Source of the DNA: Polyangium fumosum
Lineage (GTDB): Bacteria; Myxococcota_A; Polyangia; Polyangiales; Polyangiaceae
Assembly: GCF_005144585.1 (NCBI RefSeq)
Contig: NZ_SSMQ01000084.1
Coordinates: 1-55,579 of the forward strand
DNA length: 55,579 bases
Direction of reading: 5' to 3'
The first letter of the stretch is position 1. Each line of letters starts with the position of its first letter. The notes beneath the pieces are model-generated. The model ran no database searches. It was not told where the DNA came from and saw nothing but the letters and a program-made list of their open reading frames with translations. A program made the translations under genes and the position numbers. Below are positions 1 through 55,579 of the stretch, in pieces.

Positions 1-285
1 GATCATGTTCTTGATGTAGTCGGCGTGGCCGGGGCAGTCGACGTGCGCGTAGTGGCGCTTCGGCGACTCGTACTCCACGTGCGCCGCCGCGATCGTCACC
101 GTCTTCGTCTCGTCACGGACGGTGCCGCCCTTGGCGATGTCGGCGTACTTGATCTCTTTCGCAAGCTTCTGCTTGGACTGGACCTTGACGATGGCCGCCG
201 TGAGCGTCGTCTTGCCGTGATCGATGTGACCGATCGTGCCGACGTTCACGTGGGGCTTGGTTCGACTGAATTTCTCCTTGGCCAT
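1..285 (-). CDS. tuf: Elongation factor Tu, N-terminal part (cut by window edge)
   Basis: Delivers aminoacyl-tRNA to the ribosome as a GTP-bound cytosolic factor. The 95 visible residues begin [20 protein letters not shown] and contain the P-loop [10 protein letters not shown] and the switch region ending [12 protein letters not shown], which are diagnostic of EF-Tu. The start is an ATG at 285-283 with AGGAGC a few bases upstream. The rest of the gene lies beyond position 1. It is the last visible gene of a minus-strand unit in which four tRNA genes precede tuf, so it is probably co-transcribed with them. Confidence 0.97.
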
Positions 286-349
286 CGTTCTTGCTCCTGA
301 CGGTTGCCGACCGAGACGGTCGCGCTCGCTGTCCTTTCCTGGCGCTTGC

Positions 350-425
350 TGGAGCCCACCATCGGGATTGAACCGACGACCTCGTCCTTACCAAGGACGT
401 GCTCTACCAACTGAGCTAGGTGGGC
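350..425 (-). tRNA. thrT: tRNA-Thr (GGU anticodon)
   Basis: Full cloverleaf on the minus strand, 76 nt. The acceptor stem GCCCACC pairs with GGTGGGC. The anticodon stem CGTCC/GGACG encloses loop TTGGTAA with anticodon GGT. The T-loop GGTTCAATCCC is present and CCA is encoded at the 3' end. It lies 64 bp upstream of tuf, in the same position as E. coli thrT. Confidence 0.96.
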
Positions 426-443
426 ATGGAGCCGGTCCGGCGG

Positions 444-516
444 AGCGGGCGACCGGGTTCGAACCGGCGACGTTCAGCTTGGAAGGCTGACGCTCTACCA
501 ACTGAGCTACGCCCGC
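444..516 (-). tRNA. glyT: tRNA-Gly (UCC anticodon)
   Basis: Cloverleaf on the minus strand, 73 nt without CCA. The acceptor stem is GCGGGCG/CGCCCGC. The anticodon stem TCAGC/GCTGA encloses loop CTTCCAA with anticodon TCC. The T-arm GGTTCGAACCC is intact. The bases after the discriminator are CCG, so CCA has to be added or repaired after processing. Confidence 0.95.
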
Positions 517-610
517 AGATAGAGATCGGGGAAGAGTCCCCCCGGGCTCGTCTACGTGTACGTACCGGCTATCCGGCTCCGCGGGTCGAGGCGCCTTATC
601 GGCGTCTCGG

Positions 611-693
<83 letters not shown>

Positions 694-815
694 AGATTTT
701 CAACGTCTCGCGAGATCCAAGGGCTCGCGGGTCCCCTCTGTACTCTGTTTCGGTCGGTTCGTCTCCTGAGATTTTTTGATCTCGTTCGTCCGAGCCTTCC
801 GCCTCTGACGTCCGG

Positions 816-891
816 TGGAGCTGACGAGGGGACTTGAACCCCTAACCCCCTGCTTACAAGGCAGGTGCTCTACCGGTTGAGCTACGCCAGC
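816..891 (-). tRNA. thrU: tRNA-Thr (UGU anticodon)
   Basis: Cloverleaf of 76 nt on the minus strand. The acceptor stem GCTGGCG/CGTCAGC contains one G-T pair. The anticodon stem CCTGC/GCAGG encloses loop CTTGTAA with anticodon TGT. The T-arm is present and CCA is encoded. It is the promoter-proximal gene of the tRNA-tuf unit. Confidence 0.95.
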
Positions 892-937
892 GAGTTCCTC
901 CCTCGAAGACAGACGTGTCCCGTCAAAGGGGAGCAGG

Positions 938-966
938 CTCTTAGCCCCTTGCTTTTGACATGTCAA
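938..966 (-). promoter_or_regulatory. Probable promoter of the tRNA-tuf operon
   Basis: On the minus strand a perfect -35 TTGACA (966-961) is followed after 17 bp by TAAGAG (943-938), then a GC-rich stretch, 47 bp before the first tRNA. A perfect -35, good spacing and a GC-rich discriminator are typical of stable-RNA promoters. The -10 matches the consensus at only half its positions. The -35 is part of the palindrome TTGACATGTCAA (955-966). The rest of 892-1173 shows no other gene and must also hold the leader of the rightward kinase. Confidence 0.6.
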
Positions 967-1173
967 GCCGGATGGAAGGTTTTGTGTTTGGAGCAGGACC
1001 TCGGCCGCGCTCGCAAGGCCGGAATCCACGGGAGACCCGGCAGGGTCACCTCCCCCGGCACGCTGGATCGCGAACCCGCGTGCGAGCAGACAGGCGAGGC
1101 ACGATCCTCGCGACGCGTCCTGCCGCAACTTCTTGCACCACACGCGCGCCTCTTGCGATGCTCGCGCCGCGTC

Positions 1174-3072
<1,899 letters not shown>

Positions 3073-3091
3073 CGCACCGCATCCCCTCGAC

Positions 3092-3110
3092 AGGGTCGTC
3101 CGGCGACCCT
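3092..3110 (+). terminator. Hairpin after the kinase gene
   Basis: Perfect 7-bp stem AGGGTCG/CGACCCT with loop TCCGG, 20 bp after the kinase stop codon. No T-run follows, so it may act in RNA stability or as a weak terminator. Confidence 0.4.
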
Positions 3111-3177
3111 AGATGGGAATTCTCCTGTGTGTCACCGCGTTTTGACGCGCTTGACGCCCGTTCGACGCGGGTGCTAG

Positions 3178-3612
3178 ATGGATCTTGCGAGCGATGACGC
3201 TCGTTCGCAGAAGCCTCTGTTCGACGGTTCGGCGCAGCGTGTCAAAGCCGACGAGCTGCACTTCGCAGCCCACGTCGGCGCCGATGCCGGAGATGACAGA
3301 GGAGAAGGTCGTTCACGGGCAATGGGCAGTAGACGCCGCGGAGCCATCCGGATGACGTGGCTCGATATGTGCCGCTCCGACGAGTATCGGGGGCGGTGGG
3401 TCGCACTCGACAACATCGATTACGAGGACGGGTCGTCCCAACCTCAGCAGGCCGATGTCGTCGACAGCGACGAGGATCTCGGAGAGTTATGCAGCAGGAT
3501 GCGCGAGTCCGACAGGACGGCATGCGCGATCCTGTACTGCGAGGATGATTCGTTCGCGCCGCCCGTCGCCAAGCGGGCCGCCATGCCGACGCGAGGTGCC
3601 GCGCACCGCTAG
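3178..3612 (+). CDS. Small orphan protein with a WVAL-type core (DUF5678-like)
   Basis: Hypothetical protein of up to 144 residues with no signal peptide or membrane segment. Residues 59-120 hold a conserved-looking core, YRGRWVALDNIDYED followed by VVDSDEDLGELCSRMRE and CAILYCEDD. This layout (Tyr/Phe-x-G-x-WVAL, then D-x-D-x-L) resembles small DUF5678-type proteins; that link is from memory and is tentative. The start is uncertain: no strong ribosome site is seen, and in-frame ATGs at 3322 or 3352 would give a protein closer to the core. The stop TAG lies within back-to-back CTAG tetramers where a palindrome-rich block begins. Confidence 0.55.
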   Translation: MDLASDDARSQKPLFDGSAQRVKADELHFAAHVGADAGDDRGEGRSRAMGSRRRGAIRMTWLDMCRSDEYRGRWVALDNIDYEDGSSQPQQADVVDSDEDLGELCSRMRESDRTACAILYCEDDSFAPPVAKRAAMPTRGAAHR

Positions 3613-3739
3613 CTAGCTCAGCGCAGCTCCCGCCTCGTCTCGCCCTTTCTTCCCCACCCATCAAGCCGCCACGAAGGACACGAGCCCAGCCGGGCCCGAG
3701 CCGATGCTTTGAGCTCCTAGCAAAATGCTTTGAGTTCTT

Positions 3740-3764
3740 CGAGCATCGACGGGTTCGATGCTCG
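3740..3764. repeat. Perfect 10-bp hairpin in the CTAG-rich block
   Basis: CGAGCATCGA (3740-3749) and TCGATGCTCG (3755-3764) form a perfect stem around CGGGT. Just upstream, ATGCTTTGAG occurs twice (about 3704 and 3725). A second hairpin GGGACGC/GCGTCCC with loop GAG is at 3826-3842. The stretch 3613-3996 has no gene on either strand. Confidence 0.7.
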
Positions 3765-3858
3765 GAAGCTCGCGAAGCGATCCTCCCTCGGGGGTGAATC
3801 GTCTGGGCTTTGCCGGGACGAAAGAGGGACGCGAGGCGTCCCCCTCGGGACAAAAGAG

Positions 3859-3897
3859 CTAGAACATCGAGTGGTTGCAAACCGATCGATGTTCTAG
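3859..3897. repeat. Palindrome with a 12-bp stem bounded by CTAG
   Basis: CTAGAACATCGA (3859-3870) pairs perfectly with TCGATGTTCTAG (3886-3897). The 15-base loop can fold further (GGTT/AACC around GCA). Its right-hand CTAG is the same tetramer that starts the next inverted-repeat element. Confidence 0.75.
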
Positions 3898-4000
3898 GTG
3901 GCTGGTGTTTTTCGCAGCGGACACGCTACCTGCAGCGCGGCCGCTGCGTGAACATGCGCTAGCTGTGGTGGTCGCGGCTCGAAAAACACCAGCCACCTAG
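3894..4000. mobile_element. Candidate 107-bp MITE-like element with 21-bp inverted ends
   Basis: Positions 3894-3914 and 3980-4000 are perfect inverted repeats of 21 bp around a 65-bp core with no coding capacity. Both arms end in CTAG at the outer edge. CTAG is its own complement, so this can also be read as 17-bp terminal inverted repeats flanked by a 4-bp CTAG target duplication, as expected of IS5-type insertions. The arms carry TTTTT and AAAAA on the inner side, which argues against a classical terminator. The right CTAG supplies the stop codon of the neighbouring minus-strand gene. No transposase is nearby, so mobility is an inference. Confidence 0.45.
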
Positions 4001-5706
4001 CGAAGGATCGGCTTGAGCGTGGGTTTGCCGTCCTTCATCACCACGTTGTAGTCGACCGTCTTTTGCGGATGAGAAGCCTTGAGCTTCTCGGCCTGCTGGC
4101 GGAGCTGCTTGGCGAGCGCCTCGTACGTGACGCCCGCGGTCGACTCCTTCGCGGCGCGCTTGGCCTCGACGTACTGCGCGTAAATCTGCCGGATCCGCGC
4201 GTCCGAGAGGTCCTCGGACGAACCCTGCGACGGGCGAGGTCGCGCAGGCGCGGGACGTGGTCCAAGCTGCGGGCGCGGCTCGGGGGCGGACGTATCCGTG
4301 TCCGGAGGAGGCGGCGGCGCTTCGGGCGGAGGATCGGGCGGCGGCGGCGCGACGACCGCGCGCATGCTGCGGCTGCTCTTCCGTCGCGAGGACGGCGCCG
4401 GCACGCTCGGCACGGGCTCGTCGGACACGGTCGGGACGTGGACCGCGGCCCGCGTGCGTGTGCTCGAAGGCCTGCGTCGCGAGGGCGGCCCTTGCTTCGA
4501 CGTGTCGAGGTCGAGGTCGAGGTCCAGCGGGCGCGCCGAAGCAGGGCCGCTCGGGCCCGCTTTGCCTTGTTTCGCCTGGGCCGCGAGCTCGGCGACGCGA
4601 CGCTTGCCGAGGTCGGGCGAGGAAGCCTGCGGGCGTCGCGCGGCCGGCGCGTCGGCCGGCGGAGGCGCCTCGGCAGCCTTCGTTTCCGCAGGCTTCGGCT
4701 CCGCGGCTTTGGATGCGATCGACGCTTCGGGCCGGCGCATCATCATCATCAGCGGTACGGGCTCGGGCTTTTTCGTCGGCTCCGGCTTGGCGGGCGGCGC
4801 GGGCTCGGCCGGCTTCGCCGCGGGCGGAGGCTCGGGCGGCGGCGCGGAAGGACGATCGAGCGGCGTCGAGGCGAGCGGCGGGCGCGGAGGCGGCGGGGCC
4901 TTCGCAGCGAGCGGAGGCGCAGGCGGCGCGGCGGGTTTGCCCGCGGGAGGCGGCGGCGGCGCAGCAGGTTTGCCCGCGGGCGGCGGCAGCGGCGCAGCGG
5001 GTTTGCCCGGCGCGGGCGGTGGTGGTGGCGCCTTTCCGATCGCGGGCGGCGGCGGAGGCAGCGCGGAGATCCGTCCCGGGCTCGAAGTCGGCGGAGGCGG
5101 CGGCGCAGCCGGTTTCGGGGCCGCGGGCAGAGGCGGCGGCGCGGCGGGCTTCGGGGGCGGCGGCGGCGCGGCCTTCGCCGGCGGCGGCTCTGCGGTCGTG
5201 AACTCGAGCGCGTCGTCGGCGAGCTCTTCGTCCGCGAAATCCTCGACCTCGTCGGCCAGGAGATCCTCGTCGCCGAGCATCTCCTCATCGATCGTGAGCG
5301 CCTCTTTGCGGATGCGGGCGCGGCGCTCTTCCTGCGCGGCGGCGAGCTTTGCGTACTTCTCTTTTTGCTTCTTGCCGACGATCGTCAGCGCGTCCTTCGC
5401 GCCGAAACGCGCGGCCGCGCGGAGCACGTCGCGCTGGTAGGTGCCGTTCTCGATCTCGCGCGCGACGCGGCCCCAGTACTGCTGGAACGTGTTGTAGCGC
5501 TGGATCAGCGTCTGGAACTTGAAGCGGAGCGCGGTGTTCCGGATCTGCTCGCGGCGCAGGAGCATGATGCGCCGATCGAGCTCCTTGCGCGGGACCAGCG
5601 GCTCGAGCTTCTCGATGCCGAGGAAGTACTGCTCGTAGAGCGCGCGCAGCCGTTCGAGTCGGCTGTCGAGATCCTCCAGGGCGCGTTCGACCTCGGCGTG
5701 TTCCAT
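3997..5706 (-). CDS. Coiled-coil, Pro/Ala-rich protein with a conserved C-terminal domain
   Basis: Cytoplasmic-looking protein of 569 residues, no signal peptide. Residues 1-150 are charged and predicted helical (MEHAEVERALEDLDSRLERL and onward), followed by an acidic stretch (about 140-170), then about 300 residues of Pro/Ala/Lys low complexity. The last 80 residues form a distinct domain: LSDARIRQIYAQYVEAKRAA, then GVTYEALAKQL and VDYNVVMKDGKPTLKPI. It resembles the C-terminal domain of Myxococcus MXAN_5187-type proteins (from memory). Function unknown. The start codon is four bases after the stop of the upstream lipoprotein gene, so the two form an operon. The TAG stop lies in the CTAG edge of the 3894-4000 element. 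Confidence 0.8.
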   Translation of the reverse strand: MEHAEVERALEDLDSRLERLRALYEQYFLGIEKLEPLVPRKELDRRIMLLRREQIRNTALRFKFQTLIQRYNTFQQYWGRVAREIENGTYQRDVLRAAARFGAKDALTIVGKKQKEKYAKLAAAQEERRARIRKEALTIDEEMLGDEDLLADEVEDFADEELADDALEFTTAEPPPAKAAPPPPPKPAAPPPLPAAPKPAAPPPPPTSSPGRISALPPPPPAIGKAPPPPPAPGKPAAPLPPPAGKPAAPPPPPAGKPAAPPAPPLAAKAPPPPRPPLASTPLDRPSAPPPEPPPAAKPAEPAPPAKPEPTKKPEPVPLMMMMRRPEASIASKAAEPKPAETKAAEAPPPADAPAARRPQASSPDLGKRRVAELAAQAKQGKAGPSGPASARPLDLDLDLDTSKQGPPSRRRPSSTRTRAAVHVPTVSDEPVPSVPAPSSRRKSSRSMRAVVAPPPPDPPPEAPPPPPDTDTSAPEPRPQLGPRPAPARPRPSQGSSEDLSDARIRQIYAQYVEAKRAAKESTAGVTYEALAKQLRQQAEKLKASHPQKTVDYNVVMKDGKPTLKPILR

Positions 5707-5710
5707 GCGG

Positions 5711-6472
5711 TCAGAGCGGCGTGACCTTCAGGTTGTCGAAGCAGACCGGGACCTCCCAGTCGTTGAAGCCGACATGCTCGTGCCCAGGGCCCGCGAGCGG
5801 CTCGGGGTCGGTGAGCGTGAAGTACTCGACGCCGTTGATCGACCACACGATCGTCTTGCCGTCCGTGCGCTCGACGCGGAACCGATAGGCCTGGCCCGCA
5901 GAGACGGGGCGCTCGCGCTCGTCGTCGCTCTTCGGGTCGACGTCGATCTCCAGCCGGTCGTCGCCGTGCTCGTCGAGGCGCGCGAGGACGTGCTTCGAGT
6001 TCCGCCAGCCGCCGAAAATGGCGATGTAACTCGTGGCGTTCGTGTACGACGTCGTCGTGGCGCCGCTCTGGCCGTCGCCCCAGAGCTCGACTTTGAGGTC
6101 GCCGATCGCGCTCTCGGCGTAGGCGTCGAACTCGATACGCGCGTTCACGGGGAGCCGGCGGCGGAGCCAGATGCCGCGGTTCTTCGCGCTCTTGCCGCAG
6201 AGACGGCCGTTCTCGATGTGCCAGCCGGGCGAGAGCGCGTTCCAGTCCTCGCCGAGCGCGGCGCGGTCGAAGGTGTCCTCGAAGGGCGCCGTGATGGGCG
6301 GACCGGGCGGGACCAGAGGAACGGGCGGGGCCTTGGTTTGGGGGCGCGGGGTCGCCGGGCGGGCGGGCTGCGCAGGGCCGGCGTCCGCCGTGGGCGGCCC
6401 CTCAGGCACACACGAAACGAGCATGAGCGAAAGCAGGGCGCACGCGCCGATCGTGGTCGCTCGTCTGAGCAC
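5711..6472 (-). CDS. Lipoprotein with a concanavalin-like (DUF1080-type) domain
   Basis: Predicted secreted lipoprotein of 253 residues. Using the GTG at 6472-6470 gives a clean lipoprotein signal (LRRATTIGACALLSLMLVSC) with the lipobox LVSC; longer in-frame starts would bury it. After a Pro/Ala linker, residues 60-253 look like a beta-sandwich of the DUF1080/LamG type: FEDTFDRAALGEDWNALSPGWHIENGRLCG, later FRVERTDGKTIVWSINGVEYF and a closing GFNDWEVPVCFDNLKV. Such domains bind or cleave glycans, but no catalytic residues can be assigned. It is divergent from lgt, whose product would lipidate it. Confidence 0.8.
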   Translation of the reverse strand: MLRRATTIGACALLSLMLVSCVPEGPPTADAGPAQPARPATPRPQTKAPPVPLVPPGPPITAPFEDTFDRAALGEDWNALSPGWHIENGRLCGKSAKNRGIWLRRRLPVNARIEFDAYAESAIGDLKVELWGDGQSGATTTSYTNATSYIAIFGGWRNSKHVLARLDEHGDDRLEIDVDPKSDDERERPVSAGQAYRFRVERTDGKTIVWSINGVEYFTLTDPEPLAGPGHEHVGFNDWEVPVCFDNLKVTPL

Positions 6473-6526
6473 GTCGGCATCGTAGCAGCAGGTGGGGCTC
6501 CACCAAAAGGGCCGCGCGCATCGGCG

Positions 6527-6554
6527 ACGCTTGCCCGGCCCTTGGGGCAAGCGT
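6527..6554 (+). promoter_or_regulatory. 10-bp stem-loop in the lgt leader
   Basis: ACGCTTGCCC (6527-6536) pairs perfectly with GGGCAAGCGT (6545-6554) around an 8-base loop. The stem ends immediately before the ribosome site AAGGAAGGG and 14 bp before the lgt ATG, so it could modulate translation initiation. This is structural evidence only. Confidence 0.5.
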
Positions 6555-6568
6555 AAGGAAGGGCGGTT

Positions 6569-8110
6569 ATGCATCCGATCCTGTTCCGCGTGCCGCTCCC
6601 GCGCACGACGCTACCCCTGCTCTGGGTCCTGTGCGCGCTCGCGGGCATCGCGGCGATCGTCGCGATCTACCAGTTCGTGACGAAGAACAGGTCCTTCGCG
6701 ATCGGCGCCGCCGTCGCGACCGTGGCCCTCGGCGCCGCGGCGTTCGTGTTCCGCGCGAGCACGGTGCCCGTCGGGCCGCTGCCCATCTACAGCTACGGCG
6801 TGATGCTCGGCCTGTCGCTCGTCGTAGGCTGGTATCTGACGCTCGGGCTCGCGGAGCGGGATGGACTTCCGAAGGAGCTGATGGCGAACAACTACGTGGT
6901 CACGGCCGTGGCCGCGGTGGTGGGCTCGCGCATCTTGTACATCGTTACGAACCTGAACGAGTTCGAGTCGTTCGGCGCGATGCTCGACGTCCGCAAGGGC
7001 GGGCTCGTGGCGTACGGCGGCTTCCTCGGTGGGTTCATCGGATCGCTGGTGTTCCTGCGGCGTCACGGGATCCCGCTCCTGCCGTGGGCGGACGTGGCCG
7101 TGCCGAGCCTCGCGTCGGGCCTCATGATCACGCGCGTCGGCTGTTACCTCTTCGGCTGTGATTTCGGCCATCCACTCGAGAAAACGGCGCCCGCGTGGCT
7201 GCAAAAGCTCGGCACGTTCCCGCGCTGGGATCCCTCGCTGATCGAGACGTCGACCGGCGTGCCCGGCGGCTCGCCGGCCTGGATCCAGCACGTGAAGAAG
7301 CACCTCATCGAGGACGACGCGACGGCGTCGCTCCCGGTGCACCCGACGCAGATCTACGAGTCGCTCGTCGGCCTTTCGCTCCTCGTGCTGCTCCTGGTCT
7401 CGCGGCGGTACCAGAAGTTTCGGGGTCAAATCTTCTTGCTCTTCACGTTCGCTTACGGCGTCGGCCGCTTTTTGCTGGAGATGCTGCGCGCGGACGACGA
7501 GCGCGGCTGGATCCCGCCGTCCTTGCCCGAGCACATCCTCCTGCCGCTCGCGCTCGCGCTCTTCGCGGTTGGCTACGTGGTCGGCATCTCGAAGATGGTC
7601 GAGAACCCAACGATGCGGCGCCTGTCGCAGATCCTCGCGTTCGTCCCAGCCGTCGTGCTCTTCCTCGCGCTCCGGCCCGAGTCGTTCGGGACCTCGGCGA
7701 CGATCGAGCTGTCGACGTCGCAGGCCGTCGCGCTCAGCACGGGCCTCGCGGCGGCGTTCGCGTTCTCGGTGTATCACCAGGCCGCGCTCGCTCACCCGGA
7801 AGCGGCGATGGCGATCCCGCAGCTTGCCTACGTCGACGACGAAGCAGCCGAGAAGAAGGCCGAGAGCAACGTCGCCGACGAGGACGAGGACGAAGACGAG
7901 GACGGCGAGGCGGCAGCGGCCGAGAAGAAGGCCGCGGATGCAGACGAGGACGAGGATGAAGCGCCGCGCGTGAAGAAGAAGCCCGCGAAGAAGGCGCAGA
8001 AGGCTGCTGCGTCGGACGAGGCGCCGAAGGCCGTCGCGACGAAGAAAACGAAGAAGAAGCCGGTGGAGGAAGAGCGGACCTCGGAGCCACCCCCGTCCGA
8101 GGAGAGCTGA
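6569..8110 (+). CDS. lgt: Prolipoprotein diacylglyceryl transferase with a charged C-terminal tail
   Basis: Inner-membrane enzyme that moves diacylglycerol from phosphatidylglycerol to the lipobox cysteine of prolipoproteins. The 513-residue product has multiple transmembrane helices and Lgt signatures: PIYSYGVMLGLSLVVGWYL, VRKGGLVAYGGFLGGFIGS, ITRVGCYLFGCDFG, HPTQIYES and FAYGVGRFLLEMLR. The usual Gly-Asn-x3-Gly motif reads Gly-Cys-x3-Gly-Cys here, as in one Lgt subfamily. Two extra helices follow the normal core. The last ~90 residues are a hydrophilic tail of Asp/Glu then Lys/Ala runs, not part of the standard family. The ATG has a good AAGGAAGGG site. hisIE follows after three bases. Confidence 0.93.
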   Translation: MHPILFRVPLPRTTLPLLWVLCALAGIAAIVAIYQFVTKNRSFAIGAAVATVALGAAAFVFRASTVPVGPLPIYSYGVMLGLSLVVGWYLTLGLAERDGLPKELMANNYVVTAVAAVVGSRILYIVTNLNEFESFGAMLDVRKGGLVAYGGFLGGFIGSLVFLRRHGIPLLPWADVAVPSLASGLMITRVGCYLFGCDFGHPLEKTAPAWLQKLGTFPRWDPSLIETSTGVPGGSPAWIQHVKKHLIEDDATASLPVHPTQIYESLVGLSLLVLLLVSRRYQKFRGQIFLLFTFAYGVGRFLLEMLRADDERGWIPPSLPEHILLPLALALFAVGYVVGISKMVENPTMRRLSQILAFVPAVVLFLALRPESFGTSATIELSTSQAVALSTGLAAAFAFSVYHQAALAHPEAAMAIPQLAYVDDEAAEKKAESNVADEDEDEDEDGEAAAAEKKAADADEDEDEAPRVKKKPAKKAQKAAASDEAPKAVATKKTKKKPVEEERTSEPPPSEES

Positions 8111-8113
8111 AGC

Positions 8114-8776
8114 GTGGAGCTCGCCTGGGGGGAGGCGGGGCTCTTGCCCGCGATCGTTCAGGACCGGATGACGGGTCAGGTGCGCATGCTCGCGTACATG
8201 AACCGCGCGTCGCTCGAACGGACGATCGAGACGGGGCGAGCGACGTTCTTCAGTCGATCCCGAGGCGCGCTTTGGGAGAAGGGCGAGACGAGCGGCAACA
8301 CGCTCGCCGTCGCGGCGATCGTCGCGGACTGCGACGCCGACGCGCTGCTCCTGCTCGTGGATCCGGTCGGGCCGACGTGCCACACGGGCAAACCCGCGTG
8401 TTTCTTCCGCCGCGTGGACGAGCGCGGGATCGCCGCGGAGGCAGGCGTGGATGCAGCCGCGTTCCTCGAAGTGCTGGAGCGCGAGATCGAGGCGCGGCGC
8501 ACGTCGAGCGCGGAGAAGAGTTACACGCGGTCGTTGCTCGACGGAGGCCCGGCGAAGATCGGGGCGAAGATCCGCGAGGAAGCGGACGAGTTCGTCCGTG
8601 CGATCGAAGGCGAGGACGACACGCGCGTCGCGAACGAGGCCGCGGATCTCGTGTACCACGTGCTCGTGGGGCTCGCGTCGCGCGGCGTGCCGCTGCGCGA
8701 CGTGGTGCGCGTGCTCGCCGCGCGCGCAGGAACGAGCGGGCACGAGGAAAAAGCGAAGCGCGGCGGGCCTCGCTGA
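8114..8776 (+). CDS. hisIE: Bifunctional phosphoribosyl-AMP cyclohydrolase / phosphoribosyl-ATP pyrophosphatase
   Basis: Catalyses steps 2 and 3 of histidine synthesis in the cytosol. The N-terminal HisI half (about 1-105) carries LAYMNRASLERTIETG, LWEKGETSGN, the metal-binding DCDAD and the zinc residues of PTCHTG and ACFF. The C-terminal HisE half (about 125-215) has the all-alpha pyrophosphohydrolase pattern KIREEADEFVRA followed by NEAADLVYHVLV. Length (220) is normal for the fusion. The start is GTG, three bases after lgt, which implies co-transcription. No other his gene is in the window. Confidence 0.95.
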   Translation: MELAWGEAGLLPAIVQDRMTGQVRMLAYMNRASLERTIETGRATFFSRSRGALWEKGETSGNTLAVAAIVADCDADALLLLVDPVGPTCHTGKPACFFRRVDERGIAAEAGVDAAAFLEVLEREIEARRTSSAEKSYTRSLLDGGPAKIGAKIREEADEFVRAIEGEDDTRVANEAADLVYHVLVGLASRGVPLRDVVRVLAARAGTSGHEEKAKRGGPR

Positions 8777-8841
8777 CGCGCGCGGCGAGGTCCTGCGGCG
8801 CGTTCCGGAAGAGGCCGATGCTCTGGTAGTCTCGGTCTGCG

Positions 8842-9738
8842 ATGACCGGCGTTCGGCGCGCGGGGACGCCACAATCCCCCTTCCGCGAACCACCGAAGCT
8901 GGAGCTCGGCCCCCTGTCGGTCGGGCTGCATCAAGCCGCCTCGCGCGCGATGAAGCGCTTGCCGAGCGGAGGGCGCCTCGTGCGGCAAGGGCCGACGCGG
9001 CGCATCGCGCACACCCAAGGCGCGCTCGGATGCACGGGGCTCGTGCTCGCCGCGAGCGCCGCGTTCATCGCGATCACGACGGGGTGGTTGCCGCAATCCC
9101 ACGCCGAAGTCGCGATGGTGATGGTCACCGTGATCGTGGCCGGCGCCTGCCTCGCGGCTGTGCTGCTCGCGCTTGATCGCGCGCGGCCTCTGCCCACGTG
9201 TGAGGCGGAGCCCGTCGGGCACGCAGCGCGGCTCGTGGCGCAGCGGCTCGCGCGGCTCGCGACGTGCGCGACCGAGGACGCGGCGCGGTTTGGCCCGAGG
9301 CGGATCGATGCGCTGCGACGCGCGCTCGCGGCGGCCGCGGATCCCGCGCTCGCGACGTGGATCCCGGACGACGTGCGGGGTCGCGCCGAGCTCCTGCTCG
9401 CGCGGGCGATCGTGGCGCACGCGCGTCCCGGATGGACACGTGACGCGGCCGTGCGCGCCGAGGTGCGCGGGCTGCTCGTGCGGGCGACGACGCACCTCGA
9501 CGAGCCCGCCGTGGCCGCGGCGGATCTCGTGCGGCTCGACGCGGCGCCGCTACCGCCGGCGGACGCGGCGGCCGGCGCGCATGACCGGGAGCCGCTCCGG
9601 AGGCGCTCCCGGCAACGGTTTGCGAGCGAGCCCGGCGCGGCGGCGGACGAGGCTGCGGCCGAGGAAGAGGCCCAGCACGAAGAGATGCAGCCCCGCGCGA
9701 GGCGACGGAGGGAACGGCGGGCCGACGTGATACCCTGA
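8842..9738 (+). CDS. Hypothetical two-helix membrane protein
   Basis: Protein of 298 residues, no family recognised. A basic N-terminus (1-58) precedes two adjacent hydrophobic segments at about 60-82 and 90-111, then an Ala/Arg-rich soluble region and a charged tail (runs of Ala/Glu, then RARRRRERR). The frame keeps the high GC third position expected of a coding gene here. It lies 65 bp after hisIE and 45 bp before the next gene on the same strand. It could be a membrane-anchored scaffold, but nothing shows this. Confidence 0.6.
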   Translation: MTGVRRAGTPQSPFREPPKLELGPLSVGLHQAASRAMKRLPSGGRLVRQGPTRRIAHTQGALGCTGLVLAASAAFIAITTGWLPQSHAEVAMVMVTVIVAGACLAAVLLALDRARPLPTCEAEPVGHAARLVAQRLARLATCATEDAARFGPRRIDALRRALAAAADPALATWIPDDVRGRAELLLARAIVAHARPGWTRDAAVRAEVRGLLVRATTHLDEPAVAAADLVRLDAAPLPPADAAAGAHDREPLRRRSRQRFASEPGAAADEAAAEEEAQHEEMQPRARRRRERRADVIP

Positions 9739-9783
9739 GCCGGCGTTTTCGCGTCGCCTTTCTTCTGCTGGCACAGGTGCACG

Positions 9784-11721
9784 ATGAAGCAGAATCGCTT
9801 GCGCTCGTTCGGCCTCGGGCTCTCGTTCCTCGCGGCGGCCGCCTCGATCCCGCTGGCCTGCTCGCCCGACTCCGGGATCAAACCCGGCGGCTCGGGCGCA
9901 GGCGCGAGCGGCGGCGGCATCTCGTCCTCGTCCGGCATGGGCGCGGGCGGTGAAGGGGGCACGTTGTTCCTCGACTCCGGCGGGACATGCGGCGATCCGA
10001 CGGACAAGGACAAGGACCTCATCGCCGATTTCCTCGAGCTCGCCCCGAACCAGGACACGGACGACGACGGCACGCCCGACGCGCTCGACAACGACAGCGA
10101 CGGTGACGGCGTGCTCGACGCGGACGAAGCGGCAAACCCCTTCCTCCTGAACGGCGAGCCGGGGCAAACGCGTGACGATAGCTGCGATCCGCTCGCGGAC
10201 TCGGACGGCGACGGCGATCCGGACGTGCGGGATCTCGACAGCGACAACGACGGCGTGTCGGACACGCAAGAGACGACGTACGACGCAGACGGCGCGAAGG
10301 GCTGCCGCGTGCGCGTCGATTGCGACGACGACGGCGTGATCGATCTCGTCGAGCTCGCGGCCGGCTCGAGCCCCACGGAGAAGGGATCGGTCCCAGCGGA
10401 CGCGGGGCTCTACTTCGTCCTGCCGTACCAAGGCGGCCCGCAGACGAAGGATTTTACGTTCTCGACCGGCGTCACGAAGGCCGACATCTACTTCCTGATC
10501 GACACGACGGCGTCGATGCAGCCCGCGATCGACAACCTGAAGGCGTCGATCGACACGGAGATCATCCCGGCGATCCTGAACGGCGATCCTGCGGCGAGCC
10601 CACCGATCCCGGCGATCGGCGACGCGTGGATCGGTGTCGGCGAGGTGCGCGACGTGCCCTGGCTACCCTACGGACAGGACGGAGACGCGCTCTATCGGTA
10701 TCGCTTCCAGGTTGGTGCTCAAACGATCGCCGGGGACCTCGCGCCGCCGGTGTTCAACGGGCAGACGTACACGGCGCCGGTCGCGACGAAGCAAATCCTC
10801 GGCACGCTCACGGCGGGTGGCGGCGGGGACGCGCCCGAGGGGACGTCGCAGGCGCTCTGGCTCGCCGCGACGAACCCGAACAACTACGCGCTCACGATCG
10901 GCGGGATCTGGAACTACCCGCAGCACGCTTGTCCGCTCATGGGCGGCATCGGCGCGCCTTGCTTCCGGCCCGAGTCGTTGCCGATCTTCGTGCTCATCAC
11001 GGACGCCGCGTTCCACAACGGGCCGAACGTCACGCACCAGTACGACGGGGCCAAGGTCGGCGGGACGGTGAAGACGTACGCCGACGCCGTGACCGCGCTG
11101 AACAACATCAACGCGAAGGTCGTCGGCGTGCCCGTCGCGACGGGCAGCCCGGGCGCGGCGCGGGCCGATCTCACGGACCTCGCCACGCAGACGGGCAGCC
11201 TCTACCACGACCCCGCGTTCGGCGGGAAAGACTACCCGCTCGTGCCGAAGACGGACGTCGGCAGCGGCTCGGTGTCGCAGGAGGTCGTGCGCCTGCTCGG
11301 CCGGCTTGCGGACGCGGGCCTGCACGACGTGACCACGGCGCACGAGAACTACGCGTGCGACGGCGGCGTCGATTGCACGGGCGACGGCGTGCCGGACCTC
11401 GCGTACCAGAATCCGCCGGTCGATCAGGGGATGGCGCCGTTCGACGCGAGCACGCTCATCACGAAGATCGAGACGCTCGAGAGCGCGGCCTCTCCCCTGC
11501 CCTACGCGAGCCGCACGGAGAGCACGTTCTTCGGGCTGCAGGGCGACGCGCCCGTGAGCTTCCGCGTGCACGCCGTGAACAACACGATCAAGCCCGCGAC
11601 CTTGCTCGTGATGCGCGCCTTGATCCGCGTCCGTACGCCCGATGGGCAGGTCCTCGGCGGCAAGAACGGGATCAAGCTCGTGTACTTCGTCATCCCGCAG
11701 TACATCCCCAAGGTGAAGTGA
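9784..11721 (+). CDS. Surface lipoprotein with thrombospondin type 3 repeats and a VWA domain
   Basis: Predicted outer-surface lipoprotein of 645 residues. The signal peptide ends in the lipobox LACS, followed by a Gly/Ser linker. Residues 70-200 hold calcium-binding type 3 repeats (DTDDDGTPDALDNDSDGDG and DSDGDGDPDVRDLDSDNDG). A von Willebrand A fold begins near 235 (ADIYFLIDTTASMQPAIDNL), with DTTAS as the metal-site motif, and includes PIFVLITDAAFHNG. Such proteins bind ligands or partners through metal ions; the ligand is unknown. The Omp85-like gene starts 40 bp downstream on the same strand. Confidence 0.85.
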   Translation: MKQNRLRSFGLGLSFLAAAASIPLACSPDSGIKPGGSGAGASGGGISSSSGMGAGGEGGTLFLDSGGTCGDPTDKDKDLIADFLELAPNQDTDDDGTPDALDNDSDGDGVLDADEAANPFLLNGEPGQTRDDSCDPLADSDGDGDPDVRDLDSDNDGVSDTQETTYDADGAKGCRVRVDCDDDGVIDLVELAAGSSPTEKGSVPADAGLYFVLPYQGGPQTKDFTFSTGVTKADIYFLIDTTASMQPAIDNLKASIDTEIIPAILNGDPAASPPIPAIGDAWIGVGEVRDVPWLPYGQDGDALYRYRFQVGAQTIAGDLAPPVFNGQTYTAPVATKQILGTLTAGGGGDAPEGTSQALWLAATNPNNYALTIGGIWNYPQHACPLMGGIGAPCFRPESLPIFVLITDAAFHNGPNVTHQYDGAKVGGTVKTYADAVTALNNINAKVVGVPVATGSPGAARADLTDLATQTGSLYHDPAFGGKDYPLVPKTDVGSGSVSQEVVRLLGRLADAGLHDVTTAHENYACDGGVDCTGDGVPDLAYQNPPVDQGMAPFDASTLITKIETLESAASPLPYASRTESTFFGLQGDAPVSFRVHAVNNTIKPATLLVMRALIRVRTPDGQVLGGKNGIKLVYFVIPQYIPKVK

Positions 11722-11761
11722 GCACACGCCGAGCGATGTCGCGGGGCAGCGGACGAACCAC

Positions 11762-13258
11762 GTGATCGGCGCGCGCTCGCTCGTCTGGCCCGCCGCCCTC
11801 GCCGTCGTGGCGATCCCGGCCCTCGCCTCGGCCGCGGATCCGCCTTCTCCGAGCACGACCGCGTCGCCTCCGGAGGCGCCGCAGCGGGCGCGCCTCCGCT
11901 ACACGCTCGAAGGGATCGAGCTGCGCGGCAATGTCCGCACGGCGGGGCGCGTGGTGCTCCGGTACGTGAAATTCCGCGCGGGGGATCTGCTCGACGTCGA
12001 CGATCCGGAGCTCGAGCTCACGCGTTATCGGCTCCTCGGTACGGGTTTTTTCGCGCAGGTGGATCTCAGCTTGCGCAAGGGGTCGCGGCGCGGCGCAGCC
12101 GTGCTCATCATCGAGGTCGTCGAGCGCAACACGCTCGTCGTGCAGAACCTCTGGGCCGGCGTCGCCGCGGATGAAGACACGGCCGGAAATGCGCGCCCGC
12201 TCTCGGCGTTCCTCGGCGTGCAGGCGGCCGAGACGAACCTCGCGGGCACGGGCATCACGCTCGGCGCGGGCGTCGCGCTCGCCGCGGATCAGTTCGCGCT
12301 GCGCACGAGCTTCGTGGATCCCTCGTTCGTCGGGACGGGCTGGTCGGCCGCGATCACCGTGCTCTACAACGACGCGCGCGACTTCTTCGGCAACCGCGAC
12401 GTCCTCTTCGAAGCGCCGCTCATCGCGCAGCGCGAGGTCACGGACTACGCGGTCGTCGCCTACCGCCGCTTCGGCGCCACGATCGGCACCGGCCACGATC
12501 TCGGGGTCTCGTCGTCCTTCGCGCTCGACTACCACCTCGAACAGATCGACGCGACCGTGCCCGTCGCGGCGTCGCACATGCGCGGGCTCTCACGCGAGCC
12601 GGTCGATTTCTCCATCCGGCCCGGCCGCAGCGTGCTCTCGACGGTGCGCGGCACGCTGACGTACGACACGCGTGACGCGCCGTTTTTGACCGCGCGTGGG
12701 ACCCACGCGCAGGCGTCCGTGACGGTCGGGATCCCGGGCACCGATTACAGCTTTCAGAAGTTCGAGGGGACGCTGCGGCGCTGGTGGCGCCTGCCGTGGC
12801 GGCACGTCGTGCGGTTCGACGCGTACGTGGGCGCGATCGCGGGCGACGCGCCCTTCTTCGAGCAGTTCTACGTCGGAGATTTCACCGACCTCTTGCCCGA
12901 TCGCCTGCTCGCGCTCGCGCCGGATCGGAGGCAGCCGCCGAACTTGCTCGGCACCGACATCATCGAGGTGCGTTACGGCGACTTCGCCGCGAAGATCGAA
13001 GGCGAATATCGGATCCCGCTCTACACGGGGCGCGAGTCGGTCTACGGCGTGGACCTCTTCGCGTCGGCGGGCATTTACTCGGTGGCGACGCGGCGCGAAT
13101 TCACAAATCCGCCGACGGGATACCGGGGTTGGTCGCGCCTGCCGGTCGACGTCACGGGCAACCTCGGCTTGCGCCTCGACACGAAGCTCGGCGGCGTGAC
13201 CATCGCGTTTTCCAACGTGCTCGGGCTCGTCGCCGCGCGCAACGGTGCACGCAAATGA
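11762..13258 (+). CDS. Omp85/BamA-like outer-membrane protein with a short POTRA region
   Basis: Outer-membrane beta-barrel protein of 498 residues. A GTG start gives a signal peptide ending at ALASA. A POTRA-like segment (LEGIELRGNVRTAGRVVLRYVKFRAGDLLDVDDPELELTRYRLLGTGFF, then LIIEVVERNTLVV) leads into a barrel of alternating strands typical of the bacterial surface antigen family. With essentially one POTRA it is much shorter than BamA, so a secretion or assembly role in a specialised pathway is more likely. It ends in NGARK without a C-terminal aromatic residue. Its stop overlaps the next start (ATGA). Confidence 0.8.
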   Translation: MIGARSLVWPAALAVVAIPALASAADPPSPSTTASPPEAPQRARLRYTLEGIELRGNVRTAGRVVLRYVKFRAGDLLDVDDPELELTRYRLLGTGFFAQVDLSLRKGSRRGAAVLIIEVVERNTLVVQNLWAGVAADEDTAGNARPLSAFLGVQAAETNLAGTGITLGAGVALAADQFALRTSFVDPSFVGTGWSAAITVLYNDARDFFGNRDVLFEAPLIAQREVTDYAVVAYRRFGATIGTGHDLGVSSSFALDYHLEQIDATVPVAASHMRGLSREPVDFSIRPGRSVLSTVRGTLTYDTRDAPFLTARGTHAQASVTVGIPGTDYSFQKFEGTLRRWWRLPWRHVVRFDAYVGAIAGDAPFFEQFYVGDFTDLLPDRLLALAPDRRQPPNLLGTDIIEVRYGDFAAKIEGEYRIPLYTGRESVYGVDLFASAGIYSVATRREFTNPPTGYRGWSRLPVDVTGNLGLRLDTKLGGVTIAFSNVLGLVAARNGARK

Positions 13259-13938
13259 CCCGGCGGGCGGCGCTCTTCGCGCTGGCCCTCGCCGCCCTGA
13301 CCGCCCCGGCCGTGACCGTGCGCGCGGAGCCGCCGAAGACCCCGGCGGCCCTGCCGACGAGAAACGCAGTCGTCGCGCTGGAGGGCAAGCAGGCCGTCCT
13401 CAGCGTGCCCTTCCGCGACGTGGTCGACGGGGAGATCGAGAAGAAGCTCTCGAGCGGTTTGCCCACGGTGATCGTGCTCCGCGCCTGGGTGTTCCGCGAC
13501 GGCGGCACCGAGCCCGTCGCGCTCACGGCGAAGACGTGCCGCGTCGTCTACGACCTTTGGGACGAGGTCTTCCGCCTGCAGATCACGCAGCCGGGCGGGC
13601 TCGTCGATACGGTCGCCGTCAACATCGAGGGCGTCTTGCGCCAGTGTGCCGAGGCCCGGAAGCTGCGCTTGATCGAGCGATCTCAGCTCGACGACAACGG
13701 CCGGTACTTCGTGGCCGGGCTCGTCGAGGTGAACCCGATCAGCCAGGAGACCCAGGATCGCATCAAGCGCTGGGTGACACGCCCGAACGGCTCGGCCGCG
13801 ATCGGGCCGGGCGACTCGCTCTTCGGATCGTTCGTGGGTCTCTTCGTCGCGCGGATCGGCGACGCGGATCGGAAGCTCGCGTTCCGGACGCAGGTGTTTG
13901 CACCGCCGAACCCGCCGCCGCCCGAGAAGAAGCCGTAG
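13255..13938 (+). CDS. DUF4390-like secreted protein
   Basis: Protein of 227 residues with a signal peptide (MTRRAALFALALAALTAPAVTVRA). The mature part follows the pattern of DUF4390: LSVPFRDVVDGEIEKKLSSGLPTVIVLRAWVFRDG, then CRVVYDLWDEVFRLQI and later YFVAGLVEVNPIS. A short Pro-rich tail ends the protein. The ATG overlaps the stop of the Omp85-like gene, so translation is coupled and the two products probably work at the same envelope site. The family's biochemical role is not established. Confidence 0.75.
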   Translation: MTRRAALFALALAALTAPAVTVRAEPPKTPAALPTRNAVVALEGKQAVLSVPFRDVVDGEIEKKLSSGLPTVIVLRAWVFRDGGTEPVALTAKTCRVVYDLWDEVFRLQITQPGGLVDTVAVNIEGVLRQCAEARKLRLIERSQLDDNGRYFVAGLVEVNPISQETQDRIKRWVTRPNGSAAIGPGDSLFGSFVGLFVARIGDADRKLAFRTQVFAPPNPPPPEKKP

Positions 13939-13980
13939 GCGTGAGGCCGGGCGCGGCCGTCGCTTCGACGTGAAACGATC

Positions 13981-16227
13981 TCAAGCGCAGAGCGCTTCGA
14001 GCTCGGGCTCGGGTGGCGTCGCCGCGAGCAGCGCCTCGGCGGCCTCGTTGCCTTCGCGCACGACGGCTTCGAACGCGCTGCGGAGCTTCGACTTCGTGCG
14101 CGCTTCGAGCTGCCGCATGCGCTCGCGCGAGACGCCGAGGCGGCGGCCGAGATCCGCGAGGCTCACCTCGTCGTCGTCCGAGAGCAGCCGCTCCTCCACG
14201 ATGAGCCGCTCGCGTGGATCGAGCGCCTTCCACACGTGGTCCACCACGCCGCGAACGATCGCGTCGCGCTCCGCGCTCGCCGTGAGGTGCTCAGGATCCG
14301 ACGACGGATCGCGCAGCATCTCGAGCAACGTCGGCCCGCCCTCGGTTCGCGCCTGCACGTCGAGCGAGGTGTCGCGATACGCGACCCGCTGCGACATCGA
14401 TCGGATCGTGTCCTCCGTCGTCTGGAACCGGGTCGCGAGCAGCGCGTCGATCGAGGCGTCGCCCTCGCCGAGCTGCATTTCGAGCTTGGCCCGCTCACGC
14501 CGCAGCCGGAAAAACGTGCGCGACACGAGCGGACCCGTCCCGCCGCCGACGATGCTCCATTCGCGGAGCAAGTGGTCCACGATATAGGCGCGGATCCAGT
14601 AGATCGCGTACGTCTTGAAGCGCAGGTTGCGCGACGGCTCGAACCGTCGGACCGCTTCGAGCAGGCCGAGGTTGCCCTCCTCCACGAGGTCGGAGAGCTG
14701 CATGCCGTAACCTCGGTACTGCGCGGCCACCTTCACGACGAATTGCAGGTGGCTCTCCACGAGCGTATTCGCGGCCGCGTGATCGCCCTCGCGCCGGTAC
14801 CGCCAGGCGAGCTCGAGCTCGGTCTCGCGATCGAGCGCCTGGTACCGCTGGATCGCCGCACGGTAGGCCCCGAACGGAGACTGCGCCGCCGGGCTCGAAC
14901 CGAGGCCCTCGGGCCGCGGCTTGCGGGCGGCCCCGTCAGGGCTCGATGCTTTTGGGGCGAGGTGGCTCCGCGAGCGCGGATCGGTGTCCAGCGGTGGATT
15001 CGCGGAGAGTGGAGGCTCGGTCGTGCGCTCGCCGCGCGGCGCCCCGAAGACGTGCTCCTCGGGCACGCGCGTCGGCGCGGCGCCGTCGAGGTGGAGCATG
15101 GCGCGGTAGATGAATCCGCGCGTCTTTTTCTTGTGACCTCCAAGGATCGGCTGGATCGTGTTCGGGCTCGTGGCGTAGCCGAACGCCTCGACCTCGCGCG
15201 AGATGCGGATCGCGAGCTTGCGCATCGTCATGCCCGGGTTCTCGGCCACGTGCTTGCGGGCGAGCTCGGCGATGGGCGCGGCCTTCACCCAGGCGAGATC
15301 CAGCTCGACGCCCGTGGACGACGCGTCCTTCGCGGCGGGCGCCTCGATCACGGCGGGCGCCGCGTCTCCGCGCAGGATCGACTCGATCGCCCTCGACATC
15401 GCATGCCGCACGCGACGCGCGCGCCCATCGACCAGCTTCTGCACGTGCGGCAGGCCGATCACGATCCCTCGCTCGGCGAGCCGCTCCTTGAGCAGGAGCG
15501 CGAGCCTGCGTGACGACGGCTCCTTGTGCTCGACCTTCCACGCCTTCGCGAGCTCGTGGATCCGGCGCGCGCTCTCGAAGACCCGGCCCTCCTGCGCGCC
15601 GAGGATCTCGCGTGACATCGCGTCGATGCGCGCCTCGGCGTCCGCCGACGACGTCACGCCGTCGAGGCGCAGGAGCGCGAAGAGCGCGTCCTGGATCTCG
15701 CGCCGCACGAGCCTCTGCTTGCCGGCGAGGATGCTCTGGAGCGAGTCGACGTTGAGGCGGATCCCGCTCCGCTCGAGCTCCTCGCGCAGGCGAAAGGCGA
15801 GCGCGCGCTTCGATCGCTCGGGGTGCAGGTAGAGCCAGAGCTGGGCGAGCGGCAGCATCCGCTCGCAAGCGATGTACGTGGGCGCCGTGGCCGCGGACGC
15901 GGCCGCGAGCCCGGCCTCGGCGAGGGCCCGCTCGACCGCGACGATCGCGTCCTCGCCTCCGGCCTCGGCGATCGCCTCGTGCAGCGCGCGGTCGACCTCG
16001 GGCGGCACCGTCGCGACGGCGCCCGAGATCTGCCGTTTCAGCGTGCGCAGGTGGTAGCGGATCCCGCGCCGCGCGAGTCGATCCCGCAGGTCCCGCGCGA
16101 TCGCTTCACGCGAGAGGTGCGTGTTTCGTTGCAAGTGAAGGGCAGCCGCAGCGCGAAACGCGGCGCCCGGGATCCGTTCGGGCGTCCCTGCCATCCCCGC
16201 CGCCGGCATCGTCACGCTCTTTTCCAC
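13981..16227 (-). CDS. Sigma-32-like factor with four N-terminal repeats
   Basis: RNA polymerase sigma factor of 748 residues; RpoH-type factors are about 290. Residues 450-725 are the sigma core: region 2 (FVVKVAAQYRGYGMQLSDLV, EEGNLGLLEAVRRF, FKTYAIYWIRAYI), an RpoH-box-like segment (SRTFFRLRRERAKLEMQ) and region 4 (DPRERLIVEERLL, LADLGRRLGVSRERMRQLE). Residues 24-380 contain four ~62-residue repeats (26-86, 125-186, 222-285, 317-380) sharing an LA-x2-LR-x2-L-x3-GI core and a T-x-Q-x-IL-x-GK segment; they look like helix-turn-helix modules (inference). A Pro-rich linker (381-450) separates the halves. GTG start with GGAGGT five bases upstream. Confidence 0.9.
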   Translation of the reverse strand: MEKSVTMPAAGMAGTPERIPGAAFRAAAALHLQRNTHLSREAIARDLRDRLARRGIRYHLRTLKRQISGAVATVPPEVDRALHEAIAEAGGEDAIVAVERALAEAGLAAASAATAPTYIACERMLPLAQLWLYLHPERSKRALAFRLREELERSGIRLNVDSLQSILAGKQRLVRREIQDALFALLRLDGVTSSADAEARIDAMSREILGAQEGRVFESARRIHELAKAWKVEHKEPSSRRLALLLKERLAERGIVIGLPHVQKLVDGRARRVRHAMSRAIESILRGDAAPAVIEAPAAKDASSTGVELDLAWVKAAPIAELARKHVAENPGMTMRKLAIRISREVEAFGYATSPNTIQPILGGHKKKTRGFIYRAMLHLDGAAPTRVPEEHVFGAPRGERTTEPPLSANPPLDTDPRSRSHLAPKASSPDGAARKPRPEGLGSSPAAQSPFGAYRAAIQRYQALDRETELELAWRYRREGDHAAANTLVESHLQFVVKVAAQYRGYGMQLSDLVEEGNLGLLEAVRRFEPSRNLRFKTYAIYWIRAYIVDHLLREWSIVGGGTGPLVSRTFFRLRRERAKLEMQLGEGDASIDALLATRFQTTEDTIRSMSQRVAYRDTSLDVQARTEGGPTLLEMLRDPSSDPEHLTASAERDAIVRGVVDHVWKALDPRERLIVEERLLSDDDEVSLADLGRRLGVSRERMRQLEARTKSKLRSAFEAVVREGNEAAEALLAATPPEPELEALCA

Positions 16228-16283
16228 GACCGACCTCCGTGCTCTCGCCGGCGCCCACGCGCCGATCGTCCCCGTGCAGAACG

Positions 16284-16388
16284 CTAGACAAACATCGCAA
16301 CATCACGTCAACATTGAACAAAGACTGACGGACACTCCGTACCTGTGTCAAGTCGGATTTTGTCCAACCTTACCTAACATTGGACAAA
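16284..16388. promoter_or_regulatory. Repeated TTGGACAAA-type motifs between the sigma-factor and siroheme genes
   Basis: The divergent gap 16228-16423 is strikingly AT-richer than its surroundings. It holds a perfect 9-bp inverted repeat TTTGTCCAA (16359-16367) / TTGGACAAA (16380-16388) with a 12-bp spacer, a near copy TTGAACAAA (16314-16322), and a weaker copy TAGACAAAC (about 16285). It looks like a multi-site operator serving one or both divergent genes. Confidence 0.5.
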
Positions 16389-16423
16389 CAATCGACAACA
16401 AGGACCTGTGGTAAACGGAGTTC

Positions 16424-17029
16424 GTGCGGTACTTGCCGGTCGAAGTCGATGTGCAGGGGCGCCTGGCGCTCGTGGTCGGGGCGAGCGCGGAAGTCGTGCC
16501 CAAGGTGGAGCGGCTGCTCGCCGCGGGTGCGCGGGTCGTCGTCGTCGCGCCGGGGGAGATCGATCCGGCGATCGAGGCGCTTGCGGCCGAGGGGCGGATC
16601 GAGTTGCAGCGGAGGGAGCCGTCCGTGGGCGATGTCGACGGCAAGGCGATCGTCTTCGTGGCCACGTCGGAGGACAGCCGCGCGGCGCCGTTTCACGCCC
16701 GCGGGCTCGCGGAGGGGCGGCTCGTGTGCACGCTCGACAGGCCCGAACGGTCGACGTTCGTGAACCCGGCGGTCGCTCGGGCCCACGGCCTCACGATGAC
16801 GTTCGCGACCGGCGGCACGAGCCCGGGGGTGGTGCGGCGCATCCGCGAGGACCTGGAAGCGCTCTTCGGCGATCCGCGGTTCGGGCGGTTCCTCGGGGCG
16901 CTCGAAGGCCTCCGGGCCCGGCTGCCGCGGGGGGAGCGCGCGGCCCGGATGGCCGAGGCCGTGAAGGGGTTTGCTTTGGATGCGACGCTTCGTTTTCCCG
17001 CGTGGGTCGAGCGGGGCGAGGAGCCCTGA
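16424..17029 (+). CDS. Precorrin-2 dehydrogenase / sirohydrochlorin ferrochelatase (CysG-N / Met8p type)
   Basis: Cytosolic enzyme of sirohaem synthesis, oxidising precorrin-2 with NAD and inserting iron. The 201 residues follow the CysG N-terminal domain: an NAD-binding fold (GRLALVVGASAEVVPKVERLLAAGARVVVVAP), an IVFVATSED strand, the conserved segment LVCTLDRPERSTFVNPAVARAHGLTM and the signature FATGGTSPGVVRRIREDLE. The C-terminal helices match in length. The Gly-rich loop reads GASAE instead of the common GGGxVA. Start GTG with GGAG just upstream. It stands alone here, with no uroporphyrinogen methyltransferase domain, and is divergent from the sigma factor. Confidence 0.88.
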   Translation: MRYLPVEVDVQGRLALVVGASAEVVPKVERLLAAGARVVVVAPGEIDPAIEALAAEGRIELQRREPSVGDVDGKAIVFVATSEDSRAAPFHARGLAEGRLVCTLDRPERSTFVNPAVARAHGLTMTFATGGTSPGVVRRIREDLEALFGDPRFGRFLGALEGLRARLPRGERAARMAEAVKGFALDATLRFPAWVERGEEP

Positions 17030-17164
17030 CGCACGCGGGAGGGGACAGGGACGGAGAGGGCGCAATGACGCGCGCTGCTCAAACCTCTTGTGTCGCGCAG
17101 GCAGCGCGAGTTAATTCAGCGAAACTCAGAGAGTCGAGCAGAGACGAGTGAGGAGGGCTTAGAT

Positions 17165-18421
17165 ATGCGATCGAGTTCGGGCCGGCTGACGTCGTTGCAC
17201 ACGGCAGCAGTGCTCACGAGTCTGTTGGCGCTCACGGCGTCTCCGGCGGCGTACGCGCAGGCGAAGGCTCCTGCCGCCGCGCCCGCCGCCCCCGCCGCGG
17301 ACAAGAAGCCTGCTGCGGCGGCGCCGGCCAAAAAGGAAGACAAGGCCGCCGCGCCCGCGGCGCCCGCGAAGAAGGACGAGAAGGCCGCCGCTCCTGCGAA
17401 AAAGGACGAGAAGGCCGCCGCCGCCCCCGCGAAGAAGGACGAGAAGGCCGCTGCCGCGAAGCCGGCGAAGCCTCTCACCGACAAGCAGAAGAAGGACCTC
17501 GCGACCCAGGCCATGAAGGACGGCGACGCCGCCTTCGAGAAGGGCGAGTTCCAGGCCGCGTTCGACGCGTACAAGACCGCCGACGAGACGCTCCCGGGCC
17601 TCAACGCGAAGTTCAAGGTCGCTGTCGCGCTCGAGAAGCTCAACAAGGTGCAGGAGGCCGTCGCGGCCTACCAGGGCTTCCTCGCGGCGATCGACGAGCA
17701 GGCCGCCGACAAGAAGAAGAAGTTCGATCCCAAGAAGTGGGAGGACCGCGTCAACGAGGCGAAGGCCAAGATCGAGGCGCTCAAGAAGACGCCTGCGACG
17801 GTCAAGATCGCCACGACGCCGGAGACGGCCGCAGGCCTCATGGTCGCGGTCGACGGCAAGGAGCCCGCGCCCGCCGGCGAGCTGAAGCTCGATCCGGGCA
17901 AGCACACGCTGGTCTACTCGGCCGCGGGTTACATCACCTCGCAGCCGCAAGAGGTCGAGGTCGCCTTCGGCGAAGCGAAGGAGCTGCCGGCGCCCGCGCT
18001 CGAGAAGGAGCCGCCGCCCCCGCCGCCTCCGCCGCCCCCGCCGCCTCCGCCGCCCCCGCCGCCTCCGCCGCCCCCGCCGCCTCCGCCGCCGAAGTCGTAC
18101 GTCCCGGCGTACGTGACGCTCGGCCTCGCGGGCGTGGGCGCGGTCGTCGGCACGATCTTCGGCGTCTCGGCGCTCGGCGCGAAGAGCGACTTCGAGGCGA
18201 ACCCGACGGTCGACAACGCCGACAAGACCGATCGCAACGCGCTCATCGCGGACATGTCGTTCGCCGTGGCGCTCACGTTCGGCGTGACCGGCGCCGTGCT
18301 GCTGTTCGGCGGCGACGACAAGCCCGCGCAGCAGACGGCCACCACCAAGCTCTACAAGCCGGTCGTCGCGCCCTTCGTCGGCCCGACGGGCGGCGGCGGC
18401 GTCGTGTCGTTCAAGTTCTGA
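17165..18421 (+). CDS. PEGA-domain protein with a 27-proline tract
   Basis: Exported protein of 418 residues. The ATG at 17165 has AGGAGG upstream and gives a signal peptide ending AYAQA; the longer in-frame start lacks this. Residues 30-100 are Ala/Lys repeats (APAKKDEKAA several times). A TPR-like helical region follows (DGDAAFEKGEFQAAFDAYKTAD). A PEGA domain (about 215-275) contains VAVDGKEPAPAGELKLDPGKHTLVYSAAGY. Then come 27 consecutive prolines, a hydrophobic segment (YVPAYVTLGLAGVGAVVGTIF) and another at LIADMSFAVALTFGVTGAVLLF. The same layout recurs in the protein at 52739-53818. PEGA proteins are surface or scaffold proteins; the partner is unknown. Confidence 0.87.
   Translation: MRSSSGRLTSLHTAAVLTSLLALTASPAAYAQAKAPAAAPAAPAADKKPAAAAPAKKEDKAAAPAAPAKKDEKAAAPAKKDEKAAAAPAKKDEKAAAAKPAKPLTDKQKKDLATQAMKDGDAAFEKGEFQAAFDAYKTADETLPGLNAKFKVAVALEKLNKVQEAVAAYQGFLAAIDEQAADKKKKFDPKKWEDRVNEAKAKIEALKKTPATVKIATTPETAAGLMVAVDGKEPAPAGELKLDPGKHTLVYSAAGYITSQPQEVEVAFGEAKELPAPALEKEPPPPPPPPPPPPPPPPPPPPPPPPPPPKSYVPAYVTLGLAGVGAVVGTIFGVSALGAKSDFEANPTVDNADKTDRNALIADMSFAVALTFGVTGAVLLFGGDDKPAQQTATTKLYKPVVAPFVGPTGGGGVVSFKF
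18011..18091 (+). repeat. 18-bp repeat encoding polyproline
   Basis: The unit CCGCCGCCCCCGCCGCCT recurs four and a half times without error and codes for 27 prolines. Exact third-base conservation between units indicates recent tandem expansion. Confidence 0.85.
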
Positions 18422-18428
18422 TCACACG

Positions 18429-19373
18429 ATGAACGCACGGAGCACTCGAAGCTGGGCAACGCTCGTGTTCTGCACGGGCGTCGCCCTCTCCGTGGGCGCG
18501 GGCTGCGAGCTCGTCGCTTCGGTCGATCGCGACCAGATCCCGGTCGGTGATGGCGGATCGGGCGGCGCGGGCGGCACGGGCGGCGTTGGTGGCCAAGGCG
18601 GTCAGGGTGGCCAGGGCGGCGCGGGTGGCCAAGGTGGCCAAGGCGGCGCCGGCGGCCAAGGCGGTGCAGGCGGCAGCGTCGGCACCTGCGTCGATCCTGC
18701 GACCGACTGCCCTCCGCCGTCGGGCCCGTGCATCGTCGCGATCTGCGACGCGACCATGCACTGCGGCGAAGAGCCGAAGGCGCAAGGCGCGCCGTCCTCG
18801 AACGAGGTGGCGGGCGACTGCAAGCAGCACACGTGCGACGCCGCAGGTAGCGAGCAGGTGACGGACGAGGCCCTCGGGACGGCGTGCGGAGACGCCACGG
18901 CGTCCTGCGCGAACGGCGTCGCGAACCAGCCCGATACCTGCGACGACGCAGGCACGTGCCAGGCGAACGACAACGTCGCCTGCGCGCCCTACGCGTGCAG
19001 CGCGAACGCGTGCGCCACGACGTGCGCCGCCGATGCGGATTGCGCGGCCGGCAATTACTGCAACGCCAGCGGCATGTGCGCGCCGAAGGTCGCGAACGGT
19101 GCGTCGTGCGCTGCGGCGAACGCTTGCCAGAGCGGCTTCTGCGCGGACGGCGTCTGTTGCAACACCGCGTGCAATGGGCTCTGCCTCGCGTGCGACGGCG
19201 CGGGCACCGCGGGCACATGCACACCGGTCGCGGCGGGCACGCCCGATCCGGCGTGCGGCGCGGGCGAGGCGTGCAGCGACGCGACGACCTGCCTCAAGAT
19301 CGCCGGCACGCCCTGCGGTTTGCCGGACGAGTGCATCTCGAACGTGTGCACGGCCGGCGAATGCGCGCCGTGA
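18429..19373 (+). CDS. Gly-rich, Cys-rich surface lipoprotein
   Basis: Predicted lipoprotein of 314 residues with lipobox VGAGC. A Gly/Ala/Gln low-complexity stretch (GGAGGQGGQGG type, about 40-80) precedes a long Cys-rich region with more than 30 cysteines in short spacings (CDATMHCGEEP, CAADADCAAGNYCNASGMC, GFCADGVCCNTACNGLCLAC, GTCTPV). Many disulfides are likely. The end is closely similar to that of the protein at 37548-38645. This architecture is frequent in large myxobacterial genomes and its function is unknown. It starts 7 bp after the PEGA gene, and a strong terminator follows, so the two form one unit. Confidence 0.85.
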   Translation: MNARSTRSWATLVFCTGVALSVGAGCELVASVDRDQIPVGDGGSGGAGGTGGVGGQGGQGGQGGAGGQGGQGGAGGQGGAGGSVGTCVDPATDCPPPSGPCIVAICDATMHCGEEPKAQGAPSSNEVAGDCKQHTCDAAGSEQVTDEALGTACGDATASCANGVANQPDTCDDAGTCQANDNVACAPYACSANACATTCAADADCAAGNYCNASGMCAPKVANGASCAAANACQSGFCADGVCCNTACNGLCLACDGAGTAGTCTPVAAGTPDPACGAGEACSDATTCLKIAGTPCGLPDECISNVCTAGECAP

Positions 19374-19384
19374 CGTGACGAACG

Positions 19385-19436
19385 CGCGGGGGGTTGCTCC
19401 GGCAAACGGAGCGAATCCCCCCGCGTGTTTTCTTTT
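19385..19436 (+). terminator. Rho-independent terminator
   Basis: A G-rich arm CGCGGGGGG, then GCTCCG, loop GCAAA, CGGAGC and CCCCCCGCG make a long stem with a small internal bulge, followed by TGTTTTCTTTT. It lies 12 bp after the Cys-rich lipoprotein stop and reaches the end of the convergent hflX gene. The T-run favours rightward termination; no T-run follows in the leftward direction. Confidence 0.9.
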
Positions 19437-21262
19437 CAAACCCGCAGCGTCGTCCGCCGATAACGCTTGTCCGCCGTGAGCTCGGCGAGCGTCGTGAGCG
19501 ACGACTCCGGCTCGACGGGCGCCGCGTCCGCGGCTTCGCCTTCGCCTGCCTGCGCCTCGTCCTCGTCGACGTCGTAGGCCGGCACCGTCCTCGCCTGCTC
19601 CCACCGATCCTTCAGCCGATCGGCGATCGTCGCGAGCAACGCGCGTGTCGTCTCGCGGTTCGTCGCGGAGACGAGCACCGCGCTCTTGTTGCCGAAGAGC
19701 AGCCGCCGCGCCTCGCCCTTCTCGATGAGGTCGATCTTGTTGAAGACCAGGATCCGCGGGATCGACGAGAGCCCGAGCTCGCCGAGCAGCTCCTCGGTCG
19801 TCGCGATGTGCTGGTCGTGGGCCGGGTCGCTCGCGTCGACGACGTGCAGGATGAGGTCCGCGTCGGCGGCCTCCTCGAACGTGGCGCGGAACGCGGCGAA
19901 CAGGTCCTTCGGCAGCTCGCGGATGAAGCCCACGGTGTCGGTGATGATCACCTCGCGCTCCTCGGGAAAACGGATCCGGCGCGAGCGCGTGTCGAGCGTG
20001 GCGAAGAGCTTGTTCTCCGCGATCGTGTCCGAGCCCGTGAGCGTGTTCAGGAGCGTGCTCTTGCCCGCGTTCGTGTAGCCGACGATGCTCACGATCGGAA
20101 CGTCCTTGCGCGCGCGCTTGCGGCGCCGCTGCTCACGCTGACGCGAGAGCTTCTTGAGCTGCGCTTCGAGGAACGAGACGCGCTCCTTGGCGCGACGACG
20201 CCCAATTTCGAGCTTGGTCTCGCCGGGGCCGCGCCCGCCGATGCCGCCGGTGAGGCGCGAAAGCGAGTCGTCCTTCAACGCGAGGCGCGGCAGGGCGTAC
20301 TTGAGCTGCGCGAGCTCGACCTGGAGCTTGCCGTCCGCGGACTCGGCGCGCTGCGCGAAGATGTCGAGGATGAGCTGCGTCCGATCGATGACCTTGAGGT
20401 CGGCGTGCTTGGAGATCGCCGAGGCCTGCGAGGGCGTGAGGTTGCGATCGAAGACCAAGGTCGCCGCGTCGAGCTCGGCCGCTCGCAGGACGATGTCGTC
20501 GAGCTTGCCCTTCCCCACGACGAGGCGCGGATCGATCTTCTCGCGGAGCTGCACGACGTTGTCGACCACCTCGACGCCCGCGGTGCGCGAGAGCTCGGCG
20601 AGCTCGCGCAGGCTGTCTTCGGCCTCCGCGTACGCGCCTTGCTTCGACTTCTCCGCGACGTGCACGAGGATCGCGCGGCCGTCCTTCGCGTGCGTGAAGA
20701 TGCGCGACCTTCGAGCGAACTCGTCTTCGAGCGCGCTGATGAGCTCGCCGAAATGGATGTCGATGCGGCCCACGGGCAGCGGACCCACGCGCCGATAGGG
20801 CAACCCATTTCGCGGATCTTCGCCTTCTGCGACCGGCGAGGGCGGCGTGTTGTACGCGAGATCGATCGTCTTCGCCTCGCCTTCGGGCGAGAGCTGGATC
20901 GCGGCCACGAGGTCGAGGCGCAGGCGCACGAGGTCGACGATGTCGTCGCGCGTGAGCTGCTCATTGTAGAGGTGCGTGTGGACGAGGCGGAGCGCGCGGA
21001 AGCGGCCCTCGGCGGCGCGCAGGCGGCCGATGTCGGGGAGCATGAGCTTCGTCGCGTCGCCGACGATGACGTAGTCGATCTCGCCCGATCGATGGACGAG
21101 CGCGCCGACCTGGCGGCCCGTCACGTGCGAGGCCTCGGCGAGGGATTTGACGAGCTCCGGCGTGGCCACGTGATCGAGGGGGACCTTGCGCCGATAGATA
21201 CGCTCGAGCAGTCGAACCGCGTGGGGGCTCAGCCCTGTGGTGTTTCCGTAGATTTGTTGCAT
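19436..21262 (-). CDS. hflX: GTPase HflX
   Basis: Ribosome-associated GTPase that splits stalled or stressed ribosomes. The N-terminal HflX domain includes VVDNVVQLREKIDPRLVVGKGKLDDIV and FDRNLTPSQASAI, then the glycine-rich linker TGGIGGRGPGETKLE. The GTPase domain has P-loop GYTNAGKSTLL, G3 DTVGFI and G4 NKIDL. The chosen ATG gives MQQIYGNTTGLSPHAVRLLERIYRR, which reads like a natural start; an upstream in-frame TTG at 21313 would add 17 residues. The product is about 608 residues, longer than E. coli HflX (426), with an added N-terminal region and an acidic Ala-rich C-terminal tail. Confidence 0.94.
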   Translation of the reverse strand: MQQIYGNTTGLSPHAVRLLERIYRRKVPLDHVATPELVKSLAEASHVTGRQVGALVHRSGEIDYVIVGDATKLMLPDIGRLRAAEGRFRALRLVHTHLYNEQLTRDDIVDLVRLRLDLVAAIQLSPEGEAKTIDLAYNTPPSPVAEGEDPRNGLPYRRVGPLPVGRIDIHFGELISALEDEFARRSRIFTHAKDGRAILVHVAEKSKQGAYAEAEDSLRELAELSRTAGVEVVDNVVQLREKIDPRLVVGKGKLDDIVLRAAELDAATLVFDRNLTPSQASAISKHADLKVIDRTQLILDIFAQRAESADGKLQVELAQLKYALPRLALKDDSLSRLTGGIGGRGPGETKLEIGRRRAKERVSFLEAQLKKLSRQREQRRRKRARKDVPIVSIVGYTNAGKSTLLNTLTGSDTIAENKLFATLDTRSRRIRFPEEREVIITDTVGFIRELPKDLFAAFRATFEEAADADLILHVVDASDPAHDQHIATTEELLGELGLSSIPRILVFNKIDLIEKGEARRLLFGNKSAVLVSATNRETTRALLATIADRLKDRWEQARTVPAYDVDEDEAQAGEGEAADAAPVEPESSLTTLAELTADKRYRRTTLRV

Positions 21263-21393
21263 TCGGACGGTGGTTTGAGGGCCAGGCTCCGCTCGCCGGA
21301 GCGCCTCCCTCAAGCATGGATTCGTGCCTCCCTTTCATAACGCACGGATCCCCGGGGCGCGAGGGGCCGCGCCTTGGTACCGTGCAGCCGGAC

Positions 21394-22365
21394 ATGGGCA
21401 TCTTCACGGCACTCTCGCAGGGGGATGCGCGAGCGCTCGGCGCGCGCTTCGGGCTCGTCGTCACGGGCGCGCGCGGGCTCGACGCGGGCAGCGTGAACAC
21501 GAGCTACGAGCTCACGGTCGAAGGCGGGAGCCGGGTCTTTTTGCGGATCTACGAGGGCGGGAGTGTGGCCTCGGCCGAGCGGGAGGCGCGCCTGCTCGCG
21601 CACCTCGCCGAGCGCGGCGTCCCTACACCGAGACCGCTCCCGCTCGCCTCCGGAGGCGGCTCGTTCGTGGCCGAGCACGCGGGCAAACCTGCGGTCGTCT
21701 TCCCGTGGATCGAGGGTGATGTCATCTGTCAGCGCGGGATGACCGAGGCGCACGCGCGCGCCGTCGGGGAGGGGCTCGCGCGTGTCCACCTCGCGGGCGC
21801 GTCGTTCGGCGAGCCGCTCGTGACGCGATTCGGACCCGAGGACCTCGCGGCGCGGCTCGCGGTCCTTCGTGAGCGGACGGACGCACCCGAGCACGTGCAG
21901 CAACTCCTGCCCGCGCTCGAACGGCAGCTCGACCGCCTCTCCCGTGTGAGCCTCGGCCCGACGCTCCCGGTGATCCATGCGGATCTCTTTCGAGACAACG
22001 CTCTGTTCCGGGACGGCGCGCTCACCGCGCTCCTCGATTTCGAGAGCGCGTCGAGCGGCGCGGCCGCGTTCGACCTCATGGTCACGGTGCTCGCTTGGTG
22101 CTTCGGGGACGGGCTCGATCGAGGCCTCGCGCGGGCCCTCGCGCGTGGATATTCCGCGGTCCGCGCCCTCGCGGACGACGAGCGAGCGGCGCTCCATGAC
22201 GCGGCGCTCTTCGCGACGCTTCGCTTCACGATCACGCGCATCACGGACTACGAATTGCGCCCGCGCGGCGTGGTCGCTTTCAAAGATTACCGGCGCTTCG
22301 TGGCGCGCGGCGCGGCGCTCTCGGCGCTCTCGGCGCGTGAGCTCGCCGAAATGCTCGGCGTGTGA
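21394..22365 (+). CDS. thrB: Homoserine kinase, aminoglycoside-phosphotransferase fold
   Basis: Phosphorylates homoserine for threonine synthesis. The 323 residues begin MGIFTALSQGDARALGARFGL, matching the start typical of APH-fold ThrB. Characteristic segments are GLDAGSVNTSYELTVEGG, the catalytic loop VIHADLFRDNALF and the metal-binding LLDFESA. In-frame start codons farther upstream give an unrelated leader, so the ATG at 21394 was chosen. It is divergent from hflX with a 131-bp gap. A different choline-kinase-like substrate cannot be fully excluded. Confidence 0.85.
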   Translation: MGIFTALSQGDARALGARFGLVVTGARGLDAGSVNTSYELTVEGGSRVFLRIYEGGSVASAEREARLLAHLAERGVPTPRPLPLASGGGSFVAEHAGKPAVVFPWIEGDVICQRGMTEAHARAVGEGLARVHLAGASFGEPLVTRFGPEDLAARLAVLRERTDAPEHVQQLLPALERQLDRLSRVSLGPTLPVIHADLFRDNALFRDGALTALLDFESASSGAAAFDLMVTVLAWCFGDGLDRGLARALARGYSAVRALADDERAALHDAALFATLRFTITRITDYELRPRGVVAFKDYRRFVARGAALSALSARELAEMLGV

Positions 22366-22451
22366 AGGGCGCGTGAAGGAGTTTTGATTTTCGTGGTGGA
22401 TCCTGGGCCGACGGTTGCGCCGTTGGAGGCACGCCGTTACCTTCGAGGACC

Positions 22452-23345
22452 ATGGCACAAGTCGGGACGCTCGATTTCAAAGGCTTCATCGAGAACCGCA
22501 AAGAACAGCGCGCAGGCGGCGTGGACGGGGGCGGACACGCGTATGCGTACGTCTCCGATCGGACGACGCGCGCCGCGTTCGACAAGATGAAGCCGGTCGA
22601 GCTGGCGGTCGCTGCCTCCGTCCGGTTCTTCAAGGCCGTCGGCAAGAGTGATCTCCTCGGCCACGCGGTGAAGGTCGGGACGAACCAGTTCCCGCGCGTG
22701 CACGGCATCGCCGCCGAATGCGCGCAGACGCTCGGCATCGCGACGCCGACCGTTTACATCCTGAACAACCCGCAGATGAACGCGGCGACGTACGGGACGA
22801 ACGACGACTCGTTCATCATGGTCCACTCGGCGCTCGTCGATCACTTCTCCGACGAGGACCTGCGAAACGTCATCGGCCACGAGTGCGGCCACATCCACAA
22901 CAGCCACGTCGTCTACCTGACGGCGATGCACTACCTCAAGATCATGGCCACGCGCTTGCTCGGCCCGCTGGTCGAGCCCGCGGTGGTCGCGCTGTCGAGC
23001 TGGTCGCGCCGCGCCGAGGTCACGTGTGATCGCGCGGGCCTGCTCTGCTGCAAGAGCCTCGAGGTCGCGCAGCGGACCTTCGCCAAGCTCGCGCTCGGAT
23101 CGGCGAAACTCTACGCCGAGCTCAACATGGACGCGTTCCTCGCGCAGTACGAGGAGGGCCGGGAGGGCGTGGGCCGCTACCGCGAGCTGCTCGCGAGCCA
23201 CCCCTACCTGCCGAAGCGCGTGATGGCCCTGCGCACGTTCGCCGAGAGCGAACTCTACAAGAAGCACATCGGCCAGGAAGGCCCCGGCCTCTCGATGGAA
23301 GAGGTCGACGAGAAGGTGCACGACATCATCAAGGTGGTCGGCTAG
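22452..23345 (+). CDS. M48-family zinc metallopeptidase
   Basis: Zinc peptidase of 297 residues in the HtpX/M48 family. The active site HECGHIHNSH is at about residue 139, and the third zinc ligand is the Glu in SRRAEVTCDRAG. Upstream are AAECAQTLGIATPTVYILNNPQMNAAT and DSFIMVHSALVDHFSDEDLRNVIG, as in M48 enzymes. It has no clear N-terminal membrane helices, unlike HtpX; only a moderately hydrophobic stretch near LLGPLVEPAVVALSSW might touch a membrane. It is the first gene of a tight same-strand group, with nine bases to the dynamin-like gene, suggesting a linked role at the membrane. Confidence 0.87.
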   Translation: MAQVGTLDFKGFIENRKEQRAGGVDGGGHAYAYVSDRTTRAAFDKMKPVELAVAASVRFFKAVGKSDLLGHAVKVGTNQFPRVHGIAAECAQTLGIATPTVYILNNPQMNAATYGTNDDSFIMVHSALVDHFSDEDLRNVIGHECGHIHNSHVVYLTAMHYLKIMATRLLGPLVEPAVVALSSWSRRAEVTCDRAGLLCCKSLEVAQRTFAKLALGSAKLYAELNMDAFLAQYEEGREGVGRYRELLASHPYLPKRVMALRTFAESELYKKHIGQEGPGLSMEEVDEKVHDIIKVVG

Positions 23346-23354
23346 GAGCGCACG

Positions 23355-25124
23355 ATGCTCGAGACATTCCGCACGAGACAGGTCGAAATCACCACAACGC
23401 TGCGCGAGCTGCTCTCGATCGCCGGCCGCGTCGGCGCGCGCTCCCTCGCGGGGCGCCTCGGCAGCGACGTCGTCGACAAACTCTCCGCCGACCGCTTCCA
23501 CCTCGTCGTCGTCGGCGAGTTCAACCACGGCAAGACGACGTTCGTGAACGCGCTGCTCGGCGCCGAGGTCCTGCCCGTCGGCGTGACCCCGACGACGGCC
23601 GTCATCCACCACCTCGAATACGCGCCGGAGCCACGCGCGGAGCTCGTGCGGGCCTCGGGCGAGCGCACGGCGATGCCGTTCGAGGAGGTGCGCAAATTCG
23701 CCGTCGGCCAGGAAAAAGGCTCTGAGAGCGCGACGAGCGAGGTGAAGCACCTCGAGGTCTTCTACCCGGCAGAGCTGCTCCGCGAGCGCATCGTGCTCGT
23801 CGACACGCCCGGCGTGAACGACCTCTCGCTCCAGCGCGCGGACATCACCTACAGCTACATCCCGCGCTCGGACGCCGTGCTCTTCCTCATCGACGCGGGC
23901 CAGCCGCTCAAGGAAAGCGAGCGCGTCTTCCTCAACGACAAACTGCTCGGCCAGTCGCGCGACAAGATCATCTTCGTCGTCACGAAGAAGGACATCTGGA
24001 GCGAGGACGAGGAGGAGGAGGCGCTCGCCTACATCCGCACCGAGCTCGCCAAGCTGATCCGCACGCCCGTGGTCTTCCCCGTCAGCGCGAAGCGCGCGGC
24101 CGAAGGTCACCCCGAGGAGAGCGGCATGCCGGAGCTGCTCGGGCACCTGACGAAGTTCCTCGCCGAGGAGCGAGGCCGCATCCTGCTCGACAACGCGCTC
24201 GGCGAGGGCCTCGAAGCCGCGCGCATGCTGGTGAAGGGCATCGACGCGCGCAGGCGCGCCGCGCAAATGTCGAGCGAGGAGCTCGCGCGCCGCATCGAAC
24301 TCCTGGAGAAGGACCTCGCGGGCCAATCGCGCACGATCGAGGAGCGCCGCGCGGGCATCCGCGAGGAGGTCGCCGCGATCCGCGCCTGGGTGCAGCGAGA
24401 TCTCGCGCATTTCGTCGACGACGTGACCCGGCAGATCCCGGATCTCGTCGACAACCACTCGGCCGAGGACATCAAGGTCTGGCTCGGCCCCTTCCTGGAG
24501 AAGACGTTCGCCGACTGGGCGCAGGCCGAGACGAAGGAGATCGCGAACGCACTCGAAGCGCTGGCCGAGAAGACGATCGCGCTCGTCCGCGAGGACGCGC
24601 ACGACGTGGCCAAGCGTGTCGGGCAGGCGCTCGGCTCGGACGTCCGCTCGCCCAGCGTGGAGGTCGACACGCTCGGCTATGACGTGGGCGTCTTCGCGCT
24701 CTTCACGCTCGGCCTCGGCGTGATGTTCACGAACGTCCTGCTCGGCGGCCTGCTCCTGCTCGCCTCGCCCGTCCTCGCCGTGTACGTGAAGGACAAGGTC
24801 GAGGCCGAGACGAGGAAGCGCGCCAAGGAGCTCGCCCCGAACGCGCTGCGCGAGGCCGCCGCGCGCGTCGGCCCCAAGCTCGACGAGATGATCCAGGAGT
24901 TCGCGCAGCGGCTCGACCAGTGGGTCGTGACCGCGGGCGAGGAGCTTCACCGCGAGGTCATCGAGGTGCTGGAAGCCGCGCGCACCGAGCGAGCGGGCAA
25001 GGCGCCAGGCGTGGAGGCCGCGACGCAGGCCTGCGACGCGGAGGCGCGCGAGCTCACGGGCGTGGTCGAGCGGCTCGAGACCATGCGCCGCTCGCTCTGG
25101 ACCACGGACGCGGCCGCGAAGTGA
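23355..25124 (+). CDS. Bacterial dynamin-like GTPase
   Basis: Large membrane-remodelling GTPase of 589 residues. The GTPase domain has P-loop GEFNHGKTTFVNALLG (about 54-69), switch Thr region GVTPTTAVIHH, G3 VDTPGVND and G4 VTKKDIW. A long helical region (about 290-430) follows, then a paired hydrophobic hairpin (GVFALFTLGLGVMFTNVLLGGLLLLASPVLAVYV, about 443-477) as the likely membrane paddle, then another helical arm. This order fits bacterial dynamin-like proteins, which act in membrane fusion, fission or repair. A second DLP, often found adjacent, is absent. Confidence 0.88.
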   Translation: MLETFRTRQVEITTTLRELLSIAGRVGARSLAGRLGSDVVDKLSADRFHLVVVGEFNHGKTTFVNALLGAEVLPVGVTPTTAVIHHLEYAPEPRAELVRASGERTAMPFEEVRKFAVGQEKGSESATSEVKHLEVFYPAELLRERIVLVDTPGVNDLSLQRADITYSYIPRSDAVLFLIDAGQPLKESERVFLNDKLLGQSRDKIIFVVTKKDIWSEDEEEEALAYIRTELAKLIRTPVVFPVSAKRAAEGHPEESGMPELLGHLTKFLAEERGRILLDNALGEGLEAARMLVKGIDARRRAAQMSSEELARRIELLEKDLAGQSRTIEERRAGIREEVAAIRAWVQRDLAHFVDDVTRQIPDLVDNHSAEDIKVWLGPFLEKTFADWAQAETKEIANALEALAEKTIALVREDAHDVAKRVGQALGSDVRSPSVEVDTLGYDVGVFALFTLGLGVMFTNVLLGGLLLLASPVLAVYVKDKVEAETRKRAKELAPNALREAAARVGPKLDEMIQEFAQRLDQWVVTAGEELHREVIEVLEAARTERAGKAPGVEAATQACDAEARELTGVVERLETMRRSLWTTDAAAK

Positions 25125-25169
25125 CGATCCCGGGGGACGTGCGCCCTCGGCCCATGCGATAGTCAAAGC

Positions 25170-25901
25170 GTGCAGCTCGATTTCGCATCACGCGAGATCT
25201 CGATCAAGCTCGTCTATTACGGTCCTGCGCTGAGCGGAAAGACCACGAACCTGGTCGCTCTGCACAGCCGCGCCGGCGCCGACGCGCGCGGGCGGCTCAT
25301 GACGCTCGAGACGCAGGACGATCGCACGCTCTTCTTCGATCTCCTGCCGCTCACGTTCCGTTCGAAGGACGGCGACGTCTCGCTCCGCATCAAGCTCTTC
25401 ACGGTCCCCGGCCAGCCGATCCACGCCGCGACCCGCAGGCTCGTCCTGCAAGGCGCCGACGGCGTCGCGCTCATCGCCGACTCGCGCATCTCCGAGACGC
25501 AACGCAACGCCGACGCCTTCCTCGATCTGCGCCAGAACCTGCGCGACAACGGCATCGAGATCTCGAAGATGCCGCTCGTGATCCAGTTCAACAAACGGGA
25601 TCTGCCGGACATCCGCAGCGACGAGGAGCTCGCGCGGCTCGCGTCGCGCGGCAAGGAGCCGGTCTTTCGCGCGGTCGCGACGAGGGGCATCGGCGTCGTC
25701 GAGACGTTCGTCTGCCTGCTCTGGTCCACGTGGCGTTCGCTCGATCAGAGCCATCAGCTCTCGCGCAAGCTCTCGATCGACGGCGACGACCTCGTTTCCA
25801 CCGCGGCGCAGCAGCTCGGCGTGACGACGCCGTTCCGCGAGCTCATCGCGGCGCGGATGGGCGGGAGGATGGCCGGCGCTGCGCCCGGAGGCGCTCCTTG
25901 A
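25170..25901 (+). CDS. MglA-like small Ras-type GTPase
   Basis: Small GTPase of 243 residues similar in layout to the polarity switch MglA. The P-loop is YYGPALSGKTTNL (about 16-28), the G3 segment VPGQPIHAATRRLVLQGADGVALIADS carries the Gly-Gln of MglA-type proteins, and G4 is NKRDLP. A C-terminal extension of about 50 residues (LSIDGDDLVSTAAQQLGV onward) is not part of the usual ~195-residue fold and could bind a partner. The start is GTG. The last codons overlap the start of the PocR kinase gene, so the GTPase and sensor kinase are translationally coupled. No MglB-like activator gene is present. Confidence 0.85.
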   Translation: MQLDFASREISIKLVYYGPALSGKTTNLVALHSRAGADARGRLMTLETQDDRTLFFDLLPLTFRSKDGDVSLRIKLFTVPGQPIHAATRRLVLQGADGVALIADSRISETQRNADAFLDLRQNLRDNGIEISKMPLVIQFNKRDLPDIRSDEELARLASRGKEPVFRAVATRGIGVVETFVCLLWSTWRSLDQSHQLSRKLSIDGDDLVSTAAQQLGVTTPFRELIAARMGGRMAGAAPGGAP

Positions 25902-27349
25902 GCGACGAGCGCTCGGTCGACGTCGACGCCCTCGGCCTCGGGCTCGGACCGCTCCGGCTCGAAGACCTCGTCGACCGCGAGGCGATGCGCGGCATGGTCG
26001 GCTCGATCGAGCAGGTCTTCGGCATGCCCGTCCGCATCGTGTCGAACTCGGGCGTGAGCCTGGCGAGCTCGTCCCGCGAGGCCCCGCTCTGCGCGATGAT
26101 CAACGAGGAGCCCGCGGGCCGCCGCGCCTGCGGCGCCATCGTCTCCGAGGTCAAACGCCTCCGCGTCACGTCGAGCGAAGGCACCACGCACGGCTGCTTC
26201 ACCGGCGCGTGTTATCGCGTCGTCCCGATCGAATACGAGGGCGGCACCATCGGCCGCGCGATCCTCGGCCCCTACCTTCCTCCGGCGGCCGAGAGCGTCC
26301 CTGACACGCTGCTCGCGATCGAGGGCGTCGACCCGGCGCGCGCGGCGGAGCTCTTGCCGCACATGGCGCGGTCGACCGAGGCCACGGCCGAGACCGTCGC
26401 GAAGCACCTCGTCGCCGTGCTCGACGTGATCCTCTGGAGCGGGCACAAGGCCCTGCTCACGTCGAAGATGCACATCGCGTCGATCCGCGAGAGCTACCGC
26501 GAGCTCTCCGAGAAAAACGCGGCGCTCGAGCAGGCCTACGAGCGGCAGCAAGAGCTCGACAAGCTGAAGTCGAACTTCCTCGCGACGATCTCGCACGAGC
26601 TCCGGACGCCGCTCACCTCGATCCTCGGCTACAGCGAGATGCTCGTGGGCGGCATCGCCGGCGAGCTGACGGGGCCGCAGCTCGACTTCGTGCAGATCAT
26701 CCATTCGAAGAGTGATCAGCTCCTCAAGCTCATCATGAGCCTGCTCGACCTCTCGAAGCTCGAGAGCGGCACCGTGATGATGCGCCGGAGCGACGTGGCG
26801 ATCGGCGCAGTGCTCGCCGAGGCAGCCTCGACGGTCGCGCCCGTCGCCACGAAAAAGGGCGTCACGCTCACCGTGGACGCGCCGGCGGATCTACCGCTCG
26901 TGCTCGGTGATCCGGAGCGGCTGCGGCAGGTGTTCGTGAACCTCGGCGAGAACGCCATCAAGTTCACGCCGACGGGCGGCACGGTACAGATGGTCGCGCG
27001 GCAGATGGCCACCGAGGTGGACGGCGGCGGCGACGAGCCCGGGATGGTGCTGCTCGCGCCGCTCCGGCAGATGGTCGAGGTGCGCGTGACCGACACGGGC
27101 ATCGGCATCCCGACGGCCGAGCGCGACAAGGTCTTCGACCCGTTTTACCAGGTGGATCAGTCCTCGACGCGCGAGCACGGCGGCACGGGGCTCGGGCTCT
27201 CGATCGTGAAGCGGCTCGTCGAGGCGCACCACGGGACCGTGCACATCGAGGGCCACGAGCCGACGGGCGCCGTCTTCGTCGTGCGTTTGCCCGCGTCGCG
27301 CCCCTCGTCGCCGCCATCGCACGGGGCGATTTCAGTCCGGTTCGCGTAG
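25898..27349 (+). CDS. PocR-domain sensor histidine kinase
   Basis: Cytoplasmic sensor kinase of 483 residues. The start is a TTG overlapping the previous stop (TTGA), with GGAGG six bases upstream. A PocR ligand-binding domain occupies about 20-190 (CAMINEEPAGRRACGAIVSEVKR, HGCFTGACYRVVPIEYEGGTIGRAILGPYLPP), with the Cys pattern seen in PocR sensors of small hydrocarbon compounds. A coiled linker leads to HisKA with phospho-acceptor His233 (ISHELRTPLTSILGY) and an HATPase domain (NLGENAIKFTPTGG, VTDTGIGIP, GGTGLGLSIVKRL). No receiver domain or response regulator is adjacent, so the coupled GTPase may be its output (inference). Confidence 0.9.
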   Translation: MSDERSVDVDALGLGLGPLRLEDLVDREAMRGMVGSIEQVFGMPVRIVSNSGVSLASSSREAPLCAMINEEPAGRRACGAIVSEVKRLRVTSSEGTTHGCFTGACYRVVPIEYEGGTIGRAILGPYLPPAAESVPDTLLAIEGVDPARAAELLPHMARSTEATAETVAKHLVAVLDVILWSGHKALLTSKMHIASIRESYRELSEKNAALEQAYERQQELDKLKSNFLATISHELRTPLTSILGYSEMLVGGIAGELTGPQLDFVQIIHSKSDQLLKLIMSLLDLSKLESGTVMMRRSDVAIGAVLAEAASTVAPVATKKGVTLTVDAPADLPLVLGDPERLRQVFVNLGENAIKFTPTGGTVQMVARQMATEVDGGGDEPGMVLLAPLRQMVEVRVTDTGIGIPTAERDKVFDPFYQVDQSSTREHGGTGLGLSIVKRLVEAHHGTVHIEGHEPTGAVFVVRLPASRPSSPPSHGAISVRFA

Positions 27350-27358
27350 AGTCGGAGC

Positions 27359-28318
27359 ATGACAGCTCGAAGCTCGGAGCGAGCGCGCATCGACATGCTC
27401 GCGCGCGTGTTCGGCACAGACGGGTCGGGCCGGACGATCGTGGGCATCGGCGACGACGCAGCCGTGATCGCGCCCGGTCGCGAGCCCCTCGTGTGGACCC
27501 TCGACGCGCAGGTCGAAGGCATCCACTTCCGGCGCGACCTCGTCTCGATGGCAGACCTCGGCTACCGCGCGACGATGGCCGCCGCGAGCGACCTCGCAGC
27601 CATGGGCGCCTCGCCGCTCGGCATCCTCGCGGGCCTCGTGCTGCCGGCGTACGTCACCGACGAGGACCTCCGTGCCATCGCCGAAGGACAACACGAGGCA
27701 GCCGAGGAAGTTGGTACACAAATCATCGGCGGAAACCTCGCACGCGGGCAAGAGATTTCGATCACGACGACCGTGCTCGGCGAGACGCCGCGCCCGCTCG
27801 GCCGATCGGGCGCAAAGCCCGGGGAGGTCGTGGCCATCGCGGGGCCCCTCGGGCTCTCGGCAGCAGGTCTGGTGCTGATCGGCCGAGGTCGCGAGCACGA
27901 AGCAGACGCAGCGCCGGCCGTGCGCGCCTACCGGAGGCCCCTCGCGCGCATCACGGCAGGGCTCGCCGCGCGGGACGTGGCGAGCGCGGCGATCGACGTG
28001 TCGGACGGGCTGACGCGGGACGTCGGGCACGTGGCGCGAGCGAGCGGCGTGCTCGTGGTGCTCGATCGGTCGACGCTCCTCACACCGGAGCTCGAGCGCG
28101 CAGCAGCGCTGGCCGAGGCAGACCCGTACCAGCTCGCGCTCGAAGGCGGCGAGGACTACGCCGTCGTGGTGACGGTACCGGAGGACCGTGTCCCCGCGGG
28201 ATTCAAGCGGATCGGGCGCGTTGTACCGCCCCAGGACGGGAAGATCGGCATCGCCGTCGAGCAGACCAACGGCACGCTCGCGTGGCTCGACGAGCGCGGC
28301 TACGACCACTTCGGCTGA
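27359..28318 (+). CDS. thiL: Thiamine-monophosphate kinase
   Basis: Makes thiamine pyrophosphate from thiamine phosphate and ATP. The 319 residues carry ThiL signatures: IVGIGDDAAVI, WTLDAQVEGIHFR, GYRATMAAASDLAAMGASPLG, GGNLARG, and AAIDVSDGLTRDVGHVA with EGGEDYAVV near the end. Length is normal. It starts nine bases after the PocR kinase and ends the run of same-strand genes. It may simply be carried by read-through rather than share their function. Confidence 0.93.
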   Translation: MTARSSERARIDMLARVFGTDGSGRTIVGIGDDAAVIAPGREPLVWTLDAQVEGIHFRRDLVSMADLGYRATMAAASDLAAMGASPLGILAGLVLPAYVTDEDLRAIAEGQHEAAEEVGTQIIGGNLARGQEISITTTVLGETPRPLGRSGAKPGEVVAIAGPLGLSAAGLVLIGRGREHEADAAPAVRAYRRPLARITAGLAARDVASAAIDVSDGLTRDVGHVARASGVLVVLDRSTLLTPELERAAALAEADPYQLALEGGEDYAVVVTVPEDRVPAGFKRIGRVVPPQDGKIGIAVEQTNGTLAWLDERGYDHFG

Positions 28319-28333
28319 TCGTTCGACCTCGAA

Positions 28334-28792
28334 CTAATTGCAGGCAGCCGGCGCACTCCCAGCCATGGTGGCGCGAATCTGCGTGAGCGCCGTCGAGCGC
28401 GGAGCCTTGCCCTCCTTGACGAGCTTCGCCGTGCCCGCGCACATCGACGCCGCCGTGGCAGCCTTCGACCGAACCGTCGAGCTCGACTTCGCGTCCTTCG
28501 ACAAGGCCTGAAGCGCCGAGCAGCACCCATCAATCGACGGCGCCGCCACAGCCTTCGGAGGCTCCGTCGGCGCAGGCGCAGCCGACGGCGCAACCTCCGC
28601 AGGCGCAGCGCTCCCCGCCGCCGAGCCTTGTGCAGCCTGAGGCGTATCCTCCGTGGCCTTGACCGGCGCAGGCGCCGCCGACGGGAGCGGCACAGCCTGA
28701 GGCGCCTCCTCCTCCTTCTTGCAGCCAGTGAAGAGCAGCGCGCCAAGCGCAATCGTGACGAGGGCAGTGCACGCGCGAGCGGAAGTCAGCAT
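28334..28792 (-). CDS. Small Ala/Pro-rich lipoprotein
   Basis: Predicted lipoprotein of 152 residues with lipobox LFTGC followed by KKEEE. A Pro/Ala/Ser spacer (about 30-85) leads to a small helical domain of 65 residues with three cysteines (DGCCSALQALSKDAK, ASMCAGTAKLV, APAACN). No family recognised. It is convergent with thiL (16 bp between stops). Confidence 0.75.
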   Translation of the reverse strand: MLTSARACTALVTIALGALLFTGCKKEEEAPQAVPLPSAAPAPVKATEDTPQAAQGSAAGSAAPAEVAPSAAPAPTEPPKAVAAPSIDGCCSALQALSKDAKSSSTVRSKAATAASMCAGTAKLVKEGKAPRSTALTQIRATMAGSAPAACN

Positions 28793-28856
28793 GGACGCCG
28801 TTTACCCGTGTTTTGGGGCGGCGGCTACTTCTAGGGGTCGATGGGAGGCGTAGCGC

Positions 28857-28956
28857 TGGGGCTTCGCCCCAGGCCCGACCAGGGGTTGTCCACCCCTGGA
28901 CCCGGACCAGGCACGGCCTGGACCGAGGGTGCATCGACCGCGATGCGGTCGATGCA
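28857..28956. repeat. Cluster of four hairpins after nrdJ
   Basis: Four perfect stems lie in 100 bp: TGGGGC/GCCCCA (28857-28871), CCAGGGGT/ACCCCTGG (28879-28899), CCAGGC/GCCTGG (28907-28921) and a 12-bp stem TGCATCGACCGC/GCGGTCGATGCA with a 3-base loop (28930-28956). The last ends 14 bp beyond the nrdJ stop. No T-run accompanies them. They resemble intergenic REP-type sequences and may protect or end the nrdJ transcript. Confidence 0.6.
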
Positions 28957-28970
28957 GTCGGTGAGGGGAT

Positions 28971-32309
<3,339 letters not shown>

Positions 32310-32897
32310 CTACATGTCTCCCAAGATGGAAAACGTCGCCTGTCCGTACGAACCGCTCCGAGAATCGTACAGTGGCGACGCTGCATTGGCAGGCCCGCGG
32401 CGCTGCCTCTGCTTTTGTTCAGGAGTAACTCGAAATCGTTTGCCGCGCCGGGCTCGACGCATCCGGCGGGCGACCTGCTGCCGACGGTGGAACCCCACCG
32501 GCAGTGTCTTGGTCGCCGTCGTACCCCAACCCCTAGCGTCCAGGCAAGCCCCCAAGATCAGGATGAGGGTTCTCCACACCAAACCACATGAACCGCTGCA
32601 CCCCTGTGGATGTGTCCCGCCCTATCCTGGTTTTTCCGAACAAAGACCGAGATATGGAGCGCCTCGGTCAAACGCCGGTGTCCCCGCTTGGCAGGAAAAT
32701 TCCGTTTATCATCCCACACCAATTCCAATTAGGTCGAATTGTCTGGACGTGCAAAATGTAAGGAAACAACGCATTGACAACACGGGGCGTCGCGTTTCAA
32801 GCGCCCACGCCGTCCTGCGGTGCGTAGCGTCGTTCCCACCCTGCGCGCCCCCCCAAGGCCGGAGAGCGCAGAATCTGCGGGATCCCTTGGGGAATCG
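32310..32897. other. 588-bp gene-free region upstream of nrdJ
   Basis: No convincing coding frame on either strand. The part nearest nrdJ is GC-rich and contains a hairpin built from CTGC/GCAG and CGGTGG/CCACCG (32478-32504). A second hairpin GACCGAG/CTCGGTC with an 11-base loop lies at 32645-32669. From about 32690 to 32790 the DNA is markedly AT-richer, and on the minus strand has TTGCAC and TAATTG 17 bp apart, a possible but weak nrdJ promoter. A long leader is implied if that is right. No cobalamin-riboswitch core could be recognised. Confidence 0.5.
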
Positions 32898-34628
32898 TTA
32901 CGTGAGGTCCTGCCAGGTTCGTCCATCCGAACCCCAAGGCTCGTAGACGAGCACGCGCTCGCTCGCCGCGAGGTTCAAGCCGAGCAAGGCACGCTCGGCC
33001 ACCGGCGAGAGGCCAAGCGCCCCCAGCGCCGACAGCGCCGCCTGGGCCACGCGCGCCGCGCTCGGCGGTGGCCCCTCCCCACGCGGCGGAGGCACGAGCC
33101 GAAGCTCGAGCGGGCCGAGCCCCGCGAAGTCCGACGCCCGAGCGACCGCGTCCGAGAGGCCCCCGAGCTCGTCGACGAGCCCACGCGCCCGCGCCTCGGT
33201 CCCGCTGTAAATGCGGCCCTGCGCGAGCTTGTCGATGTCCTCGAACGCCCGGCCCCGCCCCCGCGCGACCACGCCCACGAACGTCCGGTAGAAGGCGTCG
33301 ACCTCGGACTCGAGCACCGCGCGCTCGGACGCGTCGAGCGGCCGGACGGGCGAGAACAGATCGGCGCGCGCCCCGCGCTTGACCACGTCCGTCGAGACGC
33401 CGACCTTCTCGAGGAGCCCGCGCAGGACGAAGTGCGCCGACACGACGCCGATCGACCCCGTGATGACCTGGGGCTCGGCGACGATGACGCGCGCCGCCGC
33501 CGCGACGTAGTAGCCGCCGCTCGCCGCGACGTTCGAGAGGTACGCGATGACCGGCTTCTCCTTCGCGAGCAGCTCGACCTCGTGGTGGATGCGGTCCGAG
33601 GCGACGGCGCTGCCGCCGGGCGAGTCGATGTGCAGCACGACGGCCGCGATGCGTCGGTTGCTACGCGCCGCGCGGATCGCCCGGACGACGCGGTCCTCGA
33701 CGGCGAGCTTGCCGAGCGAGAAGCGGCTGCGCGAGACGATGGGACCGTGCACCTCGACGAGGCCCACGACCGGCCGTGGCAAGAGCGGCCGGAAGCCAGG
33801 CGCGCGACGCGCGGCGATGTACCGGCCCGCCGGCATCCAGCGCGCCGTCGGGGCCGGCGCCTTGCCGAGCAGCGTCGTGACCTCGTCCTCGTACGCGACG
33901 GCGTCCACGAGGCCGAGCTCCTCGGCGCGGCTCGCTCGGTAGGGCGCCTCGTCGACCCAGCGAGCCGCGACCGTCACGTCGCCGCCGCACCGCTCCGCGA
34001 GCGCCCGGACGAGCGCGTCATGCCGCGCGCCGAGCACCTCGCCGAGCTGCTCGCGTTGCGCCTCGCTCATCGCGTCCCGCACGAGCGGCTCGGCGGCGGC
34101 CTTGTACGTGCCGCGCGCAAACACTTCGGGCTCGACCCCGATCTCGGCGAGCGCCCTGCGCAGGTAACGCCCCGTCGCCGCGTAGCCGATCGGCGCGACG
34201 AGCGTCTCGGGCCCGACCACGACGCGGCGCCCCGCGGACGCGAGGTACATCGTGTCGTTGTCCGCGCCCATGGGCAGGTAGAAGACGACCTCCTTGCCCG
34301 CGTCCCTCAGGTGCGCGAACACCTTGCGCAGCGAGGCGAGCACGCTCGGTCCGGCCGCGAGGCCGTCGAGCCGGACGAAGAGCCCCGCGGCCCGGTCGTC
34401 CCCGGCGATGAGCTCGCAGAGCTCCCGCACCCGCGTCACCGAGAGCGGCGGGCGAACGCGCCGGAGGAGACGCGCGAGGCCGCGCGGCCGCGCCGGCACG
34501 GTATCGACGACCGGCCCGTCGAGTTCGAGCATGACGTAGCCGCCCTTCGGGATGGCGAACGCGCGGCGCAGCCATCGGAGGGGCAGGACGAGGAGGAGGA
34601 GGAGGTTCGTGAGGAGGGAGCGGAGCAA
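32898..34628 (-). CDS. sppA: Signal peptide peptidase SppA, long form
   Basis: Membrane-bound serine/lysine peptidase that degrades cleaved signal peptides. The 576 residues make the long, two-domain type. An N-terminal hydrophobic segment (LLTNLLLLLVLPL) anchors it. The general-base Lys is in GTYKAAAEPLVRDAMS (about 176) and the nucleophile Ser in NVAASGGYYVA (about 370), with IDSPGGS preceding it, so the dyad is complete. The TTG start at 34628 was chosen because it includes the anchor; an internal ATG at 34532 would lose it. It is divergent from the RNase J gene. Confidence 0.9.
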   Translation of the reverse strand: MLRSLLTNLLLLLVLPLRWLRRAFAIPKGGYVMLELDGPVVDTVPARPRGLARLLRRVRPPLSVTRVRELCELIAGDDRAAGLFVRLDGLAAGPSVLASLRKVFAHLRDAGKEVVFYLPMGADNDTMYLASAGRRVVVGPETLVAPIGYAATGRYLRRALAEIGVEPEVFARGTYKAAAEPLVRDAMSEAQREQLGEVLGARHDALVRALAERCGGDVTVAARWVDEAPYRASRAEELGLVDAVAYEDEVTTLLGKAPAPTARWMPAGRYIAARRAPGFRPLLPRPVVGLVEVHGPIVSRSRFSLGKLAVEDRVVRAIRAARSNRRIAAVVLHIDSPGGSAVASDRIHHEVELLAKEKPVIAYLSNVAASGGYYVAAAARVIVAEPQVITGSIGVVSAHFVLRGLLEKVGVSTDVVKRGARADLFSPVRPLDASERAVLESEVDAFYRTFVGVVARGRGRAFEDIDKLAQGRIYSGTEARARGLVDELGGLSDAVARASDFAGLGPLELRLVPPPRGEGPPPSAARVAQAALSALGALGLSPVAERALLGLNLAASERVLVYEPWGSDGRTWQDLT

Positions 34629-34796
34629 GGGAGGGCCTTCGGATCCGGGGAGGAACGAGCGCAACGTAGACCCTCGGAGGCGACGGCGGTAGATCGGGCC
34701 GTTCCCTCCTCGGGAAGGGGGCCAGACCGCCCTGGCCGCGTTATGCTCCGGGGACGAGCCGGCCGTCGCCGGCGCTCGAACGCGACAGGAGTGTTG

Positions 34797-36518
34797 TTGT
34801 CCTCGTTGAACGATCCGCAGAGCGGCATGTCCCCCCCTCCCCCGCGTGGGCCTTCGAACGGCCGCTCCTCGCTGCGGATCGTCCCCCTCGGCGGGCTCGG
34901 CGAGATCGGGATGAACTGCATGGCGCTCGAGCAAGGCGACGACGTCGTGCTCGTCGACTGCGGCGTCACGTTCCCGACGACCGACCTCGGCATCGACACG
35001 TACCACCCGCGCTTCGACTACGTGATCGGGCACAAGGACCGCGTGCGCGCCGTCGTGCTCACCCACGGACACGAGGACCACATCGGGGGCCTGCCTTATC
35101 TGCTCGCGCACCTCGACGAGGACGTCCCGGTCTACGGGCCGGCCCACGCGCTGGAGCTCGTCAAGGGCCGGCTCGCCGAGCACGGCTACGGCGACGACGA
35201 GGTCGAGCTCATCCCCGTCGCGCCGCGCAAGACGTACGAGGCCGGCTCCTTCTCGTTCGAGCCCATCCGCGTCACGCACTCGATCGTCGACGCGGTCGCC
35301 CTCGCGTTCCGGACGTCCGCGGGCATCGTGGTGCACACGGGCGACTTCAAGCTCGACCCCACGCCGCCCGACGGCGAGCTGACCGACGAGGAGCGCCTCG
35401 CCGAGCTCGGCGACGAGGGGGTCTCGCTCCTGCTCTCCGACAGCACGAACGTGGACTCGCCCGGCCGATCGACGAGCGAGCTCTCCGTCGGCCACGCGCT
35501 GGAGGAGATCGTCACGCGCGCCAAGACCCGCGTGATCATCGGCATGTTCGCCTCGAACGTGCAGCGCCTCTCCATGCTGGCGAAGGTCGCCGTGGCCACG
35601 CGGCGGCGGCTCTGCTTGCTCGGTCGCAGCGTGCAGACCCACGTCCGCGCCGCCGAGATCGTCGGCCGGCTCCGGTTCCCGAGTGATCTGCTCGTCCCGC
35701 CCGAGCACCTCGGCTCGATGCCGCGCGACCGCGTCCTCATCATCGCGAGCGGCACGCAGGCCGAGCGCATGAGCGCGCTCGTGCGCCTCGCGGCCGGCAC
35801 ACACCCCTTGCTCCGCCTCGACCCGGGCGACGTCGTCGTCCTGTCGAGCCGCATCATCCCGGGCAACGACCGGCCGGTCTTCGAGATGATGGGCGATTTC
35901 CTGCGCATGGGCATCGACCTCAAGACCGGGCTCACGGACCGCGGCGTGCACGCGAGCGGGCACGCGCACCGCGAGGAGCAGACGCGCATGATCGAGCTCT
36001 GCCGGCCCCGCTCGTTCGTGCCGGTGCACGGGACCTTGCACCACCTCGTGCGGCACGCCGCGCTCGCCCGCGAGGTCGGCGTCTCCGACGTGCTCGTCGC
36101 CGAAAACGGCGAGGTGGTCGAACTCGGCGCGCGGGCGGCGCTCGCCAAGGCCGCGCGCGTCACCGTGGGCAAAGTCGCGACCTACGCCGGCGACGAGCTG
36201 CCCGACGAGGTCATCCGCGAGCGCGCGCAGCTCGGACGGTCGGGCGTGGCGATGGTGTCGCTCGTGCTCGACCGGCGCGGCAGCGTCGCCGCCCCGCCGC
36301 GCGTCGTGCAGCGCGGCGTCGTTGATCAAGAGGAAGGCGCCTCCGAGGTGATGCGCGCCGCGGCCCTCGCGGTCTCGCGCGCCATCACGGAAACGGACGG
36401 CCGCACGCGGTCGAGCGACGAGGGCGTGACCGAGGTGGTGCGCCTCGCCGCGCGGCGCGTCATCGAGGCCAAAACGGGGCGCAGGCCGATCGTCGTCGTG
36501 GCGCTCTCGCGGGTATGA
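34797..36518 (+). CDS. rnj: Ribonuclease J
   Basis: Metallo-beta-lactamase-fold RNase with 5'-3' exo- and endonuclease activity in RNA decay and rRNA maturation. The catalytic motif VLTHGHEDHIGGLPYL is complete, with GDFKLDPTPPDG, LLSDSTNVD and the beta-CASP features FASNVQRL and ASGTQAERMSAL, then SGHAHREEQ and VPVHGTLHHL. The C-terminal domain is of normal size. A TTG with GGAG five bases upstream was taken as start; an ATG at 34827 without a clear ribosome site would remove ten residues. The stop overlaps the CHAD gene (ATGA). Confidence 0.92.
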   Translation: MSSLNDPQSGMSPPPPRGPSNGRSSLRIVPLGGLGEIGMNCMALEQGDDVVLVDCGVTFPTTDLGIDTYHPRFDYVIGHKDRVRAVVLTHGHEDHIGGLPYLLAHLDEDVPVYGPAHALELVKGRLAEHGYGDDEVELIPVAPRKTYEAGSFSFEPIRVTHSIVDAVALAFRTSAGIVVHTGDFKLDPTPPDGELTDEERLAELGDEGVSLLLSDSTNVDSPGRSTSELSVGHALEEIVTRAKTRVIIGMFASNVQRLSMLAKVAVATRRRLCLLGRSVQTHVRAAEIVGRLRFPSDLLVPPEHLGSMPRDRVLIIASGTQAERMSALVRLAAGTHPLLRLDPGDVVVLSSRIIPGNDRPVFEMMGDFLRMGIDLKTGLTDRGVHASGHAHREEQTRMIELCRPRSFVPVHGTLHHLVRHAALAREVGVSDVLVAENGEVVELGARAALAKAARVTVGKVATYAGDELPDEVIRERAQLGRSGVAMVSLVLDRRGSVAAPPRVVQRGVVDQEEGASEVMRAAALAVSRAITETDGRTRSSDEGVTEVVRLAARRVIEAKTGRRPIVVVALSRV

Positions 36519-37456
36519 ACACGCCGAACCACGCCCACGAGCTCGTCGCCTCTGCGCTCCACGCGCTCGTCGCGGACGCACGCGCGGCCCGGGAGCGGGT
36601 GCTCGCCGTCGCCGCGTCCGCGCTCTTCCAAGGAGCGCCGGGCGGCGCCAGCGACGAAGCGGCGCTCCACGACTTCCGCGTGGCGCTGCGGCGGATGCGG
36701 ACGATCCTCCGCGTCGCGCGTGACCTCTGGCGGCGCAAGCGGCTCGCGCGGATCGAGGGCGAGATCCGGTACCACGCCCAGGCCACGGGCGCGCTCCGCG
36801 ACGACGAGGTGCTGCGCGAGACGCTCACCGCGCTCGACCTGCCCCAAGAGGCGCGCGCCGAGGTGGGCGCCTGGCTCGTCCGCCGCGCCCGCGCCACGCG
36901 GAAAGAGCACGCCGAGGTCACGCGCCTGCTCCGGGACGGCCCTCCCGCGCACGCGCCGACCTTGCCGAATGGCAAGCGCATCCGACCTCTCGAGCGCTCG
37001 TTCCATGCGCTCGCCGCGCGCCTCGACGGGGACACGCCGCGGATCGTGCCTGCTGTCGAGCTCGGCCACGAGGTCCTCGATCGCGCGGCGCGCGACGTGG
37101 CGACGTGGGCCCAGCGCGACGTCGGCGACGTCGACGCGATGCACGAGCTCCGCATTCGTTACAAGCGCCTGCGCTACACCGCCGAGCTCTTCGCGGCGCC
37201 CCTCGGCGTGACGGCGACGCGCCTCGCCAAGCACGCGACGCGCATGCAGCGGCACCTCGGCGAGTTGCACGACATCGACCAGGCGATGATCACGCTCGGC
37301 CGCGCGCGTAGCCTCGGCGCGGCCACGAAAGGCGCGGTCCTCGCGGCGCTCCGCGCGTCCCGTGTCGCGTGTGCTTCGAAGGTCGAGCTGCACCTCGTCG
37401 AGGCGCGAAACCTCGTGGTTCGTGGGCTGGACGACGAGTCACCACCCATCGTGTGA
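36515..37456 (+). CDS. CHAD-domain protein
   Basis: All-helical protein of 313 residues. CHAD domains carry conserved His and basic residues and bind polyphosphate. The first half has LHDFRVALRRMRTILRVARDLW and the second half MHELRIRYKRLRYTAELFA, which are the two expected motif copies (H-x3-R-x3-[KR]-R-x-R). Further Arg-rich helices fill the rest. No CYTH domain is fused. Its ATG overlaps the stop of the RNase J gene, so the two are co-translated; a link between polyphosphate and RNA decay would be an inference. Confidence 0.9.
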   Translation: MNTPNHAHELVASALHALVADARAARERVLAVAASALFQGAPGGASDEAALHDFRVALRRMRTILRVARDLWRRKRLARIEGEIRYHAQATGALRDDEVLRETLTALDLPQEARAEVGAWLVRRARATRKEHAEVTRLLRDGPPAHAPTLPNGKRIRPLERSFHALAARLDGDTPRIVPAVELGHEVLDRAARDVATWAQRDVGDVDAMHELRIRYKRLRYTAELFAAPLGVTATRLAKHATRMQRHLGELHDIDQAMITLGRARSLGAATKGAVLAALRASRVACASKVELHLVEARNLVVRGLDDESPPIV

Positions 37457-37547
37457 ATGCTCGCCCGTCTCCTGCGATTGCCGTCGTCGTGATACCTTCG
37501 GGGCATCCTTTCCAAGTCGGGCCTGCGCGCCCGAGCGAGGTGATGCC

Positions 37548-38645
37548 GTGAAGCGCTCCGCCATCTTGACCGCAACCCTTCTTTCGGCTCTGGGCCTCAC
37601 GTACCTGGGCTGTACCCAAGACTTCAACCAGTTCGAGCCCTCGGGTGGCACCGGCGGCCTCGGAGGTGGGGCGAGCTCGTCGAGCACCGGCGGGACCGGC
37701 GGCGTCGGCGGGGTCGGGGGCATGGGCGGCGGCGGCATGGGCGGCGGCGGCACGGGCGGCATGGGCGGCATGCCCTGCCAGAACCCCGCGGAATGCCCGG
37801 CGGACACGGCCTGCCGCGACTGGAGCTGCGTGAACGGGATGTGCGAGGCGGATGACGCGCCGCAGGGCACGGACCTGCCCGACCCGATGAACGGCGACTG
37901 CAAGGCTCTCGCGTGCGACGGCATGGGCGGCGAGAGCGTGATCGACGACGACGACGACACGCCGCCCGGCGACGGCAACCCCTGCACGACCTCGGCCTGC
38001 GTCTCCGGCCTGCCCATGCAGATCAGCGACCCGCCGGGCGATCAATGCCCCGCCGGCGTGTGCAACGGGAGCGGCACGTGCGTCGAGTGCGTCGAGGACA
38101 ACGACTGCTCGGGCAACGACGTGTGCAGCCAAAACACCTGCGTCGAGTGCGCCACCGACGCCGATTGCAATGACGGCGTTTGCAACGCGGGCACCTGCGT
38201 CGCGTGCGTCGCCGACAACGACTGCATGGGCACGAACCCCACGTGCCTGCCCGACAACACGTGCATCTCGTGCAGCGACGGCGTGATGAACGGCGACGAG
38301 ACCGCGGTCGACTGCGGCGGCGCCAAATGCGGCAAATGCATGAATGGCATCACGTGCGCGGCGAACGCCGAGTGCACGAGCAACTTCTGCGTCGACGGCG
38401 TCTGCTGCGCGACCGCCTGCACGGGCACGTGCCAGGCTTGCAACGTCGCGGGCAACCTGGGGACGTGCACGCCCGTGCCGGCCAACCAGGACGACACGAA
38501 CGGCATGACGCCCTGCATGGGCAACAAGGCCTGCGACGGGGCCGGCGTCTGCAAGGGCGAGTCGGGCGCCCCGTGCACGAACAACAACGAGTGCCTGAAC
38601 AACATGTGCACGGGCGCGGGCGCGAACAAAACCTGCGCGCCCTGA
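37548..38645 (+). CDS. Gly-rich, Cys-rich surface lipoprotein (second copy of the type)
   Basis: Predicted lipoprotein of 365 residues. The GTG start (GCGAGG upstream) gives a signal with lipobox TYLGC. A Gly/Met-rich spacer (GGMGGGGMGGGG type, about 36-75) precedes a Cys-rich region of short repeats such as CVECVEDNDCSGNDVCSQNTC, CVECATDADCNDGVCNAGTC and CVACVADNDC. The end (NFCVDGVCCATACTGTCQAC, GTCTPVPA, NNECLNNMC) is clearly related to the end of the protein at 18429-19373. It is probably disulfide-stabilised on the outer surface; the role is unknown. Confidence 0.85.
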   Translation: MKRSAILTATLLSALGLTYLGCTQDFNQFEPSGGTGGLGGGASSSSTGGTGGVGGVGGMGGGGMGGGGTGGMGGMPCQNPAECPADTACRDWSCVNGMCEADDAPQGTDLPDPMNGDCKALACDGMGGESVIDDDDDTPPGDGNPCTTSACVSGLPMQISDPPGDQCPAGVCNGSGTCVECVEDNDCSGNDVCSQNTCVECATDADCNDGVCNAGTCVACVADNDCMGTNPTCLPDNTCISCSDGVMNGDETAVDCGGAKCGKCMNGITCAANAECTSNFCVDGVCCATACTGTCQACNVAGNLGTCTPVPANQDDTNGMTPCMGNKACDGAGVCKGESGAPCTNNNECLNNMCTGAGANKTCAP

Positions 38646-38707
38646 TCGAAGCCCGCCGCGCGCGCCGGGTCTCCGCGGAGGCCCGGCGCCCGGGGCGCCC
38701 TCCCCGG

Positions 38708-39277
38708 CTACTGCCGGAAGATCTCCACCCGCTCGATCACCACGTCCTGATCCGGCCGATCGCGCGAGGTCGGGACGTTCGCGATCCTGTTGACCACGTC
38801 CTGCCCACTCACGACCCGGCCGAAGACCGAGTGCTTGTTGTTGAGGTGCGGCGTCGGTCCCTCCGTGATGAACCACTGCGACCCGTTCGTGCCCTTGCCG
38901 CTGTTCGCCATGGAGAGCACGCCCGGCCCGTCGTGGACGAGCTCCGGGTGGAACTCGTCGGCGAACTTGTAGCCCGGCCCGCCCGTGCCCCAGCGCGCCG
39001 CCGTGTCCGCGTGACGCGTGAGCGGATCGCCGCACTGGATCATGAACCTCGGGATCACGCGGTGGAAGCGGACGCCGTTGTAGAGCGGGGTGTTCTGCTG
39101 GGTCTCCCCGGTCTTCGGGTCCTTCCAGGCGATCGCGCCCGTCGCGAGGCCGACGAAGTTCTTCACGGTGTTCGGCGCGCGCTCCTCCTCCAGCCGAAGG
39201 ACGATGTCGCCGAGCGTCGTGACGAGCCGCGCGTGGAGCTGCCCTTGGCCGGGCACGTTGATGGCCGGAAATTCCAT
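38708..39277 (-). CDS. Cyclophilin-type peptidyl-prolyl isomerase
   Basis: Prolyl isomerase of 189 residues with no signal peptide, so probably cytosolic. The cyclophilin pattern is plain: [48 protein letters not shown] with the catalytic Arg, [18 protein letters not shown], and [19 protein letters not shown]. It lies downstream of the thiolase on the same strand (49-bp gap). Confidence 0.94.
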
Positions 39278-39326
39278 GTCTCTCTCTCCTCTTCCTTTTC
39301 CGTGGGGCCCTGGGGCCCCGTCCCCC

Positions 39327-40550
39327 TCAGACGTTTTCGAACAAAGCCGCGATCCCTTGCCCCACGCCGATGCAGAGCGACGCGAGGCCGAGCTTCTTCT
39401 CGCGCGCCTTCATCGCATGCACGAGCGTGCACGCAATCCGCGCGCCCGACGAGCCGATCGGGTGGCCGAGCGCGATGGCGCCGCCGTTCACGTTGACGCG
39501 CGCGGGGTCGAGCTCGAGCGCGCGCACGCACGCGAGCGACTGCGCCGCGAACGCCTCGTTCAGCTCGACGAGGTCCACGTCGGAGGCCTGAAGCCCCGCC
39601 CGGCTGAGCAACTTTCGGACGGCGGGGATCGGCCCCTCGCCCATGAAGCTCGGATCCACGCCGGCCGTCTGGCTGCCGAGCACGCGCGCGAGCGGCGTCA
39701 CGCCCATCGCCGCCACGACCTCGGCCGACGCGAGCAAGAGCCCCGACGCGCCGTCGTTGATCGGCGACGAGTTGCCCGCCGTCACGCTGCCGCCCTTCTT
39801 GAACACCGCCGGGAGCTTCGCGAGCGCGTCGAGCGTCGTGCCTTCGCGCACGGACTCGTCGCGGTCGAAGAGCACGGGCTCGCCCTTCTTTTGCGGGATC
39901 GGCACGGGCACGACCTCGGCCGCGAAGGCCCCGCTCTTCCACGCCTCGGCTGCCCGGCGCTGCGACTCCACCGCGAAGCGATCCTGATCCTCGCGCGAAA
40001 TCCCGTACTTCTCGGCCACGTTTTCGGCCGTCTCGCCCATCGAGATCAGCGGGAAGCGCGCCTTCATCCGCGGGTTCTCGTACCGCCAGCCGAGCGTCGT
40101 GTCGTAGACCGGCGGCGGCGTGCGATCGAAGGCGCTCGCCTGCTTCGGCATCGAGAACGGCGCGCGCGTCATGCTCTCGACCCCGCCCGCGATCACGCAC
40201 GACGCCTCGCCCACCGCGATCATCCGCGCCGCGTCCGCGACCGCCTCCAGGCCCGAGCCGCAGAGCCGGTTCACCGTCACGGCCGGCACCTCGTAGGGCA
40301 AGCCCGCGATGAGCAGCGCCATGCGCGCCACGTTCCGGTTGTCCTCCCCGGCCTGGTTCGTCGCTCCGAACACCACGTGATCGAGCCGCGCCGAGAGCGC
40401 CTCGTTGCGCTTCGCCAGCGCCGACACGACGTGCGCCGCGAGGTCGTCGGGACGCGCGCTCGCGAGCCCGCCGGCGTACCGTCCGATCGGCGTGCGCACG
40501 GCGTCGACGACGTAGACCTCGCGAGGCAAAAGAGACGGTCGCGTGCTCAT
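39327..40550 (-). CDS. Acetyl-CoA acyltransferase (thiolase)
   Basis: Thiolase of 407 residues acting in fatty-acid or aromatic degradation, or in acetoacetyl-CoA synthesis. The nucleophile Cys97 is in NRLCGSG, the His motif is [17 protein letters not shown] and the second Cys is in CIGVGQG. NEAFAAQ is also present. The start, [30 protein letters not shown], resembles PcaF-type beta-ketoadipyl-CoA thiolases, but substrate cannot be fixed from sequence alone. No partner beta-oxidation genes are in the window. Confidence 0.93.
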
Positions 40551-40754
40551 GCGAAGGGACTCTAGTCGCAGCCCCCGAAGCCGCGCAAAGCTTCGTTTTC
40601 CTCATCGCCCGCGGCACAACACGTGATCCGTCCCGCGCCCTGGATCCTGCGGATTCGAAGCGACCCCGCGCAGGCGCAAATCCTGCGCGCGTGATGGGTA
40701 CAGGAGGAACGTCGCAGACGGACAAAGGGGCGCCGTGATCGCTCCGGCGAGGCC

Positions 40755-40779
40755 TTTTTGTCGCGTATTGCGACGAAAA
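40755..40779. promoter_or_regulatory. Palindrome upstream of the hybrid kinase
   Basis: TTTTTGTCGC (40755-40764) and GCGACGAAAA (40770-40779) form a 10-bp inverted repeat with one G-T pair around GTATT. It lies in the 290-bp divergent gap between the thiolase and the hybrid kinase, about 60 bp before the kinase start. An operator or a hairpin in the leader is possible. The rest of 40551-40840 shows no gene. Confidence 0.45.
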
Positions 40780-40840
40780 TGAAGGTACGCTCGGGAGACG
40801 TCATCGCGTGGGGGGGAGCGCCGCGCACCGACGGATTGCC

Positions 40841-43800
40841 ATGAAGAGCACCGAGCACCGAGCGCGCGAGCCCGGTCCTACCGAGGAGCAACTCGCCTTC
40901 CTGGCGCGGGCCGGCGAGCGCCTGGCGAGCTCCCTCGATTTGCGCACGACGCTGGCAAACCTGGCGCGGCTGAGCGTGCCCACGCTCTGCGATTATTGCG
41001 TCATCGACCTGCTCGAAGAAGACGGACGCCTGCACCGCGTCGAGTCCGTGCACGTCGACCCCGCCAAGGAGCACCTGCTCACGGCCCCCGCGTCGCCGCG
41101 CGAAGGCGGCCTGTGGTTCGCCGACGTCGGCCCGCGCCTGCTCGCGCGTGGCGAGCCCTTGCTCACGCCGAGCAACGACGCGGGCCCCGCCCCGCGCAGC
41201 CACCCCTTCTTGCCCGCGGCCGTCCTCGGCACGATCTCCTCGATCAACGCGCCCCTCGTCGCCTCCGGACGCACCATTGGCGTGCTCACGCTGGCCACGG
41301 CCGACTCGGGTCGACGTTACGGGAACGCCGATCTCACGATCGCCCAGGACCTCGCCCGGCGCGCCGCGCTCGCCATCGACAACGCGCGCCTGCACGCCGC
41401 CGAGCAGCGCGCCCGCGAGGCCGCCGAGCGCGCCGCGGCCCGCACCTCACGGCTCCAGGCCCTCACGTCGAGCCTCGCCGCCGCGCTCACGCCCGCGCAG
41501 GTCGCCGACGCCGTCCTGCAACAAGGCCTCGTGGCCGTCGACGCCCGCGCCGCCGCGCTCGCCCTGCGCACGCAGGACGGGAGCCTCGACGTCGTCGGCG
41601 CCCTCGGGTTCGCCCCGGGCACGCTCTCGCGCGGCGCCCGCGTCGCCGAGGCGGCTCCCGGCCCGCTCGCCGAGGCCGTGCGCCGCAAGCAGCCCCTCTG
41701 GCTCGAATCGGAGGCCGCCGTCGCCGAGGCGCGGGCCCTCGCCGAGCTCGATCCCGAGGGCCAGGACCCGCCGAAGGCCGTCGCCTGTTTGCCCCTCCTG
41801 CTCGACGACCGGGCCACGGGCGTGATCCTCTTCTCCTTCCGCGAGCCCCGCGTCATCTCCCACGAGGACCGCTCGTTCCTGCTCACGCTCGCGCGCCAGT
41901 CCTCGCAGGCCCTCGAGCGCGCGCGCCTCTACGAGGCCACCGAGCGCGCCCGCGCGGCCGCCGAGCTCGCGACGACACGCCTCGTCGCCCTCCAGCGCAT
42001 GACGGCCGCGCTCTCCGACACGATGAGCCGCATCAAGGTGGCCGAGACGATCGTCGACCACGTGCGCGACATGCTGCCGCGCTGCAAGGCCATCGTCGCG
42101 ACGGTCTCCGCCGACGGCGAGCACCTCGACCTCGTCCGCGCCATCGGCCACACGCGCGAGACGCTCGACCGGTACGACTCCACGAAGCTCGCGTTCTCCT
42201 CGCCGCTCACGGACGCCGTCCGGAGCCAGACGCCGCTCTTCTTCGACGACGACGCCTACCGCGCGCGTTACCCGCACCTCGCGAGCGGCGCGTCCGACGT
42301 GCCGTGCTGCGTCGCCGCCGTGCCCTTCATCGTCGAGGACCACGCCATCGGCGGGCTCTCGCTCCGCTACCACCGGTCGAGCCAGCACACGAGCGAGGAC
42401 AACGCCTTCATCCTGCACCTCGCCCGCACCTGCACGCAGTCGCTGGAGCGCGCCTACCTCTACGAGGCCGAGCGCAAGGCCCGCGCCGACGCCGACGTCG
42501 AGCGCAAGCGCCTCGCCCTGCTCGCCGAGGCGAGCGCCGTGCTCAACGCCTCGCTCGATTCGGCGGCCATCACGGAGTCGCTCGCGCGCGTCGCGGTGCC
42601 GAGCTTCGCGGGCTACTGCATCCTGTGCAACCTCGACGAGGAAGGCACCCCGCAGTTCGTGTACGCGCTGCACGAAGACCCCGAGATGGAAGCGCTCCTG
42701 CGCGACATGCGCGCACGTTACCCCTTCGGCAAGAGCCACCCGATCAGCGAGGCCGCGCGCACGGGCAAATCGAAGCTCCTCCGCGTGGTCGACGACGGCG
42801 CGTTCCGCGCGGTCGCCGCCGACGACGAGCACCTCGCGATCATCCGCCGCATCGGCACCACGTCGGCGATCGTCGTGCCGCTCATCGCGCGTGGCCACAC
42901 CCTCGGCGTGCTCTCGTTCGGCACCACGCGCGGCCGCTACGGCCCGTCCGACCTCGCGCTCGCCGAGGAGCTCGGCCAGCGCGCCGCCCTCGCGCTCGAC
43001 AACGCGCGCCTCTTCCACGAAGCGCAGGAGGCGAGCCGCGTGAAGGACGAGTTCCTCGGCGTCGTCTCGCACGAGCTGCGCACGCCGCTGAACGCGATCC
43101 TCGGCTGGGCGCGTATGCTCCGCACCGGCGCCGTCCGCGAGGGCAACCAGCCCCGCGCGCTCGAATCGATCGAGCGCAACGCCGTGCATCAAGCGAAGCT
43201 CATCGACGACCTGCTCGACGCCTCGCGCATCACGGCGGGCAAGCTCCGCCTCGACCCCTCGGTCCTGGAGCTCGCGCCCGTCGTCGAGACCGCCGTCCAC
43301 GCCGTCACGCCGGGCGCGACGAACCGCGAGATCTCGCTGCACACGACCTTCGACACGAACAGCGTGCCGATCTTCGGCGACCCGAGCCGGCTGCAGCAGG
43401 TCGTGTGGAACCTGCTCTCGAACGCGCTCAAGTTCACCCCGAAGGGCGGGCGCATCGACGTGCGGCTCGCGCGCACGGGCGACGAGGCGGTGCTCGTGGT
43501 CTCCGACAGCGGCCGTGGCATCCGCGCCGAGCTCTTGCCGCACATCTTCGAGCGCTTCCGTCAGGGCGACGGCACGCTCACACGCGCATCGGGTGGCCTG
43601 GGCTTGGGCCTATCGATCGTGCGTCACCTCGTCGAGGCGCACGGCGGCACCGTACGCGCCGAGAGCGACGGCCCGGACACGGGCGCGAAGTTCACGGTCA
43701 AGCTCCCGATCGCCAAGCCCCGCCCGCTCCCCGCCCCAGGCCCTCCCGCCGACGAACGCCGCGCGGAAAAACGAGCGCTCGCAGGCCTGTCGGTGCTGGT

Positions 43801-44161
43801 CGTCGACGACGAACCCGACGCGCGGGAGATCCTCTCGGAGATCCTCGACATCGCAGGCGCGACCGTGAAGACCGCGGCCGACGCCGCCGAGGCGCTGCGC
43901 ATCCTGTCGGACTTCGTACCCGACGTGCTGGTCTCGGACCTCGCGATGCCGGGGGACGACGGCCTCTCGCTCATCCGCAAGATCCGCAGCCGCACGCCGG
44001 ATCGGATCGCGACGATGCCGGCCATCGCGCTCACGGCGTACACGCGGCCGGAAGATCGCGTGCGCGCGCTGAACGCAGGGTTCCAGATGCACGTGCCGAA
44101 GCCGGTGGACCCGACGGAGCTCGTGGTGACGATCGCGAGTTTGCGGACGCTTTTGGCCTGA
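40841..44161 (+). CDS. Four-GAF hybrid sensor histidine kinase
   Basis: Soluble hybrid kinase of 1106 residues without membrane helices. Four GAF-type domains are readable in series, each beginning with a helix such as RLASSLDLRTTLANLARL or AVLNASLDSAAITESLARV and ending with an LALDNARLF-type helix: about 20-185, 200-365, 385-535 and 555-730. HisKA follows (EFLGVVSHELRTPLNAILGWARML), then HATPase (NLLSNALKFTPKGG, VSDSGRGI, GLGLGLSIVRHL). A C-terminal receiver (VLVVDDEPDAREIL, phospho-acceptor Asp in DVLVSDLAMPG, Lys in HVPKPVD) completes phosphorelay parts. An ATG was preferred over a GTG 33 bp upstream. Confidence 0.92.
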   Translation: MKSTEHRAREPGPTEEQLAFLARAGERLASSLDLRTTLANLARLSVPTLCDYCVIDLLEEDGRLHRVESVHVDPAKEHLLTAPASPREGGLWFADVGPRLLARGEPLLTPSNDAGPAPRSHPFLPAAVLGTISSINAPLVASGRTIGVLTLATADSGRRYGNADLTIAQDLARRAALAIDNARLHAAEQRAREAAERAAARTSRLQALTSSLAAALTPAQVADAVLQQGLVAVDARAAALALRTQDGSLDVVGALGFAPGTLSRGARVAEAAPGPLAEAVRRKQPLWLESEAAVAEARALAELDPEGQDPPKAVACLPLLLDDRATGVILFSFREPRVISHEDRSFLLTLARQSSQALERARLYEATERARAAAELATTRLVALQRMTAALSDTMSRIKVAETIVDHVRDMLPRCKAIVATVSADGEHLDLVRAIGHTRETLDRYDSTKLAFSSPLTDAVRSQTPLFFDDDAYRARYPHLASGASDVPCCVAAVPFIVEDHAIGGLSLRYHRSSQHTSEDNAFILHLARTCTQSLERAYLYEAERKARADADVERKRLALLAEASAVLNASLDSAAITESLARVAVPSFAGYCILCNLDEEGTPQFVYALHEDPEMEALLRDMRARYPFGKSHPISEAARTGKSKLLRVVDDGAFRAVAADDEHLAIIRRIGTTSAIVVPLIARGHTLGVLSFGTTRGRYGPSDLALAEELGQRAALALDNARLFHEAQEASRVKDEFLGVVSHELRTPLNAILGWARMLRTGAVREGNQPRALESIERNAVHQAKLIDDLLDASRITAGKLRLDPSVLELAPVVETAVHAVTPGATNREISLHTTFDTNSVPIFGDPSRLQQVVWNLLSNALKFTPKGGRIDVRLARTGDEAVLVVSDSGRGIRAELLPHIFERFRQGDGTLTRASGGLGLGLSIVRHLVEAHGGTVRAESDGPDTGAKFTVKLPIAKPRPLPAPGPPADERRAEKRALAGLSVLVVDDEPDAREILSEILDIAGATVKTAADAAEALRILSDFVPDVLVSDLAMPGDDGLSLIRKIRSRTPDRIATMPAIALTAYTRPEDRVRALNAGFQMHVPKPVDPTELVVTIASLRTLLA

Positions 44162-44177
44162 GCACAGGCGCCGCCCT

Positions 44178-44533
44178 TTGGCGCTTCGCCAACGACCCCC
44201 CGGCCGCACCGACCGCCGCTTGGCGCTTCGCCAACGACCCCCCGGGCCACGCCGACCGCCGCTTGGCGCTTCGCCAATGACCCCCTGGGCCGCGCCGACC
44301 CCTCGTTGGCGCGTCGCCAAGCGTCTTTGGCGTCAACCGGACCGCTCTTCGGCGCGTCGCCAACGACTCCCGGGGCCACGCCGACCGCCCTTTGGCGCGT
44401 CGCCAACGCCCCCCCGGGCCACGCCGACCCCTCGTTGGCGCGTCGCCAACGCCCCCCGGGCCACGCCGACCCCTCGTTGGCGCGCCGCCAAGCGTCTTCG
44501 GCGTCACGCGGACCGCTCTTCGGCGCTTCGCCG
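44178..44533. repeat. Tandem array of nine palindromes at 43-bp spacing
   Basis: The 15-bp palindrome TTGGCG-CKT-CGCCAA, exact or with one to three changes, begins at 44178, 44220, 44263, 44306, 44349, 44392, 44435, 44477 and about 44519. Steps are 42-43 bp throughout. Spacers of about 28 bp are near copies of each other in two versions: one with a C-run and GGGCCACGCCGACC, the other starting GCGTCTT and ending GGACCGCTC. The second version follows the palindromes at 44306 and 44477, giving a 171-bp higher-order unit. The array fills the gap between convergent kinase and cytochrome genes. Because 43 is not a multiple of three, it is not a coding repeat. Confidence 0.9.
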
Positions 44534-44589
44534 CTCCCTTTCAGGAGACGTTGGCGCGAGGCAGCGAGGTCCCCGCTGCCCCACGTTCC

Positions 44590-46341
44590 CTACTTCCCCG
44601 CCTGCTCCTGCACGAACCGCGCGAGCAGCGCCTGATCCTTCTCGGAGAGCTTCTCCTTGAACGCGGGCATATGCCCTTCGAGCTTCGGATCCATCGCGCC
44701 CTTGGGATAGGTCTTGCCGCTGCCTGGATCCTCGATCTGCGCGAGGATCCACGGCACCGAGGCCCAGCCGCGCAGCTCCGGCGCGAGCGAGTCCTCGTCG
44801 TCCGTCTTGCCGTCGAACCGATGGCAGCTCGTGCAGCGTTGCCCCACGAGCTTCTCGCCCGGCAACCCCTCGCCCTTCTTCCCTTGCGCTTGCACGGCGA
44901 GGAAGTCCGCGATCGCGTCGAGGTCGGCCGGGTTCATCGCCGTGAACGCCTTCGCTGCCTCGGGATCCGCGGGCGGCTTCGTCATGCTCGGCATCTCGCC
45001 TTTGAACGCGGTCTTGCCGAACATCATGTCGTGATCCGGCTCCTCCATCACCCGCTTCGCCCACGCCTTCGTGCCGAAGCCCGTGAGATCCGGCGCCGTG
45101 TCCTTGCCCTTCGGCGGCCCCAGATCCCCCATGCGATGGCAGCTCGCGCAGTGCTGTTCGAACAGCGCCACGCGTCGCGTCTCCGGGTGGTTGCGCAGCA
45201 TCGCGAGCGCGCCCTCCGGCGGCACGCCTTCCTGCGCCAGCTTGAGCGCCTTCGCCCCTTGCGCCTCGGCCTTCGCCACCGCCTTCCCGAACTCCGCGTC
45301 GGCCGCGTCCGTGCGCATCGACGCGAACGTCAGCACGCCCGCCGCCACCCCGAACAGGCCCACCGGCACGAGCAGCGGCAGCCGCTTCATCACGCCGCGA
45401 TCCGCCTTCTTGTCGAGCAGCGGCAAGAGCACCAGGTACCCCACCACGAGCCCTGGGATCACCACCGTCGCGATGAGCTCCAGCTTGCCCGGGAAGGGCT
45501 TTCGCATCTCGTAGAGCGCGAGGAAGTACCACTCGGGCCGCGCCGGGTAGTCGCTCGTCGGATCCGCCGGCGCGTCGAGCGGCGCGCCGTGCCGCAGATA
45601 CGTCAGCGCCCCGATCACGCCGAGCACCACCACGGCCACGATCACGTCGCGCGCCGCCTGCGTCGGGAAGTATCGATCCGACTTCACCGCGTCCGCGGGC
45701 GTCGCGAGCGCCGGCCCGTGCTTGCGCGACAGCCACAGGTGCTTCGCCGCGATCGCGCCGAGCAGGAACGGGAGCACCACCGTGTGCAGCGTGTACAGAC
45801 GCGAGAGCGTCATGTGCCCCGGCGTCCCTCCGCCGAGCAGGAGCTGCTGCAAGACGCCGCCGACCACGGGCACCGTCCCGATGATCCCCGTCTCGACACG
45901 CAGGCCCCAAAAGCCGCGTTGATCCCAGCGCAGCGGGTTGCCCGTCAGCGCCGTGACCACGACGAGCCCCACCAGCGCGAGGGCCAACCAGTACGTCAGT
46001 TCCCGCGGCTTGCGGTACGCCCCGCGCACGATCGCGTACCCCACGTGGATCACCGCGAGCACGATCGCCGCCTGCGCGCCGAACTGGTGCAGCCCGCGCA
46101 CGATCCAGCCCGCCGGCACCGCTTGCTGCAGGTACGCCACGCTCGCCCACGCCGTCGTCGCGCTCGGCGAATACACGGTCATGAGCAGCACGCCCGTCAC
46201 CGCTTCGAGCAAGAGCACGATGCCGAGCGCCGCGCCCCACGCGTACGCGAAGCGCGCGCCGCCGGGGACGGTCGCCTCCACGAACTTCCGGGTGATCGCC
46301 CGGTAGCCCGTCCGTTCGTCGAGCCAATCGCCGAGCTTCAC
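44590..46341 (-). CDS. Cytochrome b fused to a di-haem cytochrome c domain (bc complex)
   Basis: Core of a quinol-oxidising bc-type complex in the inner membrane. The cytochrome b part (about 1-340) has haem ligands in two helices: His85/His99 (LHQFGAQAAIVLAVIH) and His186/His201 (LHTVVLPFLLGAIAAKH). The 14-residue gap of the second pair is a b6f-type trait. The quinol-site motif PEWY is at 269-272. The C-terminal periplasmic part has two haem c sites, CASCH (398-402) and CTSCH (503-507). Together with the Rieske gene this replaces separate b and c subunits. GTG start with AGGAGG; it overlaps the Rieske stop by four bases. Confidence 0.9.
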   Translation of the reverse strand: MKLGDWLDERTGYRAITRKFVEATVPGGARFAYAWGAALGIVLLLEAVTGVLLMTVYSPSATTAWASVAYLQQAVPAGWIVRGLHQFGAQAAIVLAVIHVGYAIVRGAYRKPRELTYWLALALVGLVVVTALTGNPLRWDQRGFWGLRVETGIIGTVPVVGGVLQQLLLGGGTPGHMTLSRLYTLHTVVLPFLLGAIAAKHLWLSRKHGPALATPADAVKSDRYFPTQAARDVIVAVVVLGVIGALTYLRHGAPLDAPADPTSDYPARPEWYFLALYEMRKPFPGKLELIATVVIPGLVVGYLVLLPLLDKKADRGVMKRLPLLVPVGLFGVAAGVLTFASMRTDAADAEFGKAVAKAEAQGAKALKLAQEGVPPEGALAMLRNHPETRRVALFEQHCASCHRMGDLGPPKGKDTAPDLTGFGTKAWAKRVMEEPDHDMMFGKTAFKGEMPSMTKPPADPEAAKAFTAMNPADLDAIADFLAVQAQGKKGEGLPGEKLVGQRCTSCHRFDGKTDDEDSLAPELRGWASVPWILAQIEDPGSGKTYPKGAMDPKLEGHMPAFKEKLSEKDQALLARFVQEQAGK

Positions 46342-46919
46342 CCGACCTCCTTTCGCTCCGCGATCCCCTGGCGGAAGAGCTTGAAGTCCACCTCGACGTG
46401 CCCGTCCACGACGCGCACCACGAGCGGATCCATCCCGCGCGGGCTCGGCCCTGCCTCCGCCGCGCCCGCGAGCGAGAACTTCGACGTGTGGCAGGGACAC
46501 GAGAAGCTCTGCTTGTCGCCGTTCAGATCGATCGAGCAGCCGAGGTGCGGACAAACCGCGCTGAGCGCCGTCACGCTCTCGCCCTTCTTCGTCACCCAGA
46601 TCGAGCCGAGGAGCTGATCCTTCGTCACCGTGTACGCGTCACGCTCGTCGCCGACGACCACGACGCGCCGCGGCTCGCCCTCGGTCAGCTCGGCGAGGCG
46701 ACACACGCGCATCCACCGCGCCGCGCCCACGCCGCCCTCGGACGACGGGGCCAGCATGGTCGCGGCGGGGAGCACGATTGCGCCCGCGTAGGCCGCGCCG
46801 CCCAGCGCGACGAGCACCTTCAGCGCGCCACGACGGCCGCCGTCGACGCGCGAAGGTTCCTCGGGACGCTCGGCCCGCGGCGGCTCGCCGCCGAGGTCGT
46901 TTTGCATTGGCTCCGCCAT
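46338..46919 (-). CDS. Rieske [2Fe-2S] subunit of the bc complex
   Basis: Iron-sulfur subunit of 193 residues that carries electrons from quinol to the cytochrome c domain. An N-terminal transmembrane segment (ALKVLVALGGAAYAGAIVLPA) follows an Arg-rich stretch with a twin Arg (GGRRGALK). Cluster ligands are in CPHLGCS (123-129) and CPCHTSKFS (141-149). The ATG at 46919 with GGGAGAG upstream was chosen; a longer open frame continues upstream without support. The downstream cytochrome gene overlaps by four bases, so both are made from one message. Confidence 0.92.
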   Translation of the reverse strand: MAEPMQNDLGGEPPRAERPEEPSRVDGGRRGALKVLVALGGAAYAGAIVLPAATMLAPSSEGGVGAARWMRVCRLAELTEGEPRRVVVVGDERDAYTVTKDQLLGSIWVTKKGESVTALSAVCPHLGCSIDLNGDKQSFSCPCHTSKFSLAGAAEAGPSPRGMDPLVVRVVDGHVEVDFKLFRQGIAERKEVG

Positions 46920-46986
46920 CTCGTAGGCTCTCCCTCTCCGCCGCGCCCGCGCGCGGCAGAGCGAGGATACCCGAGGGGGAGGCCAC

Positions 46987-49257
46987 TTGACGCAGAACAG
47001 GATCAGATCCCGCGTCGCCTTGCGCAGGCTCCTGCCGCTCGCCCTGACCCTCGTCACGTCCGCGGCATGCAAAACCACGCCCCCCAAAGCCCCGACGTGT
47101 AACCCTCAAGACCTCTCCGGCTGCATCATCGAAGAGGTCGACGTCCTCGGCAACGACGAGATCCCCGACGCCGCCATCAAGGACAGCATCGCCACCGCGG
47201 AGAGCTCGCATCCGCTCGGCGGCGTCCTCCAGGGCATCCCCATCCTCGGCCTCAGCGACGTCCTGGCCGTCGAGTACGAGCGCTTCGACCGCTTCGTCCT
47301 CGAGCGCGACCTCGCCCGCATCGAGCGTTACTACCGCAGCCGCGGGTTTTACGAGGCGCACGTCGAGGCGGGCCGGGTCATGCGCCGCAAGTCCGACGGC
47401 AAGCTCCGCATCGAGATCGTCGTCGACGAGGGCAAACCCGTGAACCTCCGCAAGGTCGACCTCGCCTGGGTCGACTGGCGCCTGCCCGACGCGGCCGACG
47501 TCACGCGCCCCGTCACCGAGGCGAAAAACGAGCTGCCCCTCGGCAAGCGCTTCGAGGAGGACAGCTACGAGGCCACGAAAAAGGCCATCATCCGCGTCCT
47601 CACCGAGCGCGGCTTCCCCTACGCGAACGTCCGCGGCGACGCCAAGGTCGACCTCGTCGCCCACACCGCCGACGTCACCTACACCATCGAGCTCGGCCCC
47701 CAGGCCAGCTTCGGCGACGTCCGCATCGTCGGCCTCGGCGAGCTACCTGAAAAGCCGATCCGCGCGGCCCTCGGCTTCAAGAAGGGCGATCGCTTCTCCA
47801 CCGCCACCCTCGCCTCCGCCGAGCGCGCCCTCGCCGACTTCGGCGTCTTCGGCGCCATCGACGTCCGCCCCGAGCTCCCGCCGCCCGACAAGCCGCGCAC
47901 GAACGTCGTCCCCGTCACGATCGTCGTCCAGCCTGCCGCGCTCCGCGCCGTCAAGCTCGGCTTCGGCGCCGAGGCCGGCGGGCGCGTCGAGGCGCACGGC
48001 ACGGCGAGCTGGGAGGACCGCAACTTCCTCGGCGGCTTGCGCCGCTTCGCCGTCGAGGCGCGCCCCGGCCTCGTGTTCTACCCGAACGCCCTCTACAACC
48101 TCTTCCTCGCGCGCCCGAGCTACATCCTCCCCGAGATCCGCCTGCGCTTCGAGCTCCGCCAGCCCGGCGTCTTCGAGCCCCGCACGCAGGCCGTCCTCCG
48201 CGGCGCGGCGAACATCTACCGCCCCCTCAACATCATCACGGCGCCCGCCCCCGGCACGCCCGAGGCCAAGGAGCCCGCCCTCGGCTACCGCGAGGCGGCC
48301 GTCACCCTCGGCCTCGAACGCCGCTTCGCCGACTTCACGCATTACCTCGGGCAGTTCATCCACGTGCAGTACGACGACCCGTTTTTGTACTGGCACGACG
48401 GCGTCCCCGAAGGCTTCACCCGCCTGCTCTTCACGTACCTCGAGACCGTGGGCACGCTCGATTTCCGCCAGAACGACCGCGGCGAGACCGACCGCATCAC
48501 CCCGCGCCGCGGCGTCTACCTGAACCTCAACGCGCAGCTCGCGGGCTACTTCCTCCCCGGCGACGCCGACGACGTCCGCCTACGCCCCGAGCTCCGCGCC
48601 TACGTACCCGTCGCCAAGCGCGTCACCCTCGCCTTCCGCCTGGCCGGCGGCTTCCTCATCCCGCGCTCGGACGACTTCCAGCAGACCCTCGACCTCCTCA
48701 GCCCCAAGGCCCGCGACAAGAAACGCCCCGACGAGAACGACGACGGCATCGTCGACGGCACGAACGTCTCCCTCGACGACCTCCGCAGGTCCCTGCAGCT
48801 CCTGCAGTTCCGCGGATTCTACAGCGGCGGCCCCAACTCGAACCGCGGCTACGTCTACAACGGCGTCGGCATGCACGCGAGCGTGCCGCTCCGTGACACC
48901 GCGCGTGGGGCCGTGCCTCCGTGGGCGCCGACGGGCGGCCTCACCTTGTGGGAGTCCGCGCTCGAGGTGCGCCTCTCGTTCACCGAGAACCTCGGCGCGA
49001 TCCTCTTCCTCGACGCGAGCGACGTGAGGCCGGGCCTCGGCGAGCTCGCCCTGAACCGCCCGCACATGTCCGCCGGGCTCGGCGTCCGGTATGCGACCCC
49101 GGTCGGCCCTGTCCGTGTGGACGTCGGCTACCGCATCCCGTGCGCGCAGCAGATCGGCATCTGCGACGAGAACGAGCTTGGCTACGACGTCGGCTTGTTT
49201 GGATATACGGGCGGGTTCCCGATCGTGACCACGATCGCGATCGGCGAGGCGTTCTGA
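46987..49257 (+). CDS. Omp85/TamA-like outer-membrane protein with a lipoprotein-type signal
   Basis: Outer-membrane assembly or secretion protein of 756 residues. It begins at TTG with GGGAGG upstream. The signal region ends LTLVTSAACKT, which reads as a lipobox, unusual for this family. Several POTRA domains follow (IIEEVDVLGNDEIPDAAIKDSI; GKPVNLRKVDLAW; ASFGDVRIVGLGELPEKPIRAALGFKKGDRF). The barrel starts near 330 (AVKLGFGAEAGGRVEAHGTASWEDRNFLGGLRRF) and contains the conserved tail GLGVRYATPVGPVRVDVGYRI. The protein ends in Phe (IGEAF), as barrels recognised by the Bam machine do. It is divergent from the Rieske gene with a 67-bp gap. Confidence 0.88.
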   Translation: MTQNRIRSRVALRRLLPLALTLVTSAACKTTPPKAPTCNPQDLSGCIIEEVDVLGNDEIPDAAIKDSIATAESSHPLGGVLQGIPILGLSDVLAVEYERFDRFVLERDLARIERYYRSRGFYEAHVEAGRVMRRKSDGKLRIEIVVDEGKPVNLRKVDLAWVDWRLPDAADVTRPVTEAKNELPLGKRFEEDSYEATKKAIIRVLTERGFPYANVRGDAKVDLVAHTADVTYTIELGPQASFGDVRIVGLGELPEKPIRAALGFKKGDRFSTATLASAERALADFGVFGAIDVRPELPPPDKPRTNVVPVTIVVQPAALRAVKLGFGAEAGGRVEAHGTASWEDRNFLGGLRRFAVEARPGLVFYPNALYNLFLARPSYILPEIRLRFELRQPGVFEPRTQAVLRGAANIYRPLNIITAPAPGTPEAKEPALGYREAAVTLGLERRFADFTHYLGQFIHVQYDDPFLYWHDGVPEGFTRLLFTYLETVGTLDFRQNDRGETDRITPRRGVYLNLNAQLAGYFLPGDADDVRLRPELRAYVPVAKRVTLAFRLAGGFLIPRSDDFQQTLDLLSPKARDKKRPDENDDGIVDGTNVSLDDLRRSLQLLQFRGFYSGGPNSNRGYVYNGVGMHASVPLRDTARGAVPPWAPTGGLTLWESALEVRLSFTENLGAILFLDASDVRPGLGELALNRPHMSAGLGVRYATPVGPVRVDVGYRIPCAQQIGICDENELGYDVGLFGYTGGFPIVTTIAIGEAF

Positions 49258-49267
49258 GCTGGGAGGC

Positions 49268-49540
49268 TCAGCCTTCTTCTTCTTCGACGCTCCACGTCGC
49301 GAGCGCCGTGATCCCGATGGCCGTCGCGCATTGCGCGCAGAGCGGCGGCTCCTCGTAGCGGACCTCGTCTCCGCGGGTCCACACGTAGAGCCCTCGCCCG
49401 GCCGGCTCGCCTTCGATGGGCTCCGAGCAGGCGTCGCACCGGAGCTCCCCCGCGTCCTCCGGCGCCGTGTGCGTTTTCAGCGCCATGTCGGCCAGCGAAT
49501 CGATGGCCATGGAAAAAACCATGTTTCGCGGTTGCTCCAT
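49268..49540 (-). CDS. Small CxxC protein, possibly zinc-binding
   Basis: Protein of 90 residues with no signal peptide. Two cysteine pairs, CDAC (35-38) and CAQC (68-71), flank a Trp/Tyr-containing segment (GRGLYVWTRGDEVRYEEPPLC), a layout suited to binding one zinc ion. The tail is acidic (SVEEEEG). The ATG has GAGGGAGG just upstream, which supports real expression. It lies downstream of the membrane iron-sulfur gene on the same strand. No family recognised. Confidence 0.7.
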   Translation of the reverse strand: MEQPRNMVFSMAIDSLADMALKTHTAPEDAGELRCDACSEPIEGEPAGRGLYVWTRGDEVRYEEPPLCAQCATAIGITALATWSVEEEEG

Positions 49541-49670
49541 ATGCCTCCCTCGGATCCGGCGACCGCCCGAATCTAGCTCAGGCTCTCGTCGGACGCACGT
49601 GCTCCGGAACGAGGGGGGGTGGACCAGGTGATTCCTGGGTGGAATTGAGGGAATCGCGGAGCTTGCGTGA

Positions 49671-51998
49671 TCAGGCCTCGGCCTGGGCTTCCGCCTCGGG
49701 CGCCGCCTTCTTCGCCTTTTCCTTCTTCGACCCGCCTTCGAGGCAGCTCTCGAGCAGGATCTCCGACACGTCGAGCTGACGCACGCTTTCTTCCTTCCCG
49801 TGCGCCTTCAGGCCGTCGGTGATCATCGTCTGGCAGAAGGGGCACGCGGTCGCGATCGTCTTCGCCTCCGTCTGCAGGAGCTGGAGCGTGCGCTTCACGT
49901 TCACGCGATCCTTGTTTTGCTCCTCCATCCAGAACTGCGCGCCGCCGGCGCCGCAGCACAGGCCCTTGTTGCGGTTCCAGCCCTCCGCCTCGACGAGCTC
50001 CACGCCCGGGATGCTCTTCAGGATGTCGCGCGGCTGCTCGTACACGTCGTTGTAACGGCCGAGGTAGCAGGAGTCGTGGAACACGACCTTGCCCTTCACC
50101 GGCGTCTTCGGCGAGAGCTTCCGCTCCGCCACGAGCCCGAGCAGGTAGTCCGTGTGATGCACGACCTCGAACTTCGCGCCGAAGTCGGGGTATTCGTTCA
50201 GGATCGTATTGAAGCAGTGCGGGCAGGCCGTGATGATCTTCTTCACCCCGCCCTGGTCCTTGTAGCCGTTCAGCGTGGCCACGTTCTGCTCGGCCAGCAT
50301 CGCGAACAGGTACTCGTTGCCCGCGCGCCGCGCCGGATCCCCCGTGCAGGTCTCCTCCTGCCCGAGGACCGCGAAGTCCACGCCCGCCTCCTTGAGCAGC
50401 CGCGCCGTCGCCCGCGCGATCTTCTTCGCCCGGTCGTCGTAGCTCGCCGCGCAGCCGACCCAGTAGAGCACCTCGGCCTTGGGGTTGTCCGACATCATCG
50501 GCACGTCGAGCCCCTCGGCCCAGTTCGCGCGATCCATGCGGGCGAGGTTCCAGGGGTTGCCGTTCACCTCGAGCGCCTGGAACGGACCGTTGAGCTGCGC
50601 CGGGAACTCGCCCTTCACGAGCACCAGGTGCCGCCGCATCTCCACGATCTTGTCGACGTAGCTGATCATCACGGGACACTGCTCTTCGCAGGCCCGGCAC
50701 GTCGTGCAGGCCCAGAGCACGTCCGGGTGGATCACGTTCGCCACGAGATCCTTGCTCGCGTCGGCGGCCTCGGCGCTCGGCTGCGCCTGCAGGCCTTCCG
50801 ACTCGGAGCGGTAGGGCCCGACCTCGCCGTTGTCCTCCGTCGTCGCGTCGGGCCGCGGCAGCGCCCCGCCCACGCGATCGGCCTCGTGCTTCTGCGCGAT
50901 GAGCACGCTGTCGTGGTCGTACAGGTGGTCGCGCAGGTTCAGCGTGAGCTGCTTCGGCGAGAGCAGCTTGCCCGTCTTGTGGGCGGGGCAGTTGTCGGAG
51001 CAACGCCCGCACTCCGTGCACGTGTAGAAGTCGAGGATCGCCTTCCAGGTGAAGTCCTGGATCTTGTTCACGCCCACGGGCTCGGCCTTCGCGGGCTCCT
51101 CGGCCATCTTCATGACCATCTCGCCGATCGCCTCTGCGCTCGGCGCCATCATCGGCAGCCGCCCGCGCGGCGTCACGTTCCGGAAGAAGACGTTGAAGAC
51201 CGCCGTGATGACGTGGAAGTGCTTCGAGTACGGAAGGACGTTCGCGAAGATCAGGACGAGCGACGCGTGCGTCCAGAAGCCGATCTTGGCGATCACGAGC
51301 AACGTGTCGCGCGGCACGCCCGCGAGCAGGGTCGCGAAGAACGAGCCGGCCGGCGAGGGGAACGGCGCCCAGGCGAGCGCGTGTGTCGGCGCCGGCCCGA
51401 GCGGGGCCACGACCTTGCGCACGGCGTCGCAGTACTCGGGCTCGAGGTTCCGCCCCGTACAGCCCACGAGGCCCTTGTGGTGCAGGACCATGGAGGCGCC
51501 GTCGTAGAGCATGTCCGCCAGCATCATCGTCATGATGATGCCGAGGATCAGGATCGCCTCGCCTGACTTGGTCATGCGGGGGTCGACCTTGATCACGCGG
51601 AAGTACAGGAAGACGAGCGCGCCGACGATCACGAGCGACGCGATGACGTCCTTCAGGAACTCGTAGGCGTGGCCGAGGGGCAGGCCGAGGAAGCCCTCGG
51701 GCCCCAGGATGAAGAGGTTGAACGACGGGTCGAACCCGCGGCCCCAGAGGATGATCGACCGGGCCAGGAGCACCACGAAGCCCAGGAAGATGAGCATGTG
51801 GGCTGCACCGGCGAGCCGGTAGTAATGCATCTTCTTCTGGGCGAGCGCGTAGATCGCCGTGCCCTTCACGCGCTCCGGAACGTCGTCGAAGCGATCTTCC
51901 GGCCGCCCGACCTGGAGCAGCGACCACCGCCGGCCTGCGCTGTACGCGAAGGCCCCGGCCAGGCCGAAGATCATGAGAAACATCATGAGCGGATTCAT
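49671..51998 (-). CDS. Membrane-bound iron-sulfur oxidoreductase (HdrD/GlpC-like with cytochrome b-type N-terminus)
   Basis: Electron-transfer protein of 775 residues. About 1-300 hold five or six transmembrane helices with His residues, like NarI-type cytochrome b subunits. Two 4Fe-4S motifs follow, CTECGRCSDNCP and CTTCRACEEQCP. The C-terminal half carries two Cys-rich CCG-type domains (VLYWVGCAASYDDRAKKIAR, TACPHCFNTILNEYP, FHDSCYLGRYNDVYEQPR, LCCGAGGAQFWME), as in HdrD, GlpC and succinate or lactate dehydrogenase partners. The final 30 residues are Lys/Ala/Glu-rich. It probably links the quinone pool to a soluble dehydrogenase not encoded nearby. The ATG at 51998 has GGGAG upstream. Confidence 0.87.
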   Translation of the reverse strand: MNPLMMFLMIFGLAGAFAYSAGRRWSLLQVGRPEDRFDDVPERVKGTAIYALAQKKMHYYRLAGAAHMLIFLGFVVLLARSIILWGRGFDPSFNLFILGPEGFLGLPLGHAYEFLKDVIASLVIVGALVFLYFRVIKVDPRMTKSGEAILILGIIMTMMLADMLYDGASMVLHHKGLVGCTGRNLEPEYCDAVRKVVAPLGPAPTHALAWAPFPSPAGSFFATLLAGVPRDTLLVIAKIGFWTHASLVLIFANVLPYSKHFHVITAVFNVFFRNVTPRGRLPMMAPSAEAIGEMVMKMAEEPAKAEPVGVNKIQDFTWKAILDFYTCTECGRCSDNCPAHKTGKLLSPKQLTLNLRDHLYDHDSVLIAQKHEADRVGGALPRPDATTEDNGEVGPYRSESEGLQAQPSAEAADASKDLVANVIHPDVLWACTTCRACEEQCPVMISYVDKIVEMRRHLVLVKGEFPAQLNGPFQALEVNGNPWNLARMDRANWAEGLDVPMMSDNPKAEVLYWVGCAASYDDRAKKIARATARLLKEAGVDFAVLGQEETCTGDPARRAGNEYLFAMLAEQNVATLNGYKDQGGVKKIITACPHCFNTILNEYPDFGAKFEVVHHTDYLLGLVAERKLSPKTPVKGKVVFHDSCYLGRYNDVYEQPRDILKSIPGVELVEAEGWNRNKGLCCGAGGAQFWMEEQNKDRVNVKRTLQLLQTEAKTIATACPFCQTMITDGLKAHGKEESVRQLDVSEILLESCLEGGSKKEKAKKAAPEAEAQAEA

Positions 51999-52086
51999 GG
52001 CGCGCGTTCTCCCGGGGAAACGGCCCCTGTTGTAGGTGGCCGAGTGGCCGCGCGTCAACCCGAGCGATGCCGCGCGTCACGGGGGT

Positions 52087-52125
52087 TTGGGGGCATAGCT
52101 AGGCTCGTCCTAGCGGAGCCCCCAA
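52087..52125. terminator. Compound hairpin after the kinase-PEGA-lipoprotein operon
   Basis: An outer 8-bp stem TTGGGGGC/GCCCCCAA encloses an inner 6-bp stem GCTAGG/CCTAGC with loop CTCGT. It lies 24 bp downstream of the last gene of the minus-strand operon and upstream of the iron-sulfur gene. No T-run follows on the minus strand, so the mechanism of any termination is unclear. Confidence 0.5.
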
Positions 52126-52148
52126 GCGTCAACCGGCTGGCCGCGAGA

Positions 52149-52757
52149 TCAAAGTGTGAACTCGAACGACTTCTCTTCCGTGCCCGCGCCTGGCGCGAGC
52201 TCCACGACCATGCTGAACGGCCGCTGCCCCACGCGCGCGCCGAGGCGCACCTGCACCGGCGCGGCCGCGCCGTTGAGCTTGTCGAGGCGGATCACCACGC
52301 GGTAGCGACCGCGCTTCGGGTCCCCCTCGGCCAGGTAGACGTTCTCCACGTTCTGGCCCTGACACTCGTTCTCGGCCTGCGGACAATCGCGGTCCTTCAC
52401 GAGGCCCGTCGAGGTCGGCTCACCGACCCGCGCGAGCTCGCCGCCGACGTCGTAGACGTTCAGGTCCACGTCGGCCTCGACCGCCTCCCACGCGATCACG
52501 AACTGCAAGATCCCCGTGTGCAGCCCGCAACCCTCGTCGATGACGCCGTTGCAGTTGTCGTCACGGGCGTCGAAACACGTCTCGATGCCCGTCGGCGTGC
52601 ATGCGGTCTCGAGCACCACGCCCTCGCTCGCCTTCACGTCGACGACCTTGAGCGCGTCTTTCGCCGGCGGCGCAGGCACCTCGATACACGCCGGCCCTGC
52701 GAGCACGAACGCGAGCGCGGCGAGCACGTGCCGGGGCGTCAGAACGTGCCTGCGCAT
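52149..52757 (-). CDS. Lipoprotein with a MopE-type metal-binding motif
   Basis: Predicted lipoprotein of 202 residues with lipobox LAGPAC. The segment GIETCFDARDDNCNGVIDEGCG matches the Asn/Asp/Cys motif repeated in MopE-like surface proteins, which bind metal. The rest looks like a beta-sandwich: LQFVIAWEAVEADVDLNVYDVGGE, then RYRVVIRLDKLNG and VQVRLGARVGQRPFSMVVEL, similar in style to DUF2135/YfaP domains (tentative). The ATG at 52757 overlaps the preceding PEGA gene by 19 bases; a start ten codons upstream is possible but lengthens the signal's basic part. Confidence 0.78.
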   Translation of the reverse strand: MRRHVLTPRHVLAALAFVLAGPACIEVPAPPAKDALKVVDVKASEGVVLETACTPTGIETCFDARDDNCNGVIDEGCGLHTGILQFVIAWEAVEADVDLNVYDVGGELARVGEPTSTGLVKDRDCPQAENECQGQNVENVYLAEGDPKRGRYRVVIRLDKLNGAAAPVQVRLGARVGQRPFSMVVELAPGAGTEEKSFEFTL

Positions 52758-53818
52758 GAGACGCCGAGGCCGCCGAGCGGACCACACGCGAACGAACGGA
52801 TGCCCGCGCCTTTTTGCGCCGCGGGCGGTGCTTCATCCTTGGGCTTCGCGGGCTCCTCGGGCATCGCGAACACCGTCAGCACGATCCCGCCCGCGCCGAG
52901 CACGAGCGCGCTGATGCCGAGGCCCACGCTGAGGTTCCGCATCGTGTTCGCGTCGCGCCCGTCGGCCGCGATCACCTGACGATCGAGCTGACAGAACGAA
53001 GCGTCCCCGCGGCTGCAGTTCGTCCCGTACATCCGCTCGTGGATCTCGATGTCGCGCGCGACGTTGTTGCGCAGGTGCGTCGACACGAGGCTCGCGCCGA
53101 GCGTGCCGAGCCCGAGCCCTGCGCCCACGCCCGTCGCCACGAGCCCGATCAGGCGCTGCTGCGGGATCCAGTTTTTCTGCGGCGGAGGCGGCGGAGGCGG
53201 CGGAGGCGGCGGAGGCGGCGCCTCTTTTTTGACCTCCTTTGGATCGATCGAGAGCTCGAGCGGCTTGCCGCCTTCGAGCTCGATCTCCTGCACCTCGTCC
53301 TCGTGGTCCGGCGCGCTCACGACGATCTTGTGCTTGCCGGGCGAGAGCCAGAGCGCCTTCGCGAGCGGCAGATTCACGGCCGGCTGATCGTCCACCACGA
53401 GCTTCGCCCCGCTCACCTTCGACGTGACGTTCAGCACGCCGATGTGCACCATCGCCTTCGCGAGCTGATCGTTGACGTCGGTCTTGTCCTCGTCGGACAG
53501 GGCCCCGACGTCCGAGACGAGCGCGGCTTGCATGGCCTCGGCCGCGGGCATCCACTTCTCGAGCGCGAGCAGCGAGTAGCCGATCATGCGGACGATCTGC
53601 GCGCTCGGGTAGAGCGCCTTCGCCTGCTCGAAGAGGTTCAGCGCCTTGTCGAACTGGCCCGCGCGATAGGCCGTGAGCCCCTCCGATGCGGCCTGGCGCG
53701 CGAGCTGGATCTGGGCCTGCGAGGTCTGCGCGTCGGACGCCTGCGAGGACGCGGGCGCGGCGAGACCAACGAAGGCGACGAAGGCAAAGGCGAGCGAACG
53801 CCGGCAGAGCTCGTTCAT
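52739..53818 (-). CDS. TPR/PEGA-domain exported protein with a polyproline tract
   Basis: Exported protein of 359 residues with a signal peptide ending SQAS. TPR-like helices (EGLTAYRAGQFDKALNLFEQAKALYPSAQIVRMIGYSLLALEKW) are followed by a PEGA-type domain (AKLVVDDQPAVNLPLAKALWLSPGKHKIVVSAPDH). Next come 13 prolines, then two hydrophobic segments (LIGLVATGVGAGLGLGTLGASLV; LSVGLGISALVLGAGGIVLTVF). The order matches the protein at 17165-18421, so the two are paralogous in design. Its start shares one base with the stop of the kinase gene, giving tight coupling. It may be the kinase's envelope partner (inference). Confidence 0.87.
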   Translation of the reverse strand: MNELCRRSLAFAFVAFVGLAAPASSQASDAQTSQAQIQLARQAASEGLTAYRAGQFDKALNLFEQAKALYPSAQIVRMIGYSLLALEKWMPAAEAMQAALVSDVGALSDEDKTDVNDQLAKAMVHIGVLNVTSKVSGAKLVVDDQPAVNLPLAKALWLSPGKHKIVVSAPDHEDEVQEIELEGGKPLELSIDPKEVKKEAPPPPPPPPPPPPPQKNWIPQQRLIGLVATGVGAGLGLGTLGASLVSTHLRNNVARDIEIHERMYGTNCSRGDASFCQLDRQVIAADGRDANTMRNLSVGLGISALVLGAGGIVLTVFAMPEEPAKPKDEAPPAAQKGAGIRSFACGPLGGLGVSCAGTF

Positions 53819-55579
53819 CAGAACTTGATGTTACCGACCTTCGGCGCGACGGTACTAGAAGGCTTCGGTTTTCCAGTGCCGCTCTTCGTCGTCGCCGTGG
53901 TGGCGGCCACCGCGGCGGCCGTGGGCTTGGCCGTCGGCGCCGCCGTGGGCGCGGCGGAAGGCTCGGCCGTCGGCGCGACTTCGATCGCGAGATCCTCCTC
54001 GGGCTCGGCGGCCTGCGCAGGATCGGCCGTCGGCGCGGCCGTGGCCGCAGGCTCGGTCGTCGGCGGCGGGGCAGGAGGCGGGGCGACGGGCGGCGGCGGC
54101 TCGGCCGTCGTCGCGGCGGGCGGCGTCGTGGCCGTGGCCTGCACGGCGGGCACGGGCCCGGCAGCCTTCCCCTTGAACACGAAATAAAGCCCGGCTGCGC
54201 CTGCGAGGCCCACCGCGATGAGCCCGGCCGCGAGGATCACGCCGAGCTTCGACCGGGCCGGCGGCGCCATCGCCCCGGCCTGCGTCGAGTAGAGCGGCGC
54301 GCCCGTCGTCCCCGGCGGGATCGACACGCGCGGGATGGGCGCGCCCGACTGCGACATGCCCATCGCCGCGAGCTGCGCGGCCGTCGCGCCCGCATGGGAG
54401 AGCGCTGCGGGATTGACGCCGGGCGGCAGCGTCATGCCGGCTTGCGAGAGGCCGGCGGCGGGGATGCTCGTGCCCGGGATCGACATGCCCGGCGGGATCG
54501 AGCCGCCCGCCACGCTCATGCCGTACATCGGCATGCCTTGCAGCGCCTGACGCACCTGCGCCGACGCGGAGAGATCCGACGGGTTCGGCATGTCGAGGCT
54601 CGTCGGTTGCGCCGCGTAGTTCACCTGCAGCGCCATGGCGAGGGCCTGGGTCTGCTCGACCGCGTTCGGGTATCGCTGCTCGGCTTCCCGCGCGCAGGCC
54701 CGGGCAAACCACGCGTCGAAGCGCGGGCCGAGGTGCGGCGACATCGTGCTCGGCGGGGTCATCGGCTCGTAGAGGATCTGCCCGATGAGCGCGGCCATGC
54801 CCTCGGCGGACCAGTAGTTTTTCCCGGTGAGCAGGCGGTAGGCGATGAGCCCGAGCGCCCACAGATCCGCGGCCGGGCCGACCTTCGACGCCTGCCCGCG
54901 GGCCTGCTCGGGCGACATGTACCAGGGCGTGCCGAAGATCGCGCCGTCCTGCGTGAGCTCCTTGGCGTCGCTTTGATCGACGAGCTTGGCGATGCCGAAG
55001 TCGAGGATCTTCACGAGCGGCGTGCCGTCCTCGCGTTGCGTGACGATGAGGTTCGCCGGCTTGAGATCGCGGTGGACGATGCCGAGCGTGTGCGCCTTGT
55101 CGAGGACCCGCGCGACCTGCTTCAGGTACACGACGACCTCGCCCGCGGGCAGCGCGCCGCGTTGCTTCAGCTCCGAGCCGAGATCCCGGCCCTTGAGCAG
55201 CTCCATCACGATGAACGGCACGCCGCCGATCTCGGGCGCGACGTCGGCGTCGATGACGCGCACGACGTGCTCGCTGCCGATGCTGACGGGCGCGCGCGCC
55301 TCGGTGCGGAAGCGCTCGACGGCGCCGGGGTTGTTCGCGACCGACGGATGCAGGAGCTTGAGCGCGCAGATCTCGCCGGTGTTGACGTGACGAACGGCGT
55401 ACACCGCGCCCATGCCGCCGCGACCGATGAGCTTTTCGATGCGGTAGCGGCTCTGGATCACGAGCCCCGGCTGGAGATCCCCTTGCTGCGGGTTCACGGC
55501 CTCGCCGACATCGGCGGGCACGGCCGGCGCGCCTGCGGCCGGGCGCGGCGCGGGCGCGGGCGCCCCTGCGGCGGGGCGC
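53818..55579 (-). CDS. Ser/Thr protein kinase with one membrane anchor (5' end outside the window)
   Basis: Hanks-type kinase. The frame stays open to the window edge with a Pro/Ala repeat (PAAGAPA twice), so the true start probably lies beyond 55579; a GTG at 55521 is an alternative. The kinase domain has [11 protein letters not shown], the Lys of [27 protein letters not shown] and [12 protein letters not shown], all intact. A linker rich in Pro/Gly/Ile/Ser ([10 protein letters not shown]) precedes a transmembrane helix ([24 protein letters not shown]). The outer tail is Ala/Thr/Pro low complexity ending KVGNIKF. It is the first visible gene of a three-gene operon with the PEGA protein and the MopE-motif lipoprotein. 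Confidence 0.9.

Follow-up and report, generated by a model that had tools for sequence, protein, structure and literature searches.

What would a sigma factor do with 446 residues placed ahead of its core? The question is raised by a gene for a 748-residue protein in the soil bacterium Polyangium fumosum (Table 1). By the window we mean the whole 55.6-kb stretch of DNA analyzed, which is one entire contig of a 13 Mb genome assembled in 201 contigs. The ribosome-binding-like sequence GGAGGT (16233 to 16238) lies 5 bases before the GTG start of the gene and is present here and in five related loci. A first, sequence-only reading had placed a complete sigma-32-like core in the C-terminal part of the protein, and profile searches bear this out. 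The NCBIfam RpoH model aligns end to end, with residues 453 to 720 covering model positions 4 to 269 of 270, and the Pfam models Sigma70_r2 (66.2 bits, cut-off 24) and Sigma70_r4 (36.9 bits, cut-off 24.1) both match the window protein, as does the NCBIfam sigma70-ECF superfamily model (96.9 bits, cut-off 42.9). With regions 2 and 4 above curated cut-offs, the protein is a member of the sigma-70 superfamily. The RpoH cut-offs themselves are not reached (TIGR02392, 236.2 bits against 323.1; PRK06596, 234.9 against 241), and the core is sigma-32-like, not RpoH proper. The likeness to RpoH/sigma-32 thus lies in the end-to-end alignment of residues 447 to 721, at 236 bits; the difference lies in a score below the equivalog cut-off and in the residues that precede the core, where the RpoH model has 270 positions in all. 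The nearest paralogue of the sigma core in the same genome is a plain 303-codon frame with 47% identity, which points to a duplicated RpoH-like gene as the probable origin of the fusion.

Other features of the window were recorded along the way. ARAGORN calls a tRNA-Ser (cga) at 14601 to 14691 on the minus strand, inside the sigma gene; this is probably a false call, since the Rfam tRNA model is silent there at its gathering score. Four tRNA genes (Thr, Gly, Tyr, Thr) occupy 350 to 891 on the minus strand, just upstream of and on the same strand as a gene at the window's left end whose start, judged by eye, resembles that of EF-Tu. The protein of the convergent neighbour gene matched no Pfam family.

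Table 1. Features of the sigma gene and its upstream DNA, in window coordinates
Feature	Position	Strand	Basis or remark
Four-unit-array sigma factor gene, 748 aa	13981..16227	-	GTG start at 16227
Repeat unit R1, residues 19-90	15958..16173	-	Self-alignment, profiles, predicted structure
Repeat unit R2, residues 121-194	15646..15867	-	Self-alignment, profiles, predicted structure
Repeat unit R3, residues 217-290	15358..15579	-	Self-alignment, profiles, predicted structure
Repeat unit R4, residues 313-384	15076..15291	-	Self-alignment, profiles, predicted structure
Linker, residues 385-446	14890..15075	-	Mostly predicted disordered (pLDDT <50 at 397-445)
Sigma-32-like core, residues 447-721	14065..14889	-	NCBIfam RpoH model and paralogue search
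Sigma region 2, residues 489-557	14557..14763	-	Pfam Sigma70_r2
Sigma region 4, residues 668-716	14080..14226	-	Pfam Sigma70_r4
Motif copy A, TTTGTCCAATGTT	16376..16388	-	Candidate site
Motif copy B, inverted, TTTGTCCAACCTT	16359..16371	+	Candidate site
Motif copy C, TTTGTTCAATGTT	16310..16322	-	Candidate site
Motif copy D, TTTGTCTAGCGTT	16280..16292	-	Candidate site
Tandem 11-bp direct repeat TnnACA-N5-TnnACA, overlapping copy A	16381..16397	+	Only one in the 55.6-kb window

Four repeat units and their predicted fold

The part ahead of the core had been described as four related units, a description that stands or falls with their self-similarity. Five of the six unit pairs stand out in pairwise alignment: out of 2000 shuffles, none reached the observed score for pairs 1-2, 2-3 and 2-4, two did for pair 1-3 and three for pair 3-4. 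Pair 1-4 does not stand out (1374 of 2000). Profiles of each unit class, scored against the other classes, shuffles and 444 decoy ORFs, mostly cross-detect. On the window protein the R2 profile finds R3 (E = 1.7e-9), R4 (1.2e-7) and R1 (3.2e-5), with its best shuffle at 0.0088, and R2 is itself found by the R3 profile (2.5e-14) and the R1 profile (7.5e-8). The R4 profile misses R1 (E = 60) and the R1 profile reaches R4 at E = 0.022 against 0.044 for the best shuffle; as judged by these alignments, R1 and R4 are alike only through R2 and R3. The four units therefore hold, whereas the length of about 62 residues first given to them does not: about 73 residues per unit align, with gaps only at the ends, and unit starts are 96 to 102 residues apart. 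A segment of the form T-x-Q-x-IL-x-G-K/H, said to be common to the units, is present in R2 and R4 and fits R1 and R3 only loosely.

Modeled by AlphaFold2 as a whole (eight sequences), the array has a mean pLDDT of 73.7, with unit blocks mostly at 80 to 95, and a pTM of 0.32, so that the relative placement of the units is not defined by the model. In all predicted units the helices come in one order, helices 3 and 4 are separated by a short strand, and in units 2 to 4 another strand precedes helix 1. R2 alone (residues 117 to 194, 31 unit sequences) is predicted as a helix-turn-helix (HTH) at pLDDT 94.6 and pTM 0.83. Foldseek against the PDB gave no match with E <0.001 for the whole array or a single unit. 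When the candidates were realigned, the top rows included phage CI repressors, EspR, SinR, HigA and POU-specific domains, at Z values of about 4-6 (highest 6.3 with the array, 5.8 with a single unit; none reaches 8). Most single-unit rows have an rmsd of 2-4 A, and the array rows cover all four units, unit 2 with the fewest. Common helical arrangements also reach this Z range, and the likeness is therefore suggestive and not proof: in predicted fold the units most resemble the HTH domains of XRE/Cro-C1/lambda-repressor-like and POU-specific proteins. Such regulators are the nearest solved folds among those listed; the window protein differs from them in having four units in tandem, fused to a sigma factor, with no family model above its cut-off.

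Family scans give little to set beside this. Pfam returned nothing for residues 1 to 446 at E up to 1, and no HTH family model exceeded its cut-off in the arrays scanned. Sub-threshold matches were HTH_12 in R1 of the window protein when its full length was scanned (residues 35 to 65; E 0.14, 12.6 bits against 21.4) and in the L014 array (15.5 bits against the same 21.4), and HTH_31 in the third unit of a relative, the bin.255 protein (E = 3.6e-4, 21.2 bits against 27). A sequence match to the DEP domain of DEPTOR (E down to 2.3e-4) spans only 29 residues, too short to use.

The units are basic (net +4 to +8 each, pI 10.2-11.5) and the spacers acidic (-2 to -3). Across six Polyangium sequences, invariant columns make up 33/34 of helix 3 and 28/30 of the turn that follows it, as against 44/55 in helix 1, 43/56 in helix 2, 17/24 in the loop between helices 2 and 3, and 32/49 in helix 4; spacers have 40/83 and unassigned columns 23/35. 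Helix 3 and its turn together (61/64) exceed helices 1, 2 and 4 with the 2-3 loop (136/184; Fisher p = 1.2e-4, the 35 unassigned columns, 23 of them invariant, being excluded). A putative binding of operator DNA through helix 3 has charge and conservation in its favour; the conservation of helix 3 could instead serve folding. That the repeats are HTH-like had been proposed with structure prediction as the check; the prediction indeed gives HTH-like units, with the single unit at high confidence, and fold comparison, the basic charge and the conservation peak at helix 3 and its turn agree with it. The sequence-only reading is supported to this extent; the DNA or RNA binding, promoter selection and autoinhibition that it ascribed to the repeats are putative.

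We propose that the HTH-like array, joined to the sigma-32-like factor by a flexible linker, would bind DNA sequence-specifically and that this binding would hold the sigma factor, and hence RNA polymerase, near particular promoters. We see about an even chance that the protein is such a sigma with a built-in activator, its DNA-binding array tethering sigma and holoenzyme close to chosen promoters. Lambda CI, which belongs to the matched fold class, activates by contact with sigma region 4, so that joining a CI-like domain to a sigma factor would be a plausible step; the structure of lambda cI with sigma region 4, 1rio, is a row among the fold matches of the array.

The same features bear on two other readings. 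The array may serve in autoinhibition or sensing, in the manner of region 1.1 or of the regulatory extensions fused to some ECF sigmas, and block the sigma factor until a signal arrives. ECF sigmas are described with N- and C-terminal extensions in such roles (PMC8999054). The long linker would likewise permit fold-back, but family scans show no ligand-binding or anti-sigma domain, and the most conserved helix is the one with which the matched folds read DNA. Sigma region 1.1 is acidic, whereas the array is strongly basic (pI 10.3 for residues 1 to 384), and we consider autoinhibition improbable. Contact with RNA or protein rather than DNA, by PPR-like helical repeats or protein-contact HTH units, strikes us as more doubtful again: designer PPR proteins come first in the Foldseek results for the whole array (E 0.11) and give a weak sequence match (E 0.21), but the PPR fold alignments (TM 0.10, rmsd 24) amount to no real superposition, and most matches of a single unit, themselves weak, are to DNA-binding HTH domains.

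The array in relatives, with and without a sigma core

With residues 1-446 as query, 8 of the 183 genomes of the order match: its own, five congeners and two MAGs of other genera, CSMAG_262 (G115) and bin.255 (G125). All five other Polyangium genomes searched, among them y55x31 (G149), 6x1 (G150) and 15x6 (G151), have the array, at 79-94% identity to that of the window, and the MAG arrays are 37-38% identical to it. No second copy was found in the own genome. With the alignment as query, 377 genomes drawn from the phylum gave eight matches at E <=0.01, five in Polyangium and three weak ones, which the unit profile reaches at a best E of 0.003. A scan of GTDB contigs yielded 33 pattern stretches and from these five relatives (three Polyangium records, CSMAG_262 and bin.255). 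None of the 37 pattern stretches on viral contigs encodes a relative; 97 phage records match, and the 10 listed start at residue 380 or later, which places their starts in the last residues of R4, the linker or the sigma core. PHROGs gave one match, at E 0.38.

Several further matches were set aside. A protein-kinase match of R4 in the own genome (E 0.73) was read as chance. Weak single-unit matches in other genomes, more numerous than their E-values predict, were treated in the same way; the 12 such loci inspected are mostly non-coding or antisense-looking frames, and two are integrase-like.

The full fusion of array and sigma core is found in four of the five other Polyangium genomes, in open frames of 767-812 codons. 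In Polyangium sp. 6x1, some 30 bases in the interior of a contig (L020:4836-4866) stand in place of about 1.1 kb (equivalent to 13934-15058 of the window), so that most of the linker and the entire sigma core are missing. The array frame there is open and keeps R1 to R4, with every residue of helix 3 and the turn identical to the window's, and the best sigma-core match in that assembly is a 46-47% paralogue common to all six Polyangium genomes. The loss looks like a natural deletion, but it is possible that it is an assembly error. The array of 6x1 also has a new C-terminal tail, part of which is read antisense to the neighbouring gene. The array region is under purifying selection in the five intact genes (pairwise dN/dS 0.18-0.36); values toward the 6x1 array are 0.35-0.46.

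The two MAGs depart from this pattern in different ways. CSMAG_262 has an uninterrupted 862-codon frame (L016:154-2739) with a four-unit array and an RpoD-like sigma, a fusion known from this one MAG contig of 11.7 kb. The best NCBIfam match of its sigma is RpoD PRK05658, at 361 bits against a cut-off of 555, and every listed RpoD cut-off is missed. Since this protein joins the array to an RpoD-like sigma, the array is paired with two kinds of sigma factor. In bin.255, three units lie in a 325-codon frame with no match to an NCBIfam or sigma model; its first unit is not found beyond shuffle level by the R2 and R3 profiles. Searching for the repeat away from a sigma domain had been suggested at the outset, and both the four-unit array of 6x1 and the three units of bin.255 answer that search. 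The array is thus a module, found on two sigma kinds and also without a sigma.

As 6x1 has lost the sigma half and bin.255 has units with no sigma model match, the array may work without sigma, and the two cases favour some such role for it. A stronger form of this idea, in which the array is chiefly a repressor or DNA anchor, possibly autoregulatory, with the sigma half as an optional output, we think unlikely, if less so than autoinhibition. It would account for the retention in 6x1 of all four units, unchanged in helix 3 and turn after the sigma core had gone, and for the three-unit frame of bin.255. It sits less well with the uninterrupted sigma gene that contains the array in CSMAG_262 and in every one of the six Polyangium genomes except 6x1, or with the somewhat higher dN/dS toward 6x1, which looks as if constraint had relaxed. 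The conserved motif directly upstream of the gene bears on it as well.

The DNA upstream of the gene

Between the sigma gene and a divergent gene at 16424, which matches the cysG N-terminal domain above cut-off, are four copies of TTTGTnYARnGTT or near (A to D, Table 1). Copy D overlaps TCTAGC (16283-16288), the candidate -10 element of a promoter assigned by eye, whose candidate -35, TTGACG (16306-16311), is 17 bp away. All six Polyangium genomes have A and C 66 bp apart and C and D 30 bp apart, five of them have a recognisable B, and each has at least three copies scoring at least 15. TTTGT-N5-GTT occurs 2-3 times per upstream region, against a shuffle mean of 0.02-0.04 (largest 2). Upstream of the divergent-gene homologue in non-Polyangium genomes, the motif is absent from all 24 loci (best score 8.0). 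These are the loci examined among 58 non-Polyangium genomes that match the cysG-like gene, which is 55-62% identical in nine and 30-42% in fifteen. As the scoring matrix was trained on Polyangium sites, only the absences are independent. Genome-wide, TTTGTNCAANGTT with at most one mismatch occurs at 11 places, three of them in this upstream region, and the reversed-pattern control at 17, so that the total is not above chance and the clustering alone is remarkable.

The exact C-D geometry recurs at one further site in the genome, L182:5284-5326, upstream of a redoxin/YtfJ-like gene (L182:5373-5918) that adjoins a MerR/B12-binding gene, crtI and a squalene/phytoene-synthase gene; allowing up to three mismatches, the geometry is found at 14 places genome-wide versus 4 for the reversed pattern. 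This second site is conserved in five of six Polyangium genomes and partly in 6x1. In three of 24 non-Polyangium loci (G070, G109 and G130), none of them from the eight genomes with the array, the redoxin homologue likewise has an AAC-N5-ACAAA element upstream, whose likeness to the motif may partly be that of a -10 box (TACAAA).

Copy A has another possible reader. CarH operators consist of tandem 11-bp repeats, 5'-nnnnTnnACAn-3' (PMC9304148), and the upstream DNA has this form. The tandem recurs at this position in five of the six Polyangium genomes, with the n positions free, and three stand in tandem in 6x1; shuffled upstream regions hold a TnnACA-N5-TnnACA tandem in 16-70 of 2000 cases. 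The own genome encodes a protein with MerR and B12-binding parts (L182:5935-6897), which at 121 bits falls short of the CarH equivalog (400). Given the CarH operator form of copy A, the sigma gene may be under a CarH-like, light- and B12-responsive repressor of the MerR type, a putative lead drawn from operator form.

We had considered the array itself as the binder of A to D. Because a like element lies upstream of redoxin in genomes that lack the array, and because copy A has the CarH form, we no longer claim this; A to D may be bound by a regulator other than the array. Upstream of the array genes of CSMAG_262 and bin.255, the motif is not above chance, since 202 and 338 of 1000 shuffles, respectively, did as well as the best site. 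Nine bases of copy D, TTTGTCTAG, appear inverted upstream of the CSMAG_262 gene and were not counted as evidence. For the reading of the array as chiefly a repressor or anchor, the conserved four-copy motif directly upstream of the gene in Polyangium counts in favour, but the motif is only putative as the site of the array.

A sigma factor with a possible built-in activator

Two further known groups come close to the layout of the window protein. ECF sigmas with fused parts also carry an extra regulatory part in the sigma chain; the parts named in the portion of PMC8999054 used here are anti-sigma, membrane, YCII- or SnoaL-like, and an HTH array is not among them. MzaA, the sigma of the MZA anti-phage system, is likewise a large sigma-70-family protein with a long N-terminal part (model of 726 positions). 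The MzaA model NF041931 gives the window core 104.2 bits and the CSMAG_262 protein 270 bits against a cut-off of 800, which places both outside the family. MzaA is the only PADLOC match of the window protein, at 74.8 bits and on the sigma core (residues 485 to 718 only), with the array unmatched. The sequence-only reading knew of no described sigma with such a layout, and the literature searched gave neither a sigma factor with tandem HTH repeats nor a characterised homologue with the same N-terminus; most subscription journals lay outside this search, so the absence is not proof.

Bacterial activators normally touch sigma or RNA polymerase as separate proteins. If the tethering reading is true, activator and sigma would here be joined in one chain through a four-domain DNA reader of its own. 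We put forward more tentatively a fuller version, in which the array reads a long upstream site, delivers its own sigma and sets promoter choice beside or instead of the -35 and -10 elements, and has been joined at least twice to different sigma classes, sigma-32-like in Polyangium and RpoD-like in a related MAG. The same array on two sigma classes would amount to a natural domain-swap experiment. Such a protein would show cleanly whether tethering is enough by itself to select promoters, and could be used directly in the construction of orthogonal promoters.
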